A stretch of DNA of 58,618 bases, from positions 1 through 58,618 of the forward strand of contig CALKXD010000138.1 in NCBI GenBank assembly GCA_938003855.1, given 5' to 3'. The stretch comes from an uncultured Granulosicoccaceae bacterium (GTDB taxonomy: Bacteria > Pseudomonadota > Gammaproteobacteria > Granulosicoccales > Granulosicoccaceae). The translations under genes and the position numbers were made by a program. The notes under the pieces were generated by a model. That model did not search any database. It was not told the DNA's origin and saw only the letters and a list, made by a program, of their open reading frames with translations. Shown here piece by piece: positions 1 to 58,618 of this stretch (position 1 is its first letter; each line of letters starts with the position of its first letter).

Positions 1-135
1 GTGCGGGTTTTAACTATTTCCTGAAAATCCGCATTATGAACAGATAGCTGGCACGCTTATTCCAGCAATTCGATATCGCACCCTGCAGTTGAGCTCTTTT
101 TCAGTACAGAAGTATCGCGAAACCCAAGATACTGT
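1..135. other. Window edge, possible tail of an upstream gene
   Basis: A forward reading frame is open from the window edge (codons from base 3) and stops at TAG 45-47. It would end in about 14 residues, too few to identify. A terminator-like hairpin lies about 90 bases further on, which fits a forward transcript entering from outside the window. I see no other gene here. Confidence 0.2.
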
Positions 136-159
136 ACCGCAAAGAAAGCGGTTTTTTTT
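136..159 (+). terminator. Rho-independent terminator
   Basis: ACCGC (136-140) pairs with GCGGT (148-152) across an A-rich 7-base loop, followed at once by a run of T to 159. The stem is short but the T tract is long. It probably ends a transcript from the gene left of the window and separates it from the peptide gene at 228. Confidence 0.65.
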
Positions 160-227
160 CTACTAGCCTCATAACCACATCAGCGAAATTTACTGATGCA
201 ATTCAATTCAACTGAGTAGATAGCAAA

Positions 228-419
228 ATGAAACCAACTACCACTCCCCCCGTAAACACCGCTAAATCTGCCATGGGATTTGCCAACCAGTCCACTGCCG
301 TCAAGCAACATATCCAAAAGACAAAACCCGCACCGCAGGCACAGCCAAAATCCAAAACTGCCATGGGCTTTGCCAACCAGCCAACAGCGGTTAAAAAGCA
401 CATTCAAAAAGAAGGCTAA
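228..419 (+). CDS. Small basic protein with a duplicated 19-residue motif
   Basis: This 63-residue protein is not a family I recognise. It consists of a Thr/Pro-rich leader, a motif at residues 13-31, a Pro/Gln/Lys linker and a second copy at 43-61. The motif runs K-[ST]-AMGFANQ-[SP]-TAVK-[QK]-HIQK; 16 of 19 positions are identical and the period is 30 residues. The protein is strongly basic, has no Cys, and shows no signal peptide or membrane segment. The copies differ at eight synonymous third codon positions, strong evidence that this strand and frame are translated and under selection. The gene lies 26 bases upstream of a DUF6065-like gene in the same direction, so the two are likely co-transcribed. 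No clear Shine-Dalgarno precedes the ATG. A modified-peptide precursor, a small nucleic-acid-binding protein or a protein-binding linear motif are all possible. Confidence 0.75.
   Translation: MKPTTTPPVNTAKSAMGFANQSTAVKQHIQKTKPAPQAQPKSKTAMGFANQPTAVKKHIQKEG
264..410 (+). repeat. Diverged in-frame direct repeat, two 57-base copies
   Basis: Copies at 264-320 and 354-410 encode the two motif units of the peptide at 228. Most base differences sit at third codon positions and are silent; only three of the 19 codons change the residue. The copies have therefore diverged for some time while the protein sequence was held constant. Confidence 0.85.
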
Positions 420-445
420 CCGGCCCCGGATAAAGAGCAGAGAAA

Positions 446-1279
446 ATGGCAGCGACTGCAATCAAAAACGACAGGACACAGAAGCCTGATAGTACACACC
501 AGGCCGCTGATCCGGTTATTACGTTTTTTAAGGCGTATCCCGAAACTCTGCCGGCAATGAGTGCCGACCGATCTGCGCTCGGCACCATTCCCGCCCAGGC
601 GTACCAATACTGCGAAGCGATGACAACGGCATCAGCATTCGGCTGGTACGCCTTTCCTGCAGCCGATCTTCAGCTGTGGTTTGATGGCGTTGATATTTAT
701 CGGGCACACGGTGACGAGTGGCATCGCTTAGCATCAGAACAACTGCCTGGCATGGAACACTGGTGGAACCCGAATTGTCCTGACCACCTGGCCGATATGG
801 CCCCGCCGTTTGTGACCAGCCTGGGCATTCCCGGGTACCTACAAATTTGGTCAGGCTTGCTTGTTTCCACCCGAAAAAACTGGAGCATACTGGTTAGGCC
901 ACTGGCAAATGCACAGAAGTCCAACCAGCTGTTTTGCTTCGAGGGAATAGTCGAAACCGACCACTTTCAGCCCGCGCCGTTATTTATAAACCTGAAGCTG
1001 CTGGTCACCAATACCATCATTAATATTTCAGCACACGAACCCTTATTTCAGGTGCAACCGCTGCATCGCGATTGTTACTCCCGGGACACCCTGAATGCCT
1101 CTGACCACAGAAATATTAGTATGGATCAACCCGACTCGGCCGGCATGACCGATTTAGATTGGGGTGGATTTCAGAAAACCATCCGTAGCGCCGACCCGGG
1201 CAACGATATGCATTCCGCCGGGCAGTACGCCACTACTACACGGAAACGCGCGCGCAAAACCACCCCTATCCTGCGCTAA
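446..1279 (+). CDS. DUF6065-like protein
   Basis: A 277-residue soluble protein. The order of landmarks matches my recollection of the DUF6065 family: a conserved region with FGWYAFP near residue 64, a W-x-D-G segment, a PGYLQIWSG strand followed by an aromatic/basic stretch and a PLAN loop near 150, then GIVETD near 167 and an EPLFQVQP segment near 200. These look like strands of a compact beta-rich fold; the biochemical role of the family is unknown to me. The last ~60 residues are polar and probably disordered, ending in a basic cluster. No signal peptide or membrane segment is seen. A purine-rich stretch (GAGCAGAGAA) lies just before the ATG. The 26-base gap to the repeat-peptide gene suggests one transcript. 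Family assignment is from memory, not a search. Confidence 0.65.
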   Translation: MAATAIKNDRTQKPDSTHQAADPVITFFKAYPETLPAMSADRSALGTIPAQAYQYCEAMTTASAFGWYAFPAADLQLWFDGVDIYRAHGDEWHRLASEQLPGMEHWWNPNCPDHLADMAPPFVTSLGIPGYLQIWSGLLVSTRKNWSILVRPLANAQKSNQLFCFEGIVETDHFQPAPLFINLKLLVTNTIINISAHEPLFQVQPLHRDCYSRDTLNASDHRNISMDQPDSAGMTDLDWGGFQKTIRSADPGNDMHSAGQYATTTRKRARKTTPILR

Positions 1280-1310
1280 GTTACCGCCAGCTGATTGTCA
1301 GAAAATAGCA

Positions 1311-2936
1311 TCAGTCCCTGGGAACTCCGGCAATTTCAAGGTTTGACGCGATTTTCTCTCCAATCGAATACATCGCGCTGGGCGATCGACTGCGGTAGCT
1401 GCTGGTCGTAAAGCCAGGGTCGCTACGTAGCAGTTTTTTGACTATTTTTTCCGCCTCGGTCATTTTTCCACGCTCCACCTGAACCGCAGCCAGTGTGCGT
1501 AAGTTAGAGGTGTGATCCGGGTTAAGTTTATATCCGCACTTCGCATGGGATGCTGCTTTATTAATATTTCCAGCAGCATAGTAGGCAGCCGCGGCACAGG
1601 TGTGAAACAGCGACAGTTGTGGATCGAGCGGTGACAGCTGGAACATTTTTTTAGCAGCAGCAACTGCCTGCTCCCCTTGCCCTTCCTGATAAGACAACGC
1701 TGCCGCCTGGCAAGCGTACACCAATGGCTCATTGGGGTTTGTTTTACAGGCCGCTTTATAGGTTTCTAACCCGAGATCGGGATCCCGGTGCATGTGCGTT
1801 TCTATAAGACCTTTCATGGTCAGGCCCAGCGCATGACCGGAGTTGACCTCCAGTGCTTTGGTGCAGTGCTCTACCACTTTATTTTTGTCGTTTTCATCGA
1901 TTTTCTGTGACCAGCCCCCGCTGCGATTAAGCTTTAGCATGTACCACTGTGCCAATCTGGCATGAGCGGTGGCCTGCTGTGGCTGTCTGGCAACAACATC
2001 TGCCAGCAGGTCTCTGGCCAGATCAAATTTACCACTGTGCATATGGTAGACGCCACCGAGAAGCTTCGTGTACAGGTCAAGTCCCGACATCGGCTCTGTG
2101 GCTGCGCGCTGGTACTCCCTGTTCAACACCGCCCCCATAACCGCTTTTGCTACTTTATTGAGAAGCCCGTCATACACTTCGTCATCGTAAATCAACTCAT
2201 CGACATGACACCTCAGATATTCCGTCCACATCACATCAAGCGTTCGGGTTTTTGCGAGTTCGATGGTAACGACTGCCCTGCCCGCCGCACAATAATAACT
2301 GCCAGAGACAACGTAGTCGGCATTCAGACGCTCGAACAGTTCACCGGGTTGCCAACTGAGATCTCTATACTGCGTTGTGCTCAGCCTGGAAATAACATTC
2401 GTTAAAGGAGACGCCGATAACCCTGCAATGACATTGGCGGCCACGACCTCGCCAATGACAAATTCCTTCGCGTCTTTAGCGCCAAGGTAGCGAAGCGGAA
2501 TAACAGCGATCGACGGCAGTTCCCGCACGGGTTCCAACACCAGTGCGTTTTGACTGACGACAATATCGGAGCTGGTAGATCGAGCAGAGGGCCCCTGTTG
2601 TCGGGCAAATGTCGCTATGTAGTTCCCAGCGGGTACATCAATGCGGACCGTCGAATTGCTGCCGGCATTTTTATAGTACTTTCTAAGGGATTTTCTGACC
2701 AGCCTGGCTATGTTTCGGACGTAGGGATCTGCCGGGTCGAAATCGGCTCCCTTACCAAACGCTTCCACCGCAATATTGTAGGAGCGGATGAATTCCGCGC
2801 CGTCCTCTACCGTCTGCCTGACTACATAGCTCAGGAATTTACGCAACCGTTGTGACTTTTTAAAATCGCCGCTCTGCAGAATGAGTTCGAGTTGCTCGAA
2901 AATCTCATCGCTTGCTGGCGATGGTGCAGAATCCAC
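1311..2936 (-). CDS. Winged-helix-like / TolB-like / TPR regulatory protein
   Basis: 541 residues from a GTG with a GGGAG upstream. The N-terminal ~100 residues match the domain at the front of many proteins annotated 'adenylate cyclase' or 'TPR protein' in Proteobacteria (RLRKFLSYVV, then SYNIAVEAFGKG, FDPADPYVRN and an RLVRKSLRKYY helix), a probable winged-helix DNA- or protein-binding module. Residues ~138-250 resemble the TolB N-terminal domain (PSIAVIPL, then DYVVSGSYY). The rest is TPR helices. I see no cyclase catalytic motif, so cyclase activity is unlikely. No signal peptide is visible. It ends close to the convergent DUF6065-like gene. A one-component regulator or scaffold is the best guess; the target is not evident. 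Confidence 0.75.
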   Translation of the reverse strand: MDSAPSPASDEIFEQLELILQSGDFKKSQRLRKFLSYVVRQTVEDGAEFIRSYNIAVEAFGKGADFDPADPYVRNIARLVRKSLRKYYKNAGSNSTVRIDVPAGNYIATFARQQGPSARSTSSDIVVSQNALVLEPVRELPSIAVIPLRYLGAKDAKEFVIGEVVAANVIAGLSASPLTNVISRLSTTQYRDLSWQPGELFERLNADYVVSGSYYCAAGRAVVTIELAKTRTLDVMWTEYLRCHVDELIYDDEVYDGLLNKVAKAVMGAVLNREYQRAATEPMSGLDLYTKLLGGVYHMHSGKFDLARDLLADVVARQPQQATAHARLAQWYMLKLNRSGGWSQKIDENDKNKVVEHCTKALEVNSGHALGLTMKGLIETHMHRDPDLGLETYKAACKTNPNEPLVYACQAAALSYQEGQGEQAVAAAKKMFQLSPLDPQLSLFHTCAAAAYYAAGNINKAASHAKCGYKLNPDHTSNLRTLAAVQVERGKMTEAEKIVKKLLRSDPGFTTSSYRSRSPSAMYSIGEKIASNLEIAGVPRD

Positions 2937-3455
2937 TGGTAACGTTGCTCCCTACCTTCAATCCATCTTCAGTCCGTTGACGATAGACCAAAGTACTATT
3001 GAATTAAGTAAGAATTCCAGGTCAGACTAGTATTTAGACACGAATAATACACTGTTGCAAACACTAACACCTCAGTTGCGAACCAGCAATCAATTACAAA
3101 GAGTCAGTATTGTCAGAACAACCAGGCCTCGGAAATCTGCAGCCGTGTTACAAAGCCGCTATCCCAGACCGTCATGATGTGACAACACTATTTGATGATC
3201 GCTATACCGCAAAAACAATATCTTTTTGCGGGTGGGGTGTCGATGCGCCGGGAAGCTGTTCAGAACAATAGCGCGATCTACGATCGATACAGCCGCACGG
3301 CAGAACTCAAAAAACACACGGCTCTCTGTGATAGCGCGAAAAAACCCTCTGCGCTCGGGCAGTCGCCTAAGCCGTCAGTTAACCGCGAAATCACAGAACC
3401 GGATGCAGAAACAAAAAAGGCTCGACGTCTTCAAACGTCAAGCCTTTGATTTGTA
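2937..3455. other. Intergenic region between regulator gene and tRNA
   Basis: About 520 bases with no convincing gene. It should contain the promoter of the leftward gene at 1311-2936 and, at its right end, the tRNA terminator. Open frames on the forward strand run into the tRNA and lack family resemblance. Confidence 0.5.
3408..3447 (-). terminator. Terminator of the tRNA-Arg gene
   Basis: AAAGGCT-C-GACGT (3416-3428) pairs with ACGTC-A-AGCCTTT (3435-3447), with one mismatch, around a CTTCAA loop. On the minus strand the hairpin is followed by a T-rich tract (complement of 3409-3418). It lies directly downstream of the tRNA. Confidence 0.75.
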
Positions 3456-3532
3456 TGGCGCGCCCGGAAGGATTCGAACCTCCGACCACCTGGTTCGAAG
3501 CCAGGTACTCTATCCAGCTGAGCTACGGGCGC
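3456..3532 (-). tRNA. tRNA-Arg (anticodon TCG)
   Basis: Reading the minus strand, a 77-base cloverleaf is seen: acceptor GCGCCCG pairs with CGGGCGC, then discriminator G and an encoded CCA. The D arm has AGCTCAGCTGGATAG, the anticodon stem CCTGG/CCAGG holds loop CTTCGAA, and the T arm carries GGTTCGAATCC. The anticodon is TCG, decoding CGA. It is followed by an intrinsic terminator. Confidence 0.95.
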
Positions 3533-3599
3533 ACAGAAATGAGGAATCCCCCACTTACCGCTATTGTAAGTCGGTAGCGGCCAGATTAACAGTCTTGAT

Positions 3600-4445
3600 T
3601 CAACTTGAGGCCACTACCAGCTGCTTTTGTCTGCCCAGGCCTTCGATTTCCAGCGTGACGACATCGCCCTCCTTGAGATAGGTCTGGGGATTCATACCCA
3701 TACCAACGCCCGGCGGCGTTCCGGTAGAAATGACATCCCCGGCCTGCAAGCTCATAAACTGAGAGACGTAGGACACCAGAAACGGCACTTTGTATACCAT
3801 CGTCGAGGTTGAACCGTTCTGACGCGAGTCCCCGTTTACCTCTAACGACATAGCCAGTTGCTGCGGATCGGCGATCTCGTCGCGAGTCACCAGCCAGGGA
3901 CCGATGGGCCCGAAGGTATCAGCAGATTTTCCCTTCACCCATTGTCCGGAACGCTTGATTTGAAAATCGCGCTCGGAGATATCATTGACCACACAGTAGC
4001 CGGCAATATGCTCATAGGCGTCAGCTTCATCAATGTACTTTCCATCTTTACCGATCACAACCGCCAACTCGACTTCCCAATCCAGAGCGACTGATGTGCG
4101 CGGTGTTTCGATATCGTCGTTAGGCCCACAAATCGCCGAAGTTGCCTTGAAAAAAATCACCGGCTCGGGCGGTACGTCGAGTCCGGATTCCTCAGCATGA
4201 TCGGAATAATTCAAGCCAATACAGATAAATTTGCCAACACCGTTGACGCAAGCCCCGAGCCGCTCACCAGCATTGATTTCCGGCAGCGTCTGGAGATCAA
4301 GGGCACTGATCGAAGCCAGGGAAGCATCGCTGATAGCAGCACCGTTAATGTCGCCGACATGGCCCGATAAATCGCGGATTTTTCCGTCCGCGTCAAGAAT
4401 TGCAGGTTTCTCCTGTCCAGCTGGCCCAATGCGCAAAAGTTTCAT
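3600..4445 (-). CDS. Fumarylacetoacetate hydrolase family protein, likely 2,4-diketo-3-deoxy-sugar-acid hydrolase
   Basis: 281 residues, typical of the FAH superfamily (C-C bond hydrolases using Mg2+ or Mn2+). The core shows the loop CIGLNYSDHA, the metal-ligand segment DWEVELAVVIG (Glu-x-Glu), then VVNDISERDFQ, KSADTFGPIGPW, and the C-terminal STGTPPGVGMG signature. This is the subgroup annotated as ureidoglycolate lyase or 2,4-didehydro-3-deoxy-L-rhamnonate hydrolase. The next gene upstream on the same strand (95-base gap) encodes an SDR that resembles 2-keto-3-deoxy-L-fuconate dehydrogenase. Together the pair would oxidise and then split a deoxy-sugar acid to pyruvate and lactate. The exact substrate is inferred from this pairing. 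Start is an ATG with GAG upstream. Confidence 0.85.
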   Translation of the reverse strand: MKLLRIGPAGQEKPAILDADGKIRDLSGHVGDINGAAISDASLASISALDLQTLPEINAGERLGACVNGVGKFICIGLNYSDHAEESGLDVPPEPVIFFKATSAICGPNDDIETPRTSVALDWEVELAVVIGKDGKYIDEADAYEHIAGYCVVNDISERDFQIKRSGQWVKGKSADTFGPIGPWLVTRDEIADPQQLAMSLEVNGDSRQNGSTSTMVYKVPFLVSYVSQFMSLQAGDVISTGTPPGVGMGMNPQTYLKEGDVVTLEIEGLGRQKQLVVASS

Positions 4446-4540
4446 AGTCGCTCGTTATCCGATATCAGTAAGGAAGGGTGGCGGCTGAGAGCACCTTGTC
4501 TCGCTGGCCAGATCACCCGTTAGTCATCAAATACTACGGC

Positions 4541-5323
<783 letters not shown>

Positions 5324-5362
5324 CTATTTTTTATGACTGCCATACTTTTGGAACGAGTTTCA

Positions 5363-6973
5363 ATGCCACCCTCAGAAACAAAGACGCGCGAACAATACGA
5401 TTTTATTATCGTTGGTGCCGGTTCAGCTGGATGCGTATTGGCAAACAGGCTGTCTGAGAACCCCGCTAACAAAGTGCTCCTTCTGGAGGCTGGTAACAGG
5501 GATTGGAATCCCTGGATACACGTTCCTGTCGGGTATTTTAAAACAATGCATAACCCGAAGTTTGACTGGTGTTACCTAACTGACCCGGACCCGGGTATCG
5601 CCGGCCGACGTTTGCAATGGCCACGCGGCAAGGTGCTGGGTGGATCAAGTTCCATCAATGGCCTGCTGTACGTGCGCGGACAACGTGAAGACTATGATCG
5701 GTGGGCAGAGCTCGGCAACAGCGGTTGGGACTATAACAGTATTCTGCCTTACTTTAAAAAATCCGAGGATCAATCACGCGGCGAGAACCATTTCCACGGC
5801 AGCAGGGGACCGCTTAAAGTATCCGATCTGCGTTTGCGGCGGCCAATCGCCGATCACTTTATTGCCGGTGCGACAGAGTGCCAGATACCACTCAATGACG
5901 ACTATAACGGTGAGAACCAGGAAGGGATTGGCTACTTTCAGCAAACAGCCCATAACGGTTTTCGCTGGAGCACCGCAAAAGGCTTCTTAAAGCCAGCACG
6001 CAATCGCACCAACCTGACCGTACTGACCAATGCACATACCAACCGCATAATATTCGATGAGGGTGACGCCTGCGGCGTTGAGTACCACCGCAATGGCCAG
6101 ACGTGTGAGGCAAAAGCAAGCGCTGAAGTCATACTGTCAGCTGGGGCAATCGGCTCACCGCAGATTTTGCAATGTTCCGGCATCGGAGAAGGCAAACATC
6201 TGCAGAAGCTTGGTATTCCGGTGGTGCACAACCTGCGTGGCGTCGGTAAAAACCTGCAGGATCACCTGCAGATCAGGGTGGTTTATAAAACACGTGAGCA
6301 GACCCTGAACGACGAACTCAACAGCGCCTGGAAGCGAGTTAAAGTCGGCATGCAATACGCGGCTTTCCGCACCGGACCACTGACTCTGGCCGCCAGCCAG
6401 GTGACCATTTTCACACGCTCCTCACCCGAGGTAGAGCGACCGGACATACAATTTCATATGCAGCCATTAAGCGCTGACAAACCCGGTGAAGGCGTGCATG
6501 ATTTCTCGGCATTTACTGCGTCTGTTTGCCAACTCAGACCAGAGAGCCGTGGCGAGATAAACATCAAAACCCCCAATCCGCAGGATCACCCGTCGATCGA
6601 GCCGAACTACCTGTCGACAGATCTGGATTTGCGCACGGCGGTTAACGGGCTTAAGGTGGCACGCAAGATAGCCGCAGCACCGTCATTGGCTCCACACATC
6701 ATCGATGAGTACGTACCAGGCTACGCCTATGAAACCGATGAGCAACTGGAACTGGCTGTGCGCCAGTTTAGCCAGACCATCTACCACCCGGCTGGCACTT
6801 GTAAAATGGGCAGCGACAACCACGCTGTCGTGGATGACCAGCTTAGAGTTCACGGTGTTGGCAAACTGCGCGTGGTCGACGCCTCTATCATGCCCGAGAT
6901 CGTCTCCGGCAATACCAACGCGCCAACGATTATGATTGCCGAGAAAGCCTCGGATATGATTTTGTCCAACTAA
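5363..6973 (+). CDS. GMC-family flavin alcohol dehydrogenase
   Basis: 536 residues from the ATG at 5363; an in-frame ATG at 5333 would add ten residues. A longer open frame back to 5021 lies inside the divergent SDR gene and is not protein-like. The FAD dinucleotide fold has Gly18-x-Gly20-x2-Gly23 and Glu42. GMC signature 1 is at 87-100 ([14 protein letters not shown]) and signature 2 is the [15 protein letters not shown] segment. His475 in [10 protein letters not shown] and Asn519 in GNTNAP form the expected catalytic pair. The closest annotated relatives are choline dehydrogenase-like alcohol dehydrogenases; the His-Asn pair fits an alcohol or aldehyde substrate. No signal peptide is seen. 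It is divergent from the sugar-acid pair, so the three genes may share a control region of about 90 bases, but a shared pathway is only inferred. Confidence 0.88.
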
Positions 6974-7323
6974 GCACTGTAGGCAGCGAGATCAATTGAA
7001 CCCGGTAATTTCTGCCATCTACTATAGCCATGACCCGCAAAGCGGGACGATCAGACAGAGTGCCGGCGACACACTGGACAATATCGGGCGTGCAGCAACG
7101 CTATTGCTTACCCGGCTTTAGCCCCGCCCCTCCAGGTGCACTACTAATTAGTGCCCATCCAGAAACAAGCGCTACTGCGTACCACTCAGGCGCGCAATCT
7201 TTTGCCGATCACATGGTGTTACTTAAGAACAACTAAGCGCCTACATGTGGTAGGCAAAATCTCACGCAACTGAATGATCCTCGCGACACCCTGTTTCTGG
7301 ATCGGCACTAATTAACCGCAAAA
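6974..7323. other. Intergenic region, no gene seen
   Basis: About 350 bases between convergent genes (GMC dehydrogenase and a small lipoprotein). One short open frame at 7030-7236 has no family resemblance, no ribosome-binding site and a composition expected of noncoding DNA. I see no strong terminator. Confidence 0.4.
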
Positions 7324-7809
7324 TCACAGCGGTATAGCGATATCTCTGCCTACCAGTACGCAATCATACTGCTGCTCCCCGGCACCATTGTGAAGGCCAA
7401 ACTGCAAAACAGTATTGGCCGACGTGATATCGCGCAGTACATGCGTGGTTATCGTCGGTGACGCAATGGTGATCTCATCCGAGCTCGCATCGAGAGCGGC
7501 GGTACGGTTCCAGTAGACCTGACCAAGATGCCCAAAGTCTGCGGTACCGGAGCGCTGAAAAAAAACACTGTCCGTGTAGGTCAATTGCGAACTGCTGACA
7601 CTGCATAACCACTGCCTGTCAACCTCGGTATACAGCAGTTCAGCGTGATCAAATGCCGGGGCATCACACTGCAAACCAGAGTCATCAAGCGGCGAGTCTG
7701 CGATGATCGACTCTGCAACGGGTTCATCGCTGCCACCACAGGCGCTAAGCAGAAACGAGCTCAGCAGAATCACAAGCGAAACCCTATTTATCTCAACGGC
7801 GCGAACCAT
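7324..7809 (-). CDS. Small predicted lipoprotein of unknown function
   Basis: 161 residues from the ATG at 7809 (a GTG at 7824 would add five). The N-terminus has a basic start, a hydrophobic stretch and the lipobox LLSAC, followed by GGSDEP, so the mature protein should begin with a lipidated Cys. The acidic residues after the Cys, with no Asp at +2, suggest outer-membrane sorting by the Lol system. The mature part is a ~130-residue beta-rich domain with three further Cys, two of which could pair. I do not recognise a family. It is single, convergent with the GMC gene. Confidence 0.65.
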   Translation of the reverse strand: MVRAVEINRVSLVILLSSFLLSACGGSDEPVAESIIADSPLDDSGLQCDAPAFDHAELLYTEVDRQWLCSVSSSQLTYTDSVFFQRSGTADFGHLGQVYWNRTAALDASSDEITIASPTITTHVLRDITSANTVLQFGLHNGAGEQQYDCVLVGRDIAIPL

Positions 7810-7981
7810 TTGCAAAACCCACACTGGTTTGAATAGCGTTAAGCGTAGTTCAGCCTGTCAGAAATGCAGATCAGAAGCCGCCTGCACCCTCCACGCAAGC
7901 ACCCTCCACAGCTGCCGCGGGTTACCGCTACAAATCAGCCGGCAACCGTTATACTTGCTGTTTTCAACCAGAGGCAAGCCC

Positions 7982-8257
7982 ATGGTCACGTCAATTTTAT
8001 TACTGCGCGCAAAGCGCGGCACCGTCAAATCACTTGCAGAGGACCTGGCCTCACGCAAAGGAATTTCCGAGGTTTACTCCGTCAGCGGCAATTTCGATCT
8101 GGTCGCCATCGCCCGCGTGCCCAACAACGATGCACTGGCTGATCTGGTGACCTCAGAACTCGCGTCGATCGAGGCCATCACACACAGTGAAACCATGCTG
8201 GCGTTTCGCGCATTCTCCCGGCACGACCTACAATCTATGTTCTCGATTGGCAGTTAA
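7982..8257 (+). CDS. Stand-alone Lrp/AsnC ligand-binding (RAM) domain protein
   Basis: 91 residues from ATG 7982. It begins MVTSILLLRAKRG and shows the alpha-beta sandwich of the AsnC C-terminal domain: a VYSVSGNFDLVAIARV strand pair, a helix with LADLVTSEL, then ITHSETMLAFRAF. There is no helix-turn-helix, so it cannot bind DNA in the Lrp manner by itself. Such small proteins assemble into dimers or octamers, sense amino acids and may modulate full-length Lrp proteins. The annotated frame upstream of 7982 is open but unrelated to the family. The next gene is 320 bases away, so it is probably monocistronic. Confidence 0.85.
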   Translation: MVTSILLLRAKRGTVKSLAEDLASRKGISEVYSVSGNFDLVAIARVPNNDALADLVTSELASIEAITHSETMLAFRAFSRHDLQSMFSIGS

Positions 8258-8580
8258 GCAATCGCACCGCTGCGTGCCCCTTCCCCACTGAATAAGTACG
8301 GTCCCAGGCAGCGTTTATAACGCCTGGCTTTACGGTGCTTTGACGCGCGTATGTCACTGACTCCACTATACTTGACCTTGCTACTACTCAATCACTTGCA
8401 ACGGCATGAACAGATCCTTTGAATTATCTTTGCTGCAGATGATCTCACCTCCCGTATCCAGCGTATCCCGTCGGTATACCACTCTTTAGACCGATTGACA
8501 GTCGCTGGAACCCCAAAGCAATCTCCAGCTCATCAGCAACCGTTCGTAACAAAATCACTTTAAAGTTACCAGGCCAATCA
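8258..8580. other. Intergenic region upstream of the RND pump
   Basis: About 320 bases. The left part holds a weak hairpin (8304-8327). The right part should contain the promoter of the RND operon; I cannot pick a convincing -35/-10 pair. No regulator gene of the TetR or MarR type lies beside the pump. Confidence 0.4.
8304..8330 (+). terminator. Weak hairpin, possible terminator of the RAM-domain gene
   Basis: CCAGGC (8304-8309) can pair with GCCTGG (8322-8327), with partial pairing inside the loop, followed by CTTT. The T run is short, so termination may be inefficient. Confidence 0.3.
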
Positions 8581-9993
8581 ATGAACAAAACGTTGAAAGT
8601 ACTGTTACCCCTGCTAGTCATAGGAGCCTGTATTGTCATCGCAAAAATACTCATCGACAATCGTCCTGAGCCTGCTACCCGCCCGCAGTTTAAGTCCACT
8701 ACCAGCATTGATGCGACGGTGGTAAAAAAATCCGATTTCCCGGTAATCATAAAAACGCAGGGGTCGGTAAGTGCTTCGAGGCAAGGATCGATTGTCACCG
8801 AAGTGGGCGGCACAATCACCTCAGTCTCCGACAACTTTGTCGTAGGCGGGTCTTTCAGACGCGGCGATATTCTGTTGCAGATAGACCCGCGTGACTACGA
8901 GATTGCCGTGACACTGGCCGAGGCGACTCTAGCCCAAAGCCGTGCGGCACTGGCTGAAGAATCAGCCAGATCAGAACAGGCAAGTGCCGACTGGAAGCGA
9001 TTGGGACGCAGCGGCAAACCCTCTGAGTTAACACTGAGAAAGCCACAACTCGCCGCCGCTCAGGCGTCACTGGAAGGGGCACGCGCACAGGTAGAGCGCG
9101 CCAAACTGGATCTCGCCAGAACCCGAATAACCGCCCCCTATGACGGGCAGGTAAAGCAAAAACAGGTTGATCTCGGGCAATACGTTAACAAAGGCGGTGC
9201 ACTGGCAGAGATCTACTCCACTGACACCGCTCATGTACGACTGCCATTGAACAACCAGCAACTGGCCTTCATCAATCTCAGTGGCAGTTCCGCCAGCAAG
9301 GCCGGTGTATCGTTGAGTGCCGATATCGGGGGAAGCCGTCACACCTGGAACGGTCAGATACTGCGGACAGAGGGAACCATCGACGAACGTACCCGGCAAC
9401 TCTATGTCGTCGCAGAAATCGACAATCCGTATTCCAGCTCCTCGGCGGAAAAACCACCGCTGTTGCTGGGTCAGTACGTCAATGCCGATATCGCTGGTCG
9501 AACTCTCACCGATGTCATCGTAATTTCCCGCTCTGCATTACGCGAAGACCGTGAAGTACTGGTAGTGGATACACTCAACACCCTGCAGACACGGCAGGTG
9601 CAGGTGATCTGGAAAGATGCCGATGTGGCGGTAATTTCAGACGGTCTTGAAGAAGGCGATATCATCAGCCTGACAGCCCTTGGAACCATCACCAACGGCA
9701 CCCGGGTGAGCGCCACAGTCGACGGCAAAGCGCCACCCGATGAACGCGCTGGCAACCGCCGGGGCAGCGGCACAGGCAACTTCAGCAACAAACCTGCGTC
9801 TGAGACAACAGACGCCGTTACAAGCGGCGACAATCAGGCCAGTGACAATCGCCTGCAACGCTTCAAGGAAATAATAGACGCCGGTGAGGCGTTACCGCCG
9901 CCTGTCAGAGCACGAATGGAAGCACGCATAGCCGCGGGCGAGCCGGTACCGGACTGGATGCGAGAGCACCTTGAGAAAACCACTGCTAACTAA
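8581..9993 (+). CDS. RND efflux periplasmic adaptor subunit (HlyD/AcrA type)
   Basis: 470 residues. An uncleaved N-terminal membrane anchor (~6-25) is followed by a first lipoyl half (QGSIVTEVGGTI, near 75), a helical hairpin rich in Ala/Arg/Glu (~115-180), the second lipoyl half (TRITAPYDGQV, near 183) and a beta-barrel domain. It joins the inner-membrane pump encoded 12 bases downstream to an outer-membrane TolC channel, which is not in this window. The C-terminal ~90 residues are unusual: a Gly/Ser/Asn-rich linker leads to a charged helix with a near-duplicated AGE-x-x-P motif (DAGEALP and AAGEPVP). Substrates cannot be read from sequence. Confidence 0.93.
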   Translation: MNKTLKVLLPLLVIGACIVIAKILIDNRPEPATRPQFKSTTSIDATVVKKSDFPVIIKTQGSVSASRQGSIVTEVGGTITSVSDNFVVGGSFRRGDILLQIDPRDYEIAVTLAEATLAQSRAALAEESARSEQASADWKRLGRSGKPSELTLRKPQLAAAQASLEGARAQVERAKLDLARTRITAPYDGQVKQKQVDLGQYVNKGGALAEIYSTDTAHVRLPLNNQQLAFINLSGSSASKAGVSLSADIGGSRHTWNGQILRTEGTIDERTRQLYVVAEIDNPYSSSSAEKPPLLLGQYVNADIAGRTLTDVIVISRSALREDREVLVVDTLNTLQTRQVQVIWKDADVAVISDGLEEGDIISLTALGTITNGTRVSATVDGKAPPDERAGNRRGSGTGNFSNKPASETTDAVTSGDNQASDNRLQRFKEIIDAGEALPPPVRARMEARIAAGEPVPDWMREHLEKTTAN

Positions 9994-10005
9994 TCAGGAT
10001 CACTT

Positions 10006-13000
10006 ATGCACTCAATGATCAATTGGTTTACCCGCAACGGCGTAGCTGCCAACCTGCTGATGGCCGGTATCGTGGTCTGGGGCCTGTTGGCCTTGAACAA
10101 CCGGATACCACTTGAGGTATTCCCCTCATTTGAACTCGATGTTGTCGATGTCCGGGTCCCTTACAGGGGCGCTTCCCCGACCGAGATCGAAGAGGCAGTT
10201 ACGATCAAAATCGAAGAGGCAATCCAGGACATAAACGGCATCAAGTCGATTACCTCAACAGCCGCCGAGGGGCTGGGCTCGGTCAGAATAAGCGTCACCT
10301 CAGACGCCGATATCAGCAAGGTGCTGGAAGATGTCAAGCAACGCGTAGATCAGATAAACACATTCCCGGACGACGCCGACGCACCGTCGATCTATGTGCC
10401 CGAGCGCAATCGTGAAGTGATCAGCGTTATCATAGCCGGTGATTTGTCCGAAAAAGAATTACGCGTGCTCGGCAATCAGGTGCGCGACGATCTGGAACAA
10501 CTGCCGAATGTATCGCAGGTAAGTTTGTCCGGAGTGCGCGACTTTGAACTGGCTATCGAAATAAGTGAGCAAACACTGCGCGAGTACGGATTGACATTCG
10601 CACAAGTGGCCAATGCCATCAGGCAATCCTCTATTGATCTGTCTGCCGGCGCCATACGCACTGCAGGTGGCGAAGTGCTGATTCGCACCAACGGCCAGGC
10701 CTATAGCAAAGACGACTTTGCCAACACACTCATATTAAGCAGCGAAGATGGCAGCCGAATCACTCTGGCTGACATCGCACGGCTGTCTGACGGTTTTGAA
10801 GAAAATGCTCTGGAGCAAAGTTTCAACAGCCGCAATAGCATCGAGATTGACGTCTTTCGTACTGGCAGCCAAAGCGCTATTACCGTTGCGGATGAAGTAA
10901 AAAACTACCTGCCCGAAGCGCAGTCGAGGATGCCTGAAAATGTCACTCTAGGCTACTGGCGGGATCGCTCACGTATCGTCAAAGCCCGGCTGTCTACGCT
11001 CAACAAGAGTGCCATGCAAGGCGGACTGCTGGTCATCGTATTGCTCGCCCTGTTCCTGCGGTCGTGGGTGGCGTTCTGGGTATTCATTGGCGTACCCGTG
11101 TCATTTATGGGGGGACTGGCGTTGATGCCGGAGATTGGCGTCACGATAAATCTAATCAGCCTGTTTGCGTTTATTCTGGTACTGGGTATCGTTGTCGACG
11201 ATGCAATCGTCACCGGGGAAAATATCTATACCCACATGCGGCGCAATCCGAATGCACTGGAGGCGGCAATTTCAGGCACACAGGAAGTCGCGATCCCGGT
11301 GACCTTCGGGGTACTAACGACCGTTGCGGCCTTTACACCGCTTCTGATGATTGAAGGCGTGCGTGGGAAAATATTTGCCCAGATTCCACTCATTGTGATC
11401 CCGGTTCTACTGTTTTCATTGATTGAAACCAAGCTTGTATTACCGGCTCACATGAAACACCTGAACTTCCATAAAACGACCAAACCAAATTTATTCGCGC
11501 GGTTGCAACACCGCATTGCCGATGCTCTGGAGTGGGCTATCCGTCACTGGTATCAACCGGCACTGGCGGCCTGTATGCGACAACGCTATCTGACTTTGTC
11601 CGTGTTCATAGGCACCGCCATAATCGTTTTTAGTCTGGTCAGCTCCGGCCATGTGCGGTTCATTTTTTTCCCGCGTATTCAAAGCGAAGTGGCCAACGCG
11701 TCGCTGACCATGCCGACCGGTACACCGTTTGAGGTAACGCAAAGACACATAAAGAGAATTAACGATGCCGCCGTCGCACTGCAAGCCAAGTATGTCGACC
11801 CGGCTACTGACACCAGCATCATTGAAGGCATTATGTCCAAGGCCGGCTCGCAGGGTGGCAGTGGCGGTGGGCAATCGCACCTCGGACGTGTGATGTTTGA
11901 AATCACGCCACCGGAGGAGCGCACCCTGAATGTCACCAGCCGTCAGCTGGTGGGCGAATGGCGGCGCGCTATCGGTGATATCCCGGGCGCGAAAGAAATC
12001 AACTACCGGGCTGAGATCGGCCGCGGTGGCTCACCGATAAACGTGCAGTTATCCGGACGGGATTTTGATCAGCTGCGAGCACTGTCGGTTGAGGTGAAAG
12101 GTCGTCTGGCAACCTACCCGGGAGTCAACGATATCACCGACAGTTTCGCCGACGGGAAACAGGAAATTAAACTCAGTATAAAGCCTGCAGCGCAGCAACT
12201 GGGCCTGACCCTGGCGGATCTGGCAGAGCAGGTGCGTCAGGCATTTTTCGGCTTCGAGGTTCAAACGATTCAGCGCGACCGGGACGATGTACGCGTGGTG
12301 GTGCGCTACCCACTCAGTGAACGTAAATCACTCGACAGCCTGCAGACTATGCGCATCCGCACCCCGGGTAACATCGATGTGCCGTTCTCCGAAGTCGCCG
12401 AAGCCACCTGGGGTCGCGGCTTTGCAACCATCAAACGAGTAGACCGGCGCCGAACCATCAATATTGAAGCAGACGCCGATAAAGAAACAGCTGACATAGA
12501 ATTCATCAAACAGGAACTCGACCGTGAGTTGCCCGAGCTATTGACGCAATACCCCGGCGTCTCCTACAGCCTTGAGGGGGAAGCCCGGGAGCAACGCGAT
12601 TCCTTTGGTAGTTTGCGCACCGGTATTTTGATTGTTCTGGCCGCCATCTATGCGCTGCTGGCAGTCCCGCTGCGCTCCTATAGCCAACCGGTGATGGTAA
12701 TGCTGGTGATCCCGTTCGGTGTTGTCGGCGCAATTCTGGGCCACATGATTATGGGCATGAACCTCAGCATCATGAGCTACATGGGTATGCTGGCACTGTC
12801 CGGGGTAGTAATAAACGACAGCCTGGTTCTGGTCGATTACATCAACAAACGACGAGGCACCGGCACCCCCGTCTTCGACTCTGTGAAAGCGGCTGGTGTG
12901 GCGCGTTTCAGGGCTATTCTGCTGACGTCACTAACGACATTTTTTGGCCTGATGCCATTGATATTTGAAGAGAGCACCCAGGCCCAGTTCCTGATTCCGA

Positions 13001-13182
13001 TGGCAGTGTCGCTGGGTTTTGGCATTTTGTTCACCACGCTGGTGACACTGGTACTGATTCCGATTAACTACCTGGTGCTGGAAGATCTGAAAAAACTATT
13101 CCGCACAAACACCGCCCGCGACGAAATCATACCTGCCCCTGCTCAGCAGGGCATCGCCAATCGAAGCCCGGCAGATTACTAA
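10006..13182 (+). CDS. RND efflux pump permease (AcrB superfamily)
   Basis: 1058 residues, the usual size for a proton-driven RND transporter. It begins with a short cytoplasmic segment and TM1 (NLLMAGIVVWGLLAL); a second ATG nine bases in is also possible. The two halves each carry a large periplasmic domain and six membrane segments. The TM4 proton-relay Asp pair is present at Asp398-Asp399 in GIVVDDAIVTGENI, and a matching second-half segment reads ALSGVVINDSLVLVDYIN. It forms a trimer in the inner membrane and works with the adaptor encoded upstream. It resembles the broad multidrug group rather than heavy-metal CzcA types, but substrate is unproven. Downstream is a convergent gene. Confidence 0.94.
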   Translation: MHSMINWFTRNGVAANLLMAGIVVWGLLALNNRIPLEVFPSFELDVVDVRVPYRGASPTEIEEAVTIKIEEAIQDINGIKSITSTAAEGLGSVRISVTSDADISKVLEDVKQRVDQINTFPDDADAPSIYVPERNREVISVIIAGDLSEKELRVLGNQVRDDLEQLPNVSQVSLSGVRDFELAIEISEQTLREYGLTFAQVANAIRQSSIDLSAGAIRTAGGEVLIRTNGQAYSKDDFANTLILSSEDGSRITLADIARLSDGFEENALEQSFNSRNSIEIDVFRTGSQSAITVADEVKNYLPEAQSRMPENVTLGYWRDRSRIVKARLSTLNKSAMQGGLLVIVLLALFLRSWVAFWVFIGVPVSFMGGLALMPEIGVTINLISLFAFILVLGIVVDDAIVTGENIYTHMRRNPNALEAAISGTQEVAIPVTFGVLTTVAAFTPLLMIEGVRGKIFAQIPLIVIPVLLFSLIETKLVLPAHMKHLNFHKTTKPNLFARLQHRIADALEWAIRHWYQPALAACMRQRYLTLSVFIGTAIIVFSLVSSGHVRFIFFPRIQSEVANASLTMPTGTPFEVTQRHIKRINDAAVALQAKYVDPATDTSIIEGIMSKAGSQGGSGGGQSHLGRVMFEITPPEERTLNVTSRQLVGEWRRAIGDIPGAKEINYRAEIGRGGSPINVQLSGRDFDQLRALSVEVKGRLATYPGVNDITDSFADGKQEIKLSIKPAAQQLGLTLADLAEQVRQAFFGFEVQTIQRDRDDVRVVVRYPLSERKSLDSLQTMRIRTPGNIDVPFSEVAEATWGRGFATIKRVDRRRTINIEADADKETADIEFIKQELDRELPELLTQYPGVSYSLEGEAREQRDSFGSLRTGILIVLAAIYALLAVPLRSYSQPVMVMLVIPFGVVGAILGHMIMGMNLSIMSYMGMLALSGVVINDSLVLVDYINKRRGTGTPVFDSVKAAGVARFRAILLTSLTTFFGLMPLIFEESTQAQFLIPMAVSLGFGILFTTLVTLVLIPINYLVLEDLKKLFRTNTARDEIIPAPAQQGIANRSPADY

Positions 13183-13237
13183 GGATTGTGATACCCGCTC
13201 GACGGCAATGGCGCCGTCGCCGTTTAAAGCGGGATGC

Positions 13238-13256
13238 GCTGCCGGTTTGCGGCAGC
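13238..13256. terminator. Hairpin in a convergent gap
   Basis: GCTGCCG (13238-13244) and CGGCAGC (13250-13256) form a perfect 7-bp stem with a 5-base loop between the RND permease and a convergent gene. There is no T run on either side, so it may act as a transcript-end stabiliser rather than a classic terminator. Confidence 0.35.
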
Positions 13257-13263
13257 CCGGTGA

Positions 13264-14076
13264 TCAGGAAGCGATAGCACCCGGCATGGACTTCGCAATG
13301 CGCTCCCAGATATAGTTTAGAGTCGCGGCTGAAGACGGCGCTGGCGGGTGACCACTGCTCCCGGAATTTCTGATTCGATTAGTCACACTGTTTGCCATCG
13401 CACCCAGCAGAGAGTTGCCCACATAACGGCGACCATTGCGCTCGGCGGCCAGCAATAAACCGCCATGATCACTGCTGTAGATCTGATCCAGCACCTTGCG
13501 GCCCTGACTGGTGTCATAAACCTGCACCTTAACCGCCTTCAGGCGACCTGTCTGGTAGCGAACGTCTTCATAGTCCTCGACCTCTGGATAGGCGGCACCC
13601 AGCACCGGCTCTACGTCTACCGACATCTGTATTTCTTCGTCCACCGGCAGAATGCTGACAAGCATCAGAAACCTTCGCCTCAGTTGCGCATTCTTAAGCT
13701 GTGTCAACGCGCGAGGGCTCAGGTCACCCTCGAGCTTGTAGCTGTTAATCAGTGATTCAAAGGGCTTGCCGATCCGGGTTGACACGTAGTTATAACTGTC
13801 GATATTGCCTTTAAGCTGCGGATTATTCTCAAGAATGAAGGTGGCAAGCTGATCAGAGTAAAGATGCCGCTGATAGGACTTCAGTGACTTGCTGCTCTCA
13901 TGATTGACGACAAAGCCCACTGCCAATCCGCCGACACTGATGGTGCCCGGGTTGAATGCACCACTGGCAGATCCTGGGCGAACGCCGCTCGCGCAGCTGA
14001 TGCCGACCGTACTGATAGCCACGCATAGCACCCCCAGGGGCACCCTGGAGCGCAGTTTGTTCCAAATTTGTAACAT
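13264..14076 (-). CDS. Exported protein of unknown function
   Basis: 270 residues. The N-terminus (basic start, hydrophobic PLGVLCVAISTVGISC) looks like a signal peptide; the Cys could be lipidated but GIS before it is a poor lipobox. The mature part begins with a Gly/Ser-rich stretch, then an alpha-helical region with many Arg/Lys/Tyr, a beta segment (MSVDVEPVLGAAYPE, then LKAVKVQVYDTSQG) and a Ser/Gly/Pro linker near the C-terminus. I know no matching family. It is alone on its strand, convergent with the RND operon. Confidence 0.6.
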   Translation of the reverse strand: MLQIWNKLRSRVPLGVLCVAISTVGISCASGVRPGSASGAFNPGTISVGGLAVGFVVNHESSKSLKSYQRHLYSDQLATFILENNPQLKGNIDSYNYVSTRIGKPFESLINSYKLEGDLSPRALTQLKNAQLRRRFLMLVSILPVDEEIQMSVDVEPVLGAAYPEVEDYEDVRYQTGRLKAVKVQVYDTSQGRKVLDQIYSSDHGGLLLAAERNGRRYVGNSLLGAMANSVTNRIRNSGSSGHPPAPSSAATLNYIWERIAKSMPGAIAS

Positions 14077-14299
14077 AGTGCCGAAAGCCTAGTCGATTTT
14101 AGCCGGTAAAACCACATCACTTTAGTTACAACTAAGGTTCACTCGGCGCGGAAACACTAGGGCTATCAACATCTGCGCCGGAAAACGGCCGGACGGAGAT
14201 TATAGTCGCGATATTGCCGCAGCAACTAGTACCGGGAAGGATGGCGGGAGTTAATGCGGACATGGCCAGACGGCCATGTCCCGAATGTAAAGGCGGGTG

Positions 14300-14539
14300 C
14301 TACAGCGTGTTGTGCTTGAGAAAAGCGTAAATCGGGCAGATACCGAACCACACAGTGGCAAGCAGCAACAGACCCAGAAACAACCAGATCTTCGAACCGA
14401 ACAGGCCAACAATAACCAGTGCACCACCGGCACCAACGCGGTAATTTTTATCGGCTGCGCCAATGTTTTTAACCATTTCAGGCATTTCGAACTGCTTCTT
14501 TCCCGACTCAACCTTCTTTACGTTTGATGATTCTTCCAT
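14300..14539 (-). CDS. DUF2892 small membrane protein
   Basis: 79 residues. After a charged N-terminal ~25, the family core begins NIGAADKNYRVGAGG, followed by two hydrophobic helices (LVIVGLFG; WLFLGLLLLATVWFG) and the typical ending CPIYAFLKHNT. DUF2892 members (related to the membrane part of YgaP) are small inner-membrane proteins of unclear role, often near rhodanese or sulphur genes, neither of which is seen here. It lies 119 bases downstream of argG on the same strand, so read-through from argG is possible. Confidence 0.85.
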   Translation of the reverse strand: MEESSNVKKVESGKKQFEMPEMVKNIGAADKNYRVGAGGALVIVGLFGSKIWLFLGLLLLATVWFGICPIYAFLKHNTL

Positions 14540-14658
14540 CTCTATCCCCTGACTTTGCGCGCTCCATTAGCGCTGTACTTCTTAAGTTTAAACGGTAATT
14601 GACAACCAAACCATTTTGTTAACGTTTTTTTTCGGTTGCACGGAAAAAAACCGCAAAA

Positions 14659-15867
14659 CTAGCCGCGGCGTCGCGCAGCGATGCGCATGCGCAGAGCATT
14701 TAACTTGATAAAACCTTCAGCGTCGCGCTGATGATAAGCACCGCCATCATCTTCGAACGTCGCTATTTTCTCGTCAAAGAGGCTATCGTCTGATTTTCGC
14801 CCGCAAACACTTATACCTCCCTTGTACAGCTTCAGCCGCACCGTGCCGCTGACGTAGGCTTGTGAGTGATCAATCGCCGCCTGCAACATCAACCGCTCAG
14901 GGCTCCACCAGTATCCATTGTAAATAACACTGGCATATCGCGGCATCAGCTCATCTTTTAGATGCGCCACCTCCCGATCAAGGGTGATGGACTCAATGGC
15001 TCTATGCGCCTTCAACATGATGGTACCGCCCGGAGTTTCATAGCAGCCGCGTGATTTCATGCCGACGTAGCGATTTTCGACGATATCGTCGCGCCCGATG
15101 CCGTGCTCGCCGCCGATGCGGTTGAGTTCGGTTAACACTGTGGCTGGCGACATCGGCTGGCCATCAAGGGCGGTTATGTCCCCGCCAACAAAGGTTAGTT
15201 CGATTTCCTGCGCGGTATCAGGCGCGTCTTCAGGTGCGACGGTCCAGCGCCACATGTCGGTCTCAGCCTCCACCCAGGGGTCTTCGAGCTGGTCGCCCTC
15301 GTAGGATATATGCAGTAAATTTGCATCCATGGAATACGGCGACTTGCCTCCACGTTTCATTTCGATAGGAATCTGTCGATCAGCGGCATAGGCAAGCAAC
15401 TTCTCTCTCGAGTTGAGATCCCACTCCCGCCAGGGGGCAATCACTTTCACATCAGGTGACAACGCATAGGCACCTAGTTCAAATCTGACCTGATCATTGC
15501 CTTTGCCGGTAGCTCCATGGGAGATAGCGTCAGCGCCGGTTTCCGCAGCGATCTCGACCAGACGCTTGGCAATCAACGGGCGTGCGATCGATGTCCCCAG
15601 TAAATACTCTCCTTCGTAGATGGTATTGCAGCGCATCATCGGGTAGACAAAGTCGCGAACAAATTCTTCGCGCAGATCTTCGATATAGATTTCCGAAACA
15701 CCGAGCAGTTTGGCTTTCTCGCGGGCAGGCTCCACCTCCTCGCCCTGCCCCAGATCGGCGGTAAAGGTAACCACCTCACAGTCATACTCGTCTTGCAACC
15801 AGCGCAAAATAACCGAGGTGTCCAGACCCCCTGAGTAGGCGAGCACCACTTTTTCTATCGACGACAT
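14659..15867 (-). CDS. argG: Argininosuccinate synthase
   Basis: 402 residues from ATG 15867, with GGGAGAGGAG about 14 bases upstream; a longer open frame to 16002 adds a Cys-rich stretch not found in the family. The enzyme condenses citrulline and aspartate with ATP to argininosuccinate in the cytoplasm. Visible are the N-type ATP-binding loop [10 protein letters not shown] (residues 9-18), the TADLGQG segment near 36, [15 protein letters not shown] near 115, and [12 protein letters not shown] near the C-terminus. Length fits the common bacterial type (about 400 residues). No other arginine gene is adjacent, and it is divergent from gltA. Confidence 0.96.
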
Positions 15868-16291
15868 TTTATTTCCCGACTCCTCTCCCGCCACGACATC
15901 CGGCCACAACAGCAGAGGATTTGTAATTTTACACACCTGCCCGAAGGAACAGGCAAGACAGAGGGTGAGTTTACACCGCCAACAGCGGGTTCGGTACACC
16001 ACGATGACGCAGAATTTGCGTTGACATCACGAATGGTACGGATATCGCACTGACAGCAGAAACCAAAAGGAATTTGGCACTCGCATTATAACCACTGCTT
16101 ATAGTAAATATAGCCATCCTTCACTTGGTCTTGGCTTATACTCATATGATGCTTGCAGCTTGCTTGCTCTTCGGCACAGAACAAAGCAGTAGTCTCCCCG
16201 CTATTCAGCAGGCTGGCCAGCGCCGCCACACCACCTACGTGGCCACACGTTGCCAACAGCAGCAAAATCCACCGTGATACCGGAATTTTTT
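15868..16291. other. Divergent promoter region, argG / gltA
   Basis: About 424 bases between divergent starts. A TTGACA hexamer is at 16021-16026 but no good -10 sits at the right distance; TATAGT (16100-16105) and TATACT (16137-16142) are AT-rich candidates without matching -35 boxes. No clear operator or ARG-box-like palindrome was found by eye. Confidence 0.4.
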
Positions 16292-17572
16292 ATGACAAAT
16301 AGAACATTCACGCTTACCGATCAGGACGGGAAGTCGAGCGAGTTTGATGTACTTGAAGGCACTCATGGCCCAGGTTGCATCGCCATTTCAGACCTTTACG
16401 CCAAAACAGGCTGTTTCACCTATGACCCCGGGTTCGGCGCCACTGGCAGCTGCAAAAGTGCCATCTCATTTATCAACGGTGAAGAAGGAATCTTACTGCA
16501 CCGGGGCTACCCGATTGACCAACTGGCTGAAAAAAGCTCCTACCTGGAGATCTGCTACCTGTTGCTAAACGGCGAACTACCCACCAAGCCGGAATTCGCA
16601 GAGTTTGATAACACTATCAAACAGCACACGATGGTGCATGAAAATATACGTGATTTTATCAACGGCTTTCGCTACGACGCACACCCGATGGCGATGTTAG
16701 TCGGGACTGTCGGTGCCTTGTCATCTTTCTATCACGACTCGATCGATATCAGCAACCCGGAACACCGTGAGATTTCGGCACATCGACTTATCGCAAAGCT
16801 ACCGACTATTGCCTCTTACTGTTATAAACATCATCGCGGCCTGCCGTTTATGTACCCGGACAACAGTCTCGGTTATGTAGAAAACTTCATGCAAATGATG
16901 TTCGCCGTACCAGCGCAGGACTACGTCCAGAGTCCCACCGCAGCCAGAGCACTGGAAGTAATGATGATTCTGCATGCTGACCATGAGCAAAATGCCAGCA
17001 CATCAACAGTACGACTGGCGGGTAGCTCCGGAGCGAACCCGTTCGCGTCTATTGCAGCGGGAATAGCCAGCCTCTGGGGCCCGGCGCACGGCGGTGCCAA
17101 CGAAGCTGTGATCAACATGCTCGACAGCATCTATAACTCCGGCGAAACTATCGAAACCACGATTGCGCGGGCCAAAGATAAAAACGATCCGTTCCGCTTG
17201 ATGGGCTTCGGTCATCGCGTCTATAAAAACTTCGACCCTCGAGCCAAAATCATCGCCGGCCTCTGCCATGACCTTCTCGATGAGCTCGGCGGTGATCAGC
17301 CCATGTTTGATCTGGCCTTAGAGCTCGAGCAGGCAACACTGGCCGATGATTATTTTCGCGAGCGCCGTTTATACCCTAACGTCGATTTTTACTCAGGTAT
17401 TATTTTGCGTGCGCTTAACATTCCGATGAACATGTTTACCGTCATGTTTGCCATGGCAAGAACCGTCGGCTGGATATCGCACTGGCTGGAGATGCACCAC
17501 GATCCAGAGTTTAGAATCGGGCGCCCGCGTCAAATCTATACCGGGCACGCCAAACGCGACTACCCGAGCTAA
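16292..17572 (+). CDS. gltA: Citrate synthase (type II)
   Basis: 426 residues from ATG 16292; an upstream in-frame GTG would add 14 residues outside the family pattern. It makes citrate from oxaloacetate and acetyl-CoA. The N-terminal beta-domain typical of the NADH-sensitive hexameric type is present ([20 protein letters not shown]). Catalytic residues: His in [10 protein letters not shown], His in [13 protein letters not shown], and Asp in NVDFYSGI. It is followed by a strong intrinsic terminator, so it is monocistronic. Confidence 0.97.
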
Positions 17573-17582
17573 AGCACGAAAG

Positions 17583-17610
17583 AAAAGCCAGACCAAGTCT
17601 GGCTTTTTTT
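17583..17610 (+). terminator. Rho-independent terminator of gltA
   Basis: AAAAGCCAGAC (17583-17593) pairs with GTCTGGCTTTT around a CAA loop, followed by a T tract to 17610. It begins about ten bases after the gltA stop. Confidence 0.9.
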
Positions 17611-17753
17611 ATGCACAGTCACTGCCAGCGCGTGCCAACCGGCAAGTCAGTGACCGGCACGGTCCAAATAACCAGCCAGTTGCCCGGTAACCACGCAGCC
17701 GTCCCCGATTCAGCCGGGTCTTCCAGGGCCACTATATAACTCCGGGTAATTAC

Positions 17754-18632
17754 ATGCACGCCACCGATACTGTCTTGCTCAATAACAGCCGCCTGCAAAT
17801 CGCCGTGAGCCGGGTCGGGGCGGAACTGCAATCACTGAAATCAAGGGTCAGTGACGACGAGTATCTCTGGCAAGGTGATCCGGCCGTCTGGGGTGGCCGC
17901 GCTCCGATTCTTTTTCCGATTGTAGGCTCATTGAAGAACAACCTCACCCAAATCGGACAACAGAATTATGAGCTCCCCCGCCATGGTCTGGTGCGACGCA
18001 AATCATTCAGCCTGCTCGAACAGAAAAGCGATCAATGCAGTTTCAGCATTCAGTCGGATGAATCAACACTGGCAAGCTACCCGTGGCAGTTCGAACTGCG
18101 TGTAAGCTACGCGTTGCAGGATCAGCGCCTGAAGATCCACTACGAAGTGTTCAATCGCGATTCAAGCACGATGATCTTCACCCTCGGCTCACATCCGGGA
18201 TTCACTTTGCCTGAGCCTGTTTCCGAGTACTCGATCCGATTTAGTCAACCGGAAACCTTGCAAAGATTTCCACTCGACACCGATGGCCTGCTGGCAGTTA
18301 AGGGGACTGACTACCTCGACAATAGCGACACACTGCCTTTAAGCGCAGATCTGTTCAACGATGATGCGCTGGTGTTCAAGGATATTAAATCCCAAACCAT
18401 CGACCTGCTGCACAAGGATCGTGTGCGGGTGTCTGTCGATACCGGCGCCACGCCGCATCTGGGCTTGTGGGCCAAGCCCGGTGCACCGTTTGTTTGCATA
18501 GAGCCCTGGTTTGGTTACAGCGATAGCCTTGATACCAACAGTAACTTCTGCGACAAACCTGCGATGCTGCACCTGCCGGCAGGTGAATGCTTTTCACATC
18601 ACTGGTCTGTATTAATTCCAGACGCAGGTTAA
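17754..18632 (+). CDS. Aldose 1-epimerase family protein (LacX/YeaD-like)
   Basis: 292 residues. It shows the galactose-mutarotase fold: N-terminal VSRVGAELQSL, YLWQGDP with the following WGGRAPILFPIVG (near 44-56), PRHGLVRRK near 75, the LGSHPGF segment near 142 and CIEPWFGYSD near 244. His77, His144 and Glu245 are the likely sugar-ring catalytic and binding residues. The group includes LacX and glucose-6-phosphate epimerase-like proteins, so the natural substrate (free or phosphorylated aldose) is not fixed. It is separated from gltA by a terminator. Confidence 0.85.
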   Translation: MHATDTVLLNNSRLQIAVSRVGAELQSLKSRVSDDEYLWQGDPAVWGGRAPILFPIVGSLKNNLTQIGQQNYELPRHGLVRRKSFSLLEQKSDQCSFSIQSDESTLASYPWQFELRVSYALQDQRLKIHYEVFNRDSSTMIFTLGSHPGFTLPEPVSEYSIRFSQPETLQRFPLDTDGLLAVKGTDYLDNSDTLPLSADLFNDDALVFKDIKSQTIDLLHKDRVRVSVDTGATPHLGLWAKPGAPFVCIEPWFGYSDSLDTNSNFCDKPAMLHLPAGECFSHHWSVLIPDAG

Positions 18633-18709
18633 TCACCGGCCTATCAGTGGTCGTTGGTTCAAGACTTACGCTATCGGCAGCAACCGCCGTCTGACTGTGC
18701 AGATAAGCA

Positions 18710-19366
18710 CTACGGAGGAGAGACGTTAATCGTTAGCGGTACTTGATCGTTTGGTGGGGGTTCACCGCCGCCGGAGTCACCTCCACCACTCGCCAGACTG
18801 GCAAGCAACCCGACCGCCAGCACACCAACCACCACGTACAACAAGGTACCGGGGCCACTACTGACCGCTTCCTGTGGCACCGGCGCCCGGGTAAGCTGCG
18901 TCTGATTGATTTTGGGTATGTTGAGCCCTCTCACTAAAGGGTAAAAAGGAAACCCTTTAAGCACCCGGTTTCCACCGATGTCGAGTACTTCAATGTAGTA
19001 TTCGATGCGCCGCTGGCTGACATCTGTGTTGACTGTCGCCGTGTAATTGTCGGTATCTGCGATCTGACTCATAGTGACATTGGCGTATTCACCGCTGGCA
19101 GCGGGGCGGTAAAACAGCTGGACCGACTCAATGCCGCGATCATCAACAACCAACGCGCTAAACCGCTGAGGCTCGCCGGCGACGCCACGCTCCAGCGCTT
19201 CATGGTCAATCACCGGTGGATCCAGGTCGATACCGGAAGGCAGGCTTTGCCCCACCACAACTCCCGACCAACTCTGATTCAGTAGCAGGGTAACGGCCAG
19301 CAGCAGAAAACCTTTTTTTCGCACGGTCGGCCAATTCCAAAACACAAAAAACTCTGACCAGTCCAT
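18710..19366 (-). CDS. Ig-like/FN3-like membrane protein of unknown function
   Basis: 218 residues. A signal peptide or anchor (GFLLLAVTLLL) is followed by one ~95-residue beta-sandwich (PPVIDHEAL, then VQLFYRPAASGEY, YTATVNT, IEYYIEVLDIGGN) of the kind found in bacterial Ig or FN3 modules. A short linker leads to a C-terminal membrane segment (LLYVVVGVLAVGLLASLASG) and a Gly/Pro-rich tail. The layout suggests a periplasmic domain held in the inner membrane. The gene follows the Ser/Thr kinase on the same strand after a 238-base gap; a functional link is plausible but unproven. Confidence 0.6.
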   Translation of the reverse strand: MDWSEFFVFWNWPTVRKKGFLLLAVTLLLNQSWSGVVVGQSLPSGIDLDPPVIDHEALERGVAGEPQRFSALVVDDRGIESVQLFYRPAASGEYANVTMSQIADTDNYTATVNTDVSQRRIEYYIEVLDIGGNRVLKGFPFYPLVRGLNIPKINQTQLTRAPVPQEAVSSGPGTLLYVVVGVLAVGLLASLASGGGDSGGGEPPPNDQVPLTINVSPP

Positions 19367-19604
19367 TTGTTGTATCCGCCCACGCCGGTGATTTAACTTT
19401 TTGATGATAGGGACTCCGCAGCGTAACTGAAAAGTATGGCCTCGACAACGAACAGGGTGCCTTTATGTCATGACGCTATCACAGAATCCGGGACAGCTCA
19501 AGTGCCCGGATTGCAACGCCTGTCGGCCACTACCCGGGGACCGGACCGGGGTTGCGTGTTGCCAATTCGCGCTATAGCGCTACCGTTGCGACCATGACTA
19601 TCAT

Positions 19605-21776
19605 TTACCATTCAATTTTTGACCAGCCTTGCTGTGTTCGCTGAAGACTGAGGGCAGTGTCTCGATAGGACGGTGATGGGTACACAATATCCCCGTTCGG
19701 TAAGTCCAGTTCTTCAATGCGCAACTTCGCCTGAACGCGTTTCGGGTCGAGCATCGGTGCGACGTCCATAACGACCACTTTCAGGCGCGTATAACGGGCA
19801 AACAGCAATCGAAAAAATTCCAGACGCGACGGAGACCCTTCCGTCAGTTCCCGGATGGCACGCAGGTTTTTTGTCTCTACCGCGCGTTTCAGGGAGTCAA
19901 ATCGACCAGACGCATAGCTGATTTCATAGGTCGACAGCGGGGTGCTTTGAAACGTCTCGGCACCGGCCAGCCGCGCTTCAATATCAGCCAGGACTTCATC
20001 ACTGATTTGCAACGATGCCGCGTTGTTCAGCCAGGAGCGTGCGGTGGCGAGATCACCATCCTGCAAGCCCTGCTCGGCCTTGCGCAGATACTCGTTGTAC
20101 TGTGTACGCCGCAGTCGCTGCCGCTCACTGGCTGCCTCAATGAGGCGTTGATTGAGCTGCCGCTGCTGCTCTTTTTCCGCATTCTCTGCCTCGCGCTTGT
20201 CGATTTCTGCGATTGTGTCCTGTATTGATTGCTCTAGTACCGCGATATGTGATTTATCGTGCAACTGCGAGGCTTGTCGATCAAGTTCGCTGCGAGCCTC
20301 AGCAACACGATTCTGATTGACCAATCGCTCTACCGACTTGACGACTAAATCATCCGCATTTTTCTGCTTTATCAACAACAGCCGTGATTGAATACTGGCC
20401 GCACCCTCGGCATCGAGTGACTGCAACTGACGCAATCCCCACTCGGCTTCAGGCAAGCGCATCGCCTGCAGACTCCCTTCCACGTTACTGCGCACCCTAT
20501 CCGACAACTCCGCCAGGCCCTCCAGCGCCACGGTATTGGCCGGCTGTATCTTCAGGACCTGCTGATACAGTGGCACAGCAGTTTCAAAAAAAACGGTGCT
20601 CTTTGAGGCTTCGTCGGCGCGCAACAACAGCTGCTGTATTTCCTGTTTCTCGTGATACCAGGTATAAGCCCTTATCCCGGCCACCGCGATACCAGCCCCG
20701 ACCAGCAACAGTGACAACAACCCGACCGCGGATCGCTTGCGCGGCTCAGTTTGCCGACGCGCCAGCGGCTTGCGTCTTCCCGCTCTGCTAACTAGCAGGT
20801 TCGACGGTCGCTGCTCACCCTGCCCCCATGCGGCCAGCTGCCCTTCAGCCGCGTAGTCGGCGAACGCTCCGCCGACAGGTTCATCAACCAGTGCTGCTCG
20901 CCATTCAGACAAATTCTGTGGCCTGTCTTCTATCCGGAACCCCAGCGCCCAGTCGATGGCCGCCAGAAATCGCTTGCTGTAGTGCCCGGCTCCCACCTCT
21001 GACGCTGATACCAATGGATCAGGGGACTTTTTCACCAGTGCTGCCAGCCGGCTAATCGGGCTCATTGGTGTTTGCCCGGATATGGCGTAGTACAGCGTTG
21101 CTCCCAGCGCATAGATGTCGGTCCATGGCCCAACCGCCAGACCAGCGCCTTCCTGGTATTGCTCAAGCGGCGTGTAGCCGACCGAGACAAACGACGTGTG
21201 GTTACCGGCTACCGCGACTCCGGCGGGCCTGGCCGATCCGAAATCGAGCAAAACCGGTGATCCGTCATGGCGAATGATCAGGTTAACCGGCTTAATATCC
21301 CGATGGATGTAACCGTGCTGGTGAACCTGGTCGAGTCCCGCCACCACTTTAAGAATCAGGGTGGTGAGCTCTGCCTCGGTAATGCCGCCATCTCGTTTAA
21401 CAAATTGTTTAAATTGCTCACCTTCCTCATATTCCATCACCAGATAGGCGGTGTTGTTTGCTTCGAAGACGGCCATCACCCGGACAATATTCGGATGGCG
21501 GAATTTCACCAGTGTTCTGGCTTCGCGCAGAAAGCGCTGCAGACCTTGCTGGTAGTCGTGCTCGGTTTTCGGATCAGACGGGCGCAATGAGTTATCCGCC
21601 GCCCGCTCTACAGTCGTACCCGGCTGATACTCTTTAATCGCGACACTGTGGTCGAGATTGGTATCTGTTGCCAGGTAGGTCACACCAAAGCCACCCCGGC
21701 CAAGCACACGCTGCACTCTGTACCACTGAATAAAGTCGCCGTCGCCTAGCGTTCGCTGTGTATCCAAAGAGGTCAT
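19605..21776 (-). CDS. Membrane-anchored Ser/Thr protein kinase with extracytoplasmic helical domain
   Basis: 723 residues from ATG 21776; a GTG at 21830 would add 18 residues. The Hanks-type kinase domain spans ~15-300: glycine loop LGRGGFG (25-31), Lys48, catalytic HRD (Asp160), DFG (178-180) and an APE-equivalent TPLEQY. All key residues are present, so it should be active. A basic segment (RRKPLARRQTEPRKR) precedes one membrane helix (~349-371). The remaining ~350 residues are helical with TPR-like and coiled-coil character, rich in Gln/Arg/Glu, and would sit in the periplasm. This matches receptor-like PknB topology. No PP2C phosphatase or FHA gene is adjacent. Confidence 0.9.
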   Translation of the reverse strand: MTSLDTQRTLGDGDFIQWYRVQRVLGRGGFGVTYLATDTNLDHSVAIKEYQPGTTVERAADNSLRPSDPKTEHDYQQGLQRFLREARTLVKFRHPNIVRVMAVFEANNTAYLVMEYEEGEQFKQFVKRDGGITEAELTTLILKVVAGLDQVHQHGYIHRDIKPVNLIIRHDGSPVLLDFGSARPAGVAVAGNHTSFVSVGYTPLEQYQEGAGLAVGPWTDIYALGATLYYAISGQTPMSPISRLAALVKKSPDPLVSASEVGAGHYSKRFLAAIDWALGFRIEDRPQNLSEWRAALVDEPVGGAFADYAAEGQLAAWGQGEQRPSNLLVSRAGRRKPLARRQTEPRKRSAVGLLSLLLVGAGIAVAGIRAYTWYHEKQEIQQLLLRADEASKSTVFFETAVPLYQQVLKIQPANTVALEGLAELSDRVRSNVEGSLQAMRLPEAEWGLRQLQSLDAEGAASIQSRLLLIKQKNADDLVVKSVERLVNQNRVAEARSELDRQASQLHDKSHIAVLEQSIQDTIAEIDKREAENAEKEQQRQLNQRLIEAASERQRLRRTQYNEYLRKAEQGLQDGDLATARSWLNNAASLQISDEVLADIEARLAGAETFQSTPLSTYEISYASGRFDSLKRAVETKNLRAIRELTEGSPSRLEFFRLLFARYTRLKVVVMDVAPMLDPKRVQAKLRIEELDLPNGDIVYPSPSYRDTALSLQRTQQGWSKIEW

Positions 21777-21942
21777 AAAGGGAGTCGTGGTCAAAAGTTG
21801 GCGCGGCTCTGACACTATAGGCAAATTCACCTCAGACGGGCAGCGCTTTACTGACTATTAACGTTTGATCATGCTTTCAGTGAAAGGTACCAATCCACAC
21901 CCGCGGCGACTGAGTTCTTAAAATGCCGCATAGCATGGCCAC

Positions 21943-22025
21943 TTGATCGGTCAAAAAGCCAAAAAAACACGCCGTTCAGACTATCCGAATCGAGCCTTTC
22001 GAAAGGTAAAACATTGATCGGTCAA
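21943..22025 (+). promoter_or_regulatory. Twin TTGATCGGTCAA sites upstream of terC
   Basis: The 12-base sequence TTGATCGGTCAA, an imperfect dyad (TTGA...TCAA), occurs exactly at 21943-21954 and again at 22014-22025, 71 bases apart. The second copy lies about 65 bases before the terC start. Two identical dyads in one 5' region are suggestive of operators for a dimeric regulator. No regulator is identified. Confidence 0.4.
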
Positions 22026-22090
22026 TCGCTATGGACTAAAAACAATGAGACAATTACCACTTTGCACAGCAATTCAAGAGAGAGGGGGCG

Positions 22091-22894
22091 ATGGAGCTAC
22101 TCAACAATTTATTCACCTTAGACAATCTGATCACTCTATTTTTACTGACCATGTTGCAGGCAGTGCTCGGCTTCGACAACCTACTGTACATCTCACTAGA
22201 ATCAAAACGTGCACCGGCCGACAAGCAGGCCAAAGTACGCAAGTGGGGAATCGGTATAGCCATCGGGCTCAGAATTGTACTGTTGTTCCTGCTGACCAGC
22301 CTGATTTCGGTATTCCAGGAGCCCGTATTCGGCGTTCAGTGGGTCGATGTCCTCGAGTTCAATTTTAATATTCACGCGATCATCGTGCTGCTCGGCGGAA
22401 TCTTCATTATCTACACAGCCACCAAAGAGATCCTCCACATGATGGCCATTGAAGAGCTTGACCACGGCGAGAAAAAATCCAGCTCGGCAGTCACCGTAGT
22501 TATCTGGATTGTATTGATGAATCTGGTTTTCTCTTTTGATTCGATCCTGTCGGCAATAGCACTCACCAACAACTTCATCATCATGGCCACGGCAATCGTT
22601 ATCAGCGGCTTGCTGATGATTTTTCTGGCTGATCACGTATCCGATTTTCTACAAAAGAACCGCATGTATGAAGTCCTTGGGCTGTTCATTCTTTTTGTGG
22701 TCGGCATCATGTTGATCTCGGAGGGTGGGCATTTGTCACACATGAAGATACTCGGCACAGAGGTCACGCCAATGACCAAGGCCACATTCTACTTTGTGAT
22801 CGTCGTACTGGCATTTTCCGATGTGGTGCAGAGCCGCTATCAGCGTAAAATCATGCGTGAGAAAAAAGCCATGCAGGACCGGCAGATCGCCTGA
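22091..22894 (+). CDS. TerC-family integral membrane protein
   Basis: 267 residues, about seven membrane helices. The TerC pattern is clear: LQAVLGFDNLLYISL near the N-terminus, GLRIVLLF, and NLVFSFDSILSAIALT in the second half; the Asp residues in GFDN and SFDS lie in the membrane and are thought to bind metal (Mn2+ or Ca2+ in characterised members). TerC proteins are linked to tellurite resistance and to Mn2+ efflux or metalation of exported proteins. AGAGAGGGGG precedes the ATG. I looked for the yybP-ykoY riboswitch often found upstream of this family and did not see it. Confidence 0.9.
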   Translation: MELLNNLFTLDNLITLFLLTMLQAVLGFDNLLYISLESKRAPADKQAKVRKWGIGIAIGLRIVLLFLLTSLISVFQEPVFGVQWVDVLEFNFNIHAIIVLLGGIFIIYTATKEILHMMAIEELDHGEKKSSSAVTVVIWIVLMNLVFSFDSILSAIALTNNFIIMATAIVISGLLMIFLADHVSDFLQKNRMYEVLGLFILFVVGIMLISEGGHLSHMKILGTEVTPMTKATFYFVIVVLAFSDVVQSRYQRKIMREKKAMQDRQIA

Positions 22895-23037
22895 TCTTTG
22901 CCATCCAAACGGACTGCGGCAGAATACACTGCCGCAGCACACATCGTGCGGACCAACGACTAGCGTAAGTCTGCGTCAGCAGCCTCCGTCACTGCTTACC
23001 TGATGGCCGGCCAACAACAATTCTCCCCGGCCAACCT

Positions 23038-24279
23038 GTGACACTTCCTTCATCGACCTCTGACCTTGTGAAATCATCCACCAATACCTTTGTCGGCACT
23101 ATCGCCTTCGGCTTTGTGCTGACGTTGTCTTCCGGTTTTGGTCAAACCTTTTTCATTTCGCTGTTTAACCAGGATTTGCGGCAGAATTTCAATCTCAGCC
23201 ATGGCGATATCGGCGGCTTATATTTCATTGGCACACTAGCCAGTGCGATTACCATCGTGTGGGCCGGCAAGTTGCTGGATACGATTGAGCTGAAGCGCTA
23301 TACACTTTACGTCACGACCGGGTTGTTTTTCGCCTGCATCAGCATGGCCTATGTACAAAGTGCAGCAACACTGGCACTGGCATTTTTTCTGTTGCGCTTG
23401 TTTGGTCAAGGCTTATCCGGGCACACCGGTATCACCACCGCCTCGCGAATCAGCAGCGCTTATCGAGGCCGTGCTGTCAGCTTGTCCGGACTGGGATTTT
23501 CCACCGCCGAAGCGGTGATGCCGGTGGCGGTTGTATTACTAATATCTCTGTACGGCTGGCGACACGTCTGGTTATTATGCGCCGTGTTCGAAATCGTTGT
23601 TATCGGACTTCTCTGTCAATGGATATTGCGACATTATCAGCTGAGTAACAACGTAGAAAATACGTCATCACCACACGAAAAACACCTTTCCTGGACACGC
23701 AGCCAGGTGATCAGAGACAGCCGATTCTGGCGAATTGCACCTGCTTTGTTTGCCCCCCCTATAATTTCCACCGGGCTGTTTTTTCATCAGCAGAGCCTGG
23801 CCGCTCATAAAGAGGTGGCGTTTACGCTATGGGCCTCTGGCATTGCCGCCTATTCTCTGACCGCCGTTATCACGTCAATTGTGGCAGGCTTCGCTGTTGA
23901 TCGCTGGTCTGGCTCTGCGGTGGTAAAGATCTATCTATTGCCGTTTATAGCAGCTGTCCTGATTGCCAGTAGCATCAACCACCCGCTACTGCCTCTGCTT
24001 TACTATGCCTTAATCGGCGCGACCGTCGGTATCGCCACTCCATCGATCAGTGCGCTATGGCTGGAATTGTACGGGCCAGCCAACATTGCAGCGATTCGAT
24101 CACTAACCCACGCCCTGATGGTTTTCGGCACAGCAATCGGGCCGGTGATGTTTGGCATGCTACTCGACTATGGCTATATCTGGAACACGATTCTTATCGG
24201 ATCTGCAGCTTGGATGGCGTTGACCAGCGTACTGTTGTTCAGCACGCCACTTCACTGGCGCGTTGCCGCCACACCCTGA
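23038..24279 (+). CDS. Major facilitator superfamily transporter
   Basis: 413 residues from a GTG start (a second GTG ten codons later is possible). Twelve hydrophobic segments are visible in two halves, with a conserved loop after TM2 (WAGKLLDTIELKR) and RISSAYRGRAVSLSG after TM4. The general layout resembles monocarboxylate/oxalate-type MFS carriers. No catabolic gene is adjacent, so the substrate cannot be inferred. It begins about 140 bases after terC in the same direction. Confidence 0.85.
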   Translation: MTLPSSTSDLVKSSTNTFVGTIAFGFVLTLSSGFGQTFFISLFNQDLRQNFNLSHGDIGGLYFIGTLASAITIVWAGKLLDTIELKRYTLYVTTGLFFACISMAYVQSAATLALAFFLLRLFGQGLSGHTGITTASRISSAYRGRAVSLSGLGFSTAEAVMPVAVVLLISLYGWRHVWLLCAVFEIVVIGLLCQWILRHYQLSNNVENTSSPHEKHLSWTRSQVIRDSRFWRIAPALFAPPIISTGLFFHQQSLAAHKEVAFTLWASGIAAYSLTAVITSIVAGFAVDRWSGSAVVKIYLLPFIAAVLIASSINHPLLPLLYYALIGATVGIATPSISALWLELYGPANIAAIRSLTHALMVFGTAIGPVMFGMLLDYGYIWNTILIGSAAWMALTSVLLFSTPLHWRVAATP

Positions 24280-24467
24280 CGACACTATTCTGATCGCACA
24301 TCGATGCGGGCGACAGCGCGGCACGCTTTAATCAACCAATTAATAATAATTGATAACTTGTCTAAAGCTGACCCTACAATCTGTCGCACAACTGATACAT
24401 TGCAGGTCACGGCAACGATACTGTGCCGCTGCCGGCTGCTGCCTTTATCAATCAACAGGAGTTCCCC

Positions 24468-24923
24468 ATGGAAACATTCAACACCCGAAGTCTGCTGCGA
24501 CAACTACTACTGTCGTTTATGCTGGTGATGTTATCAGTGACAGTGAACGCGGCAGAGGTCGTGGATATAAACCGCGCCGATGCTGCCACCATGATCGCAA
24601 ACTGGAAAGGCATCGGTGAAGTCAAAGCCAAAGCAATCGTCGCTTACCGCAAGAAAAACGGACCTTTCGGGAGTATTTCAGACCTGGCCAACGTAACTGG
24701 AATCGGTGAAAAGCTAATTAAAAACAATAAAAAACTGATGTCCGTGTCAGGCGGGGCAGCCAAAACCACTGCCAAAGCGAAAACCACCAAGTCAACCAAA
24801 AAGACGACGACTAAGTCCACTAAGAAATCGACTGATTCCACCAAGAAAAAACCCACGAAGAAAAAAACCGACAAGAAAAAACCGCTGAAAAAGAAAACTA
24901 CGGAGACTAAAACCAGCTCGTAG
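24468..24923 (+). CDS. Exported ComEA-like helix-hairpin-helix protein with lysine-rich tail
   Basis: 151 residues from ATG 24468 with AGGAG seven bases upstream. A signal peptide (LLLSFMLVMLSVTVNA, cleavage near residue 28) is followed by a helix-hairpin-helix pair at ~30-92: VDINRADAATM, GIGEVKAKAIVAYRKKNG and VTGIGEKLIKNN. HhH motifs bind the DNA backbone; the same layout is found in ComEA, the periplasmic DNA receptor for natural transformation. The last ~60 residues are almost only Lys, Thr and Ser, like a histone H1 tail, and would add strong nonspecific DNA or polyanion binding. The mature length without tail matches short Gram-negative ComEA proteins. Confidence 0.85.
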   Translation: METFNTRSLLRQLLLSFMLVMLSVTVNAAEVVDINRADAATMIANWKGIGEVKAKAIVAYRKKNGPFGSISDLANVTGIGEKLIKNNKKLMSVSGGAAKTTAKAKTTKSTKKTTTKSTKKSTDSTKKKPTKKKTDKKKPLKKKTTETKTSS

Positions 24924-25025
24924 CTGCCAGTCCGGGTTTCGGGGTAGCAGCAGGCCGACGAATGTTATCCCGCTGCAGCCCTGACCCGTCGTCTGTTCTA
25001 TAGCCCTATGACCAGCACCCTGCAA

Positions 25026-25055
25026 CCGTCACGCATGGCACAACATGCGTGACGG
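25026..25055. terminator. Perfect 12-bp inverted repeat in a convergent gap
   Basis: CCGTCACGCATG (25026-25037) and CATGCGTGACGG (25044-25055) form an uninterrupted stem with a 6-base loop, in the 272-base gap between the convergent HhH and recQ genes. No T run follows on either strand. It may terminate or protect transcript ends, or be a dispersed palindromic element. Confidence 0.4.
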
Positions 25056-25195
25056 CGCAAGGTGCAATGCAGAAATGGCTTCCTGTGTCGATGGGACCCC
25101 TAACCGGCACGATGAAATACGCTATACAGCAGCCCCACTGCTTCAAATAGATTAACCAGATGCACCGTCTCAATCATCCGTGCAGACCATGTCAA

Positions 25196-27418
25196 TCAGG
25201 CTTCTCCTTCCTCAAGCTCACAGCAGATAGCGGCGTGCACCAGCTTCAGCGTATTAACGTCGTACACCCCTCCGAAATGCTTGTACAGGATTGCCGCGGA
25301 GAATCTGCCTTCATCCATTTGTGTCAGAATTTCACTTTCAATCGTGCCACGACCATTGTCATCAAGGCCTTCCAGAACATCTTCCAGCTCAACCTCACCG
25401 TTGCGCACCAGCGTTACCAACTCTTTAACCACCGCATCTTCAGGGGCGTCGCAACTGCGGAACAGTTCGGTATCCCGCAGCCCGTCGGCAATTGCTTCCA
25501 GCAGCTTTTCCGGTAAATCAGACGGTATAGCGGTGGCCGTTGATACCCTGTCAGACCCATTGATCACGGCTAAAAAATGCGCGCCATATTTCTCGAGCTT
25601 GGCGGCACCAACACCGGAGATTGCCGACATCGCTTCAAGCGTAGCCGGACGATTTTCCGCCATTTGCATCAGGGTGGCATCGTGAAAAATCACATAAGCG
25701 GGCAGCCCCTGCTCTTTAGCAAGCGCCTGCCGCGACAACCTCAGCTTCTCCCACAGCGCTTTGTGCTCCGAGGAAACCATAGTTCCGGACTGTCGGGTTT
25801 TCTTACGAGATGCGGGCTTGGCCTCGACCCTGAAATTTACCTGCTCAGCGCCTTTTAACACCGGCCTGGAGGTTTCGGTTAAACGCAGACCGCCTTTGCT
25901 TTCCATATCCGTCGTCAGGAAAGATCGTGCAATCGACTGTCGAAAAACACTGCGCCAGGTGTTCGCATCGTGCTCTGTACCGATGCCATAGACGGATAGT
26001 TGATCGTGACCAAAACGGCTGATCCGATCATCCTTTTTACCCAGCAGTACATCAATCAGATAGTTTGTCCCGAAGCGCTGTCCGGTGCGGAAAACAGTTG
26101 AAAGCGCTTTCTGCACAGCGTTGGTTGCATCCCAGGTTTCAGCCGGGTTCAGACAGCTATCACAGTTACCACAGGCATCATCGCTGGACTCCCCGAAATA
26201 CCGAAGCAAAGTCTTGCGTCGGCACTCAGTGGCCTCACACAAGCCAAGCATCGCTGTCAGCTTGTGTCGCTCTACCTGTATCACATCCGCAGAGGCGTCG
26301 GAGTCATTGAGCATTTGCTGAAAGGTAATGGCATCCTGTAGACCGTAGACCATCCAGGCGACTGACGGCAGTCCATCACGTCCGGCACGACCGGTCTCCT
26401 GATAATAGGACTCGATGCTTTTGGGCATATCCAGATGAGCGACAAAGCGGACATCCGGTTTATCAATGCCCATCCCGAAGGCGATCGTCGCCACCATGAT
26501 GACGTTCTCTTCGAGGATGAAACGGCTCATGTTGCCGGCTCGGACCTTGGCCGGCATACCGGCATGATAAGCCAGCGCTTTTAGATCCTGCGTGCATAAG
26601 TAGGCGGCGGTTTCTTCTGTTTTCTTACGCGACATACAATAGACAATGCCAGTCGCAGCCGGATACTCGCTTTTAATAAATTGCAGTAACTGACTGCGCG
26701 GACTGGCCTTGGATTCGATGCGGTACTGGATATTAGGCCGGTCAAAACTGCTGATATAGACTTTTGCTTCTGCAAGACGCAAATGGGTTTTTATATCCTT
26801 GCGGGTGTTTTCATCGGCGGTTGCCGTCAATGCTATTTTCGGCACATCCGGGAATTGCTCTGTCAACTCAGCGAGCTGAGTGTATTCGGGCCGGAAATCA
26901 TGGCCCCATTGCGAGACACAGTGCGCTTCATCTACCGCGAACAATGCCACCTTGATCCTCTGCAGCAACGCCAGACTGGACGCATTCAATATGCGCTCGG
27001 GGGCGAGGTAGAGCAGATCGAGCTCACCATCGATTGCACGCTGCTCAATTTCCTGCTGCTCGTTGTAGTGCAGCGTGGAGTTTAAAAATGCTGCGCGAAC
27101 CCCGTTTTGATTGAGCTGTTGCACCTGATCCTGCATCAGCGCAATTAACGGCGACACCACGATACCGACGCCTTCCCGCAACAAGGCGGGTATTTGAAAG
27201 CACAGGCTCTTACCGCCTCCGGTCGGCATCAGTACCAGGGCGTCTTCCCCGCGAATGACTTGCTCGATAATAGCCTGCTGATCACCCCGGAATGTGGGGT
27301 AGCCGAAATAGCGCTGCAGGCAGCCCAGCGCGGCATTACTCGATGTTGCCAAGGTATCTCCATTCAAGTTGCTGATGTAGCGGCCGATCCCATTGCCAGA
27401 ACAAAAACCGGTGGTCAC
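25196..27418 (-). CDS. recQ: ATP-dependent DNA helicase RecQ
   Basis: 740 residues from 27418; a TTG at 27352 preceded by GGAG would remove 22 residues and may be the true start. It unwinds DNA 3' to 5' in recombination repair. Helicase motifs: I (MPTGGGKSLC), II (DEAHC), the aromatic loop (QWGHDFRPEY) and VI (QETGRAGRDG). The RQC zinc site uses Cys in CEATECRRK and CGNCDSC. The HRDC domain follows (LWEKLRLSRQALAKEQ, then ISGVGAAKLEKYG). After HRDC there is a further ~115-residue helical, acidic extension. E. coli RecQ is 609 residues, so this is the long form. Confidence 0.95.
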   Translation of the reverse strand: MTTGFCSGNGIGRYISNLNGDTLATSSNAALGCLQRYFGYPTFRGDQQAIIEQVIRGEDALVLMPTGGGKSLCFQIPALLREGVGIVVSPLIALMQDQVQQLNQNGVRAAFLNSTLHYNEQQEIEQRAIDGELDLLYLAPERILNASSLALLQRIKVALFAVDEAHCVSQWGHDFRPEYTQLAELTEQFPDVPKIALTATADENTRKDIKTHLRLAEAKVYISSFDRPNIQYRIESKASPRSQLLQFIKSEYPAATGIVYCMSRKKTEETAAYLCTQDLKALAYHAGMPAKVRAGNMSRFILEENVIMVATIAFGMGIDKPDVRFVAHLDMPKSIESYYQETGRAGRDGLPSVAWMVYGLQDAITFQQMLNDSDASADVIQVERHKLTAMLGLCEATECRRKTLLRYFGESSDDACGNCDSCLNPAETWDATNAVQKALSTVFRTGQRFGTNYLIDVLLGKKDDRISRFGHDQLSVYGIGTEHDANTWRSVFRQSIARSFLTTDMESKGGLRLTETSRPVLKGAEQVNFRVEAKPASRKKTRQSGTMVSSEHKALWEKLRLSRQALAKEQGLPAYVIFHDATLMQMAENRPATLEAMSAISGVGAAKLEKYGAHFLAVINGSDRVSTATAIPSDLPEKLLEAIADGLRDTELFRSCDAPEDAVVKELVTLVRNGEVELEDVLEGLDDNGRGTIESEILTQMDEGRFSAAILYKHFGGVYDVNTLKLVHAAICCELEEGEA

Positions 27419-27502
27419 GTGCGTTCACAATTGTATCTCGCTTCGCACGGCGCTCCCGAATAAAAAAACGAACAACAACAGCACAGTTCCGGAAAAACAC
27501 AC

Positions 27503-29245
27503 TTGCTTGCATTTTTCCGCGCTGATTACCCGGGAGTGGCGTCAATTATTACAGCAATTCGATCAACCATTGCCGCACTGCTGATGGCGGCTGTCGCCGG
27601 TTGTGGCGGCAGTGGTGGCGACACAGCGTTTACAGCGCCAGGCATCGACAGTGGCAGCGTCAGCGGGTCAACCTCCGCCTCCGGTGCGCAACTGCAAATC
27701 GGCGAAGCGCTGGCGGGATCTGCCAATGCACCGCTGGACGACCATTTCGACGCGGTTCGCTTCCTGCACAGAGCGAGCTTTGGCCCTACCTCCGAGGAGA
27801 TCGAGCACTTACAGGCCGTCGGGTACACCAACTGGATCGCCGAACAGATGCAGTTACCCGCTACCTATTTACTGCCTGAGACTCGCGACCGGTCGGAACC
27901 ACGCTGGCGCGAACAAGTCAATAGTTGGCTGACTGTCAGCACCGTGGCCGAAGACCAGTTGCGTCAGCGGGTGGCATTCGCACTTTCACAGTTTTTTGTG
28001 GTTTCCGGCCAAGGTGATCTAGCCGAGAATCCAGCGGCACTGTCTAACTACTATGACATTCTGCTGGCCAACAGCTTTGGCAATTTCCGCCAGCTGCTGG
28101 AGCAGGTCACGCTGAGTCCGGTGATGGGCAGCTACCTCAGTATGAAAGGCAACCAGAAACCGGACCCCGAAAAAAACATCCGCCCCGATGAGAACTACGC
28201 CAGGGAGCTACTGCAGCTGTTTTCCATCGGTCTGGTGCAGCTCAACATCGACGGCACAGTCAAGACTGACGCCAGCGGCATCCCATTGCCAACCTACGAT
28301 CAAGCGATAGTCGAAGCATTTGCCCATGTATTTACCGGCTGGCATTTTAAAGATGTCGATAATTGGAACTACCCCGATGTTGAAGACTGGTTCAGTCCAA
28401 TGCAAGCCTACCCGGAACGCCACGACACAGGCGAAAAGACCCTGCTCAATGGGCGCGTGTTGCCTGCCGGACAGTCTCCTGAGCAGGATATGCAGGATGC
28501 GTTAAACAATATATTCAACCATCCGAACGTCGGTCCGTTTTTTTCCTCGCACCTGATACGTCAGCTGGTCACCAGCAATCCATCCCCCGCCTATGTGGCG
28601 CGTGTCGCCAACGTTTTCAACGCAGACAGCAGTGGCATCCGTGGCAACCTGAGTGCCGTGGTCACCGCAATACTCACCGATCAGGAAGCCTTGTCAGGCC
28701 ATGCCACTGATCCGGACAACTTCGGCAAGTTGCGCGAGCCACTGATACGGCTGATCGCGTTATGGCGCGCCTTCGGCGGCAACCCTGATCATCCGGATTT
28801 CAACTACGGCTGGATAGACGGGCGTTTGGCGCAAGCGCCGCTGCAAGCGCCATCGGTGTTTAATTTCTTCTCACCCGATTTTGCCCAGACCGGCACAATT
28901 CGAGACCGGGGAATGGTCTCCCCGGAGTTTCAAATTCACAATGAAAGTACGGTGATATCGATCACCAGTGCATTGCTGGCACATTCCATCTGGAACAATA
29001 CCGTTTCAGGAACCGACCCAAAGCATGCTCCGGTCGATATTTCTACATTGATGAACCTCGACGACAACACCGACCAGCAGCTCAGCTATCTGGCCAGGCT
29101 CACGCTCACTAAACCGATCAGCGCAGGACTTAAACGACAAGCGCTATACCTGCTCGACGAGCGACGCAATTCCAGCTCGCAGATTCGCGCCGAGGAACTG
29201 CTGTTTTTATTCATCAGCTCTCCTGAAGCTGCCATCCAACATTAG
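27503..29245 (+). CDS. DUF1800 family protein, predicted lipoprotein
   Basis: 580 residues from a TTG; a GTG at 27536 would remove 11 residues. The N-terminus has a hydrophobic stretch ending AAVAGC, a lipobox, then Gly/Ser-rich sequence. The DUF1800 core starts at ~85 (AVRFLHRASFGPT) and includes LRQRVAFALSQFFVVS, DILLANSFGNFRQLL, the PDENYARELLQLFSIGL block and FTGW. DUF1800 genes are commonly followed by DUF1501 genes, as here (16-base gap), and the pair is abundant in marine bacteria; the biochemical role is not established. Confidence 0.88.
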   Translation: MLAFFRADYPGVASIITAIRSTIAALLMAAVAGCGGSGGDTAFTAPGIDSGSVSGSTSASGAQLQIGEALAGSANAPLDDHFDAVRFLHRASFGPTSEEIEHLQAVGYTNWIAEQMQLPATYLLPETRDRSEPRWREQVNSWLTVSTVAEDQLRQRVAFALSQFFVVSGQGDLAENPAALSNYYDILLANSFGNFRQLLEQVTLSPVMGSYLSMKGNQKPDPEKNIRPDENYARELLQLFSIGLVQLNIDGTVKTDASGIPLPTYDQAIVEAFAHVFTGWHFKDVDNWNYPDVEDWFSPMQAYPERHDTGEKTLLNGRVLPAGQSPEQDMQDALNNIFNHPNVGPFFSSHLIRQLVTSNPSPAYVARVANVFNADSSGIRGNLSAVVTAILTDQEALSGHATDPDNFGKLREPLIRLIALWRAFGGNPDHPDFNYGWIDGRLAQAPLQAPSVFNFFSPDFAQTGTIRDRGMVSPEFQIHNESTVISITSALLAHSIWNNTVSGTDPKHAPVDISTLMNLDDNTDQQLSYLARLTLTKPISAGLKRQALYLLDERRNSSSQIRAEELLFLFISSPEAAIQH

Positions 29246-29261
29246 CAAGCGGGCACCTGAG

Positions 29262-30620
29262 ATGAACCCATTCAATCGCCGTAAGTTTATCAAGCTCGGC
29301 TGCAAAACGATTGTCGGTGCCGGTCTGATGTCGAGCGCCACCGCGCGACTGGCAACGGCACAAAGCACCGCTGCCGACAACTACCGGGCACTGGTCTGTA
29401 TCAATTTGAACGGGGGCAATGACGGCTTCAACCTACTGGTCCCTGACAGCGGCGCTGAGTACAACGAGTACGCCAGCGGACGCGGACATCTGGCCGTGCC
29501 GAAATCTGATTTACTCTCTCTAAACACGGCCAGCGCCAATACCACCAGTGCCGGTTTGAACCCGCACATGGCAGAACTGCTGCCACTGTACGAACGGGGT
29601 CAGGTCGCTTTCATGGCTAATGTCGGCACTCTGGTAGAGCCCACCACACCGGAAGATGTGCGAAATAAAAGCGTGCGCCTACCCGAACAACTGTTCTCGC
29701 ATAACGATCAATCGAGTCAATGGCATAAGCTCGATCACAATCGGCAATGGAACAGTGGCTGGGGTGGCAGAGTAAACGATCTGCTGGCGCCACAGCAGTC
29801 TAACCCAAGCCTGGCCTCGGTCAGTCTGGATGGCAACAATCACTGGATGAGTGGTAGCGACGCCTCGACGTTCACCATCAGCAGCACCGGCGTCAAAAGC
29901 TACAGCGGCATGGAAGACATGACCAATGACTGGCAAATGCCGCGTCGGCAAGCGTTTATACAACTATTGCATGAAAATTACAGCAACACATTTGAGCGGT
30001 CCTATGCAGAGCTGCAATCCAGAGCACTGGTTTTATCAACCAACGTGGGTGCCGCACTAACCAGATTCGGCGACCTGCAGACACCGCTGCCACCGGAAAA
30101 CGAGCTGGCCGAGCAATTGGCCATGGTGGCCAAACTGATCGCGGTTAAAGATGAGTTCCGCATGACGCGTCAGCTTTTCTACGTCAACCTGGGCGGCTTT
30201 GACACGCACGATAATCAACTGGCCAACCAACCGGCTCTGTTTACAAAATTATCGCAGGCACTGGCGTTTTTCAATCAGGCACTCGCCGAGATAAACCAGC
30301 TCGAGAATGTGACCAGTTTTACCAGCTCGGACTTCGGACGGTCTATCACCAGCAACGGCGATGGCACTGATCATGGCTGGGGCAATCACCACCTGGTGAT
30401 GGGTGGATCGGTGCTCGGCGGCGATATCTATGGCCAGATTCCTCGTATCGCAGTGGGGGGTCCCGACGACGCTCGCAACGGCCGGATTGTGCCAACAACA
30501 AGCGTCTCGCAATACGCTGCGACGCAATTGTCATGGCTTGGGCTGGATGATGATCAAATCGATGCCATGCTGCCAACGCTTGGCAACTTCAATCAGCGAA
30601 ATCTGGGCTTTCTCGCCTGA
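29262..30620 (+). CDS. DUF1501 family protein, predicted Tat-exported
   Basis: 452 residues. The N-terminus RRKFIKLG followed by a hydrophobic stretch and ATAQS is a twin-arginine signal, so the protein is exported folded. The core resembles the alkaline-phosphatase-like DUF1501 family: LVCINLNGGNDGFNLLVP near residue 46, LFYVNLGGFDTHDNQ near 307 and SDFGRSITSNGDGTDHGWGN near 355. Asp and His residues in these blocks are arranged as in sulphatase-like metal sites. It follows the DUF1800 gene closely and the two are probably one functional unit. Confidence 0.88.
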   Translation: MNPFNRRKFIKLGCKTIVGAGLMSSATARLATAQSTAADNYRALVCINLNGGNDGFNLLVPDSGAEYNEYASGRGHLAVPKSDLLSLNTASANTTSAGLNPHMAELLPLYERGQVAFMANVGTLVEPTTPEDVRNKSVRLPEQLFSHNDQSSQWHKLDHNRQWNSGWGGRVNDLLAPQQSNPSLASVSLDGNNHWMSGSDASTFTISSTGVKSYSGMEDMTNDWQMPRRQAFIQLLHENYSNTFERSYAELQSRALVLSTNVGAALTRFGDLQTPLPPENELAEQLAMVAKLIAVKDEFRMTRQLFYVNLGGFDTHDNQLANQPALFTKLSQALAFFNQALAEINQLENVTSFTSSDFGRSITSNGDGTDHGWGNHHLVMGGSVLGGDIYGQIPRIAVGGPDDARNGRIVPTTSVSQYAATQLSWLGLDDDQIDAMLPTLGNFNQRNLGFLA

Positions 30621-30685
30621 GGCGCCCGCCTTGGGTTCGTTCGTCCGATAGATTTACCGATATAACAACAAACCTGGATTAACCA

Positions 30686-31522
30686 ATGTCTAACAAACTG
30701 ATCAAAAGCATTTTTATTATCGCACTTGGCGTATGTTCCATCGCCGCAAACACACTCGCTTCTGATCGAGTTGCCATGAGCAAGCAAATCTACAGCGCTT
30801 CAGGTCTAGAAGCACAGCTCGACAATATCCCAGCCACTATCGATCAGGGGTTTCAGCTGGCCAGCCCACCGTCCGATGTATTAACGCCGGAACGCCATCA
30901 GCAAGTCCTGAATGCCATTGCCATCTCGTTTTCACCGCACCGCTACACCAATCATTTGCTTATTTCGCTGCAGAATTCCCTGACTGCCAGCGATCAGGAG
31001 GCGGTTCTGAACTGGCTCCAATCGCCACTCGGACTACGCATTACTCAGAGTGAAGTCGCCTCTTCACAACCAGACGCTATGATCAAAATGCTGGACTCGA
31101 TGGACAACAGCCCGTTCATTGCCGATACCGAGCGTAAACGTCTCATCGCAACACTGGATCATGCCATCATGGCGACCGAAACAGCCAAAGACATCGCTAC
31201 CAGTACGCAGGCGGCGATTGCCTTTTCCGCCTATGCACCAAATTCTGTACCGGGTGCACACCAGTACGCAGATTTTCGAAATGCTATTCACTCGATGGGC
31301 AGTGTCGGCGAGACGGAACTGCGCAATAGTACCCGGGCTATGCTTCAGTATACTTACCGGGACCTGACCGATGCCGAGCTCAGCGACTACATAAGCTTTG
31401 CAATGTCACCCGCTGGAACCCGCTATACCGCTGCCATTCAACGCGGATTCAGTCAGGCGTTTCATGAAAGCAGCCAGTCTCTGGGCTCCGACATTCAGAA
31501 AATAATTACCGCCGGCTTGTAG
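30686..31522 (+). CDS. Periplasmic helical protein, DUF2059-like
   Basis: 278 residues. A signal peptide (IKSIFIIALGVCSIAANTLAS) is followed by a mainly helical domain. The pattern LTDAELSDYISFAMSPAGTRY near the C-terminus is close to the DUF2059 ending (helix, Ser/Pro/x-Gly, aromatic), and an earlier copy of the same pattern occurs in the first half (LTASDQEAVLNWLQSPLGLRIT), so the protein may contain two such units. No Cys pair or catalytic motif is evident. It follows the DUF1501 gene in the same direction by 65 bases. Confidence 0.65.
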   Translation: MSNKLIKSIFIIALGVCSIAANTLASDRVAMSKQIYSASGLEAQLDNIPATIDQGFQLASPPSDVLTPERHQQVLNAIAISFSPHRYTNHLLISLQNSLTASDQEAVLNWLQSPLGLRITQSEVASSQPDAMIKMLDSMDNSPFIADTERKRLIATLDHAIMATETAKDIATSTQAAIAFSAYAPNSVPGAHQYADFRNAIHSMGSVGETELRNSTRAMLQYTYRDLTDAELSDYISFAMSPAGTRYTAAIQRGFSQAFHESSQSLGSDIQKIITAGL

Positions 31523-31564
31523 CGCATTGCAATCAAATGCCGTAGTGAAGCTGCGGTCGCTGAA

Positions 31565-31636
31565 AGCGACGCTAACGTCGCTCTCGGATAGCTAAGCTGT
31601 GAGATGTTACCGCGTACCGGACCTATCGTCCGGTAC
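31565..31636. terminator. Two hairpins in a convergent gap
   Basis: AGCGACG (31565-31571) pairs with CGTCGCT (31576-31582), and GTACCGGAC (31614-31622) pairs with GTCCGGTAC (31628-31636), the latter touching the stop of the leftward ABC gene. Neither has a T tract. Confidence 0.35.
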
Positions 31637-33468
31637 TACCGGGGGAGGTCCGCGTCGACCTGCTCGCTCTGCTGCATGTTCCACAAACGATGATAAAGCC
31701 CCTTATCATGCAGCAACTGCTGATGACTACCCGCCTCTACTGTAACACCGTCTTCAAGCACCACTATGCGATCCGCATCGACAATGGTAGACAGTCGATG
31801 AGCGATAACAAGGGTCGTTGCAGATTGCGATACTGAATTAAGTGAATGCAGTATGGCCTGCTCCGATTGACTATCAAGGCTTGAGGTCGCCTCGTCAAAA
31901 ATTATGATCTTCGGCGCTTTGAGTATGACTCTGGAAATCGCCAGGCGCTGTTTTTCACCACCGGATAATTTCAAACCACGCTCACCCACCACCGTATCTA
32001 GCCCCTCTGGCAGTCGTGATAAAAGCGTCGTCAGGTCAGCCTTTTGAGCCGCCTCTAGAATTTCCGCATCAGAGGCACCGGGCTTGGCGTAGGCAATGTT
32101 ATAGCGAATCGTATCGTTAAACAAAACAGTATCCTGGGGCACGATACCAATACTACGACGAAGGCTCTCCTGGGTGCAGGCCGCGATCGATTGACCGTCA
32201 ATTTCAATGCAGCCGGCAGTGACATCATAAAACCGGTACAACAGGCGCACCAGCGTCGATTTACCCGACCCGGATGGCCCCACAACAGCAAGCTTTTGCC
32301 CCGGCTCTATAATAAACGAGACATTGTCGAGTATTGCCCGGTTTGCATTGTAGTGAAAATCAACCGATTTAAAGGAGACTCTGCCGACCGATACCTGCAA
32401 AGCCTGAGCATTGTCCTCGTCAAGAATTTCTGGAGTCTTTGCCAGCAACTTGATCACCAAGTCCATATCAGCAAGAGAATATTGCAGCTGCCTATACACT
32501 GACCCAAGGATACTCAGTGGTATAAAAAGCTGTAACATCAAAGCATTAATCAGCACCAGATCACCAATAGTGATTTGCCCGGCGGCCACGTCGGTAGCGG
32601 CTAGAATCATAATGACGGTAACTCCCAGAGTGACTATTGCACCCTGGCCGAAGTTCAATACCGACAGGCTTATCTGGGTCTTGCGTCCGGCTTGTTCCCA
32701 CTGTTCAAGCTGCTCGTCATATCTGCCCAGCTCCATCGCTTCGTTGTCGAAGTATTTAACGGTTTCATAGTTCAGTAAGCTGTCGATTGCCCGGCCGTTC
32801 GCTGCACTATCAAATCGATTCATCTCGTGGCGGAAACTCATGCGCCATCCGCTGATCATCAGGGTGAAGACCACGTAGACGGCCACGGTCGCCAGAATCA
32901 CCAACATCAGGCTTCCATCGTAGTTAAACAGCAAAATTCCACCGACCAGTAAAAACTCGGCAAATGTCGGCAAAATACTAAACACCAGCAGATTCAACAC
33001 AGACGCAAGACTGCGTGTACCTCTTTCAAGGTCACGCGAGATGCCGCCCGTGTTGCGCTCCAGATGAAATCGCAGTGAGAGTTGATGCAGGTGGGAAAGC
33101 ACATCGACAGACATCTGATGCATTGCCGCATAGCGCACACGCGAAAACAGGATGTCGCGCAATTCACTGAACAGTCCACTGCATAATCTAAGAGCACCGT
33201 AGGCAATAAGCATTGTCATTGGCACAACCACCAGTAGATTGGCATTAAGAGTTTCGCCGACGGCGGGCTGGCCATCCAGGGTGTCAATAATACTTTTAAG
33301 CACAATAGGAATGCAGACCGTGGCGAGCTTGCTCAATAGCAGGCAACCCAGCGCTAATCCGACTCGACGGCTGTACTTCCAGACATACGGCGACAGTTTG
33401 CGCAAATTGGCAAAGTCGTCACGATCCCCATGCGGCCCTTCCTGACGCCCGTATCTAGGCACTGGCAA
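31636..33468 (-). CDS. ATM1/HMT1-type ABC transporter (fused membrane and ATPase domains)
   Basis: 610 residues from a TTG; a GTG at 33462 is an alternative start. Six membrane helices lie in ~35-320, with the ATM1-specific loop LRFHLERNTGGISRDLERG near 130 that binds glutathione-type ligands in characterised members and NYETVKYFDNE near 230. The ATPase has Walker A GPSGSGKST, signature LSGGEKQR, Walker B IIIFDEATSSLD and the His switch IAHRLST. Family members export glutathione conjugates or metal-glutathione complexes as homodimers from the cytoplasm. No metal or Fe-S gene is adjacent. Confidence 0.9.
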   Translation of the reverse strand: MPVPRYGRQEGPHGDRDDFANLRKLSPYVWKYSRRVGLALGCLLLSKLATVCIPIVLKSIIDTLDGQPAVGETLNANLLVVVPMTMLIAYGALRLCSGLFSELRDILFSRVRYAAMHQMSVDVLSHLHQLSLRFHLERNTGGISRDLERGTRSLASVLNLLVFSILPTFAEFLLVGGILLFNYDGSLMLVILATVAVYVVFTLMISGWRMSFRHEMNRFDSAANGRAIDSLLNYETVKYFDNEAMELGRYDEQLEQWEQAGRKTQISLSVLNFGQGAIVTLGVTVIMILAATDVAAGQITIGDLVLINALMLQLFIPLSILGSVYRQLQYSLADMDLVIKLLAKTPEILDEDNAQALQVSVGRVSFKSVDFHYNANRAILDNVSFIIEPGQKLAVVGPSGSGKSTLVRLLYRFYDVTAGCIEIDGQSIAACTQESLRRSIGIVPQDTVLFNDTIRYNIAYAKPGASDAEILEAAQKADLTTLLSRLPEGLDTVVGERGLKLSGGEKQRLAISRVILKAPKIIIFDEATSSLDSQSEQAILHSLNSVSQSATTLVIAHRLSTIVDADRIVVLEDGVTVEAGSHQQLLHDKGLYHRLWNMQQSEQVDADLPR

Positions 33469-33664
33469 CGCTATTTAGTAGCTTCATAATTCTCTATTGG
33501 TAGAATTCAACGCAGAGCATATACCAGAGCGCCAGGTTATTGGATGCTTTTAACACGCCTGCGCTGCTTGCCGCGACGCTGACTTCGACATGCACGACTC
33601 TTTAAAAAACCATCACTGCCCTGTCATACTGAGTACCCCCGGACATCAGCCAGAGCATCAATCC

Positions 33665-34591
33665 ATGTCGATAGCTTTCTACTCAAGCGACGATAACCCT
33701 GTCGCCGCGCTGCGCGCCTTGCAAAAGGCCCTGCCCGATCACGAAGTCCTTGACTGGCAGCAGGTGACCAAACCGGCCGATGTGGAATATGCAGTTCTAT
33801 GGGGGGTACCGGACAACTTTTTCAACCGGCTCACCGCGATTAGAGCCATTTTTTCCTGGGGTGCCGGCGTCGATCATCTGCTCAACAACTCCAACCTTCC
33901 CGATGTGCCGGTGTATCGGCTGATAGACGCTGGTATGGCTGACAAGATCGCAGACTATGTGCTTTACGGTGTTATGGGCAGGCATCGCAATTTCAACGCC
34001 TATGCCCGCCAACAGACCAAAGCGCTGTGGCAACCATTAGCCGAATCCAGCAATGCGGACTACCGGGTTGGCATTATGGGGATGGGAGTGATTGGCTCGC
34101 GAATCGCCACACGCCTCACCACGTCGGGTTACTCAGTCGCAGGCTGGAAGCGTACCCCGACTGAGTCGCCCTCAATACAGATATATCACGGACACCGCCA
34201 GCTGGAAGCGTTTCTGGAACAACTTGATACTCTGGTTTGTGTACTGCCAATGACCGAACAAACCCGTCACCTGGTTGATCACCGGGTTTTTGATTCACTG
34301 CCAGTGGCGGCACAATTTATTAATGTGGGTCGGGGCGATCACGTTGTCGAATCGGATCTGCTCGCCGCTCTTGACAGCGGCCATCTGTCCCATGCGCTGC
34401 TCGATGTCTGCGCTGCCGAACCGCTGCCCGCAGAGCACCAACTGTGGCACCACCCCCGGGTGACAATCACACCCCATATCGCGGGTCCGACTCAAGAGCA
34501 ACTATCTGCACAGCAAGTAGCCGAAGGGGTGCAACGACTGAGTATCGGTGGCGTACCCGAGGGTCTGGTCGACCGCAGCCGCGGATACTGA
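33665..34591 (+). CDS. ghrA: Glyoxylate/hydroxypyruvate reductase, GhrA-like
   Basis: 308 residues from ATG 33665 (an open frame to 33590 adds 25 residues not typical of the family). It reduces glyoxylate or hydroxypyruvate with NADPH. The nucleotide loop is GMGVIGSRIA near residue 141 and the next basic residues (WKRTPTESP) favour NADPH. Catalytic residues: Arg in NVGRGDHVVESDLL, Glu in CAAEPLP and His in TPHIAGPT. The N-terminal FSWGAGVDHLL and the short length fit the GhrA branch of D-2-hydroxyacid dehydrogenases (E. coli GhrA is 312 residues). Confidence 0.88.
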   Translation: MSIAFYSSDDNPVAALRALQKALPDHEVLDWQQVTKPADVEYAVLWGVPDNFFNRLTAIRAIFSWGAGVDHLLNNSNLPDVPVYRLIDAGMADKIADYVLYGVMGRHRNFNAYARQQTKALWQPLAESSNADYRVGIMGMGVIGSRIATRLTTSGYSVAGWKRTPTESPSIQIYHGHRQLEAFLEQLDTLVCVLPMTEQTRHLVDHRVFDSLPVAAQFINVGRGDHVVESDLLAALDSGHLSHALLDVCAAEPLPAEHQLWHHPRVTITPHIAGPTQEQLSAQQVAEGVQRLSIGGVPEGLVDRSRGY

Positions 34592-34710
34592 TAACCCCCG
34601 GTGTTCGCTATCCAGAGCCAGTTGAGCACTGTATTTGCGGCGACAGCGCAAAGCAGGCCACTTCGCAGTGGAGGGATTGGAATGTTGCGTGGCGCATCTT
34701 TAAGACAGGC

Positions 34711-34744
34711 AAAAAAAAACGCGCCCTGTTACCAGGGCGCGTTT
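34711..34744 (-). terminator. Rho-independent terminator of the aquaporin gene
   Basis: AAACGCGCCCTG (34717-34728) pairs with CAGGGCGCGTTT (34733-34744) around TTAC. On the minus strand it is followed by a run of T (complement of 34711-34719), so it ends the leftward aquaporin transcript; on the plus strand it may also slow transcripts from ghrA. Confidence 0.85.
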
Positions 34745-34770
34745 ACTGCGATACAACTTACTACTGACTG

Positions 34771-35649
34771 CTAGTAGCGGTCATCACGGTAGTCTTGTGA
34801 ACCGCGATAATCATCACGGTAGTCACCACGGTCACCGCGGTAGTCACCACGATCGCTGACGTAATCATTGCGATAGTCTGGCTCGCGAATTTCTACGCGC
34901 TCAGTAACTTCAGCTTCAGCAGGAGCCGCACCAGAAACGATCAGGCGATAAATTATCGCACCCAGCACAGCACCGACGATCGGCGCAATCCAGAAGACCG
35001 GAAGCTGTGTCACCAGTGTTTCATCACCGCCACCGAACATATTCGCAACCAGTGCAGGACCAGTACTTCGAGCGGGATTAACAGAAGTGTTAGAAACTGG
35101 AATGGAGATCAGGTGTATCAGAGTCAGACCAAGGCCAATGGCAATCGGAGCAAAGCCTTTTGGAGCACGCTCGTCAGTGGCACCCATGATAATGATCAAA
35201 AAGAAAGCAGTCATGACAACTTCCATCACGATCACAGCCTGCATGTTGAAGCCGCCAGGCGAAGAAGCGTCGTAGCCATTCGAGGCAAGCGTGGCAATTG
35301 CGGCTTCATTACCGGGTGCACCTTTCAACAACCATTGGAGAGCAAATGCCGCCGCTATCGCGCCGAGCACCTGGAAAATAATGTACGGAATCAGATGGGC
35401 AAAACCGAATCGTCCACCGACCCACAAACCAATCGATACGGCGGGGTTGAAATGACCGCCTGAAACGTGACCTACGGCATAGGCCATGGTCATAACGGTC
35501 AGACCAAACGCCAGTGATACGCCGACAAGGCCAATATTTATACCGATGTCGTTTGAAAAAGTGGCTGCAAATACAGCGCTGCCGCAGCCCCCTAACACCA
35601 GCCAGAATGTACCGAAGAATTCTGCCAGATACTTATTGTGAAAGTGCAT
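34771..35649 (-). CDS. aqpZ: Aquaporin Z-like channel with a charged repetitive C-terminal tail
   Basis: 292 residues; a typical AqpZ is about 230. ATG is preceded by AAGGA nine bases upstream. Six membrane helices and the two half-helices are intact: first NPA in [13 protein letters not shown] and second in [14 protein letters not shown]. The pore-lining Arg follows the second NPA and His is in the helix-5 region ([11 protein letters not shown]), matching the narrow water-selective filter rather than glycerol channels. After helix 6 (IYRLIVSG) comes an Ala/Glu linker and then a 37-residue end in which 30 residues are Asp, Tyr, Arg or Gly, in units such as DYRGDRG and DYRDDYRG. This extension is not part of the family and is likely disordered and cytoplasmic. 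A strong terminator follows. Confidence 0.93.
34774..34884 (-). repeat. Short tandem repeats encoding the aquaporin tail
   Basis: The coding DNA of the tail repeats CGGTAGTCA/CACCACGG-type units on the plus strand. The units are irregular (about 12-24 bases), keep the frame and could change number by slippage. Confidence 0.6.
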
Positions 35650-36130
35650 AAGTGATGTCCTTTAATCGTTGTTTGTTATGAGTCAACCAAGTGTTCGTAA
35701 GATATGTCAAAGGAGCGACAATTTTCTGCTCTGAAGGTTATCCGAGTAGTCCAGAGCCAAGCGTCCTTTCTGCCGAGTTTTTCCGCAGGCTAGATACTAC
35801 CGGTCAGCACACTAAACACCAGTACGGTTCAGTAAACCTTTGTAACACAACAGTTCCGCTGGCGAACCCATGAGCCAAAACAGCCCGGCACCGGTGGCGA
35901 CGTTATAACAGAACACACCACAAGATGCATGCTCCAGCAGCGAGAATCCCGATACAAATCCCGGAAAGTGTTCCTTTGCGCTCATTTCGCTATACTCGTC
36001 ACTGGCTTGCAACCGGCCATCCGGAGTATCCTGCCAGCGCGGGGCTCGAAACGGATCGCATCACCCTGCGTAATGCAACGGCCACCGCCGCAATTCGTCA
36101 TCACAACCCATAGAGCCTACCGGAGGCTGC
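35650..36130. other. Divergent intergenic region, aquaporin / TIM-barrel gene
   Basis: About 480 bases with promoters for both divergent genes expected. Short open frames on both strands lack family resemblance and ribosome-binding sites. No palindrome or riboswitch was recognised. Confidence 0.45.
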
Positions 36131-37027
36131 GTGCCAAGACTCGACATTTACCAATCACTCTGGGCCATGGACGCCGGCAGAGGCAGTCATCCGCAGGCGA
36201 CTGATGAGCAGGTCTTTGAGATGGTGCGGGATGCCGGTTTTGCCGGAATGGCGATCAACCTTGCAGCCGCTGACACCGAAACGGCCTACAAAACGTTGCC
36301 ACTGTTTCGTCAGTACGAGCTCGGTTGTGTCATCAATGCCTTTCCGACCAGCATGGAAGATATGCTGCCGGTTCTGCAGATGGCCAGCGAGTTCAACGCA
36401 GTGGTGGTCAACGTAATCGCACAGGTCATTCCTTCAAGCGTTGATGAAGCCTCTTTAATGATTCAGGACTGGATGGAAGAAGCTGAAAAAGAAAACGTTA
36501 ACATCGAGTTCGAAACACATCGCAACTCTGTCACCAACGATCTCAACTACACCACCCAAATTCTCGAGGCGGTACCGGAGATGCGACTCAGCGTCGACCT
36601 CTCACACTACGTCGTCGATCGTGAATTTTCTATTCCCATCCGCGCTGACGAGCAAGCCCTGGTGGACAAAATACTGCGACGCGCCGATGCCTTTCAGGGC
36701 CGCGTCGCCTCTGCACAGCAAATTCAGCTACAGCTGGAGTTTCCACAACACCAGAAATGGGTCGTACAATTTCTGGACTGGTGGGAAGCCGGTTTCCGGT
36801 ATTGGCGCAAACGTGCGTCACCTGAGGATCACCTTATTTTTCAAACCGAGCTTGCGCCACCGGACTACGCAATGACAGGTCCCGACGGCATGGAAATGTC
36901 GAATCGCTGGGAAGAATCACTGACAATGAAAGGCTGGGTTGAAGATATTTGGGCAAGACTGGAAAAAGAAGAAATAGAGCAGACAGTTACTCCCAATGAC
37001 CGACACACCAGCGAGACCGCCAGTTGA
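36131..37027 (+). CDS. Sugar phosphate isomerase/epimerase-like TIM-barrel protein
   Basis: 298 residues from a GTG with CGGAGG eight bases upstream. The AP-endonuclease-2/xylose-isomerase-like barrel is indicated by DAGFAGMAINLA near 34, VNIEFETHRNSVTND near 130 and LSVDLSHYVVDRE near 155; the Glu in EFE, the Asp in VDLSH and the His that follows are the usual divalent-metal ligands. The last third is rich in Trp and Glu and may cap the barrel. The gene overlaps the start of truC by 32 bases, so the two are translated from one message, though a pathway link is not obvious. Substrate unknown. Confidence 0.75.
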   Translation: MPRLDIYQSLWAMDAGRGSHPQATDEQVFEMVRDAGFAGMAINLAAADTETAYKTLPLFRQYELGCVINAFPTSMEDMLPVLQMASEFNAVVVNVIAQVIPSSVDEASLMIQDWMEEAEKENVNIEFETHRNSVTNDLNYTTQILEAVPEMRLSVDLSHYVVDREFSIPIRADEQALVDKILRRADAFQGRVASAQQIQLQLEFPQHQKWVVQFLDWWEAGFRYWRKRASPEDHLIFQTELAPPDYAMTGPDGMEMSNRWEESLTMKGWVEDIWARLEKEEIEQTVTPNDRHTSETAS

Positions 37028-37790
37028 TCAGCCAGGCAGCACGTCACCCGACGATCCGTTAGATATCCTCTACAGCGATGACTGGTTAATCGCCATCAAT
37101 AAACCATCAAGATTGCTGGTACATCGCAGCGCACTTGATCGACACGACACCCGCAATGCTGTACGTCTGTTGAGCGAGCAGACCGGCCGCTATGTGTACC
37201 CGGTACATCGACTCGATAAGCCGACCTCAGGGGTTCTGCTGTTCGCTCTCGACAAAGACAGTGCACGGGGTCTGGCCAGGCAATTTGAAGATCATCAGGT
37301 TTTGAAGCGCTACACCGCCGTGGTGAGAGGTTACTGCACGGATGCGGGGGTTATCGACCACCCGATACGGGATCGGGATGCGCGGCTAAAACCACGCCTC
37401 GAGGCGTTAACTGAGTACAGCAACCTGGCAACTATCGAACTGATGCACCGTGTTGATCGGTATCCGACCAGCAGATACAGCTTGCTCGATGTGCAACCAC
37501 AGTCGGGTCGGCGACACCAGATACGCTTGCACATGAAGCATATCCAGCACCCGCTCATCGGCGACACCAGTTACGGAAAGCGCGCACACAATCAATTGTT
37601 CGCTGACATCTATAAGTGTCGCAGATTGCTGCTGCATGCATCCAGCGTACAGTTCAATCACCCGCATTCACTAAAGCCGCTGCAAATTTCAGCGCCCGTA
37701 ACCGATGCAGAGTTTACATCTGTACTGGCCGACTCGGATTGGTGCTGGAGTGACCCACAAGCGAGATTCCGGCTCACCGGCACGACGTAA
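36996..37790 (+). CDS. truC: tRNA pseudouridine(65) synthase TruC-like
   Basis: 264 residues. The RluA-family signature is complete: INKPSRLLVHRS near 34, the catalytic Asp in VHRLDKPTSGVLLFA near 74, and SGRRHQIRLHMKHIQHPLIGDTSYG split over 165-190. The absence of an S4 domain and the HPLIGD...YGKRAHN segment favour TruC, which modifies U65 in tRNA, over RluA, RluC or RluD. The start overlaps the preceding barrel-protein gene. An RluA-type rRNA specificity cannot be excluded. Confidence 0.85.
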   Translation: MTDTPARPPVDQPGSTSPDDPLDILYSDDWLIAINKPSRLLVHRSALDRHDTRNAVRLLSEQTGRYVYPVHRLDKPTSGVLLFALDKDSARGLARQFEDHQVLKRYTAVVRGYCTDAGVIDHPIRDRDARLKPRLEALTEYSNLATIELMHRVDRYPTSRYSLLDVQPQSGRRHQIRLHMKHIQHPLIGDTSYGKRAHNQLFADIYKCRRLLLHASSVQFNHPHSLKPLQISAPVTDAEFTSVLADSDWCWSDPQARFRLTGTT

Positions 37791-37839
37791 GGCGAACAAG
37801 TAATCCGCGAGGCCGCAAAAAGCGATTTATCGTCGCAGC

Positions 37840-37856
37840 GCGGTCACAAAGACCGC
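37840..37856. terminator. Hairpin between truC and the repeat-protein operon
   Basis: GCGGTC (37840-37845) pairs with GACCGC (37851-37856) around ACAAA in a 93-base convergent gap; no T run is present, so it is a weak candidate. Confidence 0.3.
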
Positions 37857-37883
37857 TACTCTGCCAGCCAGCGTCATACCATG

Positions 37884-39677
37884 CTATCGCCAGTCGCGCC
37901 GGCGTCTGATCAGACCCACAAACCCTGCCATCAGCAAGCCGATCAGCGTTGGATCAACGGGTCCTCGATTAAAACCATTAAATGTGCAGCCTCCGTCGAG
38001 CCCGGTCTGCACAGACTCACTGACCGTAGGTAGTGTAACCTCGCCATTCAGGTCTGTTCGATCCAGATAGGCTGGGACGCCATCGCCGTTAGTATCGGAC
38101 GTTGATTCGACACTGTCCGGTACCCCGTCACCGTCACTGTCATCGTCAAGAAAATTGGGGCGCCTATCACCGTCCGGATCACCGGTAAGCTCAACTGAAT
38201 CGGCAATACCGTCTCCGTCACTGTCCAGATCAACGAAGTTGCCGCTGCCGTCACCGTCGGCATCACTGGCAGTTTCAGTGGCGTCAGGAATACCATCGCC
38301 ATCGCTGTCAACATCAAGGTAGTTGGCGATCTGATCTGAGTCGACATCAATGGCCCCTTCAAGCTGATCGGGGATACCGTCTCCATCACTGTCGAGATCG
38401 GTGTAGTTGGGCCTCAGATCCCCATCGACATCGGCATTGCCTTCGACACTATCGTTGATACCATCGCCGTCACTGTCTGTATCTAGCGAATCTGCTATGC
38501 CATCGCCGTCGGTATCGACCTCGCCTTCAACAGCATCACTGATGCCATCACCATCGGCGTCATCACCCTGGTTACTCGGGGTTGAACCACTACTGTCAGT
38601 ATCCAGAAAGTCCGGCATGAAATCACCATCGCTATCGCCGGTTCCGTCCAGCAGATCACTGGTGCCATCGCCATCACTGTCTGAATCAAGATAGTTGGGA
38701 ATAGAATCACCGTCGAAGTCACCACCCCCCTCTACAACATCAGCGATGGTGTCGTTGTCGTCATCGGTATCGGTATAATTCGGTATGCCGTCTCCGTCAG
38801 AGTCTTTAAAGTCCGCGGCATCTGCCGGGTCAGACTGCTCAGCGGCTTCTACGGCATCCGGCACACCATCGCCATCGCCATCGGTGGTGTTGCTGTCAGC
38901 ATCTTGAAATTCTGCGTCGCCATCGTTATCAGGGTCGAACAACGTTTCGACTCTGCCATCGGCATTATTGATCTGCCACTGGTAGTCGTCATCATCAAGA
39001 TAGGCCGGAACGCCATCGCAATCGCGATCGTAGTAGGGAAAAACACCCGCTTCGAGTAAATCTTCTATACCATCATTATCAGCGTCACCATCATCTTCAT
39101 CCGGTAGGGAATCGCCATCCGTATCGATAAAAGATGATGCACTCGATTCATCACTGCCCTCGGCAATTTCAATGCTATCTGGGACAGTATCACCATCTGA
39201 GTCGATCTCATGCGTGTGCAATGAATCCTGAAACGCAGCTGTGTTATTACCGTCCGGATCAAACGCAATCTGTATTCTATTGTCATTGTTGCCGATCAGT
39301 GCGCTGTTATCATCATCATCGAGATAAACCGGTATGCCATCGTCGTCGGCATCGATGTAGGGATCCCGACCGTACTCCAGCAGATCGGGGACGCTATCCC
39401 CGTCAGAATCCAGATCGACAAAATCCGGGATCGAGTCACCATCACTGTCCAGGTATTCGCTACCCGACTGAGCATTTGTCCCCTCTGCAACCTCCACCCG
39501 GTCAGGCACACCATCGAGGTCGGTATCGGTTTCAGCCCACACCACACCAGACAAAGACAGAATAACAACCAGACTCGACAGTCCTTTTCTACTAAGGTCC
39601 ACACCGGATCGAGTGTGGAGATGCCGCGCATCTCTCTCAGCCACCAATTTACAAAGTTTGTTTTGTTCCATAGTCAT
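37884..39677 (-). CDS. Exported thrombospondin type 3-repeat protein with C-terminal sorting-like tail
   Basis: 597 residues from an ATG preceded by AAAGG. A long basic N-terminal segment leads into a hydrophobic stretch (LSSLVVILSLSGVVWA), a likely signal peptide. Residues ~50-540 are almost wholly acidic repeats of the form D-x-D-x-D-G-[IV]-[PA]-D, the thrombospondin type 3/calcium-binding pattern, alternating long (with NYLD or FLDTDSDGDG) and short units. The C-terminus reads QTGLDGGC, then GPVDPTLIGLLMAGFVGL and RRRRDW: a Cys, an Asp-Pro motif, one membrane helix and a basic end, as in tripartite sorting signals (MYXO-CTERM, JDVT-CTERM types). The protein is probably cell-surface attached and calcium-stiffened. 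It is the last gene of a four-gene block. Confidence 0.85.
   Translation of the reverse strand: MTMEQNKLCKLVAERDARHLHTRSGVDLSRKGLSSLVVILSLSGVVWAETDTDLDGVPDRVEVAEGTNAQSGSEYLDSDGDSIPDFVDLDSDGDSVPDLLEYGRDPYIDADDDGIPVYLDDDDNSALIGNNDNRIQIAFDPDGNNTAAFQDSLHTHEIDSDGDTVPDSIEIAEGSDESSASSFIDTDGDSLPDEDDGDADNDGIEDLLEAGVFPYYDRDCDGVPAYLDDDDYQWQINNADGRVETLFDPDNDGDAEFQDADSNTTDGDGDGVPDAVEAAEQSDPADAADFKDSDGDGIPNYTDTDDDNDTIADVVEGGGDFDGDSIPNYLDSDSDGDGTSDLLDGTGDSDGDFMPDFLDTDSSGSTPSNQGDDADGDGISDAVEGEVDTDGDGIADSLDTDSDGDGINDSVEGNADVDGDLRPNYTDLDSDGDGIPDQLEGAIDVDSDQIANYLDVDSDGDGIPDATETASDADGDGSGNFVDLDSDGDGIADSVELTGDPDGDRRPNFLDDDSDGDGVPDSVESTSDTNGDGVPAYLDRTDLNGEVTLPTVSESVQTGLDGGCTFNGFNRGPVDPTLIGLLMAGFVGLIRRRRDWR
38060..39530 (-). 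repeat. Array of acidic calcium-binding repeats
   Basis: DNA-level echoes such as CCATCGCCATCACTGTC recur throughout, encoding Asp/Gly-rich units of about 10-20 residues. Unit length and spacing vary and there are no constant spacers, so this is coding repeat DNA. Confidence 0.85.
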
Positions 39678-39730
39678 CAGCCTTTAGTGCATCGGTACCA
39701 CGGGCAATTGCAAACTCTCTGCAAATAAAA

Positions 39731-40726
39731 CTACTGCCTTAAGATCACTACACGACGATTTGAAGAATACGCTTCCTCGGTGTCACCTAAGTCGGTTGGA
39801 TTTTCCTCTCCCTGGGAAAATGCTCTGATTCTATTCAGATCTATACCCATACCCACCAGGCGCCGCGCCACTTCAACAACACGCTTTTTTGCCAGCGCGG
39901 CATTGTAAACAGCACTGCCCCGACTGTCGGTGTGACCAACCAGAGCAATATTCATCGAGTCATCAGCGATCATTTGATTGACCACCGCTTCGATTTCCTG
40001 ATCGACGTCATCGCCCAACAGGTATTGATCGAGACCAAAATAAATTACCGGAAGTTCTACGTCCACGATCGACACACCATAGTCAGGCTCCAGGTCCGTC
40101 CCGGTTGCCGGAGTGCTGTCGCCTTTTCTGAATATTGGCATCAAGTCAGGGAGTCCGTCACCCCGGCCGAAGCGGTATTGCAACGATAAATTCGCGTACT
40201 GGGCATCCTGATCAAAGGAGACAAGCTCCGCACGTGCACCCAGACCACCGCGCGTATTAAACTCAAGGCCACCGCCAAAGAGAAGATGAACGCCGTTAAC
40301 CTGTTGGAACGGAGCACCCGATTCATTCTCGAGCTTTCCCACACCAAGGCGACCGAAAAGGGACAAGCCTTTGCGCTCGGCATTGGCAGATTTTCCCGAT
40401 GGATTCCATGCGTAATACAGACCACTGGCCGACATTACGCTGTAGTCGATCGATTCACCTCCGGTCAATCCCGCGGCACCAAGATCGGTAAAACTCAACT
40501 CTGCGGCTACCCGCGGCGAGAAATCCTTACCGATATAGGCGTGCATAGCGGCATCGTTGTTGTCCGTCACCGAGAAAGTGGTGCCGGTCGTCCTCGGGCT
40601 CATGTGCCCTGCACCAGCACCTATACCGAGGTAAAAGCTACGCGAATGCTCTGCTGAATTCGCCGCTGAACCGGCCAGGGCCATTGCAGCAACTGTTAAT
40701 GCAGGTACAACCCGTTTTCCTGCCAT
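39731..40726 (-). CDS. OmpA-family outer membrane protein (second of two)
   Basis: 331 residues from ATG 40726 (AGAGAAA upstream). Signal peptide (ALTVAAMALAGSAANSA), then an eight-strand beta-barrel: FYLGIGAGAGHMSP at the start, LSFTDLGAAGLTGGESIDY in the middle and ANLSLQYRFGRGDG at its end. The C-terminal OmpA-like domain has MNIALVGHTDSRGSAVYNAAL, the RVVEVARRL helix and SSNRRVVI; the Asp and Arg residues that bind diaminopimelate in peptidoglycan are in the HTDSRG and NRRV parts. It sits between the two repeat proteins; its barrel closely parallels that of the OmpA protein at 44680 (shared phrases such as DLG-AGLT and SGLYYAWN/VWN), so the two are paralogues. Confidence 0.9.
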   Translation of the reverse strand: MAGKRVVPALTVAAMALAGSAANSAEHSRSFYLGIGAGAGHMSPRTTGTTFSVTDNNDAAMHAYIGKDFSPRVAAELSFTDLGAAGLTGGESIDYSVMSASGLYYAWNPSGKSANAERKGLSLFGRLGVGKLENESGAPFQQVNGVHLLFGGGLEFNTRGGLGARAELVSFDQDAQYANLSLQYRFGRGDGLPDLMPIFRKGDSTPATGTDLEPDYGVSIVDVELPVIYFGLDQYLLGDDVDQEIEAVVNQMIADDSMNIALVGHTDSRGSAVYNAALAKKRVVEVARRLVGMGIDLNRIRAFSQGEENPTDLGDTEEAYSSNRRVVILRQ

Positions 40727-40752
40727 AATTATTTCTCTAAGATTTTTACACA

Positions 40753-43700
40753 CTATTTATCACCAATTGGGGTGGCATACCCTCGATTACTAAAGACACC
40801 AAACAACGCCACTAGAAGTAAACCTGCCAGCACAGGATCAATAGGTCTGTGACTGCCATCGCTCAACCCTGCTATTGAGCAACCCGCGCCATTTCCTCCC
40901 AGCCCCGTCTGAATAAGTGCCGCGATCTGAGGCTCATCAACTTCATAAACATCGACTATGCCGTTGCCGTTCGTATCTGACAGCACCGCATTGTCGTCGA
41001 ACAGTCGATCAATCATACCGTCGCCATTTGCGTCCGAATCATAAGCATTAATAATTCCATCTTCATCAGAATCACCAGCCGAAATGTAATCACTGTCATA
41101 GAGATCATCGATTGAGTCGCCATCAAGATCAGCTCCCAGGGTCACTGTGCTATCAATCGAATCAGGGACGCCATTGCCATTAGCATCAGCCTCGGAATCA
41201 TGAATCCCGTCACGGTTCTGGTCGACCCCGCCAGCCTCTATAAGATCAGAGATGCCGTCACCATCGCTATCAGCGTCAATGAAGTTTGCCACTCCGTCTT
41301 CATCAAGATCCGGTGCCAGCCCGGTGGCAGCATCAGTTATGCCGTTCAAATCAAGGTCACTGAATGCATCAACACGCCGATCACCATCAGTATCGCGAAG
41401 CCTGGTTTCGATCAGATCGGCAATACCGTCCTGATCAGAATCTATATCACGATAATTCGGCACACCATCGGCGTCTGTGTCTAGCGCCGCAACAGTGAGT
41501 CCATCCTGTCGTAAATAATCTCCTGAAACACTCACATAGGCGTTTTCAATACTGTCGGCGATGCTATCGTTATCAGAGTCGTGGTCAAGATAGTCGGCCA
41601 CGCCATCCCCATCGGTATCACGAGGCGTCGGTGCATTGCCGGATTCAGCACCGCTCTCCAGAATATCCGCTAGTCCGTTGGCACCGACCGAAATAACGCC
41701 GTCGAACATTCCGGCGCTCTCGAATTCTGAAAAATCCCCACCAGCCGCTTCGATCAGATCAGCGATGCCGTCATTGTCGGAATCAATGTCGAGGTAATTG
41801 CGCTTACCGTCTTCATCGCTATCAATCACACCTTCTACGGCATCAGGTATTGAGTCGTTATCGCTATCGAGGTCAAGGTAGTTTGCAACGCCATCGGCAT
41901 CAAAATCACCTGTGCCTTCCAGATCATCAGGAGCACCGTCGCCATCCGTGTCGGTGGCCTCGACAACTCTCACTTCAGCAGCAGCTTCAGCCAGGTTGCC
42001 AGCCGCGTCTTCGGTCGTCACTGTGAGGTTGGTGGTGCCAGTTTCCAACTGAACCTGCGTCCGGCACGACCACGCAAGATTGATCACAACAGCTTCACAT
42101 ACGAAACTTCCGTCCGCCAGACTCACCACCACCAATGCCCCGTCAGCCTGATCAGTAGTACCTGACACCATTGGGGCCGGATCAGTTGACGGGCCGGGGT
42201 TCTGTACCAGTAACTCGGGAATGATGAGATCAACGGTGAGTTCATCGCTGGTATCATCTCGGCTGGTGTTACCCGCCATATCAGTCAATTCGGTGCGAAC
42301 ATCATAAGTACCCGTCAGCAATGCATCTGACGGCGGGATCGTGAGCTGCCACGTACCATCACCGCCTTTTATCAACTGCCCGTCACCACTCGCATACACG
42401 GCACCATTGATAGACACTGTCAGCAATGCGGTTTCTTCAATCGGGTAACCACCATCAATGACCGGTGTAGCACTGTTAGTCACCAGAGTGGTCACATAGG
42501 GCTTACCGGGTGCCACAGTATCCAGCAGCGCAGAATCAGTAGCGACCGGCGACCGGTTGCCGGCAGCATCGGTGATCTGCACCTGCACGGTTAGCGTTTC
42601 ACCCTCGGTCACGTTGGGTATCGTGGCAACGACACTGCGCTCTGCAAAATCCAGCGGCCCAACCACAATTTGAGTGGTTGTCACACCGTTGTTCACCGAG
42701 ACAACATCATCAATAGAAACTGACGCAGGTAGATCAATCCTCACTGTTATATTAGTTTGAGTTTCAGTCGCAGAGACGAATCCGCTATTATCCGCATCCG
42801 CGACTATTGTCACGACGGGCGCATCATTGGCGGTAATATCCAGAACAGCGCTGTCATTCTCGCCAGCCAGCTCTCCACCCTCGCCGTCGAGGTAGACCAC
42901 CGATACTTCTATAAGCTGACCGTCAATCGGCACGGCAAATGCTGCCTCCGCAACCCCTGCTGTTTTTAATGCCTCGTCAACCGGGATTAAAACAACAGAT
43001 TCTCCATCAGTGACGCGGATGCTCTCACCAACCTCAATCTGATCGGGCAGTCGCACAGTCACATCAATAAGACCACCAAGCTCTGCCTGCGAGATAAACC
43101 CATCGTCGTTACTATCTTCATCAATAGTGACACCAAAAACTGAACCATCGCTGCTATCGTCCTGAAAGACAACTGAGGCAATCGATCGCGCACCGCGAGC
43201 ATCCTGAATCTGATAATCAATAGTGGTAATCGCACTTGGACCACTCTTGTCCAGCTGGTTGACGTATGGCAAAAAGAACAACTGGTTGTCATCGCTGATA
43301 GACCAGCGCCCTTCTCCCGCGACACTCAACTCTCTGCCATCTTCGGCCAATCGGGTTCCCGGCGGGAAGGCTTCTATATCTGCAATGATCTGCAGGCTTT
43401 CCGGTGCCAGATCCCCATCGATATCACTGTCGTTAGCCAACACGTCAATCAATAATGGTTGCGCGGGGCTTGCTACTACTGAATCATCGATAGCCAGTGG
43501 CGGGGTGTTCACACCGTTCACCGCTAACGAGAGTTCACCTACGGCACGCCCGCCCTTACCATCAATCAGCTCATATTCAACAAGGGGAATCAGACCCGTA
43601 TAGTTGCTTGCCGGAAGAAACGTCAGTGCACCGGTGCTATCGAGTGTCAGATCACCCGATATTGTCGGCGCTGTTGCTCCAGCAGCATAAACCGCTGAAC

Positions 43701-44565
43701 CAACAGAATACGTCTGCACACTTAACTGATCATCGTCCACCAGAGAATCGATATCACCATCATTTTTCAACACACCCCGCTCAGCGCTGATGTGAAGATT
43801 GTGGTTTTGGTCAACGTTATATCTGTCTGCACGTGCGATCGGATTATCATTGATGTTAATGAACTGCCCTGTTTCAATTCCCGCACTATTAAACAGCAGC
43901 TTTGTGTCAACGATGTCGCCCGGCGGCAGACTAACACGATAGTTTATACCGTCCACCGCATAGAAATTCAGCGAGGCTATGGGATCACCACCGGAATTTT
44001 CGATTATCGCGCCTGTATTCTCAGACCAGTCGCCAGTATCAGTGATCGCTAAAACCTGAGGAAATATCACCTTACTTTTTACCGATGCAGGATAAGCCAA
44101 CGTAAAATCAGACACGCGATCAAACGTATGTGTCAGCGGACCCGCGTCCTGATCAGCAATGCTCAGCGATGTTGTGACACTGACCGGCGCATTGGTGGCG
44201 CTGTTAACAAAAACCAACCGGAATTCAGCGTAAGCGCCGACATCATCGCCGCGCAACACAGGTTGCAATCCCGGGGCGTTTTCGAGATCGTCAATTTGCA
44301 ATAGCGTCGCACTATGCAAACTGGTGACTTGAAGCACAGCATCGGTATTCGCCGCCACGCGATTAAAACGATAGACAGAGCCTTCGACGAGCTCTGAACC
44401 ACTAATTAAGGTAGGTGCTGCTTTGAAATCAAGGCGTGTTTCTGATTGCACCTGGCCGGCACTGATTAAAAAAACCATCCAACCCAGGCACTTTACTATC
44501 CTGGAGCTGCGATACCGTTTACCGGTTTCAGGCCGGCTAACGTTTGTTATTTTTCTTAAGGCCAT
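40753..44565 (-). CDS. Giant exported Ig-like / thrombospondin type 3-repeat protein with sorting-like tail
   Basis: 1270 residues from ATG 44565. A signal peptide (CLGWMVFLISAGQVQS) is followed by a unique N-terminal region, then cadherin/VCBS-like modules (NDNPIARADRYNVD near 240; NTPPLAIDDSVVAS with VLANDSDIDGD near 360), further Ig-like modules with ITDAAGNRSP and LTDMAGNTS motifs (~550-860), and from ~870 acidic D-x-D-x-D-G repeats. The end has QTGLGGNGAGC, then PIDPVLAGLLLVALFGV and a short polar tail, closely matching the tail of the protein at 37884. The layout suggests a long calcium-stiffened surface fibre or adhesin. It lies between the two OmpA-like genes; 27 bases separate its stop from the next ATG. 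Confidence 0.88.
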   Translation of the reverse strand: MALRKITNVSRPETGKRYRSSRIVKCLGWMVFLISAGQVQSETRLDFKAAPTLISGSELVEGSVYRFNRVAANTDAVLQVTSLHSATLLQIDDLENAPGLQPVLRGDDVGAYAEFRLVFVNSATNAPVSVTTSLSIADQDAGPLTHTFDRVSDFTLAYPASVKSKVIFPQVLAITDTGDWSENTGAIIENSGGDPIASLNFYAVDGINYRVSLPPGDIVDTKLLFNSAGIETGQFININDNPIARADRYNVDQNHNLHISAERGVLKNDGDIDSLVDDDQLSVQTYSVGSAVYAAGATAPTISGDLTLDSTGALTFLPASNYTGLIPLVEYELIDGKGGRAVGELSLAVNGVNTPPLAIDDSVVASPAQPLLIDVLANDSDIDGDLAPESLQIIADIEAFPPGTRLAEDGRELSVAGEGRWSISDDNQLFFLPYVNQLDKSGPSAITTIDYQIQDARGARSIASVVFQDDSSDGSVFGVTIDEDSNDDGFISQAELGGLIDVTVRLPDQIEVGESIRVTDGESVVLIPVDEALKTAGVAEAAFAVPIDGQLIEVSVVYLDGEGGELAGENDSAVLDITANDAPVVTIVADADNSGFVSATETQTNITVRIDLPASVSIDDVVSVNNGVTTTQIVVGPLDFAERSVVATIPNVTEGETLTVQVQITDAAGNRSPVATDSALLDTVAPGKPYVTTLVTNSATPVIDGGYPIEETALLTVSINGAVYASGDGQLIKGGDGTWQLTIPPSDALLTGTYDVRTELTDMAGNTSRDDTSDELTVDLIIPELLVQNPGPSTDPAPMVSGTTDQADGALVVVSLADGSFVCEAVVINLAWSCRTQVQLETGTTNLTVTTEDAAGNLAEAAAEVRVVEATDTDGDGAPDDLEGTGDFDADGVANYLDLDSDNDSIPDAVEGVIDSDEDGKRNYLDIDSDNDGIADLIEAAGGDFSEFESAGMFDGVISVGANGLADILESGAESGNAPTPRDTDGDGVADYLDHDSDNDSIADSIENAYVSVSGDYLRQDGLTVAALDTDADGVPNYRDIDSDQDGIADLIETRLRDTDGDRRVDAFSDLDLNGITDAATGLAPDLDEDGVANFIDADSDGDGISDLIEAGGVDQNRDGIHDSEADANGNGVPDSIDSTVTLGADLDGDSIDDLYDSDYISAGDSDEDGIINAYDSDANGDGMIDRLFDDNAVLSDTNGNGIVDVYEVDEPQIAALIQTGLGGNGAGCSIAGLSDGSHRPIDPVLAGLLLVALFGVFSNRGYATPIGDK
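40940..41970 (-). repeat. Acidic calcium-binding repeats of the giant protein
   Basis: About one kilobase encodes repeated DTDGDG, DSDNDSIPDA and NYLDIDSDNDG-like units separated by longer inserts that include IENAYVSVSGDY. The same codon family recurs as in the neighbouring gene at 37884, indicating related origin. Confidence 0.8.
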
Positions 44566-44679
44566 AGACTTTCTGAGCAATTGCGCTAACGTGGACTATT
44601 AACAAACGCCCCGTTTTTCAAAGCGTTCAGGTCACCAGGGATAAACGACTGTCATCCCTGGCTTTCAATTACCCGAGTT

Positions 44680-45882
44680 CTACCGTACTGTGCGGAATTC
44701 AACACGCCGATTCATTAATCGACCTTCCCGGGTAGAGTTATCGGCAATCGGTTGCGATTCGCCGTAAGCACGGGCTTGCAGCCGGTCAAGCCGGACACCT
44801 TGAGCCGTCAGGAATCGGACCACAGACAGCGCGCGATTCTTTGACAACTCGAGGTTTAGATCTTCATCACCCTGGTTGTCAGTGTGGGCGTGAATCGATA
44901 CACGGACGGTCGGATAAGAAGCAAGTGTGGCTACCACGCCCTGCAGTATTTGTCTGGCCGGCCCGGTCAGTGAGTCCGACCCGGTCTCGAAGTTCACGCC
45001 GTCAAGCACACCATTAAATAGTTCGCAGCCCTGCGCATTGACTGGTGTTCCGACGGACGTATCGGGACAGGCATCCAAGACATTATCAACACCATCGCCA
45101 TCCTCATCGGTATTCACCAGCGGTGCGATGTCTGCAGGCAACTCAGGTAGAGGACCGGGAGCCGGTAACTCCTCAGGGACTGGTGGTGGTGGCAGTTCTC
45201 CCAGCGGCTGAGGCGGTGGCAGGACCGGCAGATCTTCTTCGATCTCAAGGTAATCTATATCGCTGTAGCGACCACCGGTTCGGTAGAGTAAAGAAAAACC
45301 CAGGTACTTGGAATCGGTATCGTAGGCAGTATACTCGGCGCGAGCCGCCAGGCCATTGCTCAGCCCATACTCAACACCAGCGCCCAGCAAAAATTGGATA
45401 TCATTCTCACGCTCGTACAGTACACCACGTGCTTCATTGATCATCTGGCCGAAACCGGCTCGACCATAGAGCGAGAAACCGCTCCGCAAATCAAGACCAT
45501 CGGCATCATCGTAAGGGTCCGGCGAGCTGGCATTCCACACATAGTAGAGACCACTAAGCGACACTTCTGAGTAGTCAATCTCAGCGCCGTCAGTCAGCCC
45601 GGCGGTACCGAGGTCAACGTATTGCAGTTCAGCTGAAAGACGACGACTGAAGTCCATACCCAGTGTTACATTGACTGCAGCGTCAGATTCTTCAATAACA
45701 TCAACCGTGGGAACACGGCTGGTATCCGGTTGCAGTTCAGATGCGCCACCGCCAACACCTAAGTAGAATCGCTTCTGAAAACTGCTTCGTTCCCACTCAT
45801 CCTGCGCATGTACCACGTTCAGGCTTGCAGCAACCACGAGGCCGGCGGTTGTAAGAATTGGGGCAAATAGTGGTTTTTTCAT
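44680..45882 (-). CDS. OmpA-family outer membrane protein with a calcium-repeat linker (first of two)
   Basis: 400 residues. Signal peptide (LTTAGLVVAASLNVVHA), an eight-strand barrel (FYLGVGGGASELQ ... LGFSLLYRTGG), a Pro-rich linker of repeated PPP and ELP units (~215-250), a single thrombospondin type 3 unit (DEDGDGVDNVLDACPDTS) and an OmpA C-terminal domain (RVSIHAHTDNQGDEDLNLELS, RLMNRRVEF). This is the F-type porin layout of OprF: barrel, calcium linker, peptidoglycan-binding domain. The protein should anchor the outer membrane to peptidoglycan. It is the first gene of the four-gene block, so the promoter is probably in the ~350 bases upstream. Confidence 0.92.
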   Translation of the reverse strand: MKKPLFAPILTTAGLVVAASLNVVHAQDEWERSSFQKRFYLGVGGGASELQPDTSRVPTVDVIEESDAAVNVTLGMDFSRRLSAELQYVDLGTAGLTDGAEIDYSEVSLSGLYYVWNASSPDPYDDADGLDLRSGFSLYGRAGFGQMINEARGVLYERENDIQFLLGAGVEYGLSNGLAARAEYTAYDTDSKYLGFSLLYRTGGRYSDIDYLEIEEDLPVLPPPQPLGELPPPPVPEELPAPGPLPELPADIAPLVNTDEDGDGVDNVLDACPDTSVGTPVNAQGCELFNGVLDGVNFETGSDSLTGPARQILQGVVATLASYPTVRVSIHAHTDNQGDEDLNLELSKNRALSVVRFLTAQGVRLDRLQARAYGESQPIADNSTREGRLMNRRVEFRTVR

Positions 45883-46238
45883 TTTCTAGTAATAAGTCCC
45901 GACAGTAGTAATTTGTGTTACCTGCAAGCTGAGATCTATTCGTCTCTTACAGTCATTAAATACAGCAGCGCACTTTGACCTTTCCACGGCAAACCTGCTC
46001 TAAAACCTGTACTCCTGACTTGAGTATAGACGGGTGTCAGAGAAACGCTGGCGATGAAGAAATCTTTTCAGATTTTTCACTGTGGCACTGGCAATTCACC
46101 GGCCAGGTAACCCTTCAACAAGCAGCCACAGCGGCAATGGAACGAAAAAACAGTGCCAGTCGGCACCGTGCGACTCTTTCTGACTTTCCCGGCTGGGTGC
46201 TATCCTAGGCACTGATCCGCGACCGACACCCGGCAATC
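45883..46238. other. Intergenic region upstream of the OmpA/repeat block
   Basis: About 356 bases separating divergent genes. Promoter signals for the four-gene block should lie near its left end, but I see no strong consensus. A short open frame at 45975-46208 starts with TTG and has no ribosome-binding site or family pattern. Confidence 0.4.
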
Positions 46239-47255
46239 GTGAAATTCCCGCTTGACGAGCTCTACCACCTACACCTGACAACCACGGCGTCCGTGCTGGC
46301 GACTATCATTGCGATTAATGGAAGCTCACCGGATAAGGCTGGCGCGCAACTGCTTATCACGGCAGACAATTGTCTGGGATGCTGGCAAAACTCTGATCGT
46401 CAAGATACGGTCACGGCTGACGCACGCCGCCAACTGAACAGCACGCTGCACTGGTGGGTTGCAAGCTACCCGTTGAATCCGGTAGTCAATGCAAAAAACG
46501 GCGAACTCACGGTATTATTTCAGGTATTCACTACAGATCACTGCCCAACCTGGCTTAACCAGGCACAGCAGAACCTGCAAAAGACCAGACCGATGGCGCT
46601 TCACCAGCGCTTCAGTCATGCCGCCAGACCGCCGGAATCACAATTACTGCTGGACGAAGCCGATGCCTCTGCAGCAAAGGATCTACCCGACGGCTCACTG
46701 CAGCTACTGACCGATATTCACAACCCGCTGTTTTTTATCTGCCATCATAACGATGGGATAATTACGCTGGTGCATTTGCTCGGCGATCCGCAACCATCGA
46801 TATGCGTGATTGGCGACAGCGATGTCGCAGTATCCATGCTGACGCAATTGCAGGCGCTGCCCTTAAAGGTGATTTGGCTGACAGGCTCTTGTGATTCGAC
46901 TTGCCCGACAGGGCAGTCACTGCTTAAGTTGCCACTCAGCAACGAATCGCTTGATCAGTTAAGTAACGGAACTCTGGTATCAATCGCAACAGGCGATCAC
47001 GATATCGATGTCCAGTTCTGTGCACGGGCGTTACGCCACCCCTCTCTGTCTTTCGTCGGTTGTCTCGGATCCCACAAAAAAGCGGCGCTGATAAAGTCCT
47101 CCTTGTTAACCCAGGGTTATACCTCGCAACAAACCGACACACTACAGATACCGATCGGCCTGCCATCAATACCGGGCAAGCATCCGTCAATCATCGCGGC
47201 GAGCATTATCGCGCAACTGTTATCCAGCGCCGCGATGCCAACGCAGCGGATCTGA
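46239..47255 (+). CDS. XdhC/CoxI family protein
   Basis: 338 residues from a GTG. The N-terminal XdhC domain is recognised by INGSSPDKAGAQLLI near residue 27; the C-terminal Rossmann-like XdhC_C domain shows ICVIGDSDVAVSML near 188, LSFVGCLGSHKKAALI near 270 and the ending LPSIPGKHPSIIAASIIAQLL. Family proteins deliver or sulphurate the molybdenum cofactor for xanthine dehydrogenase or CO dehydrogenase. No molybdoenzyme gene is in the window, so the partner must be elsewhere. The usual Cys of the N-terminal motif is not apparent in this copy. Confidence 0.8.
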   Translation: MKFPLDELYHLHLTTTASVLATIIAINGSSPDKAGAQLLITADNCLGCWQNSDRQDTVTADARRQLNSTLHWWVASYPLNPVVNAKNGELTVLFQVFTTDHCPTWLNQAQQNLQKTRPMALHQRFSHAARPPESQLLLDEADASAAKDLPDGSLQLLTDIHNPLFFICHHNDGIITLVHLLGDPQPSICVIGDSDVAVSMLTQLQALPLKVIWLTGSCDSTCPTGQSLLKLPLSNESLDQLSNGTLVSIATGDHDIDVQFCARALRHPSLSFVGCLGSHKKAALIKSSLLTQGYTSQQTDTLQIPIGLPSIPGKHPSIIAASIIAQLLSSAAMPTQRI

Positions 47256-47302
47256 CAGCGTCAGCCGTGCCCGTAATCACAAGCTATTTAACGCTGAACT
47301 GT

Positions 47303-48802
47303 CTATTTATCAGTGTCGTCGAAATAGCGCAGAGCCCGGGTTATGCCGGAAAGCGAAAATTGCGTGGTCGCCGTGGGCACCGAACTCCACCTGAAAGAGG
47401 CGCGCTGGCCGGCTCGCATGCGATTAATCAACTGCAGTGCTTTGCCCCCCCGCGCCAGCGTTAAGCCATCGGTCAACAGACCGCCTGCCTCAGAAATCCG
47501 CTGACTCATTTGTTGCTCTTCGTCGATATACAGGGTGACTGTACCGGCCGACGGGGCCTGCCCGGTCGTGGGAATCAGCCGCACCCGCCAGATGCGATCA
47601 TAAGAGCGATCAGCCATCAATTGCCATTCCCCGAAACTGGATATCTCAGCGTCGGTTTGCGTTCGGCACACCTGATTTTCTTCCACTGCACAAACCGACA
47701 TCCAGTTGCTGAAATAGCCGTACAAATAGCCTGATTCACCAAGCTCATCAATTGTCACATCATCTGCGGCAACGACGGTATCGTCTTCTATGATTTCTGA
47801 TCCGCCCGCCCGTAACTCAGCTATTGACTGATCCGCGGGCGCCGGTAGCACCGACGCTAAGCTGAGCTGACAATCCTGCTCCAGAATCGGCCTCATCAGA
47901 CTGATGTTTCTCACCTGCAGTCGACCGGCAAAGTCAGACTCGGCCAGGCTATCGCCAGCCGCCAGGGCACGGCCTCGTAACTCAGCATAAACCATTTCTA
48001 AATTGTCGAGCGCCAGCGCATCATAGCGGCGTGCAATAGTCTGCAGCGTACTCGCCGAGCCGACCACCAGCCAGTCTTCCCGTTGCTCACAGGCCTGGAA
48101 GCTGCCACCGGCATCAGTACGCAGGTAGTAACCGCGATACCGCTGGCCGCTGCGATCACTGACTCGCTTTTCACTTAACTGCGTGCGAAGCGCTCTGAGG
48201 CGTTGCAAATTAAGAGCAGTTTTACATGCCTGTTCGTAACCGGCCGGCTTGCCGGTGCTAAGCACCGCAGACTGCCACCGGCAACTTTGATCGCGATACT
48301 GTCGATAACTGAAGCCCAATTGCTCAAAGTCTCCGGCGAGGTCTTGCGGCCCGATTTCAGGTGGGCTATCAGCGGTCGCTGGCCGTGCCTCAGCACGGGT
48401 GGTTTCTGCGTCCGTCGCTTCAGACACATTCGGAGCCCCTACAATGGCAACAACACCATCTTTCGCAGCCAGCACCTTCACCTCCGTGGCGATCTTATCG
48501 TTGACGCCAGGGGCCTCTTGCGTCGGTGAATTACTCACCAGCAGGCTTTGCGTCGAACCATCGGTCGCCGACACGCCATCAGTAGCGTTTAGATGGTCAC
48601 GCCATAATTCTTCAATAGCGATAAGTGAACCCTCTGACTCCTGCCACCGCAGATCGATGCACTCGGAAAGGCCCTGAGTGTCAAACGAGTCCTGACGACA
48701 TTCTATAATCACCTGTGTCGTTGTCTTTGCAGCCGCTGCACCCAACCATGGCAGCGCCACAAGCAGAACAACACCGGTACCCAGTCTGTTTATATTTCGC
48801 AT
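47303..48802 (-). CDS. Exported protein of unknown function with LprI-like and IalB-like parts
   Basis: 499 residues from ATG 48802. Signal peptide (GTGVVLLVALPWLGAAAA). The mature N-terminus (IIECRQDSFDTQGLSECIDLRW) and a middle part (QSCRWQSAVLSTGKPAGYEQACKTALNLQRL) both resemble the short Cys-paired helical unit of LprI-type proteins. An acidic, low-complexity linker joins them. The C-terminal ~150 residues (SVCAVEENQVCRTQ; WRVRLIPTTGQ; LTLARGGKALQLINRMRAGQ; FSLSGITRALRYFD) are similar in order to IalB-like invasion-associated proteins. Both assignments are by eye and weak. It is divergent from the BON/OmpA pair with a shared upstream region of 283 bases. Confidence 0.6.
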   Translation of the reverse strand: MRNINRLGTGVVLLVALPWLGAAAAKTTTQVIIECRQDSFDTQGLSECIDLRWQESEGSLIAIEELWRDHLNATDGVSATDGSTQSLLVSNSPTQEAPGVNDKIATEVKVLAAKDGVVAIVGAPNVSEATDAETTRAEARPATADSPPEIGPQDLAGDFEQLGFSYRQYRDQSCRWQSAVLSTGKPAGYEQACKTALNLQRLRALRTQLSEKRVSDRSGQRYRGYYLRTDAGGSFQACEQREDWLVVGSASTLQTIARRYDALALDNLEMVYAELRGRALAAGDSLAESDFAGRLQVRNISLMRPILEQDCQLSLASVLPAPADQSIAELRAGGSEIIEDDTVVAADDVTIDELGESGYLYGYFSNWMSVCAVEENQVCRTQTDAEISSFGEWQLMADRSYDRIWRVRLIPTTGQAPSAGTVTLYIDEEQQMSQRISEAGGLLTDGLTLARGGKALQLINRMRAGQRASFRWSSVPTATTQFSLSGITRALRYFDDTDK

Positions 48803-49085
48803 TAATCTATATTTTCCAGCCAATTAGGGGTCAAAAGCTTGGCACCAACGCGCTTGAACAATGGCAAATCAAACAACTTTCAGAATACTTTCATTGTGGT
48901 CAGGATTGACCTGCCACACATTTGCTAGTCTCATGGAGGTTTGCGAAGGGTAGACTACAATTAACTAATAAAATTTTCGCCTGACACAAACACCACTTTA
49001 CCAGCCGCCTGGCGACCTCCGCCCGGCAGCGCCGCTTCCGCGACCGGCGCCCGGTTAGCTGCCGCATAAGAAGAAGAGACAAGTA

Positions 49086-50771
49086 ATGCAAACTATCCGA
49101 AAAGCACCGTCGCGCGCGGGTGGCGTCGGCACAACATTATCGCTGCTGGTTCTCGGGGTGCTTCTCACACTCGCAGCGTTGCTGTTCTGCCTGAATCATC
49201 TTCGCGCCGATATTGAATCAGACTTGTCATCACGAGTTGCTACGGCACTCGATGGCACTGGTCTCGGCCCGGGCAATATTGCCGTCGAAGGGCTGGACGT
49301 CACATTGACCGGCGCTATCGAAACCGATGTAGCTCGCAAAGAGATGGCTAACCTGACCGGCAGTGTATTTGGTGTCGCGCGGGTATACAACAATCTGACC
49401 GTTGGCGGACAAACCCAATCCAACGACGACACTCAGAGCGATACCGAAAAACAACTTTCGGCTACACTGCTGGCTGACACCGGCGAGACAAGCACAAAAA
49501 CACAGGAACCCACCCCACAAACACCAACAACCGAGCCCCTGGTTATCGCCGAGCCCTCTGACGTCGTCGCTGGAGCACCCACTGATACTCAAGCGTTGTC
49601 GCCATCAAGCCTGCAGATTGCTGTCAAAAATGGTCAGGCAACCGTTAAAGGGATCGTTCCCGACAACGCCGTCGCGGCTCGTATAAAAGGTGCAGTTGAA
49701 CAGAAATTTGGAAAAGACAATGTCGCTGACGAATTGTCAGTATTCGCCGGCACCGCCAGCCCGGGATGGCTCAACGGGGTTGTCACTCTGATCGATCAGC
49801 TGGATGACATCAGCAATCCCGCACTAAAGATCACCGCTGATGAAGCCACTGTGTCCGGTATCGTTTCTTCTGAAACCCTGGGTGTGCAGAAAACAAAGCT
49901 GGCGGAACGGCTGCTTGGCAATCAACTCACGGTAACAGGCAATTTTGGTATCGCTGATCGCAATACCACACTGCCAGCACCGGAGACAAAAACCCGCGCT
50001 ATCACCAGGCGCCCCGCCTCACTGAAAATTCGTGAACTCGACAATAGCATCAGGCTAAGCGGTATTGTCAGCAGTACCGAGGACGCCGATAAGGTACGTT
50101 CAGAAATGGGTCTGGCCTTTGGTAATTTTGACGACGAACTCATCATTGATGACTCAGTAGCAACTGCAGACTGGTTTACCGACGCCGTTGGTGTCAGCGC
50201 TGATCTCAAAACCGTACCCAATTTCAGCGTCAGCATAAACAGCGGTCAGATGTTACTCGGCGGTGAAGTCACCAGCCGGGATCAGAGTCGCGAGCTGCAA
50301 AGCAAAGCCACTGAACGCATTGGCGATAAGCTGGTGATCGTCAACAATTACACTGTGATGCAATCCGGGACTATTGCCGATAGCAGCGAGGAGCTGGCGG
50401 CCAGGCAATTCAAGCAGGCACTCGATGACACCTCGTCGCCCGGTATCGTGTTTAACAAAAACAGCGCGATACCAACCGAGGAGTCAACCGTAGTCCTCGA
50501 TAAAATTGCCGAGGTTTTTTTGCAATTCGAAGGTCAGGTGGTAGAGATCTCCGGACATACTGATACCTCCGGCGACGCGCTCGCAAACCTGGAGTTAAGT
50601 AAAAAACGTGCTGTTGCGGTACGCGACTACCTTGTCAGCAAGGACGTGCCAACCAACCAGCTTCGCCCGATTGGTTACGGCGAAACAAAGCCAGTTGCAG
50701 ACAATACAACGGCAGAAGGCCGGTCTGTAAACCGAAGAATAGAATTCAATCTCGAAGTGGAGTCACGTTAA
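49086..50771 (+). CDS. Inner-membrane-anchored BON-like / OmpA-domain protein
   Basis: 561 residues with a purine-rich AAGAAGAAGAGA before the ATG. One N-terminal membrane helix (LSLLVLGVLLTLAALLFCL) is followed by a first BON-like unit (IAVEGLDVTLTGAIETDVARKE, ending ARVYNNL), a Thr/Pro/Glu linker (~115-165), and at least three further BON-like strand-helix-strand units (e.g. VKNGQATVKGIVPDNAVA, then ADEATVSGIVSS and LDNSIRLSGIVSS). The C-terminal OmpA domain has VVEISGHTDTSGDALANLELS, the KKRAVAVRDYLVSK helix and EGRSVNRRIEF. Unlike classic OmpA there is no barrel. The layout resembles mycobacterial ArfA/OmpATb. The stop overlaps the start of the next gene by one base (TAATG), so the pair is translationally coupled. 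Confidence 0.88.
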   Translation: MQTIRKAPSRAGGVGTTLSLLVLGVLLTLAALLFCLNHLRADIESDLSSRVATALDGTGLGPGNIAVEGLDVTLTGAIETDVARKEMANLTGSVFGVARVYNNLTVGGQTQSNDDTQSDTEKQLSATLLADTGETSTKTQEPTPQTPTTEPLVIAEPSDVVAGAPTDTQALSPSSLQIAVKNGQATVKGIVPDNAVAARIKGAVEQKFGKDNVADELSVFAGTASPGWLNGVVTLIDQLDDISNPALKITADEATVSGIVSSETLGVQKTKLAERLLGNQLTVTGNFGIADRNTTLPAPETKTRAITRRPASLKIRELDNSIRLSGIVSSTEDADKVRSEMGLAFGNFDDELIIDDSVATADWFTDAVGVSADLKTVPNFSVSINSGQMLLGGEVTSRDQSRELQSKATERIGDKLVIVNNYTVMQSGTIADSSEELAARQFKQALDDTSSPGIVFNKNSAIPTEESTVVLDKIAEVFLQFEGQVVEISGHTDTSGDALANLELSKKRAVAVRDYLVSKDVPTNQLRPIGYGETKPVADNTTAEGRSVNRRIEFNLEVESR

Positions 50772-51964
50772 TGTCCTTTTTTTCATCATTGAGCCCGTCT
50801 CTGATGTATCTCATGACCAAAATGCTGGTCTGCCTTGCTCTGGCAGGCCTCATTGGTCTGCTCATCGGTTGGGCAATCGGACGTCTGGGCACACAGCGTA
50901 ACGCCCGCAGAATCGAACATGACTGGCGGGAAACACTGGCAGACACCGAAGAGGATCACGCTCGCGTTGTCAGTCGCTTCAAGAAATCCAACCAGGCGCT
51001 TGACGACGAAAACAATAACCTGCGAACCAAAATCGCGGCACTCAACACCAAAATCGACTCCAGCCGTGAAGATGTAGAGCGCAATAGAACACAACACGGC
51101 CAGCTGGCCACTCAGATTGACACGGTGATGGATGAACTGCGAAACGAGAAGGCGCTGGTAAACGAAGAGCGGGCAAAAAATCACAAGCTGCAAAATCTGG
51201 CTAAGGCACTAAAGTCGTCTTCCGATGAAAAAGATCGCATGAATCAGCAGTTATCAGACGAACTGAGCGATACCAGAATTCAGTTGCAGCAGGTTTCCTC
51301 CCCCGAAAACGACGATGGTTATCTGGCGCTGCAACGCGAAGTCAATGAATTGCGTACCTCGACCCGCGAGAACGCCGAGCTACGTCAACGCATCGCCACT
51401 GAAGGACGCGAACGGGAAGATGCATTGTCCGAGCTTTACAAGCTGCGTCAGCAGATGGATGAAATTGACCGCGAGCGAGACGACTACCGTCAGTGGGCGC
51501 AACGACTCGAACAGGAACAGGCAGGCTTCGACGATCGCGTTCAACAAGCCGTCAACGAAGCATTGCGATCTGAAGGCAGCAATGCAAATGACCTGGAAAT
51601 TGAAGTGGCGCGGCTTCGCCCGATGGTCAATTCAATGAACGCAGATATAGACCGCTTGCAGCAGGAGAATCGCTCGCTGCAATTATCACAGCAGGATCAA
51701 CGCGCACGCGCAACTGGTGGCAGCTCTTCTGCACAGATAAACGAATTGCAAAGTACGCTCAATGAAATCGGCTATGAACGTGACCAGCTACGCACCCGTC
51801 TGGCCGATCAGGAACGCCAGACTGCCGCACTGAATACCCAGCTGACTAGCCAGATGTATCCGCCGGATGTATCGGCGCTACGGCGTGAAATTGCTGCATT
51901 GGCTGCTGAAAAAGGCTTAATGTCTGCGACCATCGAAGAGTTGCAACAGCGCCTGAGAAACTAG
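50771..51964 (+). CDS. Membrane-anchored long coiled-coil protein
   Basis: 397 residues. A single N-terminal membrane helix (LVCLALAGLIGLLIGWAIG) is followed by ~350 residues of near-continuous coiled coil, rich in Glu, Gln, Arg, Asp and Asn with heptad Leu, plus a short Gly/Ser break (ARATGGSSSAQ) near 315. No catalytic motif is seen. Orientation by positive-inside (RNARR after the helix) places the coiled coil in the cytoplasm, whereas the partner's OmpA domain is periplasmic, so the pair could span the inner membrane. TAATG overlap with the upstream gene implies coupled expression and a shared complex. I do not recognise a named family. Confidence 0.8.
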   Translation: MSFFSSLSPSLMYLMTKMLVCLALAGLIGLLIGWAIGRLGTQRNARRIEHDWRETLADTEEDHARVVSRFKKSNQALDDENNNLRTKIAALNTKIDSSREDVERNRTQHGQLATQIDTVMDELRNEKALVNEERAKNHKLQNLAKALKSSSDEKDRMNQQLSDELSDTRIQLQQVSSPENDDGYLALQREVNELRTSTRENAELRQRIATEGREREDALSELYKLRQQMDEIDRERDDYRQWAQRLEQEQAGFDDRVQQAVNEALRSEGSNANDLEIEVARLRPMVNSMNADIDRLQQENRSLQLSQQDQRARATGGSSSAQINELQSTLNEIGYERDQLRTRLADQERQTAALNTQLTSQMYPPDVSALRREIAALAAEKGLMSATIEELQQRLRN

Positions 51965-52041
51965 AATACAGGCCCCTGGCCTGACAGCTGGAATGACGGC
52001 ACACCTGTTTCACAGTGCGCAACCTTCGCATCCCCTATTGT

Positions 52042-52130
52042 CTGGCCGATAGTCCTATCGGCCAGCTCGGGATTCCTGCGAAAAAGCCTGTCGAACGACA
52101 ATACCGGGGAGCGCTTGCCGCTTCCCCGGT
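52042..52130. terminator. Two strong hairpins in a convergent gap
   Basis: CTGGCCGATA (52042-52051) pairs with TATCGGCCAG (52056-52065), and ACCGGGGA (52103-52110) pairs with TCCCCGGT (52123-52130). They lie between the coiled-coil gene and dsbA, which converge. No T tracts are present, so they may end both transcripts in a Rho-assisted way. Confidence 0.4.
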
Positions 52131-52143
52131 GAACCACCGGCGG

Positions 52144-52752
52144 CTAGCTTTCCTTTGCAATCAGCTGGTTCAGAACTTGTATCAACTGCGGATAAGACCC
52201 GGCTATGGAACCGCTGGTACGGTACTTACCATTTACAATCACTGTGGGTACTGCCGATATACCGACGTCCTTCGCCTTCTGCATGGCTTGGCGAATCTTT
52301 GCATCCACGTTAAAAGATTTCATGGTCTTTTCAAACTTATCGCCATCAAGACCGAGCGTTTCGACAAATTTTGCGATGTCCTTAGGCTTGCGCATGGACT
52401 TGCGCTCTTTGTGGATGGCATTAAACATCGCTTCGTGGAATTGATCCAGCACCCCTAAAACTTCTGCTGCATAGAATGCCTGCGAGTGGACTTTCCACGC
52501 CGGATTCAATGGCGGCGCCATGGTAATGAACTCTACATTGTCTGGCTTGGTTTCAGCCCATTCCTTGATGTGCGGTTCAAACTGAAAGCAATGCGGACAC
52601 CCGTACCAGAAAAATTCCACTACTTCGATTTTATCCGGGTTACCTGTGCGCTGCGGTGTGCTCAGGGTCTCATAGCCCTGTTGAGCCTGCGCTGACAGTG
52701 CAAATAGCACTAATAACGGAAATGCAAGATATCTGATTGATCTGAGATTCAT
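52144..52752 (-). CDS. dsbA: Thiol:disulfide interchange protein DsbA
   Basis: 202 residues. Signal peptide (YLAFPLLVLFALSAQA) then the thioredoxin-like fold with an inserted helical domain. The active site is Cys52-Pro-His-Cys55, the strongly oxidising form, and the cis-Pro loop is SAVPTVIV near 174. It introduces disulfides into exported proteins and is reoxidised by DsbB (not in the window). It follows the cytochrome c4 gene on the same strand, an arrangement common in Gammaproteobacteria, with a 178-base gap. Confidence 0.95.
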   Translation of the reverse strand: MNLRSIRYLAFPLLVLFALSAQAQQGYETLSTPQRTGNPDKIEVVEFFWYGCPHCFQFEPHIKEWAETKPDNVEFITMAPPLNPAWKVHSQAFYAAEVLGVLDQFHEAMFNAIHKERKSMRKPKDIAKFVETLGLDGDKFEKTMKSFNVDAKIRQAMQKAKDVGISAVPTVIVNGKYRTSGSIAGSYPQLIQVLNQLIAKES

Positions 52753-52930
52753 TTGTATTCGCCTTGGTAAAAATCAGTTAATGCAGCCGGTGTCCGATTA
52801 AGGACAAACACCCTCGACAAGGTACGACTCGCCTGATGTAACACAGGGCTCAGTCCCGCTACGTTGAACAGGACTGACCCAAGGCCAGTATCGGCTCTCC
52901 CGGCTGAACGAGGTCTTTACGGTACTCTGG

Positions 52931-53608
52931 CTAGTGCAGACCCTGAACGTAGTTGGCTAGTGCATCAATCTCGGTGTCAGACAACCGATGTGCTGCCAAT
53001 TGCATCATTTTATTCATGTCGTTGTTACGCGCACCGGAACGGAAGCTCTCCAGGGCCAGCTTTATGTAATCGGCGTTCTGACCGGCGAGACGCGGAAACT
53101 TCGCTGCATCATTGCCAGATCCGTCCGGGGCATGACACCCCATACACGCAGGAATACCAACGCTCGTGATACCGCCCTGATAAATATCTCTGCCCAGCTC
53201 GAGGCCTTCACTATTCGACACACCTTCGGCCGCTGGAAGCTCGGCGTAGTACGCCGACAGATTCTTCATAGCCTGCTCATCGAGGCTTGCGACCATGCCC
53301 AGCATAATGGCATTATCGCGCGCGCCTGATTTAAACTCCAACAGCTGTTTGTACAAATACGGTGCACCCTGCCCCGCCAGATTGGGGTATGTTGTAATGG
53401 TGGCTACACCATCGGCGCCATGGCATCCGCCACACACCGCCGACGCGGCTTTACCCGCTGCGGCATCACCATGGGTGAGGGTGCTGGCAACGTCGCCGGC
53501 AGCGACCGGTTCGGCTTTCGCTTCACTTGCATTTACAGAACCGGCTTGCCAGAACGGCGTTGATAAAACGGTACATAGGGATAGAACGAACAATGATTTA
53601 CGCATCAT
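52931..53608 (-). CDS. Di-haem cytochrome c4
   Basis: 225 residues. Signal peptide at the start (ending near NASEA), then two similar haem domains, each with CxxCH: Cys59-x2-Cys62-His63 and Cys155-x2-Cys158-His159. Met ligands are expected in IMLGMVASL near 104 and NDMNKMMQLA near 203. It is a periplasmic electron carrier, usually to cbb3-type oxidases. AGGTG sits just before the tandem ATGATG start. It is divergent from engB. Confidence 0.93.
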   Translation of the reverse strand: MMRKSLFVLSLCTVLSTPFWQAGSVNASEAKAEPVAAGDVASTLTHGDAAAGKAASAVCGGCHGADGVATITTYPNLAGQGAPYLYKQLLEFKSGARDNAIMLGMVASLDEQAMKNLSAYYAELPAAEGVSNSEGLELGRDIYQGGITSVGIPACMGCHAPDGSGNDAAKFPRLAGQNADYIKLALESFRSGARNNDMNKMMQLAAHRLSDTEIDALANYVQGLH

Positions 53609-53749
53609 TACACCTGAAAATTTATCCTTGAGGGAAACACGTCCCGCGACGGGGAACGCACGCTAAAAAAGTCTACGTAGTGTAACAAATCCTGGCCAAT
53701 GAATCAGAGCTCCTGTTACGCCCCACACACCACTTCAGATCGTCACGAT

Positions 53750-54391
53750 ATGTCCAATCCGCTATATTTTAATACTGAATTTACTACCAGCGCGCATACA
53801 CTCGCACAATTACCAAAGGACAGCATTGCGGAAGTTGCGTTTGCAGGACGCTCTAATTCCGGCAAGTCCAGTGCCATCAATGTGATCACGCGCAATAAAA
53901 AACTGGCACGCACCAGTAAAACACCGGGGCGAACCCAATTGATCAATCACTTCCAGGTCACCCCAGGTAACTATCTGGTCGATTTGCCCGGATACGGTTA
54001 CGCCAAGGTCTCAAAGTCTCAGATTAAACATTGGCAAACGACGCTTGGAAGTTACCTGCGTACCCGCGAGCCCCTTCGGTGTCTGGTCATAGTGATGGAC
54101 ATACGGCACGCGCTTTCAGATCATGACTGGCGATTGATTGACTGGGCACTACAGGGCAATGTGGAGCTGCATTGCCTACTGACAAAGAGCGACAAGCTGA
54201 GCCATGGAGCCGCCAAGCAAGTGTTGCTTAAGGCGCAGTCAACGTTGGAGGAGGAAGGTATCGAGTGTACCCTGCAATTGTTCTCGGCGTTAAAGAAAAC
54301 CGGTATTGACGACGCCCACGAGTTGCTGGATACCTACCTGAATCAAAACACCACACCGCCGGATGCCGAGGAATCGTCACCTGTAGACTGA
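53750..54391 (+). CDS. engB: Ribosome biogenesis GTPase EngB (YihA/YsxC)
   Basis: 213 residues from ATG 53750; an open frame back to 53699 adds 17 residues outside the family. The GTPase motifs are G1 GRSNSGKSS, G2 region KTPGRTQ, G3 DLPGYGYAKV, G4 TKSDKL and G5 SALKK. It is required for assembly of the 50S subunit. The location beside cytochrome c4 and dsbA is typical for Gammaproteobacteria. Confidence 0.95.
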   Translation: MSNPLYFNTEFTTSAHTLAQLPKDSIAEVAFAGRSNSGKSSAINVITRNKKLARTSKTPGRTQLINHFQVTPGNYLVDLPGYGYAKVSKSQIKHWQTTLGSYLRTREPLRCLVIVMDIRHALSDHDWRLIDWALQGNVELHCLLTKSDKLSHGAAKQVLLKAQSTLEEEGIECTLQLFSALKKTGIDDAHELLDTYLNQNTTPPDAEESSPVD

Positions 54392-54447
54392 TGTAGAACT
54401 GTCAGCCACGCTGTCGCCAGCATACAACGGTAGCAGCGCTGGATTCT

Positions 54448-55485
54448 TTAACGCGCCGGGGACGCCGGCAACAACAGCATTCTAAATAACCGGTAGATGA
54501 GAAACAGGAATATTATTGGAAACAGTATCGTTTGCAGTACAAATACCACGATCAAATTGACAGCATGCTCACTGACGTTTTCAGCGGCGTTTTTGTACTC
54601 CTGTAACATACCGTCAAAGTCGAACTTGCTAGTCATGGAGTTGTAGAAATTCCGCGCCTTCTGGCCAATCGAGTTTGCCTCGGCAGGCTCAGCCTGACGC
54701 TTACTGATCTCTCGAATGCGATCACTGGCATCTTCCAGCTGCTGCGATGACGTCTCGAACCGGGGCTGCAAAAACTGATGATAAACCCAGTCGTTGGCAA
54801 TCGCTCCGAGCGGAATTAAAAATCTTACTAACAGCATAAAGAGCAGTGCACGACTGGCAAACGTTGCCAGCGCAGACGCCGCGCCATTGCGCCAGCGTGT
54901 CAACAGCCAGAACAACCCGGCACCGGCCAGCAGAAAACTGATGCCCTGCCAGCTGCTGATCTCCATCAGCACCTTCTGCATAGCAAGGGATCCGGTAGCA
55001 ACCAGCATGACCAGCGAAAAACGCTCAACCAGATCGTTTATCGGATCGAGAATCTCCCCGGGGGCGAAATTGACACCGACACCGGCAGGCTGCACGGCGA
55101 CCTCAGTCCCCTGAGCGACCGAGATCACGCCATTCAAGGTTCGGGCGATACCAAAGCCGATAGCTGCGCGAGTCAATGCACTGTCGATTTGCGACTCACC
55201 GGATTTATCAATCGGTTTTAAGAATGACACGGCGATCATCAGGCCGATCAAAAGCGCCATCAGAGAATATTTGAGAACCTGACGCCAGCCAACGGGGCGA
55301 CTTTCAGCCCACTTACGCGCCAGCCAGCCGGGCTTTCGGGGTCTGGACGAACGCCGGTTCGCACCATGATGATGACCTGCGCTGACTTCGGCACGCAGGC
55401 GGGCATTCTGCGGGCGCTGCAGGCGCCGCTGTCTCAATTCAGGGTGATCGGCGTGAATTTCTGAACTCATCGTATCATTTGCCAT
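54448..55485 (-). CDS. Polytopic membrane protein of unknown function
   Basis: 345 residues. A His/Arg-rich cytoplasmic N-terminus (~70 residues, with AGHHHGANRRSSRPRKPG) is followed by about five membrane helices (VLKYSLMALLIGLMIAVSF near 70; FSLVMLVATGSLAMQ; ISFLLAGAGLFWLL; LLFMLLVRFLIPLGAI; VVFVLQTILFPIIFLFLIY near the end), with a soluble helical stretch between the last two. I do not know a matching family. The gene begins about 29 bases after the trpS stop on the same strand and is probably co-transcribed with it. Confidence 0.7.
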   Translation of the reverse strand: MANDTMSSEIHADHPELRQRRLQRPQNARLRAEVSAGHHHGANRRSSRPRKPGWLARKWAESRPVGWRQVLKYSLMALLIGLMIAVSFLKPIDKSGESQIDSALTRAAIGFGIARTLNGVISVAQGTEVAVQPAGVGVNFAPGEILDPINDLVERFSLVMLVATGSLAMQKVLMEISSWQGISFLLAGAGLFWLLTRWRNGAASALATFASRALLFMLLVRFLIPLGAIANDWVYHQFLQPRFETSSQQLEDASDRIREISKRQAEPAEANSIGQKARNFYNSMTSKFDFDGMLQEYKNAAENVSEHAVNLIVVFVLQTILFPIIFLFLIYRLFRMLLLPASPAR

Positions 55486-55514
55486 GTGCTGGGGCGTTTG
55501 GCTGACTTACCAGC

Positions 55515-56522
55515 CTAGTGAAACGCGGATATCCCTACAGCGCTATAAAGATCCTTGATAAACGGTGCACTGTGCTGGCGTGCTTTTTCCGCACCAGCAT
55601 CGAGCACTTTGCTGATTTCCTGCGGCTGAGCCATCAGTTCCACATAGCGTTCGCGCGGCTCATTCAGGAGAGAGTTTAGGTGTTCGAACAAATATTGTTT
55701 CATTTCACCCCAGGCTATTCCTTCTTCGTAGCGAACCCTGACATCATCGGCCTGTTGCTTCGTCGAAAACGCCCGGAAAATTTCAAACAGAGTGTTGCCA
55801 TCCGCCTGTTTCGGCTCACCGGGTTCCTGCGAGTTGGTTTTAATCCGCATGATTGCTTTGCGAAATTGTTTTTCCGGCGCGAAAAGGGGAATAGTGTTGT
55901 TGTAGCTTTTACTCATTTTGCGCCCGTCAAGCCCCGCCAACACAGCGGAGGATTCATCAACAACGGCTTCCGGCAAGACAAAAAAGTCCCCGTAATGATG
56001 GTTGAATCGCTGCGCGATATCGCGTGCCATTTCGATATGCTGAATTTGATCTTTACCCACCGGCACTTTGTGAGCCTTGAACATCAATATGTCGGCAGCC
56101 ATCAGCACCGGATAGCTAAACAAACCCATCGTAATGCCTTTATCCGGGTCGGGTGATCCGGAATCTTCATTCTCCTGAACGACAGCCTTATAGGCGTGCG
56201 CCCGATTCATTAACCCCTTTGACGTCTGACACGTCAACAACCAGGTCAATGCGGGAATCTCGGGAATGTCGGACTGGCAGTAAAAAACCGCTTTTTCGCT
56301 GTCCAGGCCCAGCGCCAGCCAGCTTGCAGCAATTTCCAGCCTGGACTGCTGCACCGCAGCAGGGTCGGTGTTCTTGATCAAGGCGTGCAAATCGGCAAGA
56401 AAGTAGAAATTTTCCGTGTCGGCACGCCTGCTTGCATCGATTGCCGGTTTTATTGCGCCCGCGTAGTTGCCAAGGTGGGGAGTACCACTGGTCGTGATAC
56501 CGGTTAGATATACCTCTTTCAT
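55515..56522 (-). CDS. trpS: Tryptophanyl-tRNA synthetase
   Basis: 335 residues from ATG 56522 (an upstream in-frame start would add nine). The class I signature is GTPHLGNY (HIGH equivalent) near residue 13, and GRKMSKSYNNT is near 195. It charges tRNA-Trp in the cytoplasm. Length matches the common bacterial enzyme. A downstream gene for an unknown membrane protein follows closely. Confidence 0.96.
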   Translation of the reverse strand: MKEVYLTGITTSGTPHLGNYAGAIKPAIDASRRADTENFYFLADLHALIKNTDPAAVQQSRLEIAASWLALGLDSEKAVFYCQSDIPEIPALTWLLTCQTSKGLMNRAHAYKAVVQENEDSGSPDPDKGITMGLFSYPVLMAADILMFKAHKVPVGKDQIQHIEMARDIAQRFNHHYGDFFVLPEAVVDESSAVLAGLDGRKMSKSYNNTIPLFAPEKQFRKAIMRIKTNSQEPGEPKQADGNTLFEIFRAFSTKQQADDVRVRYEEGIAWGEMKQYLFEHLNSLLNEPRERYVELMAQPQEISKVLDAGAEKARQHSAPFIKDLYSAVGISAFH

Positions 56523-56983
56523 GCAGCGCGCTTCTCTTTGAACTTTCATGTTACTGGTCGACCATATTACCAGTAGTTCACCTATAATTTGTTAAAACTC
56601 AGTCTTCTACGTCTATAGTTTATTACGAATTCTACATATCAAACTCTACATGCCCGAATCAGGCCGTTTTGATGGGTTTTGCCGGTTTGATCGCGTCATT
56701 GGAAAAAAAATGTCAAGTGATTGGCGAACAACTTCAACGTGCCGCTATATTAACGTGCGACCACTATAAACCGAGACTGTTGTGTTTTTGATACATTGGG
56801 CGAAAGTGGGACTCGTGTCCCAGCATTTGGCACTAGTACGGGTTATCACAAAGATACCTCTGCACTGCGGCCAATGGCACACAGCGCAGTTAACAATGGG
56901 CATAGATTTTTAATGAGATACGGAAAACCAAAAATGACGCATCTCAACGATGAAACGGTATCTCGCCCTGTCTACCAGCAAGC
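56523..56983. other. Divergent intergenic region, trpS / glycosyltransferase
   Basis: About 460 bases, AT-richer than its surroundings. A possible forward promoter is TTGTTA near 56588 with TATAGT 19 bases on, but spacing is poor. An open frame at 56934-56987 (17 residues) ends in ATGA overlapping the glycosyltransferase start; it could be a leader peptide or chance. Confidence 0.35.
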
Positions 56984-58195
56984 ATGAAAGTTAAGACCAA
57001 TATGAACCGCCGCAAACAAGAACTCCGTGTTGCGATAGTGCATGACTGGTTACCACTGGTCGGCGGTGCTGAGCGCGTACTCGAGCAATTGCTGGCAGTC
57101 TATCCGCAGGCAGATGTGTTCACCCTTTTTGATTTTGTATCCCGCGACGATGCCCGGTTTCTGAAAGGCGTCTCGGTCACAACCAGCGTGCTACAGAAAT
57201 TCCCCTTCGCAAAACGCCACTACCGCAACCTGCTGCCATTGTTTCCGTTTGCTATCGAGCAATTTGATCTAAGCCAGTACGATCTGGTCATCTCGTCCAG
57301 TTCAGCCGTTGCCAAGGGCGTTATTACCTCACCCGACCAACTGCACGTGTGCTACTGCCATTCCCCGATGCGGTACGCGTGGGATCTTCAGGCACAATAC
57401 CTCGAGCAAACCGGCCTCAAAACCGGCATTCGGTCAATGTTCATACGCTACATACTCTTTCGACTGCGGATGTGGGATGTGGTCTCTGCAAACCGAGTTG
57501 ACTCCTTCATCGCAAACTCGGGCTATATCAGTGCCCGAATAGCGAAAACCTATCGCCGAAACTCGACGGTTATTTATCCACCGGTCGATATTGATCGATT
57601 TCAGGTCAAGCAACACAAGGAAGACTTCTACCTTGCCGCTTCCCGACAGGTGCCCTACAAACGAATCGACCTCATCGTTGAGGCGTTCCGACAAATGCCG
57701 GACAAAAAGCTGATTGTTATCGGTGACGGGCCGGAGCACAGAAAAATCAAGGCTCTGGCAGGCGACAACGTCGAGATACTTGGCTATCAGCCTGATGCTG
57801 TCCTGATAGACTACCTGCGACGAGCCAAGGCGTTTGTCTTTGCCGCACAGGAAGATTTTGGAATCTTGCCGGTCGAGGCGCAGGCGTGTGGCACACCGGT
57901 GGTGGCTTTCGGCAGAGGCGGTGCCCGCGAGACAGTACTTGATAAATTTACCGGTTTGCTATTCGACGAACAAACCACTGAGTCACTGGTCGATGCGATC
58001 GCGCGCTTTGAACGACTGCAGGGTAACTTCAGAATCCCCGATATCCGCATTCACGCAGAATCTTTCTCAACCGAGCGCTTTAAAAGCAATATCAAGCGAC
58101 ATATTGACGACCAGTTCGCCAAAATGTGGAACACCAAAAATGCTCAAACACTGTCTGCCGACTCCGGCGATGCGGTAAAAAAATACCCGCACTAA
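56984..58195 (+). CDS. Glycosyltransferase family 4 (GT-B fold)
   Basis: 403 residues; a second ATG at 57002 may be used. The N-terminal domain has VAIVHDWLPLVGGAERVL (near residue 15), with the Gly-Gly-Ala-Glu loop typical of GT4. The C-terminal donor-binding domain shows YLAASRQVPYKRIDLIVEA near 216, VIGDGPEHRKIK near 243 and the EX7E-type end FVFAAQEDFGILPVEAQACGTP split over ~285-305, with Glu residues contacting the nucleotide-sugar. It would add a sugar to a growing surface polysaccharide at the inner face of the membrane. The following gene looks like a flippase, so this is probably a polysaccharide or O-antigen locus extending beyond the window. Confidence 0.92.
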   Translation: MKVKTNMNRRKQELRVAIVHDWLPLVGGAERVLEQLLAVYPQADVFTLFDFVSRDDARFLKGVSVTTSVLQKFPFAKRHYRNLLPLFPFAIEQFDLSQYDLVISSSSAVAKGVITSPDQLHVCYCHSPMRYAWDLQAQYLEQTGLKTGIRSMFIRYILFRLRMWDVVSANRVDSFIANSGYISARIAKTYRRNSTVIYPPVDIDRFQVKQHKEDFYLAASRQVPYKRIDLIVEAFRQMPDKKLIVIGDGPEHRKIKALAGDNVEILGYQPDAVLIDYLRRAKAFVFAAQEDFGILPVEAQACGTPVVAFGRGGARETVLDKFTGLLFDEQTTESLVDAIARFERLQGNFRIPDIRIHAESFSTERFKSNIKRHIDDQFAKMWNTKNAQTLSADSGDAVKKYPH

Positions 58196-58445
58196 CCGCT
58201 GCCCGCTAGTGGCACACTTTTCGATAGCGACTCTTATGCATCCGGGGTTTTTCCGTAAACCCGTAAGACCCCGCATGATCTGATTTTCAGTTCGTGCCAG
58301 GTCGTCGCAGCGTTGCAATAGTTAACAATTGCCCGTGTAATAATCAGTCAGTCTCTGTATCGAACCGAAGCAACTACCCTATCGATGACTACCTCTAGAG
58401 TAAGCCACCATTTTTAAGGCACTAGGCGCAACTTTTTCAGGAGCG

Positions 58446-58618
58446 ATGGTCACCATGGTGTGCCATTTCTTCACTCTTATGTTTCTGGCTAGAATGCTGG
58501 ACGAAGAGTCTATGGGCATCTACTTCATTGCCATCATGGTAACGTTTTTACTCAAGTTACTGAGTGACCTTGGCGTCGATCTCTCTTTCGTCAAAAAATA
58601 CCCGGAGCAATTGTTAAC
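58446..58618 (+). CDS. Polysaccharide flippase-like protein, 5' part (cut by window end)
   Basis: At least 57 codons open to the window edge. The segment MFLARMLDEESMGIYFIAIMV matches in outline the N-terminal pattern of Wzx/MATE-type flippases (long helix, then LAR-x-L-x-x-x-x-x-G-x-Y, then a second helix and SDLGVDLS). The start is uncertain. AGGAG is too close to ATG 58446 (two bases) and 12 bases from ATG 58455. In-frame sequence upstream (IFKALGATFSGA) also fits a flippase, but a TAA at 58401 blocks it; a one-base change in the T5 tract at 58411-58415 would connect it to ATG 58385. A flippase here fits the preceding glycosyltransferase. Confidence 0.65.
   Translation, partial: MVTMVCHFFTLMFLARMLDEESMGIYFIAIMVTFLLKLLSDLGVDLSFVKKYPEQLL

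Follow-up and report, generated by a model that had tools for sequence, protein, structure and literature searches.

What does a small, internally repeated protein do directly ahead of a DUF6065 gene, and do the two genes act together? The question is raised by a 58,618-base contig of an uncultured Granulosicoccaceae bacterium, the whole of which we refer to as the window; its base 1 is the contig end, and the locus is visible from that base onward. The first-pass annotation, made from the letters alone, described a 63-residue basic protein with two near-identical 19-residue units, encoded 26 bases before a DUF6065 gene on the same strand, and this description stands in full (Table 1). The peptide is very basic (pI 10.6) and its two units are identical at 16 of 19 positions; in 20,000 shuffles of its sequence, the top internal 19-mer match reached only 10/19. 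A profile of the unit, trained without the window peptide and without its sister, ranks this ORF first among the 919 ORFs of the window (E 6.6e-4). Searches of the window peptide and its relatives against Pfam, NCBIfam and PADLOC recovered no credible family; low-E matches of repeat-rich peptides to LiaG, thiE, YadA and the like are repeat artefacts below the cut-offs and were set aside. Comparison with the closest relative (L020) gives pN 0.14 and pS 0.75 for the peptide ORF, and pN 0.14 and pS 0.84 for the DUF6065 gene. The ORF is under purifying selection of a strength comparable to that on DUF6065 and, because its constraint matches that of its neighbor, we regard it as a real gene. Between the two units of the window peptide pS is 0.88 and pN 0.07, and the units within other peptides have diverged in a like manner (pS 0.99 and pN 0.09 in L022; 1.13 and 0.07 in L048; 0.63 and 0.04 in L124; 0.51 and 0.04 across the 12 units of L028). 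Within one peptide, the codons have diverged and the amino acids are nearly fixed; hence, the likeness of the units does not stem from recent duplication alone, since the DNA would then match too.

Table 1. Features of the cassette and its surroundings in the window
Feature	Position	Strand	Basis
GATACTGTAC, candidate operator/promoter element	128..137	+	each cassette locus of most close relatives has a single site
Hairpin plus T8; may terminate an upstream unit or serve as an attenuator	136..160	+	sequence
Repeat-unit peptide gene, 63 aa	228..419	+	kept in relatives; pN/pS constraint
Unit 1, KSAMGFANQSTAVKQHIQK, aa 13-31	264..320	+	internal repeat of the window peptide
Unit 2, KTAMGFANQPTAVKKHIQK, aa 43-61	354..410	+	internal repeat of the window peptide
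DUF6065 protein, 277 aa, predicted dUTPase fold at about residues 22-225	446..1279	+	PF19541; AlphaFold2 model
TPR protein, 541 aa, convergent with DUF6065	1311..2936	-	recurs beside the cassette in Granulosicoccaceae

The pairing extends well beyond this contig. Among 43 sampled loci of the window's DUF6065 clade, drawn from Gamma-, Beta- and Alphaproteobacteria, a short unit-bearing ORF is present at 39. In the clade peptides one degenerate unit, roughly [VI]-[RS]-x-G-x-G-x-x-[SL]-P-x-V-x-x-H-[IVL], occurs 1-12 times. In the window's own family, every full-length DUF6065 homolog found is preceded by a repeat or unit ORF, with three GAANQSPAVKKHI-type units in one genome (G010), two GSGVKSPAIKKHI-type units in another (G013), seven diverged copies in a third (G003) and a single unit beside some other homologs. 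A scan of genome contigs recovered the same architecture in Burkholderiales, soil Betaproteobacteria, Hyphomicrobiales, Bradyrhizobium and others, where the units take forms such as RMGSGELPPRVAKHV repeated 12 times (L028), QFGGGYISPSVLAHV-type units in Variovorax, VRYGGGSMP and IRFGGGSMPASLRK in soil Betaproteobacteria, four copies of VRLGNMSPAFKV (L043) and three of IANKSPAF on a Rhizobium plasmid. An even sample of 357 alphaproteobacterial genomes contains four members of the clade, all four with the peptide. A search of phage and plasmid records with the window's DUF6065 protein gave four rhizobial plasmids and zero phages. In IMG/VR, the clade is encoded on 11 contigs, most of them with GRIRxGxGxRLP-type units. 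On several of the IMG/VR contigs (L076-L083 and L086) a terminase large subunit gene lies near the cassette, which may mark a GTA or prophage neighborhood and not a free phage.

When each clade was scored by profiles trained without that clade, the upstream ORF came first in about 22 of the 35 loci with a peptide, each of which has about 100 ORFs; at the diverged loci where it did not (the window, L020, L025, L031, L033, L035, L036, L039, L040, L044, L048, L076 and L086), presence of the peptide was read by eye from its repeats or unit. The same procedure recovered a previously missed three-unit peptide in Hydrogenophaga (L041, E 3.9e-10), with the gene order peptide, EamA gene, DUF6065. In a scan of 17 genomes with the unit profile, significant matches were confined to DUF6065 loci; there were none in the clade-free genomes and none in three Roseobacter-group genomes that have DUF6065 alone. 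On the DUF6065 tree, in which L049 is a long branch of unsure placement, presence of the peptide takes two changes against 13.4 in shuffles, namely a single gain where the clade begins and a single loss within the Roseobacter group. The earlier proposal that the two genes work together is thus strongly supported by linkage, co-distribution and selection. It had been made contingent on related homologs having the peptide nearby, and on that point the pairing is upheld within the clade, but in the Pfam core clade of DUF6065 no unit-bearing ORF was found; hence, pairing is not obligatory for DUF6065 at large.

In the window, GATACTGTAC is the single match to GATACWGTAY, with 0.22 expected. This nearly palindromic motif, GATAC(A/T)GTA(Y), recurs upstream of other Granulosicoccaceae cassettes (L002, L003, L005, L006, L007, L020, L022, L023, L024 and L032) and is absent from 163 of the 190 fetched loci. 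Going by such sites, a dedicated regulator of the cassette is likely in the Granulosicoccaceae. The TPR protein, which recurs by the cassette in varying orientation (L020, L022, L024, L032, L039 and L044), is a possible candidate for this regulator by position only. The hairpin overlapping the end of the motif is not clearly kept in L020.

An open-access literature search found no paper naming DUF6065. The window protein passes the Pfam threshold for the family (PF19541; 30.4 bits against a cut-off of 26.6) with a partial match over profile positions 79-164, and this is its sole Pfam match up to E 1. An AlphaFold2 model built from 41 sequences reached a pLDDT of 90.8; a first model from 11 sequences (pLDDT 67.7) was discarded as too weak. 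In a Foldseek search of the PDB with this model, all of the matches listed are dUTPases (best E 5.8e-5), and superposition of the predicted structure on the Drosophila dUTPase gives a Z of 12.0 with an rmsd of 2.8 over 119 residues. The predicted fold (Z about 12) is what DUF6065 shares with the dUTPase/dCTP deaminase proteins, whereas it shows no significant sequence match to them: PF00692 (dUTPase) is not matched by the window protein, profile-profile comparison is not significant (hhalign probability 1.2) and a PDB sequence search with DUF6065 returned no match. In the best profile alignment, itself non-significant, E170-x-D172 aligns with the motif III aspartates, with E in place of one D, and Q202 with the motif IV glutamine; motif II is not clearly kept and motif V, the glycine-rich C-terminal arm, is not seen. 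The host genome encodes a separate, ordinary dUTPase elsewhere. DUF6065 is probably best seen as a dUTPase-fold protein recruited to another task. Distant relatives are found by profile match in phrog_7084, a set of haloarchaeal tailed virus and cyanophage proteins, which matches DUF6065 proteins of both clades (5.9e-7 and 5.3e-6). In the halovirus HSTV-2, the phrog_7084 gene adjoins those for thymidylate synthase and DNA polymerase, and no repeat peptide was noted there. As a separate point, gp40 of HSTV-2 (L098) and the other halovirus and cyanophage phrog_7084 proteins are possibly unrecognized dUTPase-fold enzymes.

The predicted fold allows the peptide to be viewed as a non-covalent multivalent partner, whose units would dock at dUTPase-like sites and regulate or cluster a nucleotide-binding DUF6065; perhaps they even replace the missing glycine-rich arm in trans. 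The combination of a fixed unit with a variable copy number suits multivalent binding, many units carry an R-hydrophobic-G-x-G that loosely resembles motif V, itself not seen in DUF6065, and the neighbors of the phage relatives just mentioned are in keeping with a role around nucleotides. However, the likeness to motif V is by eye only, with the arginine and the second glycine missing from many units, and this explanation leaves unaccounted for the transporters and the PqqD and JmjC fusions described below. We hold it to be the foremost of the rivals, albeit on the unlikely side.

MFS or EamA transporter genes are linked to the cassette in about 11 relatives. Three loci (L026, L028 and L031) have homologous MFS-type genes (30-38% identity) after DUF6065, and a fourth (L029) has one before the peptide; part of such a gene lies by the cassette in L027, a split MFS gene follows DUF6065 in Rhizobium (L048), and another MFS gene is found by the cassette in L030. 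An EamA gene directly follows DUF6065 in L034, L037 and L045, in addition to the one inside the Hydrogenophaga cassette. The first-pass annotation saw no modifying enzyme, protease or transporter nearby. This holds for the window, where profile searches of the locus found no known RiPP-modifying enzyme, protease or RRE and where, as in the rest of its family, no transporter is linked to the cassette, the upstream side here ending at the contig end; as regards transporters, it fails in the relatives listed above. In Bradyrhizobium sp. cir1, a YcaO gene (L035:5642-7012) lies some 0.8 kb past DUF6065; as it is missing in the next species (L036), we treated it as a coincidence.

The other DUF6065 clade offers domain fusions, each seen in one protein: to PqqD (PF05402, 1.5e-8), to SapC (2.8e-35) and to a Cupin_8/JmjC domain (4.6e-41). 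The PqqD fusion, from one genome of this sister clade and not from the window's, lies in a locus (L065/L164, G478) with three paralogous MKKPYVPPMVTxTVRL peptides, the DUF6065-PqqD gene and then an ABC exporter, together with a divergent second PqqD protein and a weak HPr-kinase-like gene. YxxP is a characterized RRE recognition motif (PMC12710340). The architecture of this locus is apparently that of a RiPP cluster, and the presence in one locus of the fusion, three YxxP peptides and an ABC exporter parallels lasso-type and PqqD/RRE clusters, from which the window's system differs in having neither RRE nor YxxP and in its unrelated unit motif. Elsewhere in the other clade, collagen-like GxPG repeat ORFs lie directly upstream of DUF6065 (L069 in G577 and L179 in G1219), a second kind of Gly/Pro repeat adjoining the family.

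Because transporters adjoin the pair in relatives and a distant DUF6065 is fused to PqqD/RRE, we lean toward a RiPP-like cassette for precursor, maturation and export, with the dUTPase-fold protein as the peptide-handling partner. We put its chances at slightly under even, ahead of the binding alternative because the latter, though it explains the repeats just as well, is less able to explain the transporters and the fusions. The short ORF would be a precursor of 1-12 recognition-plus-core units without a separate leader. DUF6065, with its dUTPase fold and its non-dUTPase sequence, would bind these units, perhaps at the site where dUTPases take up their nucleotide, and would process or modify them. 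The product would leave by a transporter, which is of MFS, EamA or ABC type in relatives and would be encoded elsewhere, or have been lost, in the window's family. Physical binding, chemical modification, cleavage and export of a product are all steps that we infer. A genetically encoded, conserved precursor adjoining its partner, one of the marks of a RiPP pathway, is observed. The first-pass annotation offered a RiPP role as one option; with the transporters and the PqqD fusion it becomes the best-supported one, but a classical leader is wanting: no conserved N-terminal leader was seen in the peptides, and in some genomes the units start at residue 3-7. The clade units have no Cys and few Ser/Thr, leaving common RiPP chemistries without an obvious target. 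The cassette resembles multi-core RiPP precursors such as those of graspetides, cyanobactins and fungal dikaritins in that a short gene encodes a variable number of near-identical units in tandem, and such systems too have an adjoining partner protein and often an exporter; it differs from them in having no leader, no known RiPP enzyme and a partner of predicted dUTPase fold. We are aware of no peptide-modifying enzyme with a dUTPase fold, and searches of the literature for a RiPP whose partner has such a fold brought up nothing of relevance. Conceivably the cassette represents a new RiPP class, one whose leaderless precursors of tandem units are modified by a dUTPase-fold protein recruited to that end; we advance this with more reserve than the RiPP-like cassette as such.

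The usual cargo of MFS and EamA carriers is small molecules. The units might accordingly serve as the scaffold for assembly of a small molecule that is then cut loose, the carrier exporting that molecule and not the peptide. The strong selection on the repeated units and the carriers in the relatives would agree with such a scheme; against it, no ligase, aminoacyl transferase or protease recurs consistently beside the cassette, and we deem it improbable. Least credible is a toxin-antitoxin or phage-defense pair, which a small basic ORF with a larger partner and the phage- or GTA-like terminase genes beside some copies might bring to mind, but which is at odds with the lack of any PADLOC match, the single gain and loss on the tree, the up to 12 units and the transporter linkage.

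Taken across the three proteobacterial groups, the peptide-DUF6065 cassette resembles a hitherto undescribed system by which a modified peptide is made or delivered. For DUF6065, a domain of unknown function, this leads to the hypothesis that repeat peptides are handled by dUTPase-fold proteins. If modification is true, the cassette would establish a RiPP class not seen before, and a very old fold would have found a new enzymatic use; if binding alone is true, it would be a new form of control of dUTPase-like proteins by encoded multivalent peptides.
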